Source of the DNA: Gammaproteobacteria bacterium
Lineage (GTDB): Bacteria > Pseudomonadota > Gammaproteobacteria > Pseudomonadales > Pseudohongiellaceae
Length of the DNA: 44,718 bases
Assembly (NCBI GenBank): GCA_030645995.1
Contig: JAUSMU010000055.1
Span: 1 to 44,718, forward strand
Reading direction: 5' to 3'
Below are positions 1 to 44,718 of the stretch, one piece after another (the stretch's first letter is position 1; every line of letters starts with the position of its first letter). The notes beneath the pieces were generated by a model. That model was not told where the DNA came from. It made no database searches and saw nothing but the letters and a program-made list of their open reading frames with translations. A program made the translations under genes and the position numbers.

Positions 1-1406
1 ACCAGCAGCACCAGTAGAATGCCATGCGAGATGACGTCTCTGATGCCTGCCACTGGCAGCGGGTCGTCGTAGTCGAGCGGGGTGATCATGCGATAGACGA
101 TGCGCAGGTAGTAGAACAGGCCGATGCCGCTGCCGATGACCATGGCGGCGAGCGGGCCCCATTGGGCGGTCTCCACGCCGACGGAGAAAATGTAGAACTT
201 GCCGATGAACCCTACGGTGAGTGGTATGCCCGCGAGCGAGAGCAGCATCGCGGTGAAGATGACTGCCAGCCACGGGTCGCGCCAGAACAGGCCTTGGTAG
301 TGGCCGATGTGGTCGCGCTCGTGGGCGCTGTCGGAGACGACCATCATGACGCCGAACGCGCCGAGGGACATGATCACGTAGGCGGTGAGATAGAAGCTGA
401 CCGCTTCGCCGCCGAGTGAGCCGTCTCCGGTAATGGCGGAGTCAATCGTCATGAGTGCGATCAGCAGGTAGCCCATGTGTGCGATGGATGAATAGGACAA
501 CAGGCGCTTCAGGTTGGCCTGCAGCAGTGCGAGCAGATTGCCACCGAGGATGGAGAGCACGCCGATGACTGTGAGCACGTTGATGATCGCGGGGCTGTCG
601 AGTACACCCGACACGCTCAAGAAGCGCATCATCAACGCCGCCATGGCGACCTTGCCGACGGTGGCGAGAAACGCAGTCGCGGGCAATGGGGCACCTTCGT
701 AGACATCCGGCGTCCACAGGTGGAATGGCACAAGCGAAAGCTTGAACGCGAAGCCAGTAATGATGAGCAACGAGGCGACGACGAAGTACTCTGACCCGGG
801 GCCGTCGGCAATGCCCTGGGTGATGCCAACGCTGATATCGCTGAAATGCAGCGTGCCGGTTTGGGCATAGAGCAGCGCTACGCCGAACAGCACGAAGCCG
901 GAAGAGACAGCAGAGAGCACGAGGTATTTGATGCTCGCCTCCATCGGGTATTGCGCGGTGGCCTCGCGGTGCAGCGGGTAGGCAATCATGCCGTAGAGGC
1001 AAACGCTCAACGTTTCCATCCCGAGGAAGGCTGTGATGAAGTGGGTGCTGCTGACCATCACCAGCGCGCCGAGTGTGGCGATGGCGATGAGCAGATAGAA
1101 TTCGTCCTGATGATCTTCGAGATTGCACAGGTAGGGATAACTGAACAGTGTGACTGCAAGTGCGGCGAGCAATATCAGCGCGGTGCAGAAGATGTTGAAA
1201 TTGTCCACCTGCAGCAGCGGCGTCACTTCCTGCAGTGGGTAGCGGACGACTATCAGCAGGCTCAGCAGTGCCAGCAACAGGCCGCTCGCGGTGAGGATGC
1301 AGCTCACAGCGTGACTGCGTTTCACGGCCACCATCAGCATGGTGATGACAGGGGTCGCGGTGACGATGATCAGCGGCAACAGCAGCATCATTTGATCAAA
1401 GGTCAT
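1..1406 (-). CDS. nuoN: NADH-quinone oxidoreductase subunit N (3' end off the window)
   Basis: The frame opens at the ATG at 1404-1406 and stays open to the left edge, giving 468 codons without a stop, so only the last few residues of a protein usually about 480-490 long are missing. The translation is almost entirely hydrophobic helices and contains the antiporter-like blocks typical of NuoN, including a proton-channel segment reading LVPFHLWTPDVYEGAP and the later KRLLSYSSIAHMGY. NuoN is one of three Mrp-antiporter-like proton-pumping subunits of the membrane arm of complex I. The start codon overlaps the nuoM stop in an ATGA arrangement, which fixes the start and indicates translational coupling at the distal end of the nuo operon. 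Confidence 0.95.
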   Translation of the reverse strand, partial: MTFDQMMLLLPLIIVTATPVITMLMVAVKRSHAVSCILTASGLLLALLSLLIVVRYPLQEVTPLLQVDNFNIFCTALILLAALAVTLFSYPYLCNLEDHQDEFYLLIAIATLGALVMVSSTHFITAFLGMETLSVCLYGMIAYPLHREATAQYPMEASIKYLVLSAVSSGFVLFGVALLYAQTGTLHFSDISVGITQGIADGPGSEYFVVASLLIITGFAFKLSLVPFHLWTPDVYEGAPLPATAFLATVGKVAMAALMMRFLSVSGVLDSPAIINVLTVIGVLSILGGNLLALLQANLKRLLSYSSIAHMGYLLIALMTIDSAITGDGSLGGEAVSFYLTAYVIMSLGAFGVMMVVSDSAHERDHIGHYQGLFWRDPWLAVIFTAMLLSLAGIPLTVGFIGKFYIFSVGVETAQWGPLAAMVIGSGIGLFYYLRIVYRMITPLDYDDPLPVAGIRDVISHGILLVLL

Positions 1407-2920
1407 GGCAGCACCTCCCCGAACGACTCAAGCAAGAAGGTCATCGTTGGTTCCGCCATCGCAAGGAACGTCTGGGGATACATGCCCATCCACACCAGGC
1501 CGATTGCCATGGCGCCATAGCACAGGAGTTCGACACGTGAGAGGTCGGCGGGTTCTTGAAGATCGCGAGCAGGCTCGCTCCCACCGTGAGGAGTATGGTA
1601 AGGGCCGTGGAAGACGCGCTGGATCACCCAGAGGGAATAGACTGACGCGAAGATCAACCCCAGCGCCGCGAAAATGGTGGCGACTTGATTGACCTGGAAC
1701 GCGCCGAGCAGCGAGAGGAATTCGCCGATGAAGTTGCCGAGGCCGGGCATGCCCAGCGACGCAATCGAGAAGAACAGCGCCATCGCCGACATCAGCGGCA
1801 ACTTCGCCCACAGTCCGCCCATGCGGCCCATGTCACGCGTGTGAAAGCGATGCTGCAACCCGCCGGCCAGCATGAACAGCGCGGAGGACGTGAGACCGTG
1901 CGCCAGCATCGTCATCAGCGCGCCCTGCAGGCCATAGATGTTCCAGGCGTAGACACCGAGCAGCACAAAGCCCATATGGCTGACGCTGGTGTAGGCGATC
2001 AGGCGCTTGATGTCGGTCTGCGCGAACGCGAGCTTGGCGCAGTAGAGAATGCCGATCACGGCGATGGTCATGGCCACCGGCGCGAAGTCTGCTGCGGCCT
2101 CGGGGAACAGCGGCACTGCGAATCTTATGAGCCCATAGGCACCGGTCTTGAGCAGCACACCGGCCAGCAGCACGCTGCCCGCAGTGGGTGCCTGACTGTG
2201 GGCATCGGGCAGCCAGGAGTGCAGCGGGAACGCGGGCAGCTTGGTGGCAAAACCGATGAAGAAGCCGAGCATCACCAGCATCTGGAAGCGACCTTCGAGC
2301 ACCACGTTCTGCAGCTCGAAATAATCGAAGCTGAAGCGGCCGAACTGCACGAAGTGGAAGTACGCGAGACAGAGGATGGCCACGAGCAGAATCAATCCCG
2401 ACACCTGCGTGAATATGAAGAACTTCATCGCGGCGTACGCACGATTCTCGTGGCCCCAGATGGCAATGATGAGATACATCGGAATCAGCATCACTTCCCA
2501 GAAGAAGAAGAACAGGAACAGATCGAGCGCGGTGAACACGCCGACCACACCGGCCAGCGTCCACAGCAGGTTGAAGTAGAAGAAACCGGGGCGCTCGGTG
2601 ATCTCGTGCCACGCGGCCCCTGTCGCAATCAGGCCAAGGAAGACGGTGAGCGCCAGCATCAGCAATGAGAGACCATCGACCCCCACCTGCATGAAGATGT
2701 CGAAACGCGCAATCCACGACCACTTTTCGAGAATGAGCCACTGGCCTCCAGGTGAAAGCGGATCGGGAGAATTATCCAGACACAGCATCACCACAAGGAT
2801 CAGACTGAACACCATCGCGATCAGCGCTGTCACGCGCGGCAGGCGCGAATCCAGCGCCTCGCTCGCCCACGCCAGTGCGCCGCCAACAAACAGGATGAGA
2901 ATGAGCCAGATGACAATCAT
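1403..2920 (-). CDS. nuoM: NADH-quinone oxidoreductase subunit M
   Basis: About 505 residues and almost wholly transmembrane. It carries the conserved antiporter-family block AFPLHSWLPDAHSQAPT and the following KRLIAYTSVSHMGFV, diagnostic of NuoM. It forms a proton-translocating channel in the membrane arm of complex I. A GTG at 2926 would add two residues, but the ATG at 2918-2920 overlaps the nuoL stop (ATGA), as at the nuoM/nuoN junction, so I prefer the ATG. Neighbours are nuoL upstream and nuoN downstream with no intergenic space. Confidence 0.96.
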   Translation of the reverse strand: MIVIWLILILFVGGALAWASEALDSRLPRVTALIAMVFSLILVVMLCLDNSPDPLSPGGQWLILEKWSWIARFDIFMQVGVDGLSLLMLALTVFLGLIATGAAWHEITERPGFFYFNLLWTLAGVVGVFTALDLFLFFFFWEVMLIPMYLIIAIWGHENRAYAAMKFFIFTQVSGLILLVAILCLAYFHFVQFGRFSFDYFELQNVVLEGRFQMLVMLGFFIGFATKLPAFPLHSWLPDAHSQAPTAGSVLLAGVLLKTGAYGLIRFAVPLFPEAAADFAPVAMTIAVIGILYCAKLAFAQTDIKRLIAYTSVSHMGFVLLGVYAWNIYGLQGALMTMLAHGLTSSALFMLAGGLQHRFHTRDMGRMGGLWAKLPLMSAMALFFSIASLGMPGLGNFIGEFLSLLGAFQVNQVATIFAALGLIFASVYSLWVIQRVFHGPYHTPHGGSEPARDLQEPADLSRVELLCYGAMAIGLVWMGMYPQTFLAMAEPTMTFLLESFGEVLP

Positions 2921-4818
2921 GCCCACACTCCTATGCCGATCACGAGCACGAGCCCGCCGACGAGACTGATGGCATACCAGCGCAGGTAGCCCGTCTGCGT
3001 GAGCACGAGGGCGCGATTGCTGATGCGCGCGAGCTCTGCCAGTGCCGTGTAGAACTGATCGATCACGTCGCGACGATTGAACTGGGCGAGCGCGAGGAAG
3101 GGTTTGACGAAGACAAAGTTATAGAGTGCGTCCATGCCCCATCCGCTGAACCAGAAGCGGTTCAAGAATCTGCCGAGGGGAGAATTGAGAATCTGCGTAC
3201 GCAGATGTTGCCCGGCCTTCTCATATGGACGACTGCCGTAAAGCAGATAGCTGATCATCACACCGAAGATCGGCACCAGAATCATGACGGTGTGAATGAG
3301 CTGGCTCGGGTGTGTTTCTTCATGTGCCTCCGCGTGAGCAAACACAGCATCCACAGGGACGTGGATGAGCCCGCCAAACAATGACAGGACGCCGAGAATC
3401 AGTAATGGCAACGCCATGGCAATGCCGGTCTCCTCGTGGACCGCGCCGGGGACATGGTGCGCGTCGTGACTGGCGTGTTCCTGATGGTTATCCCTGCCGA
3501 AGAACACCACGAACACCAGCCGGAAACTGTACAGCGCCGTCATGAAGGCACCGAGCACGCCGCCGAGCCACAACAACATGCCGTACTGCGGATGGGCGAG
3601 CGCAGCGAGTAGTATCTCGTCCTTGCTGTAGAAGCCCGAGGTGAACGGCAACGCCGTGAGCGCCGCACTTCCGATCACGAACGACCAGAACGCCACCGGC
3701 AGCTTCCTGCGCATGTCGCCCATACGGAAGATGTCATGTTCGTGATGCAGACTGAGAATCACGGTGCCCGCTGCGAGGAACAGCAGCGCTTTGAAGAATG
3801 CATGAGTCATCAGGTGGAAGATCGCCGCCGACCACGCGCCGACACCCAGAGCGAGGAACATGTAGCCGATCTGGCTGATGGTGGAGTAGGCGAGAATGCG
3901 CTTGATGTCACGCTGGGTGAGCGCGGTGAATCCTGCCATCAGTAATGTCGCCAGACCCACGAACGCCACCAGCAACTGCACCGACGGCGCCAACTCGAAC
4001 AGGATGTGAGTGCGCGCAATCAGATAGACACCAGCAGTCACCATCGTAGCGGCGTGGATCAGTGCGCTGATCGGTGTCGGGCCCGCCATGGCATCGGGCA
4101 ACCACGTCTGCAGCGGCAGTTGTGCGGATTTGCCGACGGCGCCACCAAGCAGTAGCGCTGCAGCCGCCACTGCCATGCCCTGACCTTCCGACCACTGCTG
4201 CGGCGCCAGCGTCAGAATCTCCTGAATATTGAGCGTGCCAAGTTGCTGAAACAGCAGGAACAGACCGATCGCCATCGAGGTATCGCCCACACGGGTCACA
4301 ACAAACGCTTTGCGCGCGGCATAACCATTGGCGGGGTTGTCATACCAGAAGCCGATCAGCAGATAGCTGCACAGCCCCACGCCTTCCCAGCCGAGATAGA
4401 GCAGCACCAGATTGTCGGCGAGCACCAGCACCAGCATGGAGGCAACGAACAGATTCATGTAGGCGAAGAAACGCGCGAAACCCGGATCATCCGCCATGAA
4501 GCCGGTGGAGTAGAGATGAATCAGAAAACCAACACCGCTGATGATGAGCAGCATCACCACGGTCAGCCCGTCGAGGTAGAATGAGAAGCCGGGCGTGAAG
4601 GTGCCGACACTCATCCACGTCCATAGCAGTTGTGTGTGGGACTCAAGACCGCTGCCGAGAAACTCGATGCTGACCAGAGCCGCCAGCAGGAAGGAAAGCC
4701 CAATGCTGCCGACGCCGATCAGCCCCGCGATGCGGCGTGGCAACGAGCCGCGCGTGAGCACCAGCGCGAGGAAACCCGCGAGGGGAAATGCTGGCAACAG
4801 TCCAATCCATTCCAACAT
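2917..4818 (-). CDS. nuoL: NADH-quinone oxidoreductase subunit L
   Basis: A protein of 633 residues with the usual NuoL length and features: the proton-channel block LPLQTWLPDAMAGPTPISALIHA, the KRILAYSTISQIGYM segment, and a C-terminal extension after about residue 480 that corresponds to the lateral helix and last membrane span. It is the distal pump of complex I. Codons GTG-ATG stand in tandem at 4821-4816; the ATG has AGGG seven bases upstream and is preferred. That AGGG is the outer edge of a REP-like palindrome in the 57-bp nuoK-nuoL gap, the largest gap in this part of the operon. Confidence 0.96.
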   Translation of the reverse strand: MLEWIGLLPAFPLAGFLALVLTRGSLPRRIAGLIGVGSIGLSFLLAALVSIEFLGSGLESHTQLLWTWMSVGTFTPGFSFYLDGLTVVMLLIISGVGFLIHLYSTGFMADDPGFARFFAYMNLFVASMLVLVLADNLVLLYLGWEGVGLCSYLLIGFWYDNPANGYAARKAFVVTRVGDTSMAIGLFLLFQQLGTLNIQEILTLAPQQWSEGQGMAVAAAALLLGGAVGKSAQLPLQTWLPDAMAGPTPISALIHAATMVTAGVYLIARTHILFELAPSVQLLVAFVGLATLLMAGFTALTQRDIKRILAYSTISQIGYMFLALGVGAWSAAIFHLMTHAFFKALLFLAAGTVILSLHHEHDIFRMGDMRRKLPVAFWSFVIGSAALTALPFTSGFYSKDEILLAALAHPQYGMLLWLGGVLGAFMTALYSFRLVFVVFFGRDNHQEHASHDAHHVPGAVHEETGIAMALPLLILGVLSLFGGLIHVPVDAVFAHAEAHEETHPSQLIHTVMILVPIFGVMISYLLYGSRPYEKAGQHLRTQILNSPLGRFLNRFWFSGWGMDALYNFVFVKPFLALAQFNRRDVIDQFYTALAELARISNRALVLTQTGYLRWYAISLVGGLVLVIGIGVWA

Positions 4819-4827
4819 CACGTCACC

Positions 4828-4855
4828 CTGTGGGAGCGGGCCCCGCCCGCGAAAA
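4828..4855. repeat. REP-like palindrome between nuoK and nuoL
   Basis: The plus strand reads CTGTGGGAG, then a 6-bp stem GCGGGC / GCCCGC with a CCC loop, then GAAAA. A GTGG-type tetranucleotide beside a short GC-rich hairpin is the layout of Pseudomonas-type REP sequences. A second copy with a different but still self-complementary stem is at 27628-27653. It lies inside the nuo polycistron, just upstream of nuoL. Confidence 0.6.
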
Positions 4856-4875
4856 TAACCGCTCTCATCGCTTCA

Positions 4876-5184
4876 TCATCCCTTCATTTCACTTAGAACA
4901 CTGATATCCACGGTATGGAATCGCCTGTACATTTGAATGATGAGTCCCAGCCCCACCGCCACCTCGGCAGCGGCGAGCGTAAGAATCATCAGGAACATGA
5001 TCTGTCCGTCGGCATGACCCCAGCGTGCAGAGCCCACCACAAACGCGAGACCACACGCATTGAGCATGATCTCCAGCGACATCAGCACGAACACGATGTT
5101 GCGGCGCGTCAGCACGCCGATTAGCCCGCAGACGAAAAGAATCGCCGCGAGGATCAAGCCGTGTTCATAAGGAATCGATGGCAT
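4876..5184 (-). CDS. nuoK: NADH-quinone oxidoreductase subunit K
   Basis: A 102-residue protein with three membrane spans, the normal NuoK size. It shows the conserved buried glutamates in [16 protein letters not shown] and the [16 protein letters not shown] segment that mark NuoK and relay protons in complex I. It sits between nuoJ (23-bp gap) and nuoL on the same strand. The ATG at 5182-5184 gives the canonical N-terminus beginning [12 protein letters not shown]. Confidence 0.96.
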
Positions 5185-5207
5185 TTAGGTTTACCTTTAA
5201 ATCATTC

Positions 5208-5690
5208 CTATCTCTTCGCCAGGTGGTAGGCGGCGATCAAACCCGCCAGCAGCAGCATCGAGGCGAGTTCCACCGCGAGCAGCCACGGACCGAATAACAA
5301 CACGCTGAGCTCATGCACACCCACTTCCACCGGCACCACGTCCACCCGCTGCGTGACGAGCACACTCACCAGTTGCACCAACAGCACCAGAATCAACAGC
5401 CCCGGACCGACCCACAACTGCGGACGCAGCCACGCCTTCTCTTCATTTTCCGTCGCCTGCCCCAGGTTGAGCATCATCATCGCGAACAGGAACAACACCA
5501 TGATCGCGCCCGCGTACACAATCGCTTCAAGCATCGCGGCAAAGGGCGCGCCGAGCACGAAGAAGATCACCGCCACGGCGAGCAGGGAAATAATCAAATA
5601 CACCAGTGCATGCACGACGTTTGTACTGATGGTCACCGAGATCGTGGAGATGAGCGCGACGGCACCCGCAAGATAGAAAAGCATCGTCAT
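5208..5690 (-). CDS. nuoJ: NADH-quinone oxidoreductase subunit J
   Basis: A 160-residue, five-span membrane protein. The block [20 protein letters not shown] is the NuoJ signature helix containing the pi-bulge linked to coupling in complex I. Its ATG overlaps the nuoI stop by ATGA at 5687-5690, fixing the start. The acidic linker around residues 80-85 (ATENEEKAW) follows the third span, as in homologues. Confidence 0.95.
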
Positions 5691-6226
5691 GGCAGCAGGC
5701 TCCTCACGTCGACAGGCGGCGCTTCGTTGCGCGCCTCACCCTTGTCCTTGCCGCCGATCTTCTTCCCGGCAACCCGATAGAAGTTGTAGTCGTGGTATTT
5801 GCCGGTACCGTTGATCAGAAGGTCTTCTTTCTCCCACACCATGTCCTGGCGTACGTATTCGGCCATCTCAAAATCCGGGGTCAGTTGAATCGCGTTGGTG
5901 GGGCAGGCCTCCTCGCAAAAACCGCACATGATGCAGCGCGAGAAGTTGATGCGGAAGAATTCGGGATACCAGCGCCCTTCGTCGTCTTCGGCTTTCTGCA
6001 GCGCGATGCAATCCACCGGGCAGGCCACCGCGCAGAGGTTGCAGGCCACGCAACGCTCCTCGCCATCCGGATCACGGCTGAGAATGATGCGGCCACGCCA
6101 GCGCGCGGCCATCTGCGGCTGCACGTCGGGGTACTCCACGGTGTCGGTCTTGTCGAACGCATGCACGAACACACGCCACAACGTGACGACCTGACTGATG
6201 AGCGTGTCCTTGATGAGTCTCAACAT
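5687..6226 (-). CDS. nuoI: NADH-quinone oxidoreductase subunit I (2x[4Fe-4S])
   Basis: A 179-residue ferredoxin-like subunit of the peripheral arm. Two 8Fe-ferredoxin motifs are visible, [15 protein letters not shown] and [15 protein letters not shown], binding clusters N6a and N6b that pass electrons towards N2 and ubiquinone. A strong Shine-Dalgarno AAGGAGG lies within the last codons of nuoH, seven bases before the ATG, and nuoH ends immediately before this gene begins, so the two are probably translationally coupled. Confidence 0.97.
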
Positions 6227-7192
6227 TTACATGCCTCCTTCCTGCCAGAGCACAAACGCGCCCGTGATCATCAGGTTGAGCAACGACAGCGGCAGCAGGA
6301 ACAGCCAGCCATAGGTCATGAGCTGGTCATAGCGCGGCCGCGGAATTGCGGCGCGCAGCAGAATAAAGAACGCGATGAAGAACGAGGTCTTCAGCACAAA
6401 CCAGACAATCGGTGGCAGGAAGGCCGGGCCCAGCCAGCCGCCGAAGAACAGCACCACCAGCAGCGACGAGATCAGCAGCACGCCCAGATATTCGCCCACG
6501 AAGAACATGCCGAACTTCATGCCCGAATACTCGGTGTGATAACCAGCGACAATCTCCTGCTCGGCCTCGGGAATATCGAAGGGTAGACGGTGACTTTCGG
6601 CGATGCCCGCGATCATGAAGATCAGGAAGCCGATGAATTGCGGAATGATGAACCAGCCATCGGTTTGCGCGATGACGATGTCGCGCAGATTGAAGGAACC
6701 GGTCAGCGCCACGACGCCCAGCAAGGAGATGCCCATGAACACTTCGTAGCTCACCATCTGCGCCGCAGCACGCAAACTGCCGAGCAGCGCATACTTGTTG
6801 TTCGAGGCCAATCCACCGAGCATCACGCTGTAGGCCCCCAGCGATGCCATCGCCAGCACGAACAGCACGCCGACATCCGAGTCGATCACGCCCACGCCGG
6901 GTGCAAACGGAATCACCGTGAAGCTCATCAGGATCACGAACATGATGATGGGCGGTGCGAGAACGAAACTGAACTTGTCCGCGAATGGCGGCACCCAGTC
7001 TTCCTTGGCGAAGATCTTGATCATGTCCGCCACCACCTGCAGCAGACCAAATGGGCCGACACGATTCGGGCCGAGGCGTTCCTGCCACAGACCAAGCAGG
7101 CGGCGTTCCACCCAGATCAGCATCGCGGCGACAATGATGACCGTGAAGAGAATGGCGCCGATGCTCAGAGGTGAACCGACTTCCCAGACCAT
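6227..7192 (-). CDS. nuoH: NADH-quinone oxidoreductase subunit H
   Basis: A 321-residue membrane subunit with eight predicted spans that forms most of the quinone-access chamber of complex I. The conserved loop [20 protein letters not shown] near residues 28-47 and the [20 protein letters not shown] loop near 205-225 are NuoH hallmarks. It lies five bases after nuoG and abuts nuoI. No anomalies are visible. Confidence 0.97.
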
Positions 7193-7197
7193 GATGT

Positions 7198-10011
7198 TCA
7201 GCTCCTCCCTGGCTCAGAGTTGTTAATAAGGGAATCATTGATGATGAGATCACTGAACATCTGGCGGCTGCGAGCCAGCACGTTGTCGTCTTCGTGTACG
7301 GGAGCGACGCTGACGCTGCCAGCGAAAAGGTGACGATTGATCTCGGCACCACAGTAGATGCCGACCGCGCCCGCCGCGATACGCTGACGAATCAGCACCG
7401 GCAACTCCACGACATGATCTCCGTTGCTGACGCGGGCCAGGCCGTGCTGATGCAGCCCGAGCGCAGTCGCCTCGCTTTTACCGATGCACAGGTAGGGGCC
7501 GACGGAGCGTGCGGTAATGGCGGGCGACTTGGCACTCAACTCGTCGCTGCCGAAGATGTGATCGATGAAGTAGACGACGAATGTGCCTTTTTTGCCGGCC
7601 TTGGCAGGATTGACTGCCATTGCACTCTGGGGCGGCAGTGTGCGCTGCAGCAGATGCACGCCCTTGCAGCCTTGCTTCAGCTCACCATTGATCTCGTCTT
7701 GAAACTTGCTGATGGCCTGATTGGAATTCCACCCGGGTGCCCACGCCGCAGAAAGCAGACTGGAATCCTTTTGCAGCGACAATCCTTCCATCGAAAACGC
7801 CATCGGTGATTGCCGATCTGTCGGCTGTTTCGACTCATGCACATTGCTGTTCGCGTGCATGGCCGTGCGGCCGCTGTAGCGATGTAGCTGGCGCGGCGAC
7901 TTCATCAGCGCCTGCATGCCGGTGCGCGGTGGCAGCAGCTTCTCCGCTCCCGCAAACGCCGCGAGTGTCTGCGCGCTGTGAAAGAGAATTGTCTCACTGG
8001 TGGTGAGCAGGGGCGAGAGCGGATCGTGGGGTGTCAGCCACTCGTAGCCAGGGCGCAGCGCCGCATCGGCCGGGAACACCTGATGACTGGATTGCGCGCG
8101 CCCTTCGTAGTTCACGAAAGTAGAGTTCTGCTCCGCGAAGCTCGTGACGGGCAGCAGCAACTGCGCACGCGCATTGAAACTGTTGTGTAGCTGATCGATC
8201 ACCACCCATACCGCACTACCGGAATCAGTACCTGCAATTGCCGCATCAAGCGCGGCGGGTGTAGTGCGCAGTGAGAGATCATTCTCCAGCACGATGGCGG
8301 CGTCAGCGTTGCCACGGGCAAGGCGTTGCAACGCCTCGTCGAGAGTGCCCCCGCCCTCCTCCATCAACAACGCCAGCCCCATGGTGTTGACCTCGGGCAT
8401 GGCAAAACACAGATTGATCGCAGCGGATTGCACACTGTGTTTGCGCAATGCCCTGGCGACATTGGCAGCCGCATGGATCAACGCCTCACTCCCGGCACTG
8501 ATGCCCGAGACAATCGTGGGCTTTGTGGCGCTGATGAGGGCAGCGGCAATACGCCTTGCCTGCTCTGCGGAATCTTCGTCGGTCGCGGCAGTTCCCACGG
8601 AGGCATCAATGGTGTTGGCAATGGCAGACAGCAATGCCACTTGCTGAGCGATGGTGCTGAGGCAGGTCTCCGTCGCGACATCGTCCAATCGGGTACCCTG
8701 TGGACTCAGAATGAACAGCGGGCTCAATTCGTTTTGCGCCAGCTCACGCACCGCTGCATCCTGCCACAGCGGAATGCGCGCATCGGTGGCCAGTTGCGAC
8801 GCACGATTGCGCACAGCCTGGCGCAAAGCCAACGCAAAACGTGGCGACGTATTGGTGATGTCCTCATTCACGACCAGCACGCAGTCGGCCTGCTCCAGTG
8901 TGCGGATGTCCGGGCAATGCAGCCCCTGTTCGCGGTTGATGGCAATGACAGCCTGCATGCAGCGTTGCTGCTCTGCGGAGAAACCCGCGTAGAAATTCTT
9001 CACGCCAACGCGGGCACGCAATGCCAGATTGCTTTCCAGTGACGCCCGTGGCGAACCGATGCCCACCACATCGCCTGCCGTCAGCGCATCGAACTGGCGC
9101 TGAGCCTCTTGTTGCGTGAGCGGCTTGCGTACACCCTTCTCGTCGGCATGCGAGGACACAAGACTCGCTTCAGTGATGCGATTGTCGCTGCTGTTGAAAC
9201 CGTAACCAAAGCGTCCACGGTCGCAGAGGAAGTAACCGTTCAGATCATGATGGTAACGATTGACGATGCGGCGCAGCGTGCCGTAGCGCTCACCCGGTGT
9301 AGTGTTGCACCCGGCTCCGCAACCGGTGCAGATCGAAGGCGCCGTTTGCAGATCCCACTTGCGCGTGTAGTGTTCACTGAAGGTCTTGTCGGTGAACACG
9401 CCAGTCGGGCACACCTCTACCAGATTGCCGCTGAACTCGCTCTCGAGTGTCCCTTCTTCCTGGCGCCCGAAGTAGACGTGATGATGCGCGCCGAGTGCTG
9501 CCAGATCCTTGCCGCCCGCGTAATCGTCGTAGTAGCGCACGCAACGGTAACAGGCGATGCAGCGGTTCATCTCATGATTGATGAAGGGACCAAGATTCTG
9601 GTTGCGATGCGTGACCTTCTTGAAGTCGTAGCGGCGATAGTTGTGACCGGACATCTGTGTCATGTCCTGCAGGTGGCACTCGCCCCCTTCTTCGCACACC
9701 GGACAGTCGTGAGGATGACTGATCATCAGACTCTCGATGACACTGCTGCGCATCTTCACGGCCTGCGCATCGGCAATGGAAATGATCGCGCCGTCACTGG
9801 CAGGCGTCATGCACGACATCACCACCGTGCCGATCTTGTCGTCCGCGTTGCGATATTGTTTCACCGCGCACTGACGACAGGCGCCGACCGAACCCATGCA
9901 CGGATGCCAGCAGAAATAGGGCAGGTCAAGCCCATGCGACAGACACTCCTGCAGCAGATTGTTCTGCGGGTTGACCTCATAGACGATGCCATCAACGGTT
10001 ATCTTTGCCAT
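7198..10011 (-). CDS. nuoG: NADH-quinone oxidoreductase subunit G
   Basis: A 937-residue iron-sulfur subunit, slightly longer than the 908 residues of E. coli NuoG. The N-terminus has a [2Fe-2S] site ([15 protein letters not shown], then MSCMTPA), the His/Cys cluster N5 motif ([14 protein letters not shown]), the N4 site (CIACYRC with EVCPTG) and a further CTGCGAGC motif for the extra N7-type cluster. The remainder is a molybdopterin-oxidoreductase-like fold that is degenerate, as is normal in NuoG. Its ATG overlaps the end of nuoF by 13 bp. It carries electrons from NuoEF towards NuoI. Confidence 0.96.
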
Positions 10012-11279
10012 GGGCAGCCTCCGCCGTGAATGTGATCGTGGAAATCGTCGCGGAAGTGGCGCAGCGCGCTGCCCAGCGGGGCCATCGCGCCGGGTGCCAG
10101 CGCGCAGAACGTGCGACCCGGCCCCAGGTATTCCAGATGATCCGTCAGCACCTGCATGTCGGATTCCAACCCACCGCCCTTCTCGAAGCGCTGGAATATC
10201 TCATCGATCCACGGCAGCCCATCGCGGCACGGCGTACACCAACCGCAGGACTCGTGACTGAAAAATTTCATCAGGTTGCCCACCATGCCCACGGGGCAGG
10301 TTCGATCATCGAGCACGATCATCGTGCCGGTGGCCAGGCGACTGCCCGCCTTGCCGATCACGTCGTAATCCAGCGTGAGATCGAGGTGCTGTGGCAAGAG
10401 GAAGTCGGTGGAGCCACCACCGGGCAGGAAGGCGCGCAACGCATATCCATCACACATGCCACCCGCTTTATGTTCAAGCAGTTCGCGAATCGGCGTGCCC
10501 AGCGGCAACTCCCAGCAACCCGGATTCTTCACGCGGCCACTGACACCACACAGCTTCGTTCCCGCGTCGGCGCCGAGCCCAAGACCTTTGAACCACTCGA
10601 TGCCGTAGTTAACGATGCCCGGCAGATTGCACAGCGTCTCGACGTTGTTGACGATGGTCGGCTTGCCCCAAAGTCCGCTGACCTGGGGGAAGGGCGGCTT
10701 GGCGCGGGGATTCGCGCGCTTGCCTTCCAGCGCGTTGAGCAGCGCAGTTTCCTCGCCGCAGATGTAACGCCCGGCGCTGGTGTGCAGGATGATCTCCAGA
10801 TCAAATCCGGAGCCCTGAATATTCTTGCCGAGCAGCCCTTTGTTGTGCGCCTCGGCAATCGCGTTCTGCAGCAGTTTTTCCGCCCGCAGATATTCGCCGC
10901 GCAAAAAGATGTAGGCCGTGTTCGCTTGAATCGTGTATGCGGCGATCATCATGCCTTCGAGCAAGAGATGGGGATCACCTTCCATCAGCAATCGATCCTT
11001 GAACGTGCCTGGTTCCATTTCGTCAGCGTTGACGACGAGGTACTTGGTCTTGGGCGCGTTGTCGCCCATGGGCACGAAGCTCCATTTCAGACCCGTGGGA
11101 AACCCTGCCCCTCCTCTTCCCTTCAATCCGGAATTCTTGACCAGGTCGAGCACGTCGCCCGGCGCCATCGTCTTCAACATTTTTTCCACGCTGCCATAGC
11201 CACCGGCCGCGCGGTACTGTCCGATGTCGAACGGTGCCCGGCTCATGTCGATGTTCCTGGTCAGGGGACGATCAGTCAT
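9999..11279 (-). CDS. nuoF: NADH-quinone oxidoreductase subunit F (FMN, NADH site)
   Basis: A 426-residue flavoprotein that accepts hydride from NADH onto FMN. The FMN/NADH-binding segment GLKGRGGAGFPTGLKWSF lies near residues 51-68, and the N3 cluster ligands are in ESCGWCTPCRDG around residue 345, followed by a distal Cys in GRTFCALAPGA. The ATG overlaps the nuoE stop as ATGA. Length and motifs are complete. Confidence 0.97.
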   Translation of the reverse strand: MTDRPLTRNIDMSRAPFDIGQYRAAGGYGSVEKMLKTMAPGDVLDLVKNSGLKGRGGAGFPTGLKWSFVPMGDNAPKTKYLVVNADEMEPGTFKDRLLMEGDPHLLLEGMMIAAYTIQANTAYIFLRGEYLRAEKLLQNAIAEAHNKGLLGKNIQGSGFDLEIILHTSAGRYICGEETALLNALEGKRANPRAKPPFPQVSGLWGKPTIVNNVETLCNLPGIVNYGIEWFKGLGLGADAGTKLCGVSGRVKNPGCWELPLGTPIRELLEHKAGGMCDGYALRAFLPGGGSTDFLLPQHLDLTLDYDVIGKAGSRLATGTMIVLDDRTCPVGMVGNLMKFFSHESCGWCTPCRDGLPWIDEIFQRFEKGGGLESDMQVLTDHLEYLGPGRTFCALAPGAMAPLGSALRHFRDDFHDHIHGGGCPWQR

Positions 11280-11815
11280 TTGCTTTCACTTGCCTCTTTG
11301 TTCAACGCTCTTTGCGCAAACAGTTGGTCGATTTTTTCCGCAGTCAAATTGCGATGCTGTTCTCCATCCATCAGCATCACCGGCGCACGATCACAATCAC
11401 CGAGACAGGGCACAGGCAGCAAGGTGTATTCGCCATCGGCAGTCGTCTGTCCGTAGTCGATACCCAGGCGATTGCTGATGTGCTCCTTGATTCGATCGCA
11501 GCCCATGATCCAGCAGCTCACGCTGTCGCAGAACAAGATCACGTTCCTTCCCACCGGTCTGCGAAAGATCAGATTGAAGAACGTCGCGACACCATCGAGT
11601 TCATGTGCAGACATGCCGAGATAGTCCGCCACACCCATCAGACTTTCATCCGACACCCAGCCCTGGTGCTTCTGCACAATCTTCAACGCCTCCAACCCCA
11701 CCGCGCGCTTGTCCGGGTACAGCGTCATCTCGTGATCGATCTCGTGCTTCTCTTCGGCAGTGAGAGCACGCGCTATCGGTCGTGATGTGCTGCTGGCAAT
11801 TATGTTCATAGGCAT
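11276..11815 (-). CDS. nuoE: NADH-quinone oxidoreductase subunit E ([2Fe-2S])
   Basis: A thioredoxin-like [2Fe-2S] subunit of about 179 residues. The N1a cluster ligands are seen in CDSVSCWIMG and in CLGDCDRAP, spaced as in NuoE. The N-terminal helical part (LPDKRAVGLEALKIVQKHQGW-like block) is conserved. A GTG at 11818 is possible, but the ATG at 11813-11815 shares one base with the nuoCD stop (TGATG) and is preferred. Works with NuoF at the NADH-oxidising tip. Confidence 0.95.
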   Translation of the reverse strand: MPMNIIASSTSRPIARALTAEEKHEIDHEMTLYPDKRAVGLEALKIVQKHQGWVSDESLMGVADYLGMSAHELDGVATFFNLIFRRPVGRNVILFCDSVSCWIMGCDRIKEHISNRLGIDYGQTTADGEYTLLPVPCLGDCDRAPVMLMDGEQHRNLTAEKIDQLFAQRALNKEASESK

Positions 11816-13593
11816 CACCTGTCCACATCCGCCATCACGAAGTCGATGCTGGCGATGATCGCAATCAGATCTGCCACCATGAAGCCTCGGCTGATTTGCG
11901 GAATCATCTGCAGGTGCGCGAATGACGGCGTTCTGATGCGCGTGCGATACGAGCCTGTGCTGCCATCGCTCACCAGGTAGTAACTGCTGAGCCCCTTGGT
12001 TGCTTCAATTGTCATTGTCACTTCATTGGGTGGAATCACCGGGCCCCAGCTCACACTCAGGAAATGGTTGATCAGTGTCTCGATATCGAGCTTGCTCTTT
12101 TCCTTCAGAGGCGGCGTGGTCAGAGGGTGAGCTGATTTGTACGGGCCGGACGGCATGTTGTCCACGCACTGACGAATGATGCGCAAGCTCTGACGAATCT
12201 CTTCCACGCGCACGGCGCAGCGGTCATAACAATCGCCGTTCACTGCGATGGGCACCTCGAATTCGAAATTTTCATAGCCGCTGTAAGGACGCTGCTTGCG
12301 GAAGTCATACTCCATGCCGCAGGCACGCAGGCCCGAGCCTGTGATGCCCCAGTCCATGGCTTCCTTTACGCCATAGGCACCGACGCCCTGAGTACGGCGC
12401 TTCAGAATTCCGTTGTTCATCACCATGCTGTCGTAGTCGCGCAGCCGCGCGGGCATGAAGTCGAGCAGTTCACGAATGGCTTTGTCCCAGCCGTTAGGCA
12501 GATCCTGCGCCACACCGCCGATGCGGAACCAGCCCGGATGCATGCGAGCGCCGCAGATGGATTCGATGATGTTGAAGACGCGCTCGCGGTCCACGAACAT
12601 GTAGAACACCGGCGAGAGCTGCCCAACGTCTTGCGCAAAAGTGCCATAGAACAGCAGATGGCTGGCGATGCGGAACATCTCGCAAAGCATCACGCGAATC
12701 ACCTTCACGCGCTCGGGCACCACGATGCCGGCCATCTTCTCCACCGCCATCACGTAGGGCAGGTTGTTCATCACACCGCCGAGATAATCGATGCGGTCGG
12801 TGTAGGGAATGAAGGTATGCCAGGTCTGGCGCTCGGCCATTTTTTCGGCGCCGCGATGGTGGTAGCCGATGTCGGGCACGGCATCGACGAGAATCTCGCC
12901 GTCCAGCTGCAGCGCAATGCGGAACACGCCGTGAACGCTCGGATGGTTGGGGCCGAGGTTGAGAAACATGAACTCGGAATTCTTGGAGTCGCGGCGCATG
13001 CCCCACTCTTCCGGATTGAAACGCAGGGCCTCTTGCTCGACGATCTGGCGCTCAGCAGAGAGCGAATACGGTTCCATCTCCGTGGCCCGTGCCGGATGAT
13101 CCTTGCGCAGCGGATGACCCTTCCAGGTCGGCGGCAGCATGATGCGCGTGAGATTGGGATGACCGGCAAAGGTGATGCCGAACATGTCCCAGCACTCGCG
13201 TTCATACCAGTTGGCATTGGGCCACAGATTGCTGATGGTCGGCATCACGAGGTCTGCATCCAGCAGGGCCACCTTGAGGCGAATGTCGCAATTGTGTGTG
13301 AAAGACATCAGGTGATAGGTGACAGTGAAGTCGCTCTCGGGCTGGCCCTGACGATTGACGCGCACACGCTCGTCGATGGCAGTAATGTCGAAGAGCATCT
13401 GAAAGCGGATCGAGGCACTCTGGCGCAGGTACTGCATCACGATAATGAGTCCGTCGCGCTTGAGCCACAGCACCGGAATGCCGTCGCAGTAGCTCTGCAC
13501 GGCAATGACCTCATTCTCGAAACGCAGACACAGCTCCTCCACCAGCGTGGCGGTCACTGAGTCTGCATACGATGTGGTATCGATGACTTCCAT
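11815..13593 (-). CDS. nuoCD: NADH-quinone oxidoreductase fused subunit C/D
   Basis: A 592-residue fusion of NuoC (30-kDa subunit, residues about 1-190) and NuoD (49-kDa subunit, about 205-592). The C part shows [21 protein letters not shown], the D part [32 protein letters not shown] and a C-terminal [11 protein letters not shown], all characteristic. NuoD lines the quinone-binding cavity and contacts cluster N2 in NuoB. The fusion is typical of enterobacteria, Pseudomonas and relatives. It is separated from nuoB by an AT-rich 55-bp gap with three short repeats. Confidence 0.97.
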
Positions 13594-13611
13594 ATGTCTT
13601 CTTGTTGTTAT

Positions 13612-13651
13612 GGTTGCTTATAATTTTGGTTACTTATTTTTCGATTGCTTA
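13612..13651. repeat. Three short tandem repeats in the nuoB-nuoCD gap
   Basis: The plus strand holds GGTTGCTTA (13612-13620), GGTTACTTA (13628-13636) and GATTGCTTA (13643-13651), spaced 16 and 15 bases. On the coding strand each begins TAAG, and the first supplies the nuoB stop codon TAA. The gap is markedly AT-rich compared with the genes. Function unknown; it may be a replication-slippage product. Confidence 0.5.
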
Positions 13652-14290
13652 CAGCTCGTCCGGGCTCCTCAGCTCCGTCGCGGCGATTCTTTCGGCACGG
13701 CGCAGGTCGCGTTGCACCGGGTCGGGCTCCTTCTTGTAGACCTTCTGATCGTTGATCACCCAGCTCAGTGGACGCTGTTCGCGGCCGATGGATTCCTGCA
13801 ACAGGATCAGCCCCTGCAACAATGCTTCGGGGCGCGGAGGACAACCGGAAACATACACATCCACGGGTAAAAATTTATCCACACCCTGCACGACGGAGTA
13901 GATGTCATACATGCCGCCCGAGTTCGCACACGACCCCATGGAGATGACCCAGCGCGGCTCCAGCAATTGTTCGTAGAGCAGCTCCACCACCGGGGCCATT
14001 TTGCGGAACACGGTACCGGCAATCACGATCAGATCGGCCTGCCTCGGTGTGCCACGAATCACCTCCGAGCCAAAACGTGCCAGGTCGTGCCTGCTGGTGA
14101 AAGCGGTCGCCATTTCCACATAGCAGCACGACAGCCCGAAGTTGAAGGGCCACAGCGAATTCTTTCTGCCCCAGGACACCATGTCTTCGAGACGCCCCAT
14201 CATCACGTTGCGGCGAATGTATTCGTCGAAGGAACTCGTACCTCGACCCGGCGAGGCGGCCTCGTCTGCCCTTTCCAACTGCCAGCTCAT
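13649..14290 (-). CDS. nuoB: NADH-quinone oxidoreductase subunit B (cluster N2)
   Basis: A 213-residue subunit carrying the terminal [4Fe-4S] cluster N2. The ligand motifs are present: the CC pair in LSCCYVEMA, the Cys in [12 protein letters not shown] and the Cys in SGCPPRPE. N2 hands electrons to ubiquinone at the NuoB/NuoD interface. The ATG overlaps the nuoA stop as ATGA (14287-14290). The roughly 25-residue polar C-terminal tail rich in Arg and Glu is ordinary for proteobacterial NuoB. Confidence 0.97.
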
Positions 14291-14757
14291 GAGCGCTCTC
14301 CTGGAACAAAAGTATCAGGGGCAGGAATGTTGGTAACCCCACCGGAGCCGCGCACTGTGCGCAATTGGCGGCGCTGTGTTTGAGTGCGCCAGTCGAGCGC
14401 ACCGACGCGCCACAGATACACCAGTGCGGCGGTCAGAATCAGAATGAAAATGGATATTTCGATGAACCCGGCCCAGCCGTTTTCGCGCACGGCGACAGCC
14501 CAGGCGAAGAGGAATACAACTTCCAGATCGAAAATGATGAAGAGAATGGCAGTGATATAAAAATGTACGGAGATGCGGAAATTTGCGCTGCCGACAGAAA
14601 CGATGCCGGACTCATATGGATAATCTTTCGCGGAGCCGGATTTGCGCTGACCCAAAAGAAAGGAGATCGTCAGCATGGTAATGACAACAAGCATTACCAG
14701 ACCAAAATAGATCATGAATGGACGCAAGGCGTCCAGTAGCTGGTTTGCGCTATCCAA
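14287..14757 (-). CDS. nuoA: NADH-quinone oxidoreductase subunit A (TTG start)
   Basis: A 156-residue, three-span membrane subunit. The conserved loop [22 protein letters not shown] after the first span and the [12 protein letters not shown] second span identify NuoA, which closes the quinone cavity with NuoH. The start is a TTG at 14755-14757: a GGAAGGGG Shine-Dalgarno stands just upstream, and the first ATG (MIYFGLV) would cut into the first membrane helix. As first gene of the operon, a weak start codon here could limit expression, though the strong ribosome-binding site argues otherwise. Confidence 0.93.
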
Positions 14758-15200
14758 TCCCGAACCCCTTCCGGGAGTGATGGACAGGCTGTCTTCGACG
14801 TCAGTAAATGAACAGCTTTACACGAAGGCAAGCCATTCTAATACAAGTGTAATTCTCAACTACACACCTACTGCAGAATTGTTTCAACACTCCATATTTT
14901 ACAGTTGAAAAATTAGTTTCAGAAACAACACCTTGATACGCACCATGTAAGGACAGCATTCTTCATGACTGAACTAACACGATGCAAGAAAAAGTACAGA
15001 CTACTCAAACCAAAGGCATTCGACTGCAGAAAATTAGAACAGAGGGAAAGGAAATTGCCAGATCGCGCACTTGCAGAAAACAGACCACGGCTCATTCATT
15101 CTTGTTCTTATTGTGACAGACTGCCGGCCTAGAGAGTGCTTTTGAATCTACACGCATCATAATTTGATGGCAAGCTCTTTTTCCGGCCCGATCACCACTG
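14758..15200. other. AT-richer gene-free stretch upstream of nuoA
   Basis: This 443-bp stretch lies between nuoA and the 3' end of the CBS gene and should hold the nuo promoter, on the minus strand. I see no convincing sigma-70 pair. The best -10-like hexamer is TAAAAT (plus-strand 14896-14901), without a good -35. A small inverted repeat CATCA-TAATT-TGATG lies at 15155-15169. No tRNA or convincing small gene was found. Confidence 0.5.
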
Positions 15201-15677
15201 TCAGCGCAGGGCACCGTCGTGCTGCACCTTCCAGTTCTGGTAGTACTCCAGACTCACCATTTCGTTGAGATCCTTGTACTCTTCGGCGCGCTGCTGCAAG
15301 TTGGCCCGCATCACGTCTCCCACTGACAGAATACCAACGTACTCGCCGTGTTCTTCGATCAGCAGGTGGCGAATGCGCCGACCCAGGAACTTGTCATAAA
15401 GCTGAAATGCCTGATCGTTCACATTGGCAGAAATCAGCGCCTTGGTCATGCTCTGACCGATCAGCTCAGTCTTGGGGTTGAAGGCATCGTCAACTACCCG
15501 ATACGTCAGATCACGTTCCGTCCAAATGCCAACGATGCGGCCTTCGTCGACAACCACTATGGAACCCACGCGATTCTGGGTCATGATTTTCACAGCTTGG
15601 TAGACGGTCGCCTCGGAGCTGACCGTTACCAATTGACCGCCTTTTTCTTGCAGAATGTCTCTGGCAGTTCTTTTCAT
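15201..15677 (-). CDS. CBS-domain pair protein
   Basis: About 158 residues made of two tandem CBS motifs, roughly 8-62 and 75-130, with typical segments such as VYQAVKIMTQNRVGSIVVVD and VGILSVGDVMR. Such stand-alone CBS pairs usually bind adenine nucleotides and act as energy-sensing regulatory modules. The partner is unknown. The ATG at 15675-15677 has GGAG upstream and is preferred over a TTG at 15689. It follows gcvP by 85 bp on the same strand, but nothing links it functionally to glycine cleavage. Confidence 0.85.
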   Translation of the reverse strand: MKRTARDILQEKGGQLVTVSSEATVYQAVKIMTQNRVGSIVVVDEGRIVGIWTERDLTYRVVDDAFNPKTELIGQSMTKALISANVNDQAFQLYDKFLGRRIRHLLIEEHGEYVGILSVGDVMRANLQQRAEEYKDLNEMVSLEYYQNWKVQHDGALR

Positions 15678-15762
15678 CTTTGACTCCAAGCACGCTGTTC
15701 AAATGCAGCGCTTGAAACCAAGGTACGCTTCTTGACTTTGAGTGGCAACCCCACGCGGTTTT

Positions 15763-18693
15763 CTATTGGTAGGTGTCCATCGCCGGACACGCACAGTACA
15801 GGTTGCGGTCGCCGTACACGTTATCGATGCGGTTCACGGACGGCCAGAACTTGCTGTCTTTCAGTCCCGGTACCGGCCATGCGGCTTCCTGCTTGCTGTA
15901 GCCGCGCTGCCAGTTGCCGTCCATGATGTCGGCCAGCGTGTGCGGCGCATGCTTGAGCGGATTGTCCAGCGCGTCCAGCTCGCCGGATTCCACGCGGGCA
16001 ATCTCCTTGCGAATGCTGATCATCGCCGCGATGAAGCGGTCCAGCTCCATCTTCGATTCGCTCTCCGTCGGCTCGATCATCAGCGTGCCCGCCACCGGGA
16101 ATGACATCGTTGGCGCGTGGAAACCGTAGTCCATCAGGCGCTTCGCCACGTCTTCCTCACTGATGCCGGACGCTGCCTTGAGTGGGCGCAGGTCGATGAT
16201 GCACTCGTGGGCCACCGTGCCGTTTCTGCCGGAATAGAGCACCGGGAAATGTGGCGACAGTTTGCGGGCGATGTAATTGGCATTGAGGATCGCCACTTGT
16301 GTCGCCTTCAGCAGACCTGCGGCGCCCATCAGGCTGATGTAGGTCCAGGAGATCGGCAGAATGCTGGCACTGCCCCAGGGCGCGGCGGATACGGCGCTGT
16401 TGCCGACGTTCGGACCTTCGAGTGTCACCATCGCGTGGTTGGCGAGGAACGGGGCCAGGTGCTTCTTCACGCCGATGGGGCCCATGCCGGGTCCGCCGCC
16501 GCCGTGCGGAATGCAGAAGGTCTTGTGCAGGTTGACGTGGGAGACGTCCGCGCCGATGTCGCCGGGGCGGGCTACTGCCACCTGCGCGTTGAGGTTGGCG
16601 CCGTCCATGTACACCTGACCGCCGCAGTCGTGGACGATCTGGCAGATTTCCTTCACGCCTTCCTCGTACACGCCATGTGTCGACGGGTAGGTGATCATCA
16701 GCGCGGCCAGTGTGTCTTTGTATTGTTCTCCCTTCGCACGCAGGTCGGCAATGTCGACGTTGCCGTGGTCGTCACAGGCGACGACCACCACCTTCATGCC
16801 GATCATCTGCGCGCTGGCAGGGTTGGTGCCGTGCGCGGAACTCGGAATCAGGCACACGTTGCGCTGCGCCTGGCCCTTGCTGGTCAGGTAATTGCGGATC
16901 GCCAGCAGGCCGGCGTATTCGCCCTGTGCGCCGGAGTTCGGCTGCATGCTCACGGCGTCGAAGCCGGTGATCTCGGCGAGCATCTCTTCGAGTTCTCGGA
17001 TCATCTGGCGGTAGCCAAGCGTCTGCTCGACTGGCACGAAGGGGTGCGGCTTGCTGAATTCGGGCCAGGTGATCGGGATCATCTCGGCCGTCGCGTTCAG
17101 CTTCATGGTGCAGGAGCCGAGCGGGATCATCGCGTGGGTGAGGGAGATGTCCTTGTTCTCCAACCGCTTCAGGTAGCGCAGCATCTCGGTCTCGCTATGG
17201 TAGCGGTTGAACCACGGGTGGGTCAGGAAGCTGCTGGTGCGCTGCAGGCTGGCGGGGATGCCGTTGACGGCGGCGGTGCCAGTGCAGATCTGTTGATCGA
17301 TGGCGGCCACGGTCAATCCACTGGCCTGTTCGCCGAGGATGACCTGCCACAGGCTCGCGACTTCTGCGGCGCTGGTGCACTCGTCCAGGCTGATGCCGAG
17401 GCTGCCCGGCAGGTCGATGCGCAGGTTGATGCCCGCAGCAGCGGCGCGGCTCAGAATCGCGGCGCGCTGTGCGGCAGTCACGTTAATGGTAATCGTGTCG
17501 AAGAACTGGGCGTTGACGGTGTTGATGCCGTTGCTCTGCAGGCCGTTCACCAGAATCGCCGTCAGGCGGTGAATACGCTGGGCGATGGTGCGCAGGCCTT
17601 CCGGGCCGTGGTACATGGCATACATGGACACGATGTTGGCAAGCAGCACCTGCGAGGTGCAGATGTTGCTGTTGGCCTTCTCGCGGCGGATGTGTTGTTC
17701 GCGGGTCTGCAAGGACATACGGAACGCCTGCTTGCCACGGGCGTCGATGGAGACGCCGATGATGCGGCCCGGCACGGCGCGTTTGTATTCATCGCGCGTG
17801 GCGAAGTAGGCCGCGTGCGGACCACCGTAGCCCATCGGCACGCCGAAGCGCTGGGTGCTGCCGAGCACCACGTCGGCACCGAATTCTCCCGGCGCTTTCA
17901 GTACCACCAGGCTCATCAGGTCGGCGGCGATCACCGCGATGCCCTTCTTGGCGTGCAGCGCCGCAATCGTGGCTTCCAGATCGCGCACGCTGCCGTTGCT
18001 GGCGGGGTATTGGAAAATGGCGCCGAACACATCGTGCTGTGGGAGGTCGGCGATGTCGCCGATGATCAGGCTGAAGCCGAAACAGGCGGCGCGAGTCTTG
18101 AGCACGTCGATGGTTTGTGGAAAACATTCCTGATCGACGAAGAAGCGGTCGCTGCCGCTGTTCTGACTGATGCGTTTCGCCATGGCCATGGCTTCTGCGG
18201 CGGCGGTAGCCTCATCCAGCAGCGAGGCGTTGGCGAGATCCATCGCTGTCAGGTCCAGGATCACCTGCTGGAATGCCAGCAGGGTCTCAAGGCGGCCTTG
18301 CGAGACTTCCGGCTGGTAGGGCGTGTAGGCGGTGTACCAGCCCGGATTCTCCAGCACGTTGCGGGTGATGACGTTGGGCGTCAAGGTGTCGTAGTAGCCG
18401 AGGCCGATGAAGGAGCGGGCGGGCTTGTCGGCGCTGACCATGGCCTTGAGGCGGCTCAGCACCTGCTGTTCGGTCGCGGGTTTGCCGAGGGCCAGCAGGC
18501 GCTTGAGGGCGATGGACTCGGGCACCGTCATCTCGATCAACTGCTCCAGCGATGTCAGCCGCAGCTCTTCCAGCATGGCGCGAATGTCAGACTCGTCCGG
18601 GCCAACGTGTCGGCCAATGAATTCGTCGCCGTTTTGCAGACACTCCAGTGTCCTGATTGATAGGTTCTGAGCATTCGCAGCGCTGCCAGTCAT
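15763..18693 (-). CDS. gcvP: Glycine dehydrogenase (decarboxylating), P protein
   Basis: A 976-residue single-chain P protein, close to the 957 of E. coli. It decarboxylates glycine with pyridoxal phosphate and transfers the aminomethyl group to the lipoyl arm of GcvH. The PLP lysine is in [19 protein letters not shown], followed by the glycine-rich loop [16 protein letters not shown]. The N-terminal half contains the usual [15 protein letters not shown] and [20 protein letters not shown] blocks (starting near residue 97). It is the last gene of gcvTHP, after a 106-bp gap with a hairpin. Confidence 0.97.
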
Positions 18694-18719
18694 GGATAGC
18701 CTCGGATAAATAGTAAAAG

Positions 18720-18749
18720 ACAGGGCCCGGCCAATGCGCGGAGCCCTGT
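18720..18749 (-). promoter_or_regulatory. Intercistronic hairpin between gcvH and gcvP
   Basis: ACAGGGC (18720-18726) pairs perfectly with GCCCTGT (18743-18749) across a 16-nt loop that can close further with CCG/CGG. No T-run follows on the minus strand, so it looks like an mRNA-processing or stabilising stem rather than a full terminator. It could help set the GcvH:GcvP ratio. Confidence 0.4.
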
Positions 18750-18799
18750 GGTGTTGCGGTTCAAAAGTGATATTCGGTCGCGCTTGTTACGAGTCGCGG

Positions 18800-19183
18800 T
18801 TACTCGCAGATCTCTGCGTAGCCGTTCGCGTCGAGCAGCTCGTCCAGTTCGGACTTGTCGCTCGGCACAATTCTGCAGAACCAGCCGTCGCCATACGGAG
18901 AGGAGTTCACAATTTCGGGAGAGTCGAGCAGCGCGTCGTTGATGGCGACGATCTTGCCGGAGATGGGGGCGTAGATGTCCGAGGCGGCCTTGACCGACTC
19001 GACGACGCTGATCTCCTGCTTGGCACTGACGTCGGCGCCGAGCTTGGGCAGCTCGATGAACACGATGTCGCCGAGCAGCTCCTGAGCGTGGTCGGTAATG
19101 CCGACGGTGACGCTGCCATCTGATTCAACCCGAACCCACTCGTGGGTTGCCGCGTACTTCAATCCTTCGGGAAAGCTGCTCAC
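18800..19183 (-). CDS. gcvH: Glycine cleavage system H protein
   Basis: A 127-residue lipoyl carrier protein. The lipoylated lysine is Lys65 in [14 protein letters not shown], and the N-terminal THEWVRVE and C-terminal [13 protein letters not shown] blocks match the family. It shuttles the aminomethyl group between GcvP and GcvT. It lies 59 bp after gcvT. Length is normal (E. coli 129). Confidence 0.97.
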
Positions 19184-19242
19184 TGATCAATCCTCTTTCT
19201 AAATTGACGAACTGCAAATGGAAAAGCTGTAAATGGACAAAT

Positions 19243-20343
19243 TTATTCAAAAACCTTGGCGCCGAAACGCACGAAATTCGGTTTCACGATACGGACAGGG
19301 ATGAGCTTGCCTCGGATATCGACATGGCAATCGGTGCTGCCAACCGGGATTCTAGCCAAGGCAATGGAATGCTTCAATGTGGGCGAGAAGGTACCACTGG
19401 TAATAACGCCTTCGCGCTCCTGACCATTCACGGTACACACCACCCGCAGCCCTTCGCGCAGCACGCCGCGCTCTTCCATGACCAGCCCGATCAGGCAGGG
19501 CAGCTCGCCAGCTTCCTGCTGGGCACGGTGTTTTTCCACGGCGGCACGGCCGATGAACTGGCGTGAAGCGGGCTCCCAGGCGATGGTCTGGATCATGTTG
19601 GCAGCGATTGGGGAGATGCTCTCGTTCATGTCGTGACCGTACAGATTCATGCCGGCTTCAAGACGCAGCGTGTCGCGGGCACCGAGGCCGATGGGGCGCA
19701 CGCCGATGGTCAGCAGTTTGTCCCACAGGGCGGGAGCGTCCTCACTCGGGATGATGAGTTCGAGGCCGCGTTCGCCGGTGTAGCCGGTGCGGGCGATGAA
19801 CCAGGTGCCGGATTCCAGCGCCTTGAAGTTGCCAAGCGCCTGCACGCTGGCGGCCACATCCGGCGCCAGCAGTGAGCAGACCTTGTCGATGGATTCCGGG
19901 CCGTGAACGGCGAGGATCGCCAGTTCCGGGCGATAGGTGATGCTGACCTGAAAGCCTTTGGCATGTTGCTGCATCCAGGCGAGATCTTTGTCGCGCGTGC
20001 CGCAATTGACCACCAGCCGATAGCCTTCCTGCCGACGATAGACGATCAGGTCATCGACCACGCCGCCGTCGGCATTGAGCATGGCGCTGTAGAGCGCTTT
20101 GCCGGTTTCCTTGAGTCTGTCGACGTCGTTGGCCAGCAGATATTGCAGCCAGGCCTTGGCATCCGCGCCGTTCACGTCCACGACCGTCATGTGGGAGACG
20201 TCGAACATGCCTGCGTGCTGGCGCACCGCATGATGTTCTTCGATCAAGGATTGGTACTGGATGGGCATGTCCCAGCCGCCGAAGTCGACGATTCTGGCAT
20301 TCGCATCGAGATGCTTCTGGTAAAGAGGAGTTCTATGACCCAC
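19243..20343 (-). CDS. gcvT: Glycine cleavage system T protein (aminomethyltransferase)
   Basis: A 366-residue folate-dependent aminomethyltransferase that releases ammonia and forms 5,10-methylene-tetrahydrofolate. Seen motifs include [10 protein letters not shown] near residue 22, [28 protein letters not shown] and [20 protein letters not shown]. The start is a GTG at 20341-20343 with GGGAAC upstream, giving the N-terminus [10 protein letters not shown]. First gene of the gcv operon. The upstream region shows no recognisable glycine riboswitch, so control by a GcvA/GcvR-type circuit is the more likely mode. Confidence 0.96.
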
Positions 20344-20444
20344 AGGCTAGTTCCCGGGCTGATGGTTCTAGGTTGATTTCACGCTGAAAGCCTCGCCCAA
20401 GACAGCCAGGACTGGATGCGCTGAGAGTTCCGGAGGGAAAAATG

Positions 20445-20477
20445 AGGCGGCCATTCTACTTGTTCGGCCGTTTTTTT
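20445..20477 (+). terminator. Intrinsic-terminator-like hairpin between gcvT and the DUF502 gene
   Basis: CGGCC (20448-20452) pairs with GGCCG (20466-20470) and is followed on the plus strand by seven Ts (20471-20477); A/U and G/U pairs can extend the stem. No plus-strand gene ends here, since gcvT reads the other way, so it would act on an unannotated transcript or the leader of the downstream gene. Confidence 0.45.
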
Positions 20478-20551
20478 AACAGAACAGAATTGTTGGGTGC
20501 GGTGGTAGGATGGCATGCAACTCTGCGCCTTCCTGCCTGACGAGGTTTTCC

Positions 20552-21151
20552 ATGAAAAGACTGACACGCGCCCTGCTCACCGGGCTTACTCTTCTACTGC
20601 CGGTGGTGCTGTCACTGCAGGTGGCACTTTGGATGGTCACCACGCTGGAGGGATGGCTGAAGTCCCTGTGGGAGATTGCACTGCCTGAACAGTGGTATGT
20701 CCCCGGGCTGGGGGCGCTCGCACTCCTGTTGCTAGCCACCGGGATTGGCCTGAGCACGCGCATGTGGTTGCTGGGACTGCTCTGGAAAATGCCCGGACGG
20801 CTGCTCGAAAAAGTGCCCGTGATCAGCTACATCTACAACACCATCAAGGATTTCGCCGACATGATGGGCGGCAAGAATTTTTCCGAACAGTCCGTGGTAT
20901 GGGTGACGCTCCCGCAAGCGCAGGCGCGACTGCTGGGCATCGTCACCAAGCGTGGGGCCGACAAGGATTCGCGGCTGGCACAGATGATTGGCGACGATGA
21001 GCTGGCGGTGTATCTGCCCATGAGCTATCAGGCCGGGGGTTACATGATTATCGTCAAGGAGGCGCAGGTGGCGCGCGTCGACATGGAGCCGGGCGACGCG
21101 CTGCGCCTGATCATGAGTGCGGGGCTTGGGCAGCGCGGGACGAAGAGCTGA
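20552..21151 (+). CDS. DUF502 family membrane protein
   Basis: About 199 residues with two membrane spans near residues 8-30 and 50-75, followed by a soluble domain. The blocks KVPVISYIYNTIKDFADMM and PMSYQAGGYMIIV are typical of DUF502 proteins, which have no established biochemical role. The ATG at 20552 has GAGG seven bases upstream and gives the canonical KRLTRALLTGLTLLLP start; an ATG at 20510 has no good site. It is divergent from gcvT and converges on lepB. Confidence 0.88.
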   Translation: MKRLTRALLTGLTLLLPVVLSLQVALWMVTTLEGWLKSLWEIALPEQWYVPGLGALALLLLATGIGLSTRMWLLGLLWKMPGRLLEKVPVISYIYNTIKDFADMMGGKNFSEQSVVWVTLPQAQARLLGIVTKRGADKDSRLAQMIGDDELAVYLPMSYQAGGYMIIVKEAQVARVDMEPGDALRLIMSAGLGQRGTKS

Positions 21152-21172
21152 CGAAGCGTTTTTCAGGCTCTG

Positions 21173-21832
21173 TTACTGCAGGCCTTCCAGAAAACGGTCC
21201 GGCCGGGGGAAGTAATTGCGTTCGGCGTCCAGTGAGAAGACCACCGAGCTGGAGCGGCCGATGATCTGGTCGCGGGGAATGAAGCTATAGATGCGGCTGT
21301 CGGCGCTGTTGTCACGGTTGTCGCCGAGCACGAAGAACTGGTCATCCGGCACCGTCTCCGGGCCGAAGCTGCGGGAGATGCGGTTGGTGAGGCCGTCCGA
21401 GAGCATCGCCTCGTGGGAGTAGTCGAACAGGCTCTCGCGAATGATCAGGGACTCGTCGTCACTGGCGACGATCTGATAATCGGCGGGCTGGTCGTTGATC
21501 ACCAGCGTGTTGTTGCGCATGTAGATGGTGTCGCCTGGCAGGCCGACGATGCGCTTGACCAGCCGCTTGCCAGCCGCCTCGGAATCGATGATGACGATGT
21601 CGCCACGGTCAGGATCGCTGACGGAGGCCAGGAAGATATCGGTGAAGGGGATGCGCACGTCATAGGCAAGCTTGTTGACCCAGACCTTGTCGCCATCCAG
21701 CAGCGTTGGCTGCATGGAGCGGCCGGAGATAGAGTTGAGGTCGGCAATCGCGCTCTTGAAGAAAACGATGGTCAGCAACAACAGCAGGAACTTTCGATTT
21801 TCTTGCCAGAACACGCCTAGATACTTCTTCAT
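21173..21832 (-). CDS. lepB: Signal peptidase I
   Basis: A 219-residue type I leader peptidase with a single N-terminal membrane span (about residues 14-30). The catalytic serine is Ser39 in ISGRSMQPTL and the general-base lysine is Lys93 in LVKRIVGLPGD; box E is FVLGDNRDNSADSR. It removes signal peptides on the outer face of the inner membrane. It is shorter than E. coli LepB (324) and lacks its second span. A GTG at 21877 would add 15 polar residues; neither start has a strong ribosome-binding site. It lacks the usual lepA or rnc neighbours and may be a second copy. Confidence 0.88.
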   Translation of the reverse strand: MKKYLGVFWQENRKFLLLLLTIVFFKSAIADLNSISGRSMQPTLLDGDKVWVNKLAYDVRIPFTDIFLASVSDPDRGDIVIIDSEAAGKRLVKRIVGLPGDTIYMRNNTLVINDQPADYQIVASDDESLIIRESLFDYSHEAMLSDGLTNRISRSFGPETVPDDQFFVLGDNRDNSADSRIYSFIPRDQIIGRSSSVVFSLDAERNYFPRPDRFLEGLQ

Positions 21833-21981
21833 GTGAGGTTGGTTTCCGCTTTCCCGATGATTGGAGGTCACGAGCACGACAATAGGCGATTGCCTTTGTG
21901 CGTGTCAATCTGCGGCCCTGGTGGCTGGTGAGTTGGCGGCAATTCTTATACGCTTGCCGAACCTTTACTCGCCCTCCCTGA

Positions 21982-22017
21982 GTGAACTTTCCAGTGAACT
22001 TTCCAGTGAACTTCAAC
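21982..22017 (+). repeat. 12-bp tandem repeat ahead of the lhr start codon
   Basis: GTGAACTTTCCA occurs twice in tandem, then GTGAACTTCAAC, directly before the ATG at 22018. The repeat is in frame with lhr and each unit offers a GTG, so the start could lie at 21982, 21994, 22006 or 22018. Confidence 0.7.
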
Positions 22018-25000
22018 ATGCCACTGCGCCACTTTCATCCCGTTGCCCGCGACTGGTTTACCAGCCACCTCGGCGTGCCGACAGCCGCGCAGGAACAGGC
22101 ATGGCCAGCGATCAAGGCGGGGCGGCACACGCTGATTTCGGCGCCCACCGGCAGCGGCAAGACGCTCGCGGCGTTCTATGCCGTCATCGACAACCTGCTC
22201 TGGGAAGGCCAGCGCGGGCCTTTGCCCGCCGCGACACAGATTCTTTATATCTCGCCCCTCAAGGCGCTCAGCAACGACATTCATCGCAATCTGGAAGTGC
22301 CACTGCAGGGGCTTGCCGAGCAACTGGTGCAGGAAGGCTATGCGCCGGTGGATATCCGTGTCGCCGTGCGCACCGGCGACACCCCGCCCGCCGAACGCCA
22401 GCGCATGCTCAAGCACCCTCCGCACATTCTGGTGACGACGCCCGAATCGCTCTATCTGCTGCTGACCAGTGAGGGCGGCCGCGAGATGCTGCGCAGCGTG
22501 GGCACGCTGATCATCGACGAGATTCACGCCATGCTGGGCGACAAGCGCGGCTCACATCTCGCGCTCTCGGTGGAGCGTCTGCAGGCTCTGGTCGGCAGGC
22601 CCTTGCAGCGCATCGGGCTGTCGGCGACACAGCGGCCGCTGGCGCTGGTGGCGAATTATCTGACGGGGGCTCGCCACAGTGGTCCGGGAGACGCCGGTTC
22701 ACCAGAGACCGGCAACTCAGCAGCTTGCCCCGACGAGGCTTCTCCCGACTGTGTCATCGTCGATTCCGGCCATCGCCGCAAGCTGGACGTGACCCTGGAA
22801 GTCCCGTCGTCACCGCTCTCGGCGTTGATGAGCAATGAAGTCTGGGACGAACTGTACCAGCGGCTGGTGCAGCTGATCGAGAGCCATCAGACCACGCTGG
22901 TCTTCGTGAACACGCGCCGCCTGTCAGAGCGGCTGGCACTGGCGCTGACCGAACGCCTCGGCGAGGGGCTGGTCAGCTCGCACCACGGCAGCATGAGCAA
23001 GGAACATCGCCACACGGCGGAGCAGCGCCTCAAGGCCGGTCACCTCAAGGTGCTGGTGGCAACGGCGTCGATGGAGCTGGGCATCGATGTCGGCTCGGTG
23101 GATCTGGTGGTGCAGTTCTCCTCGCCCAAGAGCATCGCCAAATTCCTGCAGCGTGTCGGCCGCAGCGGACACTCGGTGCGCGGCACGCCCAAGGGCATCC
23201 TCTTTCCTCTGACCCGCGACGATCTGGCGGAATGCACTGCGCTGCTCAATAGCCTGCACGAGGGCGAGCTGGACCGCATCCTCATGCCGGAGAAGCCCGT
23301 CGACATTCTCGCGCAGCAGATCGTCGCCGAGGTCGCCGCCAGCCAGAGCGAGCCGGGCAGCAGCGGCGAAGGCGGCTGGAATATCGATGCGCTCTACGCG
23401 CTGTTCGTCCGCGCCTGGCCGTATCGCGACCTCAGCCGCCCCGAGTTCAACGAGATAGTGAAGATGCTGGCCGATGGCTACAGCACCCGGCTCGGGCGCA
23501 AAGGTGCCCATCTGCATCTGGACGTCATCAATAACCGCGTCTCGGCCCGGCGCAGCGCGCGGCTGACGGCGCTGACCAATTGCGGCGCCATCCCGGACAT
23601 GTTCGATTATCAGGTGGTGCTGGACCCGGATGACCTCGTAGTCGGCACCCTTAATGAGGACTTCGCGCTGGAGACCCTGCCCGGCGACATCTTCACCCTC
23701 GGCAGCCACAGCTGGCAGCTGCTGCGCGTTGATGGCCTGAAGGTACGGGTTCGCGATGCCCAGGGATCGCGGCCCACGATTCCGTTCTGGTTCGGCGAGG
23801 GGCCGGGGCGCACGGAAGAGCTGTCGACATCGGTGTGCGTGCTGCGCGAGACCATCGACGGCTTCCTGCTGGGCGAAGGCGCGCCCGCCGCCGTGCAGTG
23901 GCTGATCGAGACGCTGCAGCTGCCGCAACCCGCCGCGCAGCAACTGGTGGATTATCTGCAGGCCGGGCGCAACGCGCTGGAGGTGATGCCGACCCAGACT
24001 ACGCTGGTGATGGAGCGCTTCTTCGACGAGGTGGGCGACATGCATGTGGTCATCCACTCGCCCTTCGGCAGCCGTCTGAACCGCGCCTGGGGGCTGGCGC
24101 TGCGCAAGCGCTTCTGCCGCACCTTCAACTTCGAGCTGCAGGCTGCCGCCAACGAGGACAGCATCGTCATCTCGCTCGGCTCGGTGCACAGCTTTCTCCT
24201 GGAGGAAGTGTTCTCCTATCTGCAGAGCGCCAGCGTCGAGGACGTGCTGGTGCAGGCACTGCTGGATGCGCCCATGTTCGAGGTGCGCTGGCGCTGGAAT
24301 GCTACGCGGGCACTCGCCATCTCCCGCAACCGCAATGGCAAGCGCGTGCCGCCGCAGTTCCAGCGCATGGACGCCGAGGATCTGGTCGCTCATGTGTTCC
24401 CCGATCAGATTGCCTGTTTCGAGAACATTCAGGGCAAGCGCGAGGTGCCCGAACATCCGCTGGTGCAGCAGACCATTCACGACTGCCTGACCGAGGCGAT
24501 GGACATCGAAGGCCTGAAACGGCTGGTGGCGGCGATCGAGGCCGGGACGCTGACGCTGATCGCAAGAGACTTGCGCGAGCCTTCACCGTTTGCGCAGGAG
24601 ATCATCAACGCCCGGCCCTACGCCTTCCTCGACGATGCGCCGTTCGAGGAGCGCCGCACCAATGCCATCCGCAATCGCAGCTGGCTGGACCCGGCGGAAA
24701 CCCAGTCCTACAGCGCGCTGGACGAGGCGGCGATTGCGCAGGTGCGCGATGAGGCCTGGCCGCTGGTGCGGTCTCCCGACGAGATGCACGACGCCCTCTA
24801 TTCACTGGGTTTCGTGACCGAAGAGGAGGTTGTCCGGCACGGCTATCAGCATTATCTGCAGGCACTGGCGCAGCATGGCCGCGCCTGTCGGCTCTCGTCC
24901 GGCACGCATCAGCTGTGGGCCGCAGCCGAACGCTTGCCCTGCCTGAAGGCGCTGTTCCCTGAGGCGACATGTCAGCCGGAGCTGACGCTGCCCGCCTTGT

Positions 25001-26532
25001 TATTTTCAGAACAGTGGGAGGAAGACACCGCGCTGCGCGAGATTCTGCGGCGCCGTCTCGAAGGGCTTGGCCCGGTCACGGCGGCACGCCTGGCGAGCGA
25101 CATGGGGCTGCGGGTAAAGTCTGTCGAAGTCGCCCTGATTGGGCTGGAGACGGAGGGTTTTGTGTTCAGAGGGCAGTTCTCGGAGCCAGATCAGTGGTGC
25201 GAACGGCGCCTGCTGCAGCGCATCCACCGCTACACCATCGAATCCCATCGGCAGGGCATCCAGCCCGTGTCGCTGCAGAGCTACATGCGCTTCCTCTTCG
25301 ATCTGCACGAGATCAAGCCGCAGACTCTGCCCGCGCGGCCGGTGCTGGTGCCGTCCAACAGCGACGGACAGGGCCTGCTGCAGCGGACGCTGGCACGGAT
25401 GGATGGACTCAGTGCACCGGCGACGCTGTGGGAAGCGGACATCTATCCCACCCGCATCAGCGCCTATGATCCGTCGTGGCTGGATGTCATGTGCATCAGC
25501 GGGCGTCTGGTGTGGGGGCGTTATGCGCTACCGGCGGCGAAAGGCCCGCAGACCGGCGCGAGTGCTGCGACTGGCGCCGAGGCGAAAGCCCGCAAGGCCG
25601 GGCCAGTCAAGGGGACTCCCATCAGCATGTTGTTGCGCGGCAATCTCGATATCTGGGAGACGCTGGCCGCGAGCGAGCGGCAGGCCGAGGAGCGTGGGGA
25701 GCCTGCCTTGAGCCCTGCTTTGAGCCCGACCGCCGCGCGCATCGCCGCCGATCTGCGCCAGCATGGCGCCAGCTTTTTCGACCAGATCGCCCGGCGCAGC
25801 GGGTTACTGCGCAGCCAGCTCGAACAGGGGCTGGCGGAGCTGGTCAGCGTGGGTCTGCTGACCAGCGACAGCTTCACCGGCCTGCGCGCCCTGCTGACGC
25901 CGGATTCCCGCAAGCCGGGCGGGCATGGCAATGGGCGTCGGCGCGCCACCTTTGGCGTGGAGGATGCGGGCCGCTGGTCGCTGCTGGAGTCCCCCGTGGT
26001 CGGCACGGAACAAGCGCCCACGGCTGAACTGGACAGCGAGCAGCTGGAACGGCTCATCATGATTTATCTCGGCCGCTGGGGGGTGTTGTTCAAGCGAGTG
26101 CTGGAACGGGAGAGTTTCGCGCCGCCCTGGCGAGTGCTGCTCTATGCCTTGCGCCGAATGGAGCTGCAGGGCATTCTGCGTGGCGGGCGTTTCATTGCCG
26201 GAGTCAGCGGCGAGCAGTTCGCATTGCCGGAGACGGTGACGACGCTGCGCAAGTTCGGCCGCAGCCAGGAATTGAGCGAGCGCGCCACGGAGTATGTGAG
26301 CCTGGCCGCCGCCGATCCGCTCAACCTCCTGGGCATCGTGCTCCCGGAAACGCGTCTACCGAAGCTCAGTCGCAACCGGGTGTTGTATAAAGACGGTCTG
26401 CCACTGGCCGTGCTGGAGAGCAACAAGGTGAAGTTTTTGCGCGAGGTGAACCCCCAGGAGCAGTGGCAATTGCAACAGGTGCTGATGCACCGCGAATTCC
26501 CCGCGCGTCTGCGCGCCTATGTTGGTAAATGA
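22018..26532 (+). CDS. lhr: Lhr-family DEAD/DEAH ATP-dependent helicase
   Basis: A protein of about 1504 residues, the size of E. coli Lhr (1538). Motifs in order: Walker A in SAPTGSGKTLAAF, TTPESLY (motif Ib), the DEIH box in LIIDEIHAMLGDKRG, SAT in IGLSATQRPL, and motif VI in FLQRVGRSGHSV. After the helicase core comes a winged-helix and beta-barrel region and a long C-terminal domain, as in Lhr. Family members are 3'-5' DNA/RNA helicases linked to DNA repair. The region after about residue 1170 contains a low-complexity Ala/Gly/Lys linker. The ATG at 22018 gives PLRHFHPVARDWF. Confidence 0.93.
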   Translation: MPLRHFHPVARDWFTSHLGVPTAAQEQAWPAIKAGRHTLISAPTGSGKTLAAFYAVIDNLLWEGQRGPLPAATQILYISPLKALSNDIHRNLEVPLQGLAEQLVQEGYAPVDIRVAVRTGDTPPAERQRMLKHPPHILVTTPESLYLLLTSEGGREMLRSVGTLIIDEIHAMLGDKRGSHLALSVERLQALVGRPLQRIGLSATQRPLALVANYLTGARHSGPGDAGSPETGNSAACPDEASPDCVIVDSGHRRKLDVTLEVPSSPLSALMSNEVWDELYQRLVQLIESHQTTLVFVNTRRLSERLALALTERLGEGLVSSHHGSMSKEHRHTAEQRLKAGHLKVLVATASMELGIDVGSVDLVVQFSSPKSIAKFLQRVGRSGHSVRGTPKGILFPLTRDDLAECTALLNSLHEGELDRILMPEKPVDILAQQIVAEVAASQSEPGSSGEGGWNIDALYALFVRAWPYRDLSRPEFNEIVKMLADGYSTRLGRKGAHLHLDVINNRVSARRSARLTALTNCGAIPDMFDYQVVLDPDDLVVGTLNEDFALETLPGDIFTLGSHSWQLLRVDGLKVRVRDAQGSRPTIPFWFGEGPGRTEELSTSVCVLRETIDGFLLGEGAPAAVQWLIETLQLPQPAAQQLVDYLQAGRNALEVMPTQTTLVMERFFDEVGDMHVVIHSPFGSRLNRAWGLALRKRFCRTFNFELQAAANEDSIVISLGSVHSFLLEEVFSYLQSASVEDVLVQALLDAPMFEVRWRWNATRALAISRNRNGKRVPPQFQRMDAEDLVAHVFPDQIACFENIQGKREVPEHPLVQQTIHDCLTEAMDIEGLKRLVAAIEAGTLTLIARDLREPSPFAQEIINARPYAFLDDAPFEERRTNAIRNRSWLDPAETQSYSALDEAAIAQVRDEAWPLVRSPDEMHDALYSLGFVTEEEVVRHGYQHYLQALAQHGRACRLSSGTHQLWAAAERLPCLKALFPEATCQPELTLPALLFSEQWEEDTALREILRRRLEGLGPVTAARLASDMGLRVKSVEVALIGLETEGFVFRGQFSEPDQWCERRLLQRIHRYTIESHRQGIQPVSLQSYMRFLFDLHEIKPQTLPARPVLVPSNSDGQGLLQRTLARMDGLSAPATLWEADIYPTRISAYDPSWLDVMCISGRLVWGRYALPAAKGPQTGASAATGAEAKARKAGPVKGTPISMLLRGNLDIWETLAASERQAEERGEPALSPALSPTAARIAADLRQHGASFFDQIARRSGLLRSQLEQGLAELVSVGLLTSDSFTGLRALLTPDSRKPGGHGNGRRRATFGVEDAGRWSLLESPVVGTEQAPTAELDSEQLERLIMIYLGRWGVLFKRVLERESFAPPWRVLLYALRRMELQGILRGGRFIAGVSGEQFALPETVTTLRKFGRSQELSERATEYVSLAAADPLNLLGIVLPETRLPKLSRNRVLYKDGLPLAVLESNKVKFLREVNPQEQWQLQQVLMHREFPARLRAYVGK

Positions 26533-26569
26533 CTCAGAAGTAAACAGAGAAACAAACAGGCAGACAAAC

Positions 26570-27268
26570 ATGACTTTACTCTTCGATATACAAATCCCCA
26601 GCGTGGCCATCGTGGGCCGCCCCGAACGCTTTCCGGTCAACCGCATCTATTGTGTGGGCCGCAACTACGCGGCGCATGCCAAGGAAATGGGCGGCACCGA
26701 GCGTGAGTCGCCGTTTTTCTTCAGCAAACCGGCCAATGCCGTCGTCGAGAATGGGGCGCAGCTGCGCTATCCCTCGCGCACGGCCGATCTGCATCATGAG
26801 GTGGAGCTGGTGGTAGCGCTGGCCGGGGGAGCACTGACGGCGAAAGGCGAGAATCTATCACTGGCGGAGGCTGGGGCGGCAGTCTATGGATATGCGGTCG
26901 GCCTCGACTTCACGCGCCGTGATCTGCAGGCCGAGGCGAAAGACAAAGGACGCCCCTGGGATGTTGCCAAGGGTTTCGACAACTCCGCACCGCTCTCGGC
27001 GCTCACTCCGGCAGAACAGGCTGGCGACATTGGTCAGGCGCAGATTTCATTGCAGGTGAATGGCAAGGAGCGCCAGCATGGGGCTATCAGCGATCTGATC
27101 TGGAATATTCCGGAATTGATTGCCGAGCTGTCGACTTTCTACCGGCTGCAGCCCGGCGATCTGATCTTCACCGGCACGCCCGCAGGTGTGGCAGCGGTGG
27201 TGGCCGGGGATGTGCTGGAAGGACAGATCGACAATCTGCAGCCACTGCGGATCAGTATCAAAAGCTGA
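26570..27268 (+). CDS. Fumarylacetoacetate hydrolase family protein
   Basis: 232 residues of the FAH fold. Metal-binding and catalytic blocks are visible: RIYCVGRNYAAHAKEMG, the HHEVELVVAL acid cluster, AVGLDFTRRDLQ, and the C-terminal LQPGDLIFTGTPAGVAAV. Relatives are acylpyruvate hydrolases or oxaloacetate decarboxylases acting on 2,4-diketo or oxaloacetate-type compounds; the substrate here cannot be told from sequence. The ATG at 26570 matches the family start. It follows lhr by 37 bp and overlaps the DUF6164 gene tail to tail by 11 bp. Confidence 0.9.
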   Translation: MTLLFDIQIPSVAIVGRPERFPVNRIYCVGRNYAAHAKEMGGTERESPFFFSKPANAVVENGAQLRYPSRTADLHHEVELVVALAGGALTAKGENLSLAEAGAAVYGYAVGLDFTRRDLQAEAKDKGRPWDVAKGFDNSAPLSALTPAEQAGDIGQAQISLQVNGKERQHGAISDLIWNIPELIAELSTFYRLQPGDLIFTGTPAGVAAVVAGDVLEGQIDNLQPLRISIKS

Positions 27269-27617
27269 AGAAGCTGCTGACCGAGAGATACAGCACGGCC
27301 GCGATCAGCAGGCTGAAGGCAATGAAGCGCACCGGATGGTGGCGGAATGAGGTCAGCATGGAGTCTGCCTGACCGAGCTTGATCAGCTCCTCATATTCTT
27401 CGCGCATGCGCTGGGTGCGCTCCTGCTGGTAAGTCTCCAGCAATGCCCTGGCCTCCTCGAAACGACTCTCGTCGTGCAACCACAGCGCGGGCATGGAGAT
27501 GCCCCAGTTGCCGGCACCGGTCTCGTAGAATTCGATGCCGTGCCCGGCGAGCAGTTCGCGCACCTCGTCAGCCTCGTCATCCGGAACGTGGCGCAGTCTG
27601 AATAATAGTTTGGACAT
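27258..27617 (-). CDS. DUF6164 family small membrane protein
   Basis: 119 residues beginning SKLLFRLRHVPDDEADEVRE, with the GIEFYETGAGNWGIS core that I recognise as the DUF6164 type, a charged helix rich in Glu and Arg (about 65-90) and one C-terminal membrane span ending at Phe. The N-terminal part resembles domains that bind small ligands or proteins, but no function is known. The ATG at 27615-27617 has AGGGGA upstream; that sequence is the flank of a REP-like palindrome. Confidence 0.8.
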   Translation of the reverse strand: MSKLLFRLRHVPDDEADEVRELLAGHGIEFYETGAGNWGISMPALWLHDESRFEEARALLETYQQERTQRMREEYEELIKLGQADSMLTSFRHHPVRFIAFSLLIAAVLYLSVSSFFSF

Positions 27618-27627
27618 TATGATTCCC

Positions 27628-27653
27628 CTGTGGGAGCTTGCCCGCAAGCGAAA
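27628..27653. repeat. REP-like palindrome upstream of the DUF6164 gene
   Basis: The plus strand reads CTGTGGGA, then a 6-bp stem GCTTGC / GCAAGC around CC, then GAAA. It shares the flanks of the copy at 4828-4855, but the stem differs by compensatory changes. It lies in the divergent region between the DUF6164 gene and the TraB/GumN gene. Confidence 0.6.
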
Positions 27654-27745
27654 GACTTCCCTGCGTACCTGCTCGTTCCCCCACCTCGGAGAGCATGCTA
27701 CCTTTATCCCAACGACCCTGTAAATCAGCCAGCAAGGACCTCGAC

Positions 27746-28657
27746 ATGCACCAAAGCTACCCCGCCCGCCCCCGCGTTTTCAGTGCCGCTTCGACGCTGG
27801 CCTCGCTGCTGTTGCTGGTGGCGACGCTGCTGCCGTTGACGCAGGCGAGCGCGCAAAGTTCCGTCTGGGTCGCTACATCAGGAGAAGAGAAAGTCTATCT
27901 GGGCGGCACTGTGCACCTGTTGCGCCCCACCGATTTCCCCCTGCCCGTTCCCTTCGAGACGGCCTATGCCGCGTCGGACAAGCTCTATTTCGAGACCGAT
28001 ATCGCCGGGCTGAGTGACTTTGCGGTGCAGGCGCGGATGATGCAGGAACTCACTTACAGCGATGATCGCACGCTGCAGACAGTGCTCAGCCCCGAGGCTT
28101 ACAACTCGTTGGCCGCCTATGCCGGGCAGGTGGGGTTGCCGCTGCAGATGCTGGAGAAGTTCAAGCCGGGGCTGCTGGTGAGCACGTTGCAGGTCATCGA
28201 ATTTCAGAAGCTGGGGTTCACACCGCAGGGTGTGGATGCGCACTTCAATGGCAGAGCGATGGGAGACGGCAAGCCGGTCGGCGAGCTGGAACCGATCGAC
28301 GCGCAGATCGGTTTCATCGCCAACATGGGCGAGGGCAATGAGAGTGAGTTCATCATGCTGTCGCTGGAAGACATGAAAGAGATTTCCGTCTCCATGGAGC
28401 AGATGGTGAGCGCCTGGCGCAGCGGGGACAACGCTCAGCTGGCCGAATTGTTTGTGGATGACATGAAGGAGCAGCACCCGCCGCTCTACAAGTCTCTGCT
28501 ACTGGACCGCAACAACAACTGGATGCCGATCATCGAGGGCATGTTCAAGGAAGAGGGCACCGAGTTCGTGCTGGTCGGTGCGGCGCACTTGGTGGGTGAA
28601 GATGGCCTGCTGAACCTGCTGGAGAAGAAGGGCTACGAGATCAGTCGCGTCGAGTGA
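27746..28657 (+). CDS. TraB/GumN family protein, secreted
   Basis: 303 residues with a clear Sec signal peptide: basic start, hydrophobic stretch about 17-33, and AxA-type cleavage near ASA-Q. The mature part begins with the TraB/GumN hallmark VYLGGTVHLLRP and ends with the second conserved block EFVLVGAAHLVGEDGLLNLLEKKGY; the His residues in GTVHLL and AAHLVG are the presumed metal-binding or catalytic ones. The family is related to Tiki-type metalloproteases. An AAGGA site precedes the ATG at 27746; earlier in-frame ATGs run through the REP region and are unlikely. Confidence 0.88.
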   Translation: MHQSYPARPRVFSAASTLASLLLLVATLLPLTQASAQSSVWVATSGEEKVYLGGTVHLLRPTDFPLPVPFETAYAASDKLYFETDIAGLSDFAVQARMMQELTYSDDRTLQTVLSPEAYNSLAAYAGQVGLPLQMLEKFKPGLLVSTLQVIEFQKLGFTPQGVDAHFNGRAMGDGKPVGELEPIDAQIGFIANMGEGNESEFIMLSLEDMKEISVSMEQMVSAWRSGDNAQLAELFVDDMKEQHPPLYKSLLLDRNNNWMPIIEGMFKEEGTEFVLVGAAHLVGEDGLLNLLEKKGYEISRVE

Positions 28658-28675
28658 TGCACGCTGGCGTCAAAA

Positions 28676-29569
28676 TCAGTCAGTCTGCTGACACAGCAGT
28701 TCGAAGAAGGCTTTGCCGGCATTGCTCATCAGGCGCTGCCGATGATAGATGCAGTCGAGATTGCGGGTCAGCGCCACGGGTGTTCCCGATTCCGGCAACA
28801 ACACATTGAGGATGCTCAGTGAGTTGTCCTGCAACATGGACTGGGGCAACACGCTCCACGCATAGCCCGCAGAAATCAGAGCCTTGATGGTTTCCAGATA
28901 GTTGGTCGCCAGATTGATCTTGAGGCTCAACCCCGCCTTGTCAAACAGCTCTTCCACCAGCTTGGTCGTGTAGAAACGTCTCTCCGGCAGCAGTGCCTGA
29001 TAGGGGCTGATGTCTGCGAGGCTGACTGTCGCGAGTTTGCTCAACGGATGCTGGGGCGCGGCGACAAACCGCATCGTGTCCTGCCAGAGCGTGTGGCTGC
29101 ACAGCGCTTCATCCTGCTGATCGACCTCGGTAATGATACCCAGATCGCAATCTCCCTTGAGCACGGCGGCGTAGGCTTCAGCAGAATCCATGAAACGGAC
29201 ATCGAGCTCGACCTGCGGGTAACGTTCGGTGTATTCCCGCAGGATGCGCGGCAGCCTGTGCAGCCCGATGTGATGGCTGGTGATGAGCTTCAGCTGGCCT
29301 TTGACCTCTCCTGCAAGATCAGCAATGGCCTGCCGGGCGGACTGCATCTCTCTAAGTATGGCCTCGGCATGAGGCAGCAGGGTGCGCCCTGCCTCCGTGA
29401 GGGAGATATGGCGTCCAATACGGTCGAAGAGCTGGCTGTCCACCTGCTGTTCGAGCATATGGATGCGTTTGCTGATGGCTGGCTGGGTGATGTGCAGTCG
29501 ATCGGCCGCCAGCGAAAACGAGCGGCATTCCGCGACAGCGACAAAGGCCTTGAGGTTTTGAGTGTCCAT
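28676..29569 (-). CDS. LysR-family transcriptional regulator
   Basis: About 297 residues with an N-terminal winged helix-turn-helix (residues 1-60, MDTQNLKAFVAVAECRSFSL then ADRLHITQPAISKRI) and a substrate-binding co-inducer domain. The domain has the common VKGQLKLITSHHIGLHRLPR and FDKAGLSLKIN blocks. The ATG at 29567-29569 gives the standard LysR N-terminus; an upstream in-frame ATG would add seven residues. Target and inducer are unknown; its gene converges on the TraB/GumN gene and no obvious divergent target gene lies next to its start. Confidence 0.93.
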   Translation of the reverse strand: MDTQNLKAFVAVAECRSFSLAADRLHITQPAISKRIHMLEQQVDSQLFDRIGRHISLTEAGRTLLPHAEAILREMQSARQAIADLAGEVKGQLKLITSHHIGLHRLPRILREYTERYPQVELDVRFMDSAEAYAAVLKGDCDLGIITEVDQQDEALCSHTLWQDTMRFVAAPQHPLSKLATVSLADISPYQALLPERRFYTTKLVEELFDKAGLSLKINLATNYLETIKALISAGYAWSVLPQSMLQDNSLSILNVLLPESGTPVALTRNLDCIYHRQRLMSNAGKAFFELLCQQTD

Positions 29570-29667
29570 GGCCGTGGAGTATACAGGCAAAAGCCAACCC
29601 TCATGGCACGCGCCATTGACGCTTGAGGGGGGTGGCTTTACACGGGGAAACTTTGGTAATCGGAGAG

Positions 29668-29844
29668 TTAAGCGTTGCTCTTGTGGCTCAGAACGATCTG
29701 ACGAGGGCCGGTGGTCGTGGTCTGTCCGCTGATTCCTGAAGGGATGTGCTTGACCTTGCCGCCGGATTTCAGGAAGGCGTCAATGTGTTCAGAGAGATTG
29801 ATCCGGTTGTCTACTGCCGGGTCTTTCTTGGGTTTCGTTGCCAT
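29668..29844 (-). CDS. Small basic protein with a SutA-like motif
   Basis: 58 residues, MATKPKKDP start, with the segment EHIDAFLKSGGKVKHIPSG. An amphipathic stretch followed by FLxxGGKVxxI resembles the conserved core of SutA, the small RNA-polymerase-binding protein of Pseudomonas, but the acidic N-terminal part of SutA is missing, so this is only a similarity. The rest is Thr/Gly-rich and probably disordered. A promoter with a good -10 (TACAAT) lies 37 bp upstream. The ATG at 29844 is preferred over an in-frame one at 29889, which falls inside the promoter. Confidence 0.65.
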   Translation of the reverse strand: MATKPKKDPAVDNRINLSEHIDAFLKSGGKVKHIPSGISGQTTTTGPRQIVLSHKSNA

Positions 29845-29880
29845 AACAATGCCTGTTCCGTTTCGATGTGAGGGTCGGGC

Positions 29881-29909
29881 ATTGTACACGACTGAGCTCT
29901 ATATCGAAA
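29881..29909 (-). promoter_or_regulatory. Candidate promoter of the 58-residue protein gene
   Basis: On the minus strand, TACAAT (29881-29886) stands 17 bp downstream of TTTCGA (29904-29909). The -10 is strong and the -35 weak. It would place the transcript start about 30 bases before the ATG. Confidence 0.4.
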
Positions 29910-29925
29910 ATCTGAATGCCGTGAA

Positions 29926-29951
29926 CGAGCCCGCAGTAACCTGCGAGCCCG
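29926..29951 (-). terminator. Stem-loop downstream of the XRE regulator gene
   Basis: In the minus-strand RNA an 11-pair stem with a GTTA loop forms, including two G-U pairs. The opposite strand has mismatches at those two places, which suggests the minus-strand RNA is the functional one. It lies 20 bp after the XRE stop but no T-run follows, so termination is uncertain. Confidence 0.4.
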
Positions 29952-29970
29952 GGATCGCGAGCTGCTTTGG

Positions 29971-30267
29971 TCAGTCGGCATTCCTGCGGCGCTTGCGGGT
30001 AAAGAGATCATCCGTCTGATCCGCTGGCAGGTCACCTACCAGTGTATCGATGGAAACGTTGTAGACCACTTTGACCTTGGCGAGCAGTTCGATTTCCAGA
30101 TGGCAACCATAATCCCTTGTGGTTTCAATATCTTCCAGCTGCTTGCGGGAAACGCCCAGCAGGCGGGAACCCTCGGACATGGAGTATCCGGCCAGCAATC
30201 GCAAGCGTCGAACCTGTCCCTTGATACGGATAGTAAGCGGAGAAAACTTAAGTTGTTGATCTGACAT
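29971..30267 (-). CDS. Small XRE-type helix-turn-helix regulator
   Basis: 98 residues. An XRE/Cro-like fold occupies about residues 16-77: VRRLRLLAGYSMSEGSRLLG, then recognition-helix segment VSRKQLEDIETTRDYG, then ELLAKVKVVYNVSIDTLVG. The tail is acidic then strongly basic (TRKRRRNAD). It is probably a dimeric DNA-binding protein. It follows the DUF3501 gene on the same strand by 167 bp, and that gap contains a perfect 17-bp palindrome and a promoter-like sequence, which suggests autoregulation. No good ribosome-binding site is seen. Confidence 0.8.
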   Translation of the reverse strand: MSDQQLKFSPLTIRIKGQVRRLRLLAGYSMSEGSRLLGVSRKQLEDIETTRDYGCHLEIELLAKVKVVYNVSIDTLVGDLPADQTDDLFTRKRRRNAD

Positions 30268-30351
30268 TTTAAATGGCTACTAAGTGATTACTGGAGAGAG
30301 ACAGGTACAAGTTGGACCTGCGAGTTTTGCCGGCGGTTTCGTCAACGGTTC

Positions 30352-30368
30352 GCATAATATCATTATGC
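30352..30368. promoter_or_regulatory. 17-bp palindrome, candidate operator
   Basis: GCATAATATCATTATGC is a perfect inverted repeat, GCATAAT / ATTATGC around ATC. On the minus strand it overlaps a -10-like TATTAT (30354-30359), with TTGACC (30379-30384) as a -35, although the 19-bp spacer is long. It lies about 85 bp upstream of the XRE gene start. Confidence 0.5.
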
Positions 30369-30434
30369 CATCATTTGTGGTCAAGCGGCCCGAGAGATTC
30401 ATTCCAAATTTTTTATAAATCACGCCCCTCGAAG

Positions 30435-31022
30435 TCACATCTCGAAGTCACGAGAGAGCGAACTTGCGACGTTTTCGGGCAACGGCTGAACGCGATACTG
30501 ATAATGGGGATGATCACAGCCCAGCTCCCACGGGGAACGTTGACGCGCGGCTTCTATCATCTCTGCTGTGAACTCGAAGCGCAAGAAGTGAACGGCTGAG
30601 GTCTTGTCCTCGGTGGAGCGCTGCAGATCCTCATCGGCAATTGCATAGACTCTCGCCAGTTCGTCGATCCTGATCCAGATCTTGTGCTCAATACCGACCA
30701 GCCTGCCGAGCTCGTGCCTGCGTTCAGTCTCATCCGGAAATTCGATCATGAAGGTGGCCTTCAGATTACTGCCATCCGGGATCAGAGGCCCGTAGGCGTC
30801 GATCTCTGCCTGAATGGCCGCACTGTCCCGCAAGCGTTCCGCGCGCATCATTTCCTGAACCTGATACCGCATGGTCATGAAATCTTCGAAGTGCAGGGTT
30901 GCATTGGGGCCAAGTCCCACACGGCGACTGCTTTTGTGCTCAATGATGGCCTGGCGTAACGCGGGCCTGATAGCCTCATAACTCTCCAGAGTTCCAATAT
31001 CCGCAACGGTCAACTTCTTCAT
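30435..31022 (-). CDS. DUF3501 family protein
   Basis: About 195 residues matching the DUF3501 family: a start KKLTVADIGTLESYEAIRP, then SSRRVGLGPNATLHFEDFMT, AYGPLIPDGSNLKATFMIEF and a C-terminal EDLQRSTEDKTSAVHFLRFE. I know no established activity. The family is repeatedly found beside rubrerythrin and a CCG-domain iron-sulfur protein, as here. The ATG at 31020-31022 is used; a TTG lies two codons earlier. It is 27 bp after the iron-sulfur gene, so probably co-transcribed. Confidence 0.9.
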   Translation of the reverse strand: MKKLTVADIGTLESYEAIRPALRQAIIEHKSSRRVGLGPNATLHFEDFMTMRYQVQEMMRAERLRDSAAIQAEIDAYGPLIPDGSNLKATFMIEFPDETERRHELGRLVGIEHKIWIRIDELARVYAIADEDLQRSTEDKTSAVHFLRFEFTAEMIEAARQRSPWELGCDHPHYQYRVQPLPENVASSLSRDFEM

Positions 31023-31049
31023 GATCAATTCCGCTTGTCAGTAGACGGC

Positions 31050-32393
31050 TCAAATGCCGTAGGCTTTGCACAACAGCTGCAGAGGGTGGGTGTGTCCCTG
31101 CGAGTTGTCCGCGTTGTTCAAATTGTGTTCGATATGACGCCCTGCCACCGGGCAATCACTGCCATAGTAATCGGCATTATGCTGTTTGACCTGCCGCACC
31201 ACCGGCTGCACGATCTTGTTGGCGAACTCCAGCGACTCCTTCTTCACGCCATAAGTGCCGTCGTGCCCCGAGCAACGCTCGATGCTCTTGACCGAAGTGC
31301 CAGGTATCAGTTCAAGTATTTGGCGGGTCTTCGGGCCGATGTTCTGCACGCGCTGATGGCAGGCGACATGGTAGCTGACAGTACCGAGCGAATTCTTGAA
31401 GTCAGTCTTGAAGCGCCCCTCCTTGTGCATCCGGTGAAAATATTCAAAGGGGTCACAGAAGGCTTTGCCGACGGCGACCACGCGCTCGTCATGGGGATAG
31501 AGCAGAGGCAATTCCTGTTTGAACATCAAAACGCATGAGGGCACAGCCGCGAGAATGTTCCAACCCTGCTGCACTTTTTCATACAGTTGCGGGATGTTTT
31601 TCTGCAACAGCTGATCGACTGACTTCAGATCTCCAAGCTCGAGCTTCGGCATTCCGCAGCAATGTTCGCGCGTCATCAGCTCGACGGTCACGCCATTGTG
31701 ACACAGGGCCTTGTAGAGACTGTCGCCGACCTCCGGCTCGTTGTAATTGCAATAGCAGGTGGTGAAGAGTACGACACGACCCTGCTCTTCTTCGGTTGTG
31801 TTGTTGATCTTCTTTTGCAGTGAGCTGTGCAGTGAATTGCGCAGGGTAGGCCGCACATACTCGGGCAGGCGTGCGTCCTTATGTATCGCCAGAGTCTTGT
31901 CGAGCAGCGCGCGCAACGTGCTGTTTCTGTTCGCGGCATTGACGGCCGTATTGATCACAGGTGCCGTGGCTACTTTTCCGATCAGATCGGTGCTGGTAAT
32001 GATGTTGTCGCGAAATCTGGTATTGCCGTTCTCGTAATTGACGATCTTGGCGCGCAGCATCAGGTGCGGAAAATCCACATTCCATTTATGAGGAGGAACA
32101 TAGGGGCACTTGGTCAGATAGCAGAGGTCGCACAGATAACATTGATCCACGACCTTCTGGTAGTCGGCAACGGCGATACCGTCGACCTCCATCGTGGGGC
32201 TCTCGTCCACCAGATCGAAGAGCACGGGAAAAGCATTGCACAGACTGACACAGCGTCTGCAGCCGTGGCAGATGTCATAGACGCGCTCCAGCTCCTTGTG
32301 CAGGTCTGCCGGGTCGTAGAATTTCGGGTCATGCTGATTGAGCGGATGGCGTGTAGGAGCTCCAAGACCTCCTTCGCGTTTTTCTTCGGCCAT
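31050..32393 (-). CDS. CCG-domain iron-sulfur oxidoreductase (GlpC/HdrB-related)
   Basis: 447 residues. Two [4Fe-4S] ferredoxin motifs lie at Cys42/45/48/52 and Cys85/88/91/96 (CHGCRRCVSLC and CYLCDLCYLTKC). Two CCG (cysteine-rich) domains follow: the first has CYCNYN and the intact EHCCGMPK (Cys245-246), the second has ACHQ (Cys345) and RCSGHDGTYG, where the second Cys of CCG is Ser375. Related proteins are GlpC and heterodisulfide reductase subunit B, moving electrons between iron-sulfur clusters and a partner. It has no membrane span. GGAG lies upstream of the ATG. It is between rubrerythrin and DUF3501 genes, so rubrerythrin is a plausible partner. Confidence 0.9.
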   Translation of the reverse strand: MAEEKREGGLGAPTRHPLNQHDPKFYDPADLHKELERVYDICHGCRRCVSLCNAFPVLFDLVDESPTMEVDGIAVADYQKVVDQCYLCDLCYLTKCPYVPPHKWNVDFPHLMLRAKIVNYENGNTRFRDNIITSTDLIGKVATAPVINTAVNAANRNSTLRALLDKTLAIHKDARLPEYVRPTLRNSLHSSLQKKINNTTEEEQGRVVLFTTCYCNYNEPEVGDSLYKALCHNGVTVELMTREHCCGMPKLELGDLKSVDQLLQKNIPQLYEKVQQGWNILAAVPSCVLMFKQELPLLYPHDERVVAVGKAFCDPFEYFHRMHKEGRFKTDFKNSLGTVSYHVACHQRVQNIGPKTRQILELIPGTSVKSIERCSGHDGTYGVKKESLEFANKIVQPVVRQVKQHNADYYGSDCPVAGRHIEHNLNNADNSQGHTHPLQLLCKAYGI

Positions 32394-32425
32394 GACAGAT
32401 CTCCGGGGTTTTCAGCAGGGGCGAG

Positions 32426-32478
32426 TCGGCTGCGATACCGGGGTTTGATCCAGTGATGTCACCAAGGATCGCAGCCGA
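32426..32478 (-). promoter_or_regulatory. 11-bp stem-loop between rubrerythrin and the iron-sulfur gene
   Basis: TCGGCTGCGAT (32426-32436) pairs perfectly with ATCGCAGCCGA (32468-32478) over a 31-nt loop. It starts eight bases after the rubrerythrin stop on the minus strand and has no T-run after it. It may stabilise the rubrerythrin mRNA end or partially attenuate transcription into the downstream gene. Confidence 0.45.
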
Positions 32479-32485
32479 AACACCA

Positions 32486-32905
32486 TCAGGCATCCAGCGC
32501 GTCCAGGGCTTTCTGGAAGCGGTTGGCGTGCGAGCGCTCGGCCTTGGCCAGGGTCTCCATCCAGTCGGCGATCTCGTCGAAGCCTTCATCCCTGGCATCC
32601 TTGGCCATGCCTGGGTACATGTCGGTGTATTCGTGAGTTTCGCCGGCTACTGCGGAGCGCAGGTTGTCGGCGGTGCCACCGATGGGCATGCCGGTGGCCG
32701 GGTCTCCTACCTCTTCCAGATATTCCAGATGCCCGTGGGCATGGCCGGTCTCACCTTCTGCAGTCGAACGAAACAGTGCAGAGACGTCGTTATAGCCCTC
32801 GACATCGGCCTTCTGAGCGAAATAGAGATAGCGACGGTTGGCCTGAGATTCTCCCGCGAATGCGGCTTTGAGGTTTTCTTCAGTCTTGGAACCTTTGAGG
32901 GACAT
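32486..32905 (-). CDS. Rubrerythrin family protein (diiron domain only)
   Basis: 139 residues forming one ferritin-like diiron domain without the C-terminal rubredoxin domain. Iron ligands are seen as Glu19 ([10 protein letters not shown]), Glu52/His55 (EGETGH), Glu89 and Glu92 (GETHEY) and Glu123/His126 (AERSH). Rubrerythrins reduce hydrogen peroxide in the cytoplasm; lacking rubredoxin, this one needs an outside electron donor, for which the adjacent iron-sulfur protein is a candidate. AGGAGA precedes the ATG. A hairpin, AGCCTC / GAGGCT at 32932-32951, lies in its 5' leader. Confidence 0.93.
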
Positions 32906-33118
32906 GGCTGTTCTCCTGATTGATTATGCTGAGCCTCTTCAACGGGAGGCTTGATCGCCCCGCATGGAGCTCCCCGGAACATAGTCCACCGCAGGCAATA
33001 ATTCTAATTAATTTTTCCTTGCCGCTTTGATAGTGAAATTTGATAACACGAAGCCTGTCTGTGTCATTGGCGTTCCCATCTTTGCTAGAATTGCCGAAAC
33101 TGACTGGAGTACGGATGT

Positions 33119-33703
33119 ATGACTGAAGCAGCAACCCCCAAAAAAAGAGCAAAACCCAAAGCAAAAGTAGAAGCAGAAGCTCAGGCCCCTGCCAGGCAGG
33201 TCATCGGTAAAGACTGCGTAGTTGCCTTTCACTACAGCCTCTGCGAGGTGAACGCGGCAGGTGAATTGTCCGGCTGGCTGGAACAATCCGCTGGCAAAGA
33301 ACCACTGCTGTATCTGCACGGCCACGCGAACGTGATCTCGGGCCTGGAAGAGGCAATGGTGGGCAAATCTGAAGGGGACAAACTGTCCATTACCTTGGAG
33401 CCGGAGCAAGCCTATGGTCCGCGCCGTCCCAACTCGGTTCAGCGTGTGCCCATCAAACACCTGCACCTCAGACAGGGACAGAAGCAGATCATGGCCGGTG
33501 AGATTGTCGCGATTCAGACTCATCACGGCATTCGCAACGCGCTGGTGGTCAAGGCGGGGCGCTTCAATGTCGACGTCGACACCAATCATCCGTATGCGGG
33601 CCGAACCCTGCACTATGAGATAGAGATTGTTGGTGTGCGTCCGGCGACCCCCGATGAAATCGAGCACCGACACGCGCATGGCCAGGGCGGCCATCACCAC
33701 TGA
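33119..33703 (+). CDS. SlyD-like FKBP-type peptidyl-prolyl isomerase
   Basis: 194 residues. A Lys/Ala/Glu-rich disordered N-terminus (about 1-25) precedes an FKBP domain with inserted flap: VVAFHYSLCEVNAAGEL, the domain-linking YLHGHANVISGLEEAMVGKSEGD, and EPEQAYGPRRP. This is the SlyD arrangement of isomerase plus chaperone insert. The tail is His-rich (HRHAHGQGGHHH) and could bind nickel or other metals. The N-terminal extension is unusual for SlyD. The ATG at 33119 has GGAG upstream. It is divergent from rubrerythrin and converges on the cyclase-like gene with an 8-bp gap. Confidence 0.9.
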   Translation: MTEAATPKKRAKPKAKVEAEAQAPARQVIGKDCVVAFHYSLCEVNAAGELSGWLEQSAGKEPLLYLHGHANVISGLEEAMVGKSEGDKLSITLEPEQAYGPRRPNSVQRVPIKHLHLRQGQKQIMAGEIVAIQTHHGIRNALVVKAGRFNVDVDTNHPYAGRTLHYEIEIVGVRPATPDEIEHRHAHGQGGHHH

Positions 33704-33711
33704 TCAGCCCC

Positions 33712-35985
33712 CTATGGCTGCGGCGTACTCACCTGCGAGATCAGCTTGCGGTTGGTCACGACTTCGTAGAAACACTCGTCGGAAGAGTGGTCTGGCACTG
33801 GGGCGTCATCCTGCCACAGCCCGACCTGGCCCTCGCGTATGACCAGGTCGTGCATTCTACCTTCGACGTCGGGGAATTTGCCGACATGCAGCACGACCGT
33901 GTCGCCATTGATCTTCACGGACACGCGTTTGAGGATGATTTCCTGCTGCAGTTTGGCAAACCCTGCGTTATCCAGAAGAATCCCGTTCACGTTGTAGCGG
34001 ATCGAGTTCTGGCCTTTCTCACCGCGACCATGCTCGCCGTCCGCCAACGCATATACCTCCACATTGAACAGCCCCGGCTGCACTAGCTTGCGCAGCTTCC
34101 AGGTGCAGGATGACAGCCGGTCGGCCTTGCCGATGGCCGAGGAGATCATGATGGGTTTATCTTCGTCATACAGGAACAGCGGTGGCGTCGCCGCGTAACA
34201 CAGGCCGATGCCAAGCTCCAGTTTGGGCAGGCCCATCTGCTCCGAGTGCCGGTTGTTGGCGTGCACGATATTGAGCATGTCCTTGGCGAGACCACAGGCC
34301 CGCGCCACGGCGAACCACTGCTGGGGCTTCTTCTCGTGTTCGAGGAAACTCAGGATGACCGCGTCGCCCTCGATAAAGACCTTGTTGGCTCCGTAGAGTG
34401 GCAACAGCTTGTTGATGGGGCTGAAGAAACGCAGGCTGAAATAGGAGGCCGGATTCAGCGCCTTGTTCTGCAATTCTTCCGTCACCGTGGTCGAACCGCG
34501 CACATCCGCCTTGATGATGGCGTGATGCACGATACGGTCTTCTTCATCCACCTGCTCATGCGGGGTCAGCAGGGAGTAAAGGGTTCCAGCCTCTTTGGAG
34601 AGCGTCAGCTCGCTGTCCAGTTTGAGAATCCTGACTCTGTTGAAGGCCCGGTGCGCCAGGCGGTAGTACTTCAAATGCAAGCGGAAGCGGGCGATGTCCT
34701 GCAGAATGCCGAGGATGCTCTCCATCTGTCCTGCGCCAGACTCGCGCTTGATCTCCTGACGGATGCCCTCGAACTGTTTGATCTGGGCCGACGTGAAGGT
34801 CTTGCCGTTGAGCGCGCGGCTCTGCAGCTTCTGCGTGTTGATCAGGCCGCCCAGATACTGACAGAGAATCCTGCCTTCGATCTGCTCGGCCAGCGCTGAC
34901 GACCAGATGCGCTGAACATGTGGCGACGCGATGAGCAGCGTCAATACGCGGCGCTTTTTCAACTGTTTGATGATGCTGAGCAGAATTCCGCGACGTTTCT
35001 GCAGGTCCTTCCTGCCCTCCCACCACGCGCCCCAGCCCGACTGCCGTCGCAGTTCCTGCAGGGCTGCAGTCTGCCGCTCGATGTTGAAGAGCAGATCGAG
35101 ATTGGCGGGGTTATCCAGCCAGGAAAATTCCTCTGTCAGGGTGGTCTTCATATCCGTGGCCATGCCCATGAACTTCTGGGTCTGAAACAACCCCCCCAGT
35201 TCGTCATAGAGTTCCGGCGTGCCGGTGCCGGGTGTCTCCAGCAGCCCGGCGCTGTGCAGGTGCGGCAGCTGCTCGCGAAGCAGCCTTTCCACGTCCGCGT
35301 TCAGCGCATTGAAGCCGGCATCCTCACTGTCGCCGCCCCAGAGCCGATAGCGATCAATCAGGAAGGCGCTGGCCCCCGGCTCGCTGGTAAACAGCATCGG
35401 GTTCAGGCGCAGGTCGAGCACGTTGTGGCCCTGCAGCGGCAGATACTGGGTGCGGACATCGCGCAGCTGGCGCGACTCCACACGCTCCAGCTGCGCAAAG
35501 ATCTGGCTGTTGACCGCCAGCAATATGGCGTCGTAGTTTTTCTGCAGCCAGAACAGGCGCTGATTGGTGGTGAGAGCGTTGCCGGATTGATTCTGTTGCC
35601 CGGCGGCACCATGCCCTTTGAGGCTGTCGATGCTCTCGTCCAGCAACCCCCTTGACGTGCTGAGAATAAATTTGAGCGTGGCAAACTCCAACAGGCCGAC
35701 GCTGTCCGGATTCAGATCGGTTTTCACCCGATGCAACAGCGCGGTCATCATGTCGAGATAACTGGTACGCAGCGCGTTGAACGGGGCGCTGAGATCGCTC
35801 GTCTGTGCAGTGGGGGCAGTCGCCTGGCTCAGCAGTGCGGTGGCGAGGCGGCGAACATCCGCCGAAAACTTCGGGCTGATGCGGACATCAATATGGTAAT
35901 TGTTGACGCCCTTGCGCAACCCGGCCAAATCGAGCCGCAAGGCGGGAGCGGGAGACAGGTCTGTTGACTCTAGCGTGCTTTCCAT
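33712..35985 (-). CDS. Large protein with C-terminal divergent class III cyclase-like domain
   Basis: 757 residues from the ATG at 35983-35985 (a TTG at 36042 would add 19). I do not recognise residues 1-480: they look helical, soluble and without signal peptide or membrane span. Residues about 485-640 resemble a class III nucleotide cyclase: IIKADVRGSTTVTEEL with Asp494 as first metal ligand, NKVFIEGDAVILSFL with Lys535 and Asp541, KLELGIGLCYA, and SSAIGKADRLSS where Arg623 matches the transition-state Arg but the usual Asn is Lys. About 115 residues follow. Activity is therefore uncertain; it could be a degenerate sensor domain. No operon partner. Confidence 0.6.
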   Translation of the reverse strand: MESTLESTDLSPAPALRLDLAGLRKGVNNYHIDVRISPKFSADVRRLATALLSQATAPTAQTSDLSAPFNALRTSYLDMMTALLHRVKTDLNPDSVGLLEFATLKFILSTSRGLLDESIDSLKGHGAAGQQNQSGNALTTNQRLFWLQKNYDAILLAVNSQIFAQLERVESRQLRDVRTQYLPLQGHNVLDLRLNPMLFTSEPGASAFLIDRYRLWGGDSEDAGFNALNADVERLLREQLPHLHSAGLLETPGTGTPELYDELGGLFQTQKFMGMATDMKTTLTEEFSWLDNPANLDLLFNIERQTAALQELRRQSGWGAWWEGRKDLQKRRGILLSIIKQLKKRRVLTLLIASPHVQRIWSSALAEQIEGRILCQYLGGLINTQKLQSRALNGKTFTSAQIKQFEGIRQEIKRESGAGQMESILGILQDIARFRLHLKYYRLAHRAFNRVRILKLDSELTLSKEAGTLYSLLTPHEQVDEEDRIVHHAIIKADVRGSTTVTEELQNKALNPASYFSLRFFSPINKLLPLYGANKVFIEGDAVILSFLEHEKKPQQWFAVARACGLAKDMLNIVHANNRHSEQMGLPKLELGIGLCYAATPPLFLYDEDKPIMISSAIGKADRLSSCTWKLRKLVQPGLFNVEVYALADGEHGRGEKGQNSIRYNVNGILLDNAGFAKLQQEIILKRVSVKINGDTVVLHVGKFPDVEGRMHDLVIREGQVGLWQDDAPVPDHSSDECFYEVVTNRKLISQVSTPQP

Positions 35986-36182
35986 AGGCTTGATGGTTCC
36001 ATTCACAATGGTGTCAGGTCTGGCTGCGACCGATCTTTCCAAATTTAGCCTTCCGTGTCCAGTCGCTGTCGTACAGAGCCTGGCGTGTAGGCAACACTTC
36101 AGCCCTGTGATATCGTCACCAGCCAGTCCGCCGGAAGGTGAAAGTCATCAGTCATTAATAATTAGTCATAAGAGGTGTGTCA

Positions 36183-37406
36183 ATGAACCCCGAAGATTCC
36201 GAAAGCTCTCCCATCGCCAACCCCGCAATGCAACACGTCGCCGTTGCTAATCCAGGCAGAAGAAAACTGCTCAAGGGGGCCATCAATACCGGCCTCATCG
36301 CCGCAGGCGCGAGCGCCTTCCCGGGGTGGATGTTGCCGGCACTGGCGCAAGGTGAGATTGAAGTTCCCTTTACAGATGTTCCTGACACCTTTAATCCCCA
36401 GCCGGTACGCCCTGGTGCCACACATTTCCAGGATACCCGCAAGATTTCTTCGTTCTACTCCACCAATGACGACTTCTATCTGGTGCAGCATTATGGCCAG
36501 CCCGAGGTAGACAACGCCAGTTATCAACTGAGCGTGACCGGACTGGTAGACCGCCCGCTTAATTTTTCTCTGGAGCAACTACGCAGCCGCCCCATCATCG
36601 AAAAGGATGTCGGCTTCGAGTGTGGCGGCAACGGTGGTCGGCTCTTTCACGGTCTGGTCGGTAATGCCACATGGCGCGGTGTGAGCCTGCGTGACATCCT
36701 GCTGGAAGCTGGCATCCAGCCGGAAGGCAAGGAAGTAGTGTTCTTCGGATCCGATATCGGTGAAGAAGAGATCCGTGGCCGCAAGGTTCCCAAGGCTTTC
36801 GCACGCGCGCTGTCTGTCGAAGACGCGCTGAACGAAAACAACATGCTGGTCTTTGAAATGAATGGCGAGCCGCTGCCGCATTATCACGGCAAGCCAGTGC
36901 GTCTGCTGGTGCCGGGCTGGTATGGCGTCGCCAACGTGAAGTGGCTGACTCAGATTCACATTCAGGATACTCGTTATATGGGCCGCTTCATGGGCCGCGA
37001 CTACGTGACCCTGAAGCGCGAGATGGTGGGTGGTCAGGAGCGCTGGGTCGAGAATTCGGTCGCAAAAATGAATCTGAAATCGACCATTATCCGCGTGACC
37101 CGCAGTGGCGCAGATCACACCGTGATGGGTTTCATTTTCAACGACGGGACGCCGATCCGCAGTGTCGAGGTCAGCATTGACGGTGGGCCCTGGCAGGCTG
37201 CCACCATTAATCCGCAGTCTTCGCAATTTACCTGGAAGCTTTTCACCTTCAACTGGCAAGGGGCTCAGCCCGGCGAACACACGCTGGTGTCGCGTGTCAC
37301 GGATGCGAATGGCAAGACCCAGGCAAGGCAGGAAGATCTGCCCGAGCGCGTCAGCTTCTGGGAAGAGTTCGGTCAGTTCCCGCGCCGTGTCATGATCAGC
37401 GCCTGA
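36183..37406 (+). CDS. Tat-exported molybdopterin enzyme, sulfite oxidase family
   Basis: 407 residues. A twin-arginine signal (Arg26-Arg27 in GRRKLLKG) and hydrophobic stretch end in a likely ALA-Q cleavage site near residue 55, so the enzyme is periplasmic. The oxidoreductase molybdopterin domain spans about 95-275, with the molybdenum ligand Cys147 in GFECGGNGGR and HYHGKPVRLLVPGWYGVANVKWL. A Mo-co dimerisation domain follows (about 285-400). This is the SoxC/SorA type without fused haem. Substrate, perhaps sulfite, cannot be fixed by sequence. AGAGG lies seven bases before the ATG at 36183; an in-frame GTG at 36177 is less likely. No cytochrome gene adjoins. Confidence 0.85.
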   Translation: MNPEDSESSPIANPAMQHVAVANPGRRKLLKGAINTGLIAAGASAFPGWMLPALAQGEIEVPFTDVPDTFNPQPVRPGATHFQDTRKISSFYSTNDDFYLVQHYGQPEVDNASYQLSVTGLVDRPLNFSLEQLRSRPIIEKDVGFECGGNGGRLFHGLVGNATWRGVSLRDILLEAGIQPEGKEVVFFGSDIGEEEIRGRKVPKAFARALSVEDALNENNMLVFEMNGEPLPHYHGKPVRLLVPGWYGVANVKWLTQIHIQDTRYMGRFMGRDYVTLKREMVGGQERWVENSVAKMNLKSTIIRVTRSGADHTVMGFIFNDGTPIRSVEVSIDGGPWQAATINPQSSQFTWKLFTFNWQGAQPGEHTLVSRVTDANGKTQARQEDLPERVSFWEEFGQFPRRVMISA

Positions 37407-37471
37407 TAGACGTATAAAGAGAGTGTGTAGCCGTTTGCACGCAACACCAACGCAAGAGGAGTGGAACTGAA

Positions 37472-37990
37472 GTGGCGACTTATCTGGTGCTGACAATTAT
37501 CGGAGACGACAAACCCGGTCTGGTGGAGCTGCTGTCCGAGACCATCGCCCGCCACTCCGGCAACTGGCTGGAGAGCAACATGGCGCATCTGGCTGGCAAG
37601 TTTGCGGGAATTCTGCGTGTCAGCGTGTATGACCTGCATGCCGACGCGCTGGTGCAGGATCTGCAACGGCTCTCGTCGGTGCTGCGCCTTGTCGTGGAAA
37701 AGGTCAGCATGACAGAACCACCTGCTCTTCAGCGCACCTTGCGGCTGACGCTGGTGGGGAATGACAGGCCCGGGATCATCAAGGAGATTTCCCGGGCGCT
37801 GGCTGCGCAGCATGTCAACGTCGAGGAGCTGACGACGCAATGCAGCAGCGCTCCGATGTCGGGTGAGCCGCTCTTCAATGCTCAGGCGCTTCTCAAGGTG
37901 CCGACCGATCTGGATCTGCATGACCTGCAGCGACAGCTTGAGCGCCTGGCGGATGACCTGATCGTCGAGATCAACCTCGCCACGCTCTGA
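37472..37990 (+). CDS. gcvR: GcvR-like glycine cleavage repressor (two ACT domains)
   Basis: 172 residues consisting of two ACT domains, about 3-80 (LVLTIIGDDKPGLVELLSE) and 88-170 (LRLTLVGNDRPGIIKEISRAL). In E. coli GcvR binds glycine and controls GcvA, the activator/repressor of gcvTHP. The gcvTHP operon is in this window but 17 kb away, and no GcvA gene is seen here. The start is GTG at 37472 with GAGG upstream. It lies 65 bp after the molybdoenzyme gene. Confidence 0.85.
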   Translation: MATYLVLTIIGDDKPGLVELLSETIARHSGNWLESNMAHLAGKFAGILRVSVYDLHADALVQDLQRLSSVLRLVVEKVSMTEPPALQRTLRLTLVGNDRPGIIKEISRALAAQHVNVEELTTQCSSAPMSGEPLFNAQALLKVPTDLDLHDLQRQLERLADDLIVEINLATL

Positions 37991-38026
37991 TACGCCCCTG
38001 GGATGCGACGTTAAAGCATGCAGGCG

Positions 38027-38710
38027 TCAGAATTGCTGGCCGCGCAGGCTGATGACGTCCCAGCCGCGTTCGCGGGCGATCTTCAACAGCGTCTGATCTG
38101 GATCGACGGCGACAGCCTTAGCCGCCTTCTCCAGTAATGGCAGGTCGTTGAAGGAATCGCTGTAGAAGACGCTGTCCGCCATAGTCAGAGCGTTAGAGTT
38201 GGAACCGGCTCGCGCGCTTAACCACTGCTCCAGATTACGTACTTTCCCCGCCTGAAAATTGGCAACCCCCTGCACGCGTCCCGTGTAGCTGTCGTTCTCC
38301 ATTTCCAGGTCGGTGGCGATCAGGGCATCGACTCCGAGCCGCTGTGCAATCGGTTCGGTGATGAAACGATTGGTCGCCGTAATAATCAGACAAAAATCGC
38401 CTCTGTCGCGATGGGATTGCAGCAATTGCATGGCTGCCGGCAGAATCATCGGCTCGATGAATTCCGCCATGAAGTCGCGATGCAACGCCTCGCGGGTGGC
38501 TCTCGGCATGCCCTTCACCGGGCCGACAGCGAACTCGACGTAGTCCACCATGTTCAGGCCACCGTGCAGGTACTGGTAGTAAAACTGATCATTGCGAGCC
38601 CTGTGCTCCGTGGCGTTCACCAGCCCTTTGCCAATGAGGAAGTCTCCCCAGCTGTGATCACTGTCGCCGCCAAGCAGGGTGTTATCGAGGTCGAAAATAG
38701 CAAGAGTCAT
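38027..38710 (-). CDS. HAD-IB family phosphatase (SerB-like)
   Basis: 227 residues of the HAD superfamily subclass IB. Motif I is FDLDNTLLGGDS (nucleophile Asp at position 7), motif II is ITATNRFITEP, the Lys of motif III is in FQAGKVRNLEQW, and motif IV is YSDSFNDLPLLEKA. Such proteins dephosphorylate small phosphomonoesters (phosphoserine, histidinol phosphate, or similar); the substrate is not known. It is divergent from rppH with the same order as in Pseudomonas. Start is ATG at 38708-38710. Confidence 0.9.
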   Translation of the reverse strand: MTLAIFDLDNTLLGGDSDHSWGDFLIGKGLVNATEHRARNDQFYYQYLHGGLNMVDYVEFAVGPVKGMPRATREALHRDFMAEFIEPMILPAAMQLLQSHRDRGDFCLIITATNRFITEPIAQRLGVDALIATDLEMENDSYTGRVQGVANFQAGKVRNLEQWLSARAGSNSNALTMADSVFYSDSFNDLPLLEKAAKAVAVDPDQTLLKIARERGWDVISLRGQQF

Positions 38711-38849
38711 TTATTCAGGGTCCGGGTGCTGCCGTTTAAGGCGGGCATTATACCCGTTCCGCTGTGCTCCGCAGCCAGTCGTTGAACAAGCCTCCGCAGT
38801 TGTGAAACAATGCCGAGGTTGATTTTTTAGCTAAGGACGGGACACCAGG

Positions 38850-39335
38850 ATGATAGATTCTCAAGGTTTCAGACCTAATGTAGGCATCATCATCTGCAAT
38901 CCTCACGGTCAACTGTTGTGGGCGAAACGCATTGGTCAGGACGCCTGGCAGTTTCCGCAGGGCGGCATCCGGCACGGCGAACGTCTGCAACAGGCACTCT
39001 ATCGGGAATTGAAGGAAGAGGTAGGACTGGGACCAGCCGATGTGGAGATACTCTCTTCGACCAAGGGCTGGCTTTACTATGAACTGCCCAAGAATCTCAT
39101 TCGACAGAATTCCAATCCGATTTGCATTGGCCAGAAGCAGAAGTGGTATCTTCTGAAAATGCGCTGTGATGAACACAAGATCAATCTGCGGGCTAATAAC
39201 ATGCCGGAGTTCGATGATTGGCAATGGGTCAGTTTCTGGTATCCATTGAGCCAGGTAATTGATTTCAAACGTGAGGTCTATCGACAGGCGCTGAAGGAAC
39301 TGGTCACCCCCCTGAATCGGTTCATGCATCCCTGA
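38850..39335 (+). CDS. rppH: RNA pyrophosphohydrolase RppH
   Basis: 161 residues. The Nudix box starts at Gly38 in QGGIRHGE and includes Arg52-Glu53 and the catalytic Glu56-Glu57 (RELKEEVGL), at the same places as in E. coli RppH. The N-terminus [14 protein letters not shown] and [15 protein letters not shown] are typical. The enzyme removes pyrophosphate from 5'-triphosphate mRNA ends to trigger RNase E decay. It is followed by ptsP, as in Pseudomonas and other gammaproteobacteria. Confidence 0.96.
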
Positions 39336-39410
39336 GATCACACCTTTACCGGTACGCCATCCCCAGCCAATCTAGAGCAGCCACCGTAACAAGAGACACG
39401 GAATTGAATC

Positions 39411-41687
39411 ATGATGTTGGAAAGACTGCGTGAGATAGTACAAGAGGTCAACACTGCGCGGGATCTGCAGTCGGCCCTCGATATCATCGTGACGCGCGTG
39501 CGCGCCGCCATGAACACACAGGTCTGTTCCGTGTATCTGCTCGACCAGGAAATCAACAGCCACGTGTTGATGGCCTCCGAGGGTCTCAAGAAAGAAGCCG
39601 TCGGCCATGTCAGCCTGCAGGTCGGCGAAGGTCTGGTGGGGCTGGTCGCCAGCAATGCCGAGCCGGTCAATCTTGAGGATGCCAAGTCCCATCCCAATTA
39701 CCATTACCTCTCGGAAACGGGCGAGGAGCAGTTCAGCTCGTTTCTGGGCGTGCCGATCATCCACCACCGCAAGGTGCTGGGCGTGCTCGTCGTGCAGCAT
39801 CGGGAAATGCGCTGTTTCGACGAAGGCGAGGAAGCCTTTCTCGTCACCCTGTCTGCCCAGCTTGCCGGGGTAATTGCCGCTGCCGAGGCGACTGGCGCCA
39901 TTCTGGGAGTCAGCCCCTCCGGGCAACGCAAGTCCGATACCAGCTTCGCTGGCGTCCCCGGTGCGACAGGCGTTGCTATCGGGCATGCGGTGGTGGTATT
40001 CCCGCCCGCCGATATCGATCTGATACCCAACCGTGCCTGCACGGACATCGACAAGGAAATCGATTATTTCAACGCCGCTCTGAATTCGGTGCGCCACGAC
40101 ATGACGGCGCTGATCAGTACGCTGGAGTCGCGCCTGCGCCCCGAAGAGGGCGAGATTTTCGGCGTCTACCTGCGCATGCTCGACGATGATGCGCTGGGCA
40201 AGGAAGTCGTCGACAGAATTCGCGAGGGGCAGTGGGCACAGGGTGCGTTGGCCGATGTCACCAAGGATCATGTACGCGCCTTCGAGATGATGAAAGATCC
40301 CTATCTGCGCGAACGCGCCGCTGATATCAAGGATTTGTGCAGCCGCGTGTTGTTCTATCTGCAGGACAAGGACGTGGTGAAGACTGACTACGCCGACGAC
40401 ACTATCCTCGTCAGCGAAGAGTTGACAGCCGCCATGCTGGCCGATGTCCCCAAGGAGAAATTGCGGGGGCTGGTGTCGGTGAAGGGGTCGGGGAACTCCC
40501 ACGTCGCCATTCTCGCTCGCACCATGGGAATCCCTACGGCCATGGGCGTCGTGGATCTACCGTATCGGCAACTCGATGGTCGAGAGCTGATCATCGACGG
40601 CTACAATGGTCAGGTCTACAGCAGCCCTTCGGATCAGCTGCGCAATCGCTACCGTGAAGTGATCAAAGAGGAAGAGCACCTGGTCAAGGGGCTGGAAGGC
40701 TTGATCCATCTGCCCTGCGAGACCCCGGACAAGCATCGGGTGAATCTGTGGGTGAACACCGGCTTGATGTCGGATGTCATCCGCTCGCTGGATCACGGCG
40801 CGGAAGGGATCGGACTGTTCCGTACCGAGGTGCCATTCCTGCTGGCCGAGCGTTTCCCCAGTGAGCACGAGCAGACAGCCATCTACCGCGAGCAACTGCA
40901 GGCCTTTGCCCCCAAACTGGTGACCATGCGGACACTGGACATCGGGGGCGACAAGGCGCTGCCCTATTTCCCGATTGAAGAGGAAAACCCCTTCCTCGGG
41001 TGGCGCGGCATTCGCGTCACACTCGACCACCCGGAGATATTCATCGCCCAGGTGCGCGCCATGATTCGCGCGAGCGAAGGGCTGAATAACCTGCAGATCA
41101 TGCTGCCCATGATCTCCAACGTGCAGGAAGTCACCGGCTCGATTCAGATCATCAAACGCGCCTTCCGGGAGTTGCGTGAAGAGGGGCTGGAAGTGCGCAT
41201 GCCACCGATCGGCGTCATGATCGAGTTGCCAGCGGCCGTTTATCAGACCCGCGCACTCTGTCGTCTGGTGGATTTCATCTCTGTCGGCAGCAACGATCTT
41301 ACTCAGTACCTGCTCGCCGTGGATCGCAATAATCCGCGTGTCGCCAGCCTGTACTCCTCGTTTCACCCGGCGGTTTTGCAGGCGCTGCAGTTCATCGTGA
41401 CCGAAGCGCATGCGGAAAACCGAACCGTCAGCATCTGCGGGGAAATGGCGGGCGATCCGGCTGCGGCCGTCCTGCTCATTGCCATGGGGTTCGACATCCT
41501 GTCCATGAACGCGACGACGCTGCTGAAGGTCAAAGCGGTGATTCGCAGCATCCCGCTGACGACGGCCAAAGAGTTGCTGGCCGAGGTCATGCAACTGGAT
41601 GAGGCCCAAATGGTGCGCAGCTGTGTCGACATGGCACTGTACAACGCTGGCATCGACAGGCTGCTGCGTTCTTCGCGCAATAACTGA
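39411..41687 (+). CDS. ptsP: Phosphoenolpyruvate-protein phosphotransferase PtsP (EI-Ntr)
   Basis: 758 residues: an N-terminal GAF domain (about 18-160) and the EI phosphotransferase part (about 185-750). The phospho-accepting His364 is in GSGNSHVAILARTMGIP; the PEP-binding part has the GLFRTE motif and the active-site Cys in SICGEMAGDP. It starts the nitrogen-related phosphotransfer chain to NPr and EIIA-Ntr, which affects potassium, nitrogen and metabolic regulation; the GAF domain senses glutamine in enteric homologues. No NPr gene is seen here. Two ATGs stand in tandem at 39411 and 39414. Confidence 0.96.
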   Translation: MMLERLREIVQEVNTARDLQSALDIIVTRVRAAMNTQVCSVYLLDQEINSHVLMASEGLKKEAVGHVSLQVGEGLVGLVASNAEPVNLEDAKSHPNYHYLSETGEEQFSSFLGVPIIHHRKVLGVLVVQHREMRCFDEGEEAFLVTLSAQLAGVIAAAEATGAILGVSPSGQRKSDTSFAGVPGATGVAIGHAVVVFPPADIDLIPNRACTDIDKEIDYFNAALNSVRHDMTALISTLESRLRPEEGEIFGVYLRMLDDDALGKEVVDRIREGQWAQGALADVTKDHVRAFEMMKDPYLRERAADIKDLCSRVLFYLQDKDVVKTDYADDTILVSEELTAAMLADVPKEKLRGLVSVKGSGNSHVAILARTMGIPTAMGVVDLPYRQLDGRELIIDGYNGQVYSSPSDQLRNRYREVIKEEEHLVKGLEGLIHLPCETPDKHRVNLWVNTGLMSDVIRSLDHGAEGIGLFRTEVPFLLAERFPSEHEQTAIYREQLQAFAPKLVTMRTLDIGGDKALPYFPIEEENPFLGWRGIRVTLDHPEIFIAQVRAMIRASEGLNNLQIMLPMISNVQEVTGSIQIIKRAFRELREEGLEVRMPPIGVMIELPAAVYQTRALCRLVDFISVGSNDLTQYLLAVDRNNPRVASLYSSFHPAVLQALQFIVTEAHAENRTVSICGEMAGDPAAAVLLIAMGFDILSMNATTLLKVKAVIRSIPLTTAKELLAEVMQLDEAQMVRSCVDMALYNAGIDRLLRSSRNN

Positions 41688-41835
41688 GACGGAGGCCAAA
41701 CGACCGCCTCGCAGGTCGATTGCCAAATATATTTCAGTACTATGGCAAAATTCCTACAGATTTGCCCACGAATATAAGGATAATGCCTACCCAGGATAGC
41801 TCTTGGATGAGAGTGCCATAGGGACATAACGAGAA

Positions 41836-41863
41836 CTGACGAATCTACGGATGGAATCGTCAG
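41836..41863 (+). promoter_or_regulatory. Hairpin upstream of the RHH gene
   Basis: A 7-bp perfect stem continues, after one mismatch, with three more pairs around a 6-nt loop. No T-run follows, so it may belong to a leader RNA or small RNA. Confidence 0.35.
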
Positions 41864-41882
41864 CCTCAATCTAATAGACTGG

Positions 41883-41899
41883 CCGGAATTGAATTCCGG
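41883..41899. promoter_or_regulatory. CCGGAATT-G-AATTCCGG palindrome
   Basis: A perfect 17-bp palindrome 135 bp upstream of the Arc-type gene. It might be an operator for that protein, or as RNA a 6-bp stem with a TTGAA loop ending the ptsP transcript. Confidence 0.4.
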
Positions 41900-42033
41900 T
41901 TACGTTTCCCGATTTCAACAAACAGTTTAAAAAACCTTGTAGACAACCATCGAAACAAACCGTTTTGAGGTCACGCTTGGAGCCCTCCATTTGCGGAAGA
42001 GCGTCCAACGATGACCGCGAACGTAGGTCAATC

Positions 42034-42351
42034 ATGCCCAGTAGCCAACAAGCCAATCAGAATGCCCCGGCCACGAACGACAAACAGGAATACAAGTTCG
42101 TGCTGCGTCTGCCGCATGGCTACCACGAACAGCTCGTAGCGATCTCCCGCAGAAATCGCCGCAGCATGAACTCCGAGATTACGTTGTTGCTGGAGCAGTT
42201 CGTCGCCAGAGACGGCGCGCCGATTGCCGCCGACCGCATCGGCCTGGCGCCGGTGGATGGTGATTTGAATGACGTAGCACTGCGCCTGATCCAAAAATTC
42301 CAGCAGTTGTCTTCTGAGAAGAAGAAGGCACTTCTCGATCTGCTCGAATGA
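42034..42351 (+). CDS. Arc-type ribbon-helix-helix DNA-binding protein
   Basis: 105 residues from ATG at 42034. Residues about 21-60 (YKFVLRLPHGYHEQLVAISR then RNRRSMNSEITLLLEQFV) form an Arc-family ribbon-helix-helix: a beta strand with basic residues, then two helices including the NSEI start. The C-terminal 40 residues form a further helix with SSEKKKALLDLLE. Such proteins are dimeric repressors. In-frame ATGs upstream (41965) pass through sequence without coding look. It ends 19 bp before lgt; target unknown, possibly its own upstream region, with no toxin partner visible. Confidence 0.75.
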   Translation: MPSSQQANQNAPATNDKQEYKFVLRLPHGYHEQLVAISRRNRRSMNSEITLLLEQFVARDGAPIAADRIGLAPVDGDLNDVALRLIQKFQQLSSEKKKALLDLLE

Positions 42352-42370
42352 GTTTCCGGAATAATCGTCC

Positions 42371-43153
42371 ATGCTGACCTACCCCCAGTTCGATCCCGTC
42401 GCCTTCTCGCTCGGCCCACTTTCCGTGCACTGGTACGGCATCATGTACATCATCGCCTTCGGAGGTGCCTGGTTTCTTGCGAGACTGCGCGCGCGCCGCA
42501 GCCCCGGCCTGTGGACTGACGAACAGATCGCCGACCTGGTGTTTTACGGTGCCCTCGGCGCCGTAGTCGGTGGGCGTCTCGGGTCCGCATTGTTCTACAA
42601 TTTCGACAAAGTCCTGGCCGACCCGCTGTGGGTATTACGCGTATGGGAAGGCGGCATGTCCTTTCATGGTGGTTTCCTCGGCGTCATGGGTGCGCTGTAC
42701 TGGTACGCAGGCAAGCTCAACAAGCGTTACTTCGAAGTGCTCGATTTCATCGCGCCTCTCGCACCCTTCGGACTCGGTGCTGGACGACTTGGCAACTTCA
42801 TCGGCGGAGAACTGTGGGGACGCCCGACGGAGGTGCCCTGGGGCATGGTGTTCCCGCACGTCGACAATCTGCCTCGTCACGCCTCGCAGCTCTATCAGTT
42901 CGCTCTGGAAGGCGTCGTGTTGTTCAGCATCATGTGGTGGTTCTCCTCGCGCCCGCGCCCGCTGTACGCTGTTTCCGGGTTGTTCGGAATAGGCTATGGC
43001 GCTCAGCGTTTCTTCGTGGAGTTCTTTCGCCAGCCGGATGAAGGGCTGGGATTCGTGGCGCTGGACTGGCTGACCATGGGGCAGTTGTTGTCGTTACCGA
43101 TGATCGCGGCGGGTATTTTCCTGATGGTGAAGGCCTATCGCACGGTTGAGTGA
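42371..43153 (+). CDS. lgt: Phosphatidylglycerol-prolipoprotein diacylglyceryl transferase
   Basis: 260 residues with seven predicted membrane spans. Signature residues are His99 in GGMSFHGGFLG and Arg139 in GAGRLGNFIGGELWGRP, corresponding to the essential His103/Arg143 of E. coli Lgt. It transfers diacylglycerol to the lipobox cysteine of prolipoproteins in the inner membrane. It forms a plus-strand run with thyA (21-bp gap) and folA, a conserved order in gammaproteobacteria. Confidence 0.97.
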   Translation: MLTYPQFDPVAFSLGPLSVHWYGIMYIIAFGGAWFLARLRARRSPGLWTDEQIADLVFYGALGAVVGGRLGSALFYNFDKVLADPLWVLRVWEGGMSFHGGFLGVMGALYWYAGKLNKRYFEVLDFIAPLAPFGLGAGRLGNFIGGELWGRPTEVPWGMVFPHVDNLPRHASQLYQFALEGVVLFSIMWWFSSRPRPLYAVSGLFGIGYGAQRFFVEFFRQPDEGLGFVALDWLTMGQLLSLPMIAAGIFLMVKAYRTVE

Positions 43154-43174
43154 TGTTAGAGAGATGACACAGAC

Positions 43175-43969
43175 ATGAAACAATACCTCGATTTGATGCA
43201 ACGCATTCTCGATGAGGGTGCCACCAAGACGGATCGCACCGGCACCGGCACGCTCTCTGTCTTTGGCCATCAGATGCGTTTCGATCTCGCGCAGGGATTT
43301 CCGGTGTTGACCACCAAGAAGCTGCACATGCGTTCCATCATCCACGAACTGCTGTGGTTCCTCACTGGCGATACCAACATCCGCTATCTGAAGGAAAACG
43401 GTGTCTCCATCTGGGATGAGTGGGCGGACGAGCATGGCGACCTGGGGCCGGTGTACGGCTTTCAGTGGCGCTCCTGGCCCGGCCCCGATGGCCAGTCTGT
43501 GGATCAGATCAGCAAGCTCATCGAGCAGATTCGGCGCAACCCGGATTCACGGCGCCTGATGGTGGTTGCCTACAACCCGGCCTATGTCGATCAGATGGCG
43601 CTGCCGCCCTGCCATTCCCTGTTCCAGTTCTACGTGGCCAATGGCAAATTGTCCTGCCAGTTGTATCAGCGCTCTGCCGACACTTTTCTCGGGGTGCCAT
43701 TCAACATTGCGTCCTACGCCTTGCTCACGCACATGGTGGCGCAGCAATGCGACCTTGATGTCGGGGATTTCATCTGGACCGGTGGCGACACGCATCTTTA
43801 CAGCAATCATCTGGAGCAGACGCGCCTGCAGCTCACCCGTCAGCCATTGCCGCTGCCGCGTCTGCATATCAAGCGGCGCCCGGCCGATATCTTCAGCTAT
43901 GTTTATGATGACTTCGAGATCGTCGGCTACGAATCCCATCCCCATATCAAGGCGCCAGTGGCCATCTAA
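43175..43969 (+). CDS. thyA: Thymidylate synthase
   Basis: 264 residues, the same length as E. coli ThyA. The catalytic Cys146 is in [13 protein letters not shown]; the dUMP-binding loop is [18 protein letters not shown] and the C-terminus ends [10 protein letters not shown]. It makes dTMP from dUMP using methylene-tetrahydrofolate, the product of the gcv system. Follows lgt closely. Confidence 0.98.
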
Positions 43970-43996
43970 CCCGCTGCTGTTGCAAGGGCTCCACTT

Positions 43997-44503
43997 ATGA
44001 AACTCGCTTTGATCTGGGCCATGTCGCGCAATCGGGTCATCGGCCGCAACAACGCGCTGCCCTGGCATCTGTCGGAAGACCTGCGCTACTTCAAACGCGT
44101 CACCATGGGCAAGCCCATCATCATGGGCAGAAAGACCTGGGAATCGATTGGCCGTCCGCTGCCCGGGCGTACCAATATCGTCATCACGCGTGATCAGAAT
44201 TTTCAGGCGGTGGGCGTGCGTGTGGTGCACTCACTCGACGACGCGCTGCGCCTTGCCGAACACATCGGTGTCATCGAGGGTGCTGAAGAGGCGGTCGTGA
44301 TCGGCGGGGCCGAGATCTACGCTCTGGCGCTGCCCAAGGCCGAACGTCTTTACCTCACACAAGTACATGCAGAAGTAGAAGGTGATGCCTGGTTCCCTGA
44401 GTTCGATTTGTCGCAATGGCATGAACTCGCCCGCGAGGACTTCAACGCCGAAGGCCCGAACCCATACCCCTACAGCTTTATCGTGCTGGAGAGAGAGCAG
44501 TGA
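43997..44503 (+). CDS. folA: Dihydrofolate reductase
   Basis: 168 residues of the DHFR fold. N-terminal LIWAMSRNRVIGRNNALPWHL; Asp28 corresponds to the catalytic Asp27 of the E. coli enzyme; NADPH-binding segments are IIMGRKTWESIGRPLPGR and VIGGAEIYALALP. It regenerates tetrahydrofolate after ThyA. AAGGG lies upstream of the ATG. It ends 26 bp before the inverted-repeat element. Confidence 0.97.
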   Translation: MKLALIWAMSRNRVIGRNNALPWHLSEDLRYFKRVTMGKPIIMGRKTWESIGRPLPGRTNIVITRDQNFQAVGVRVVHSLDDALRLAEHIGVIEGAEEAVVIGGAEIYALALPKAERLYLTQVHAEVEGDAWFPEFDLSQWHELAREDFNAEGPNPYPYSFIVLEREQ

Positions 44504-44529
44504 GCAGGAAATTTCGTCTGGCACTGAAA

Positions 44530-44653
44530 GTAGATCTGAGTTGCGGGGAGTTCCACTGCCGGACCGTCTGCCGCCAGGGATGGCGGCAGCCGAGCCTACA
44601 TGGAAGTACTTGCGGCGTGTCCGGCAGTGGAACTCCCCGCAACTCAGATCGAC
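44530..44653. repeat. Long inverted-repeat element with an inner hairpin
   Basis: Arms 44533-44564 and 44619-44650 are a perfect 32-bp inverted repeat (left arm begins GATCTGAGTTGCGGGGAG); after one mismatch two more pairs form at 44530-44531/44652-44653. The 54-bp centre holds a second perfect hairpin, CTGCCGCCA / TGGCGGCAG with a GNRA-type GGGA loop (44568-44589), and then an unpaired stretch with CCGAGCCTACATGGAAGTAC and GCGGCGTGT. There is no T-run and no transposase. It lies just after folA. Confidence 0.85.
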
Positions 44654-44681
44654 ATTCGAAGCTCAAATCAATTTCGAAAAA

Positions 44682-44718
44682 TCAGTTCAACGGTATAAAC
44701 GCCAACGCATTGTTCTGG
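44682..44718 (-). CDS. Possible 3' end of a minus-strand gene
   Basis: From the right edge one minus frame reads QNNALAFIPLN and then stops TGA at 44682-44684. Only 11 codons are visible. A convergent gene is expected from the position of the inverted-repeat element, but reading frame and identity cannot be proven here. Confidence 0.2.
   Translation of the reverse strand, partial: QNNALAFIPLN

Follow-up and report, generated by a model that had tools for sequence, protein, structure and literature searches.

Whether a cyclase-like domain at the end of a large unrecognised protein still works as a nucleotide cyclase, and on which nucleotide, is the question raised by one gene of the window, the 44,718-nucleotide stretch of DNA analysed here. 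The gene lies on the minus strand (33712..35985) and comprises 757 codons plus a stop, with an ATG start near which the aligned relatives also begin. An initial annotation made from the sequence had left two readings side by side, a new cyclic-nucleotide enzyme architecture or a degenerate sensor.

Fold and domain organisation

The window protein was recognised by no Pfam, NCBIfam, PHROGs or PADLOC model. Searching its single sequence against the PDB with phmmer yielded weak matches alone: photoactivated adenylate cyclases at E 0.8-1.1 and a lanthipeptide cyclase at E 0.06, the latter to an unrelated region of the protein. When a profile of the C-terminal domain was run against the PDB, it picked out class III cyclases of known structure (Cya2 best, at E 0.0029), and profile-profile comparison with ordinary cyclases by hhalign gave a match (98.1%, E 1.1e-13) with both metal-binding aspartates inside its confident part. 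R623 fell on the catalytic arginine when this alignment was forced onward, and was placed identically in the CyaB alignment from the PDB profile search. An AlphaFold model of the C-terminal part, built with 33 aligned relatives as input, had a mean pLDDT of 87.8. Its top Foldseek matches in the PDB were class III cyclases (CyaC, E 2.9e-7, probability 1.00; CyaB, target TM-score 0.72). In the predicted fold D494 ends strand 1 and D541 occupies the turn that links strand 2 to strand 3, an arrangement that appears to match the class III enzymes. The initial annotation had proposed profile-profile search and structure prediction as checks; both returned the cyclase fold, and the different fold that it had named as the contrary outcome did not appear. 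Sequence profile, predicted fold and profile-profile comparison thus all back a cyclase-like domain that follows a large unrecognised N-terminal part, and we regard the class III homology and fold as virtually certain.

The domain covers residues 484-660 (34006..34536, minus strand), its end being approximate. Fold and strand order are those of the class III adenylate/guanylate cyclases (PF00211; CyaC 1wc4, CyaB 3r5g, Cya2 2w01), and the two metal aspartates and the catalytic arginine in the helix after strand 5 are shared with them. Unlike the PF00211 cyclases, the window protein has no PF00211 match, and its N-terminal domain is unrelated to theirs. The window genome holds a single copy of the gene and five other PF00211 cyclase matches besides. 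Behind the cyclase-like domain, AlphaFold and the alignment place a strand-rich C-terminal part (residues 661-757; 33715..34005, minus strand) with the family-conserved residues N665, G668, R717 and E741. In one distant relative (L085, 7849-8634), whose frame contains no stop, about 30 residues are absent between the second metal aspartate and the fourth strand; the absent region forms the third helix in other relatives.

The N-terminal domain (residues 1-476; 34558..35985, minus strand) is mainly helical in the AlphaFold model (pLDDT 89.1, pTM 0.89) and carries a conserved RGIDN-x-HIDV motif near its start. Foldseek returned no fold match for it in the PDB at E 0.001 or better, and no Pfam or NCBIfam model matched the first 480 residues, in line with the initial annotation, which had recognised nothing there. 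It had also seen no membrane span; the peak 19-residue hydropathy is 1.10, and judged from its sequence the window protein is soluble. From its position alone we infer that the 476-residue helical domain has a regulatory or sensor role. In this family, a helical domain that looks new is coupled to a distant relative of the cyclic AMP- and cyclic GMP-synthesising enzymes.

The predicted metal site and base pocket

Residue conservation was counted over 33 diverse relatives, down to ~26% identity; column identity averages 40%. The first metal ligand, D494 (34504..34506, minus strand), is assigned by profile-profile and family alignment, with K492 two residues earlier. It is kept in 32/33 relatives, the exception being a glycine in the intact-looking protein of genome G008. 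The second ligand, D541, is present in 33/33 and ends the segment K535-V-F537-I-E539-G-D541 (34363..34383, minus strand), which the family alignment marks as a non-standard base-facing strand. R623, also 33/33, aligns with the class III catalytic arginine and closes the segment G619-K-A-D-R623 (34117..34131, minus strand). The metal-ligand aspartate pair and the transition-state arginine noticed earlier were therefore correctly identified. K535, F537, E539, G540, D541, R496, I612, D622 and R623 are all invariant (33/33), and K492 is kept throughout except for one truncated alignment row that lacks the residue. Since K492, D494, R496, K535, F537, E539, D541, I612, D622 and R623 vary little or not at all despite the 40% mean column identity, this pattern is not due to chance.

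Two other assignments of the initial annotation had to be moved. A lysine had been put at the purine-binding place, but that place, four residues before the second aspartate, is Phe537; the invariant Lys535 lies two residues further upstream on the same strand. The catalytic asparagine had been thought replaced by lysine. Its position, four residues before R623, is Gly619, and the adjoining Lys620 varies among relatives. Glycine occupies the position in 27 of the 33, asparagine in three, alanine in two and serine in one, the canonical asparagine being retained in the distant relatives L079, L083 and L085. The second purine-selecting place, counted from the asparagine site, is I612. Class III enzymes select ATP with Lys/Asp (or Thr) and GTP with Glu plus a small residue (PMC4215837). 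None of these standard purine-selecting residues was found in the window protein: Phe replaces Lys/Glu at the main base-selecting position and Ile stands at the second (both 33/33), and the asparagine position mostly has Gly across the family. The base-facing set K492, K535, F537 and E539 differs from that of adenylate, guanylate and the compared Pycsar cyclases. Such a strictly kept pattern argues for a real pocket and is silent on its substrate. The variation Gly/Asn/Ala/Ser at one catalytic position, combined with an invariant non-standard base pocket, makes the family a test of how much active-site change class III tolerates.

The favoured reading is a soluble signalling enzyme, probably a homodimer, whose C-terminal domain would be a divergent class III nucleotidyl cyclase. 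D494 and D541 would hold the metal-NTP and R623 would be used in catalysis. The base pocket would be rebuilt from K492, K535, F537, E539 and I612, which makes the standard choice of ATP or GTP improbable; a pyrimidine substrate is possible. An active cyclase with a non-standard base choice is the reading that we hold to be moderately probable. For it speak the class III fold, the near-invariant metal ligands and arginine, a low dN/dS (given below), the asparagine kept in L079, L083 and L085, and the alignment of E539 and K492 with D94 and Y50 of the pyrimidine cyclase BcPycC. Against it stand the glycine at the asparagine position in most members, the missing purine-selecting residues, the D494-to-Gly change in G008, the breakage or near-deletion of the gene in several close genomes and the absence of a conserved partner or receptor gene. 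Between the enzyme and the degenerate sensor first proposed, the near-complete conservation of metal ligands, arginine and pocket residues favours a working site in most members, although conservation of the site cannot prove catalysis.

The main rival is a pseudo-cyclase that binds a metal-nucleotide and signals to the N-terminal domain or to a partner without cyclising it. Glycine at the asparagine position in 27/33, the loss of the standard purine contacts and the one member without the first metal aspartate agree with this proposal, and the large conserved N-terminal domain could carry the output. Simple nucleotide binding would not obviously need both metal aspartates and the arginine, however, and these have stayed near-invariant over deep divergence; some relatives also retain the asparagine. 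We consider a pseudo-cyclase rather unlikely, if a serious candidate. Among the closest known proteins are the DUF2652-related cyclase-like proteins, computationally predicted, soluble and divergent class III relatives with changes at the asparagine position (PMC4886424). The window protein resembles them in these respects, but they are mostly ~180-390 residues long and carry K/E at the substrate positions, and the window protein has no DUF2652 match.

Comparison with pyrimidine cyclases bears on the proposed base choice. The base readers of the Pycsar cyclases are Y50, D94 and R97 in BcPycC and F100, R142 and Q144 in EaPycC, D94 being a UTP-recognising residue of BcPycC (PMC11224242). When BcPycC (7r65) was aligned, Y50, two residues before the first aspartate, corresponded to K492, and D94, two before the second, to E539. 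The family has in common with both PycC proteins the class III core and the GST after the first aspartate, and with BcPycC an acidic residue two before the second. It differs in having lysine in place of the aromatic Y50/F100, in lacking equivalents of R97 and of R142/Q144, and in being much longer. The pyrimidine-reading residues as such were not found: K492, F537, E539 and A542 reproduce neither Y50/D94/R97 nor F100/R142/Q144.

If the protein served phage defence as a Pycsar-type pyrimidine cyclase, or had recently branched off from one, the shared GST and E539 at the D94 place would be accounted for, and weak matches to PADLOC PycC models do occur in some relatives (best E 4.3e-5 in L079 and 1.3e-4 in L074). 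The window protein itself matches none of them, and the same PycC model is not specific, because it matches two other cyclase proteins of the window genome, the stronger of these matches having E 6.6e-16. No effector gene was recognised among the scanned neighbours of the window gene, no neighbour is conserved, and a search for relatives in plasmids, phages and viral contigs found none. Pycsar membership was rejected on two grounds, the matches of PycC models to other cyclases of the genome and the lack of a recognised effector gene among the scanned neighbours; we hold this origin to be extremely unlikely. Somewhat more credible, but still very unlikely, is a domain recruited with the same metal site for other nucleotide chemistry, such as hydrolysis or nucleotidyl transfer of another type. 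The distinct invariant set K492, R496, K535, F537, E539 and D622 and the extra conserved C-terminal part would suit it. Against it, R623 is retained along with the overall cyclase topology, and nothing positive points to another reaction. An extended form of the active-cyclase reading has the family as a class III cyclase lineage in which K492, K535, F537 and E539 form a separate base code. Its product would be a non-standard cyclic nucleotide (cUMP or cCMP, for instance) with a function other than phage defence, and control would come from the previously unseen helical domain, joined in some lineages by a membrane part that descends from an inactivated signal peptidase II. We put this forward as speculative and unlikely in its entirety.

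A signal-peptidase-II-like domain in distant relatives

In the relatives L077-L083, which come from four families (L077 and L078; L079 and L083; L080; L081 and L082), the same two domains are preceded by an N-terminal signal-peptidase-II-like membrane domain. The likeness to LspA (PF01252) is confined to these distant relatives, and the window protein lacks the domain. PF01252 was matched in five of the scanned fused proteins, four of them above the cut-off, and in L078 the match spans the whole domain (E 2.9e-16). The fused domains retain the equivalents of Asp21, Lys25, Asp109 and Asp136 of the S. aureus enzyme. Within the catalytic aspartate dyad, as defined in PMC6952399, Asp118 is replaced by Glu, Pro, Gly or Arg in 7/7 fused sequences while the second aspartate is kept; the loss was read from an alignment with true LspA proteins, and by motif for L111. 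A fused domain with an intact catalytic pair was considered and rejected, the conserved NxxD aspartate being non-catalytic.

Judged from these replacements the fused domain is apparently inactive, and the genomes that carry it also encode a separate LspA. It may fix the same protein in the membrane; a lipoprotein protease would then have been put to unusual use as membrane anchor or sensor, and a literature search for a fusion of cyclase and signal peptidase II returned nothing relevant. On the tree, fused versus solo architecture requires two changes, with the root uncertain. The membrane part and the remainder of L077 (= L111) lie in different frames, possibly through a frameshift or assembly error.

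Five genomes checked in the window's family gave one LspA match each, so that no second signal-peptidase-II-like domain is present in this lineage. The sole LspA found in the window genome (L120, G000:C456:3600-4300) has serine at the Asp21 and Lys25 equivalents and retains both catalytic aspartates; the LspA of two other genomes in the genus likewise scores low.

Distribution, selection and gene decay

Within the genus, all 13 other sampled genomes gave a match, several of them to broken genes. Across the class, a strong match (E below 1e-40) was obtained in 13/369 sampled genomes, about 3%, the window's own included. Sampling was carried out within the phylum, and in the rest of it strong matches were confined to one family, which belongs to another proteobacterial class. 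Weak matches at class and phylum level were, where inspected, ordinary class III cyclases by sequence. Together the strong matches form a cyclase-like family, spread over two proteobacterial classes, that is invisible to current annotation models.

The gene is under purifying selection, as estimated from a dN/dS of ~0.08-0.09 against the two closest orthologues (0.013/0.168 and 0.034/0.386), to which the estimate is limited; synonymous sites are saturated in farther pairs. It has also been repeatedly broken or nearly deleted within the window's genus and its sister genus. Remnants of ~100 residues in G004 and ~40 in G026, in-frame stops in G002 and G006, and split frames in other genomes were found; loci L092, L093, L006, L008 and L005 exemplify the remnants, the stops and the change of D494 to Gly. 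Assembly errors could account for the stops and the split frames, an explanation that is hard to extend to the G004 and G026 remnants. Since breakage and remnants occur in such close genomes, the gene is probably dispensable under some conditions.

No neighbour gene is generally shared outside the genus, and the search for a conserved partner or receptor gene gave none. A link to ribonucleotide reductase was rejected: the neighbours concerned are common to two families and extend no wider, and the neighbour of L086 is a glutamate dehydrogenase-type protein, not a reductase subunit. In one family, the fused gene is immediately preceded on the same strand by a gene for a single-domain response regulator (L077, 5652-6035; L078, 5954-6340).
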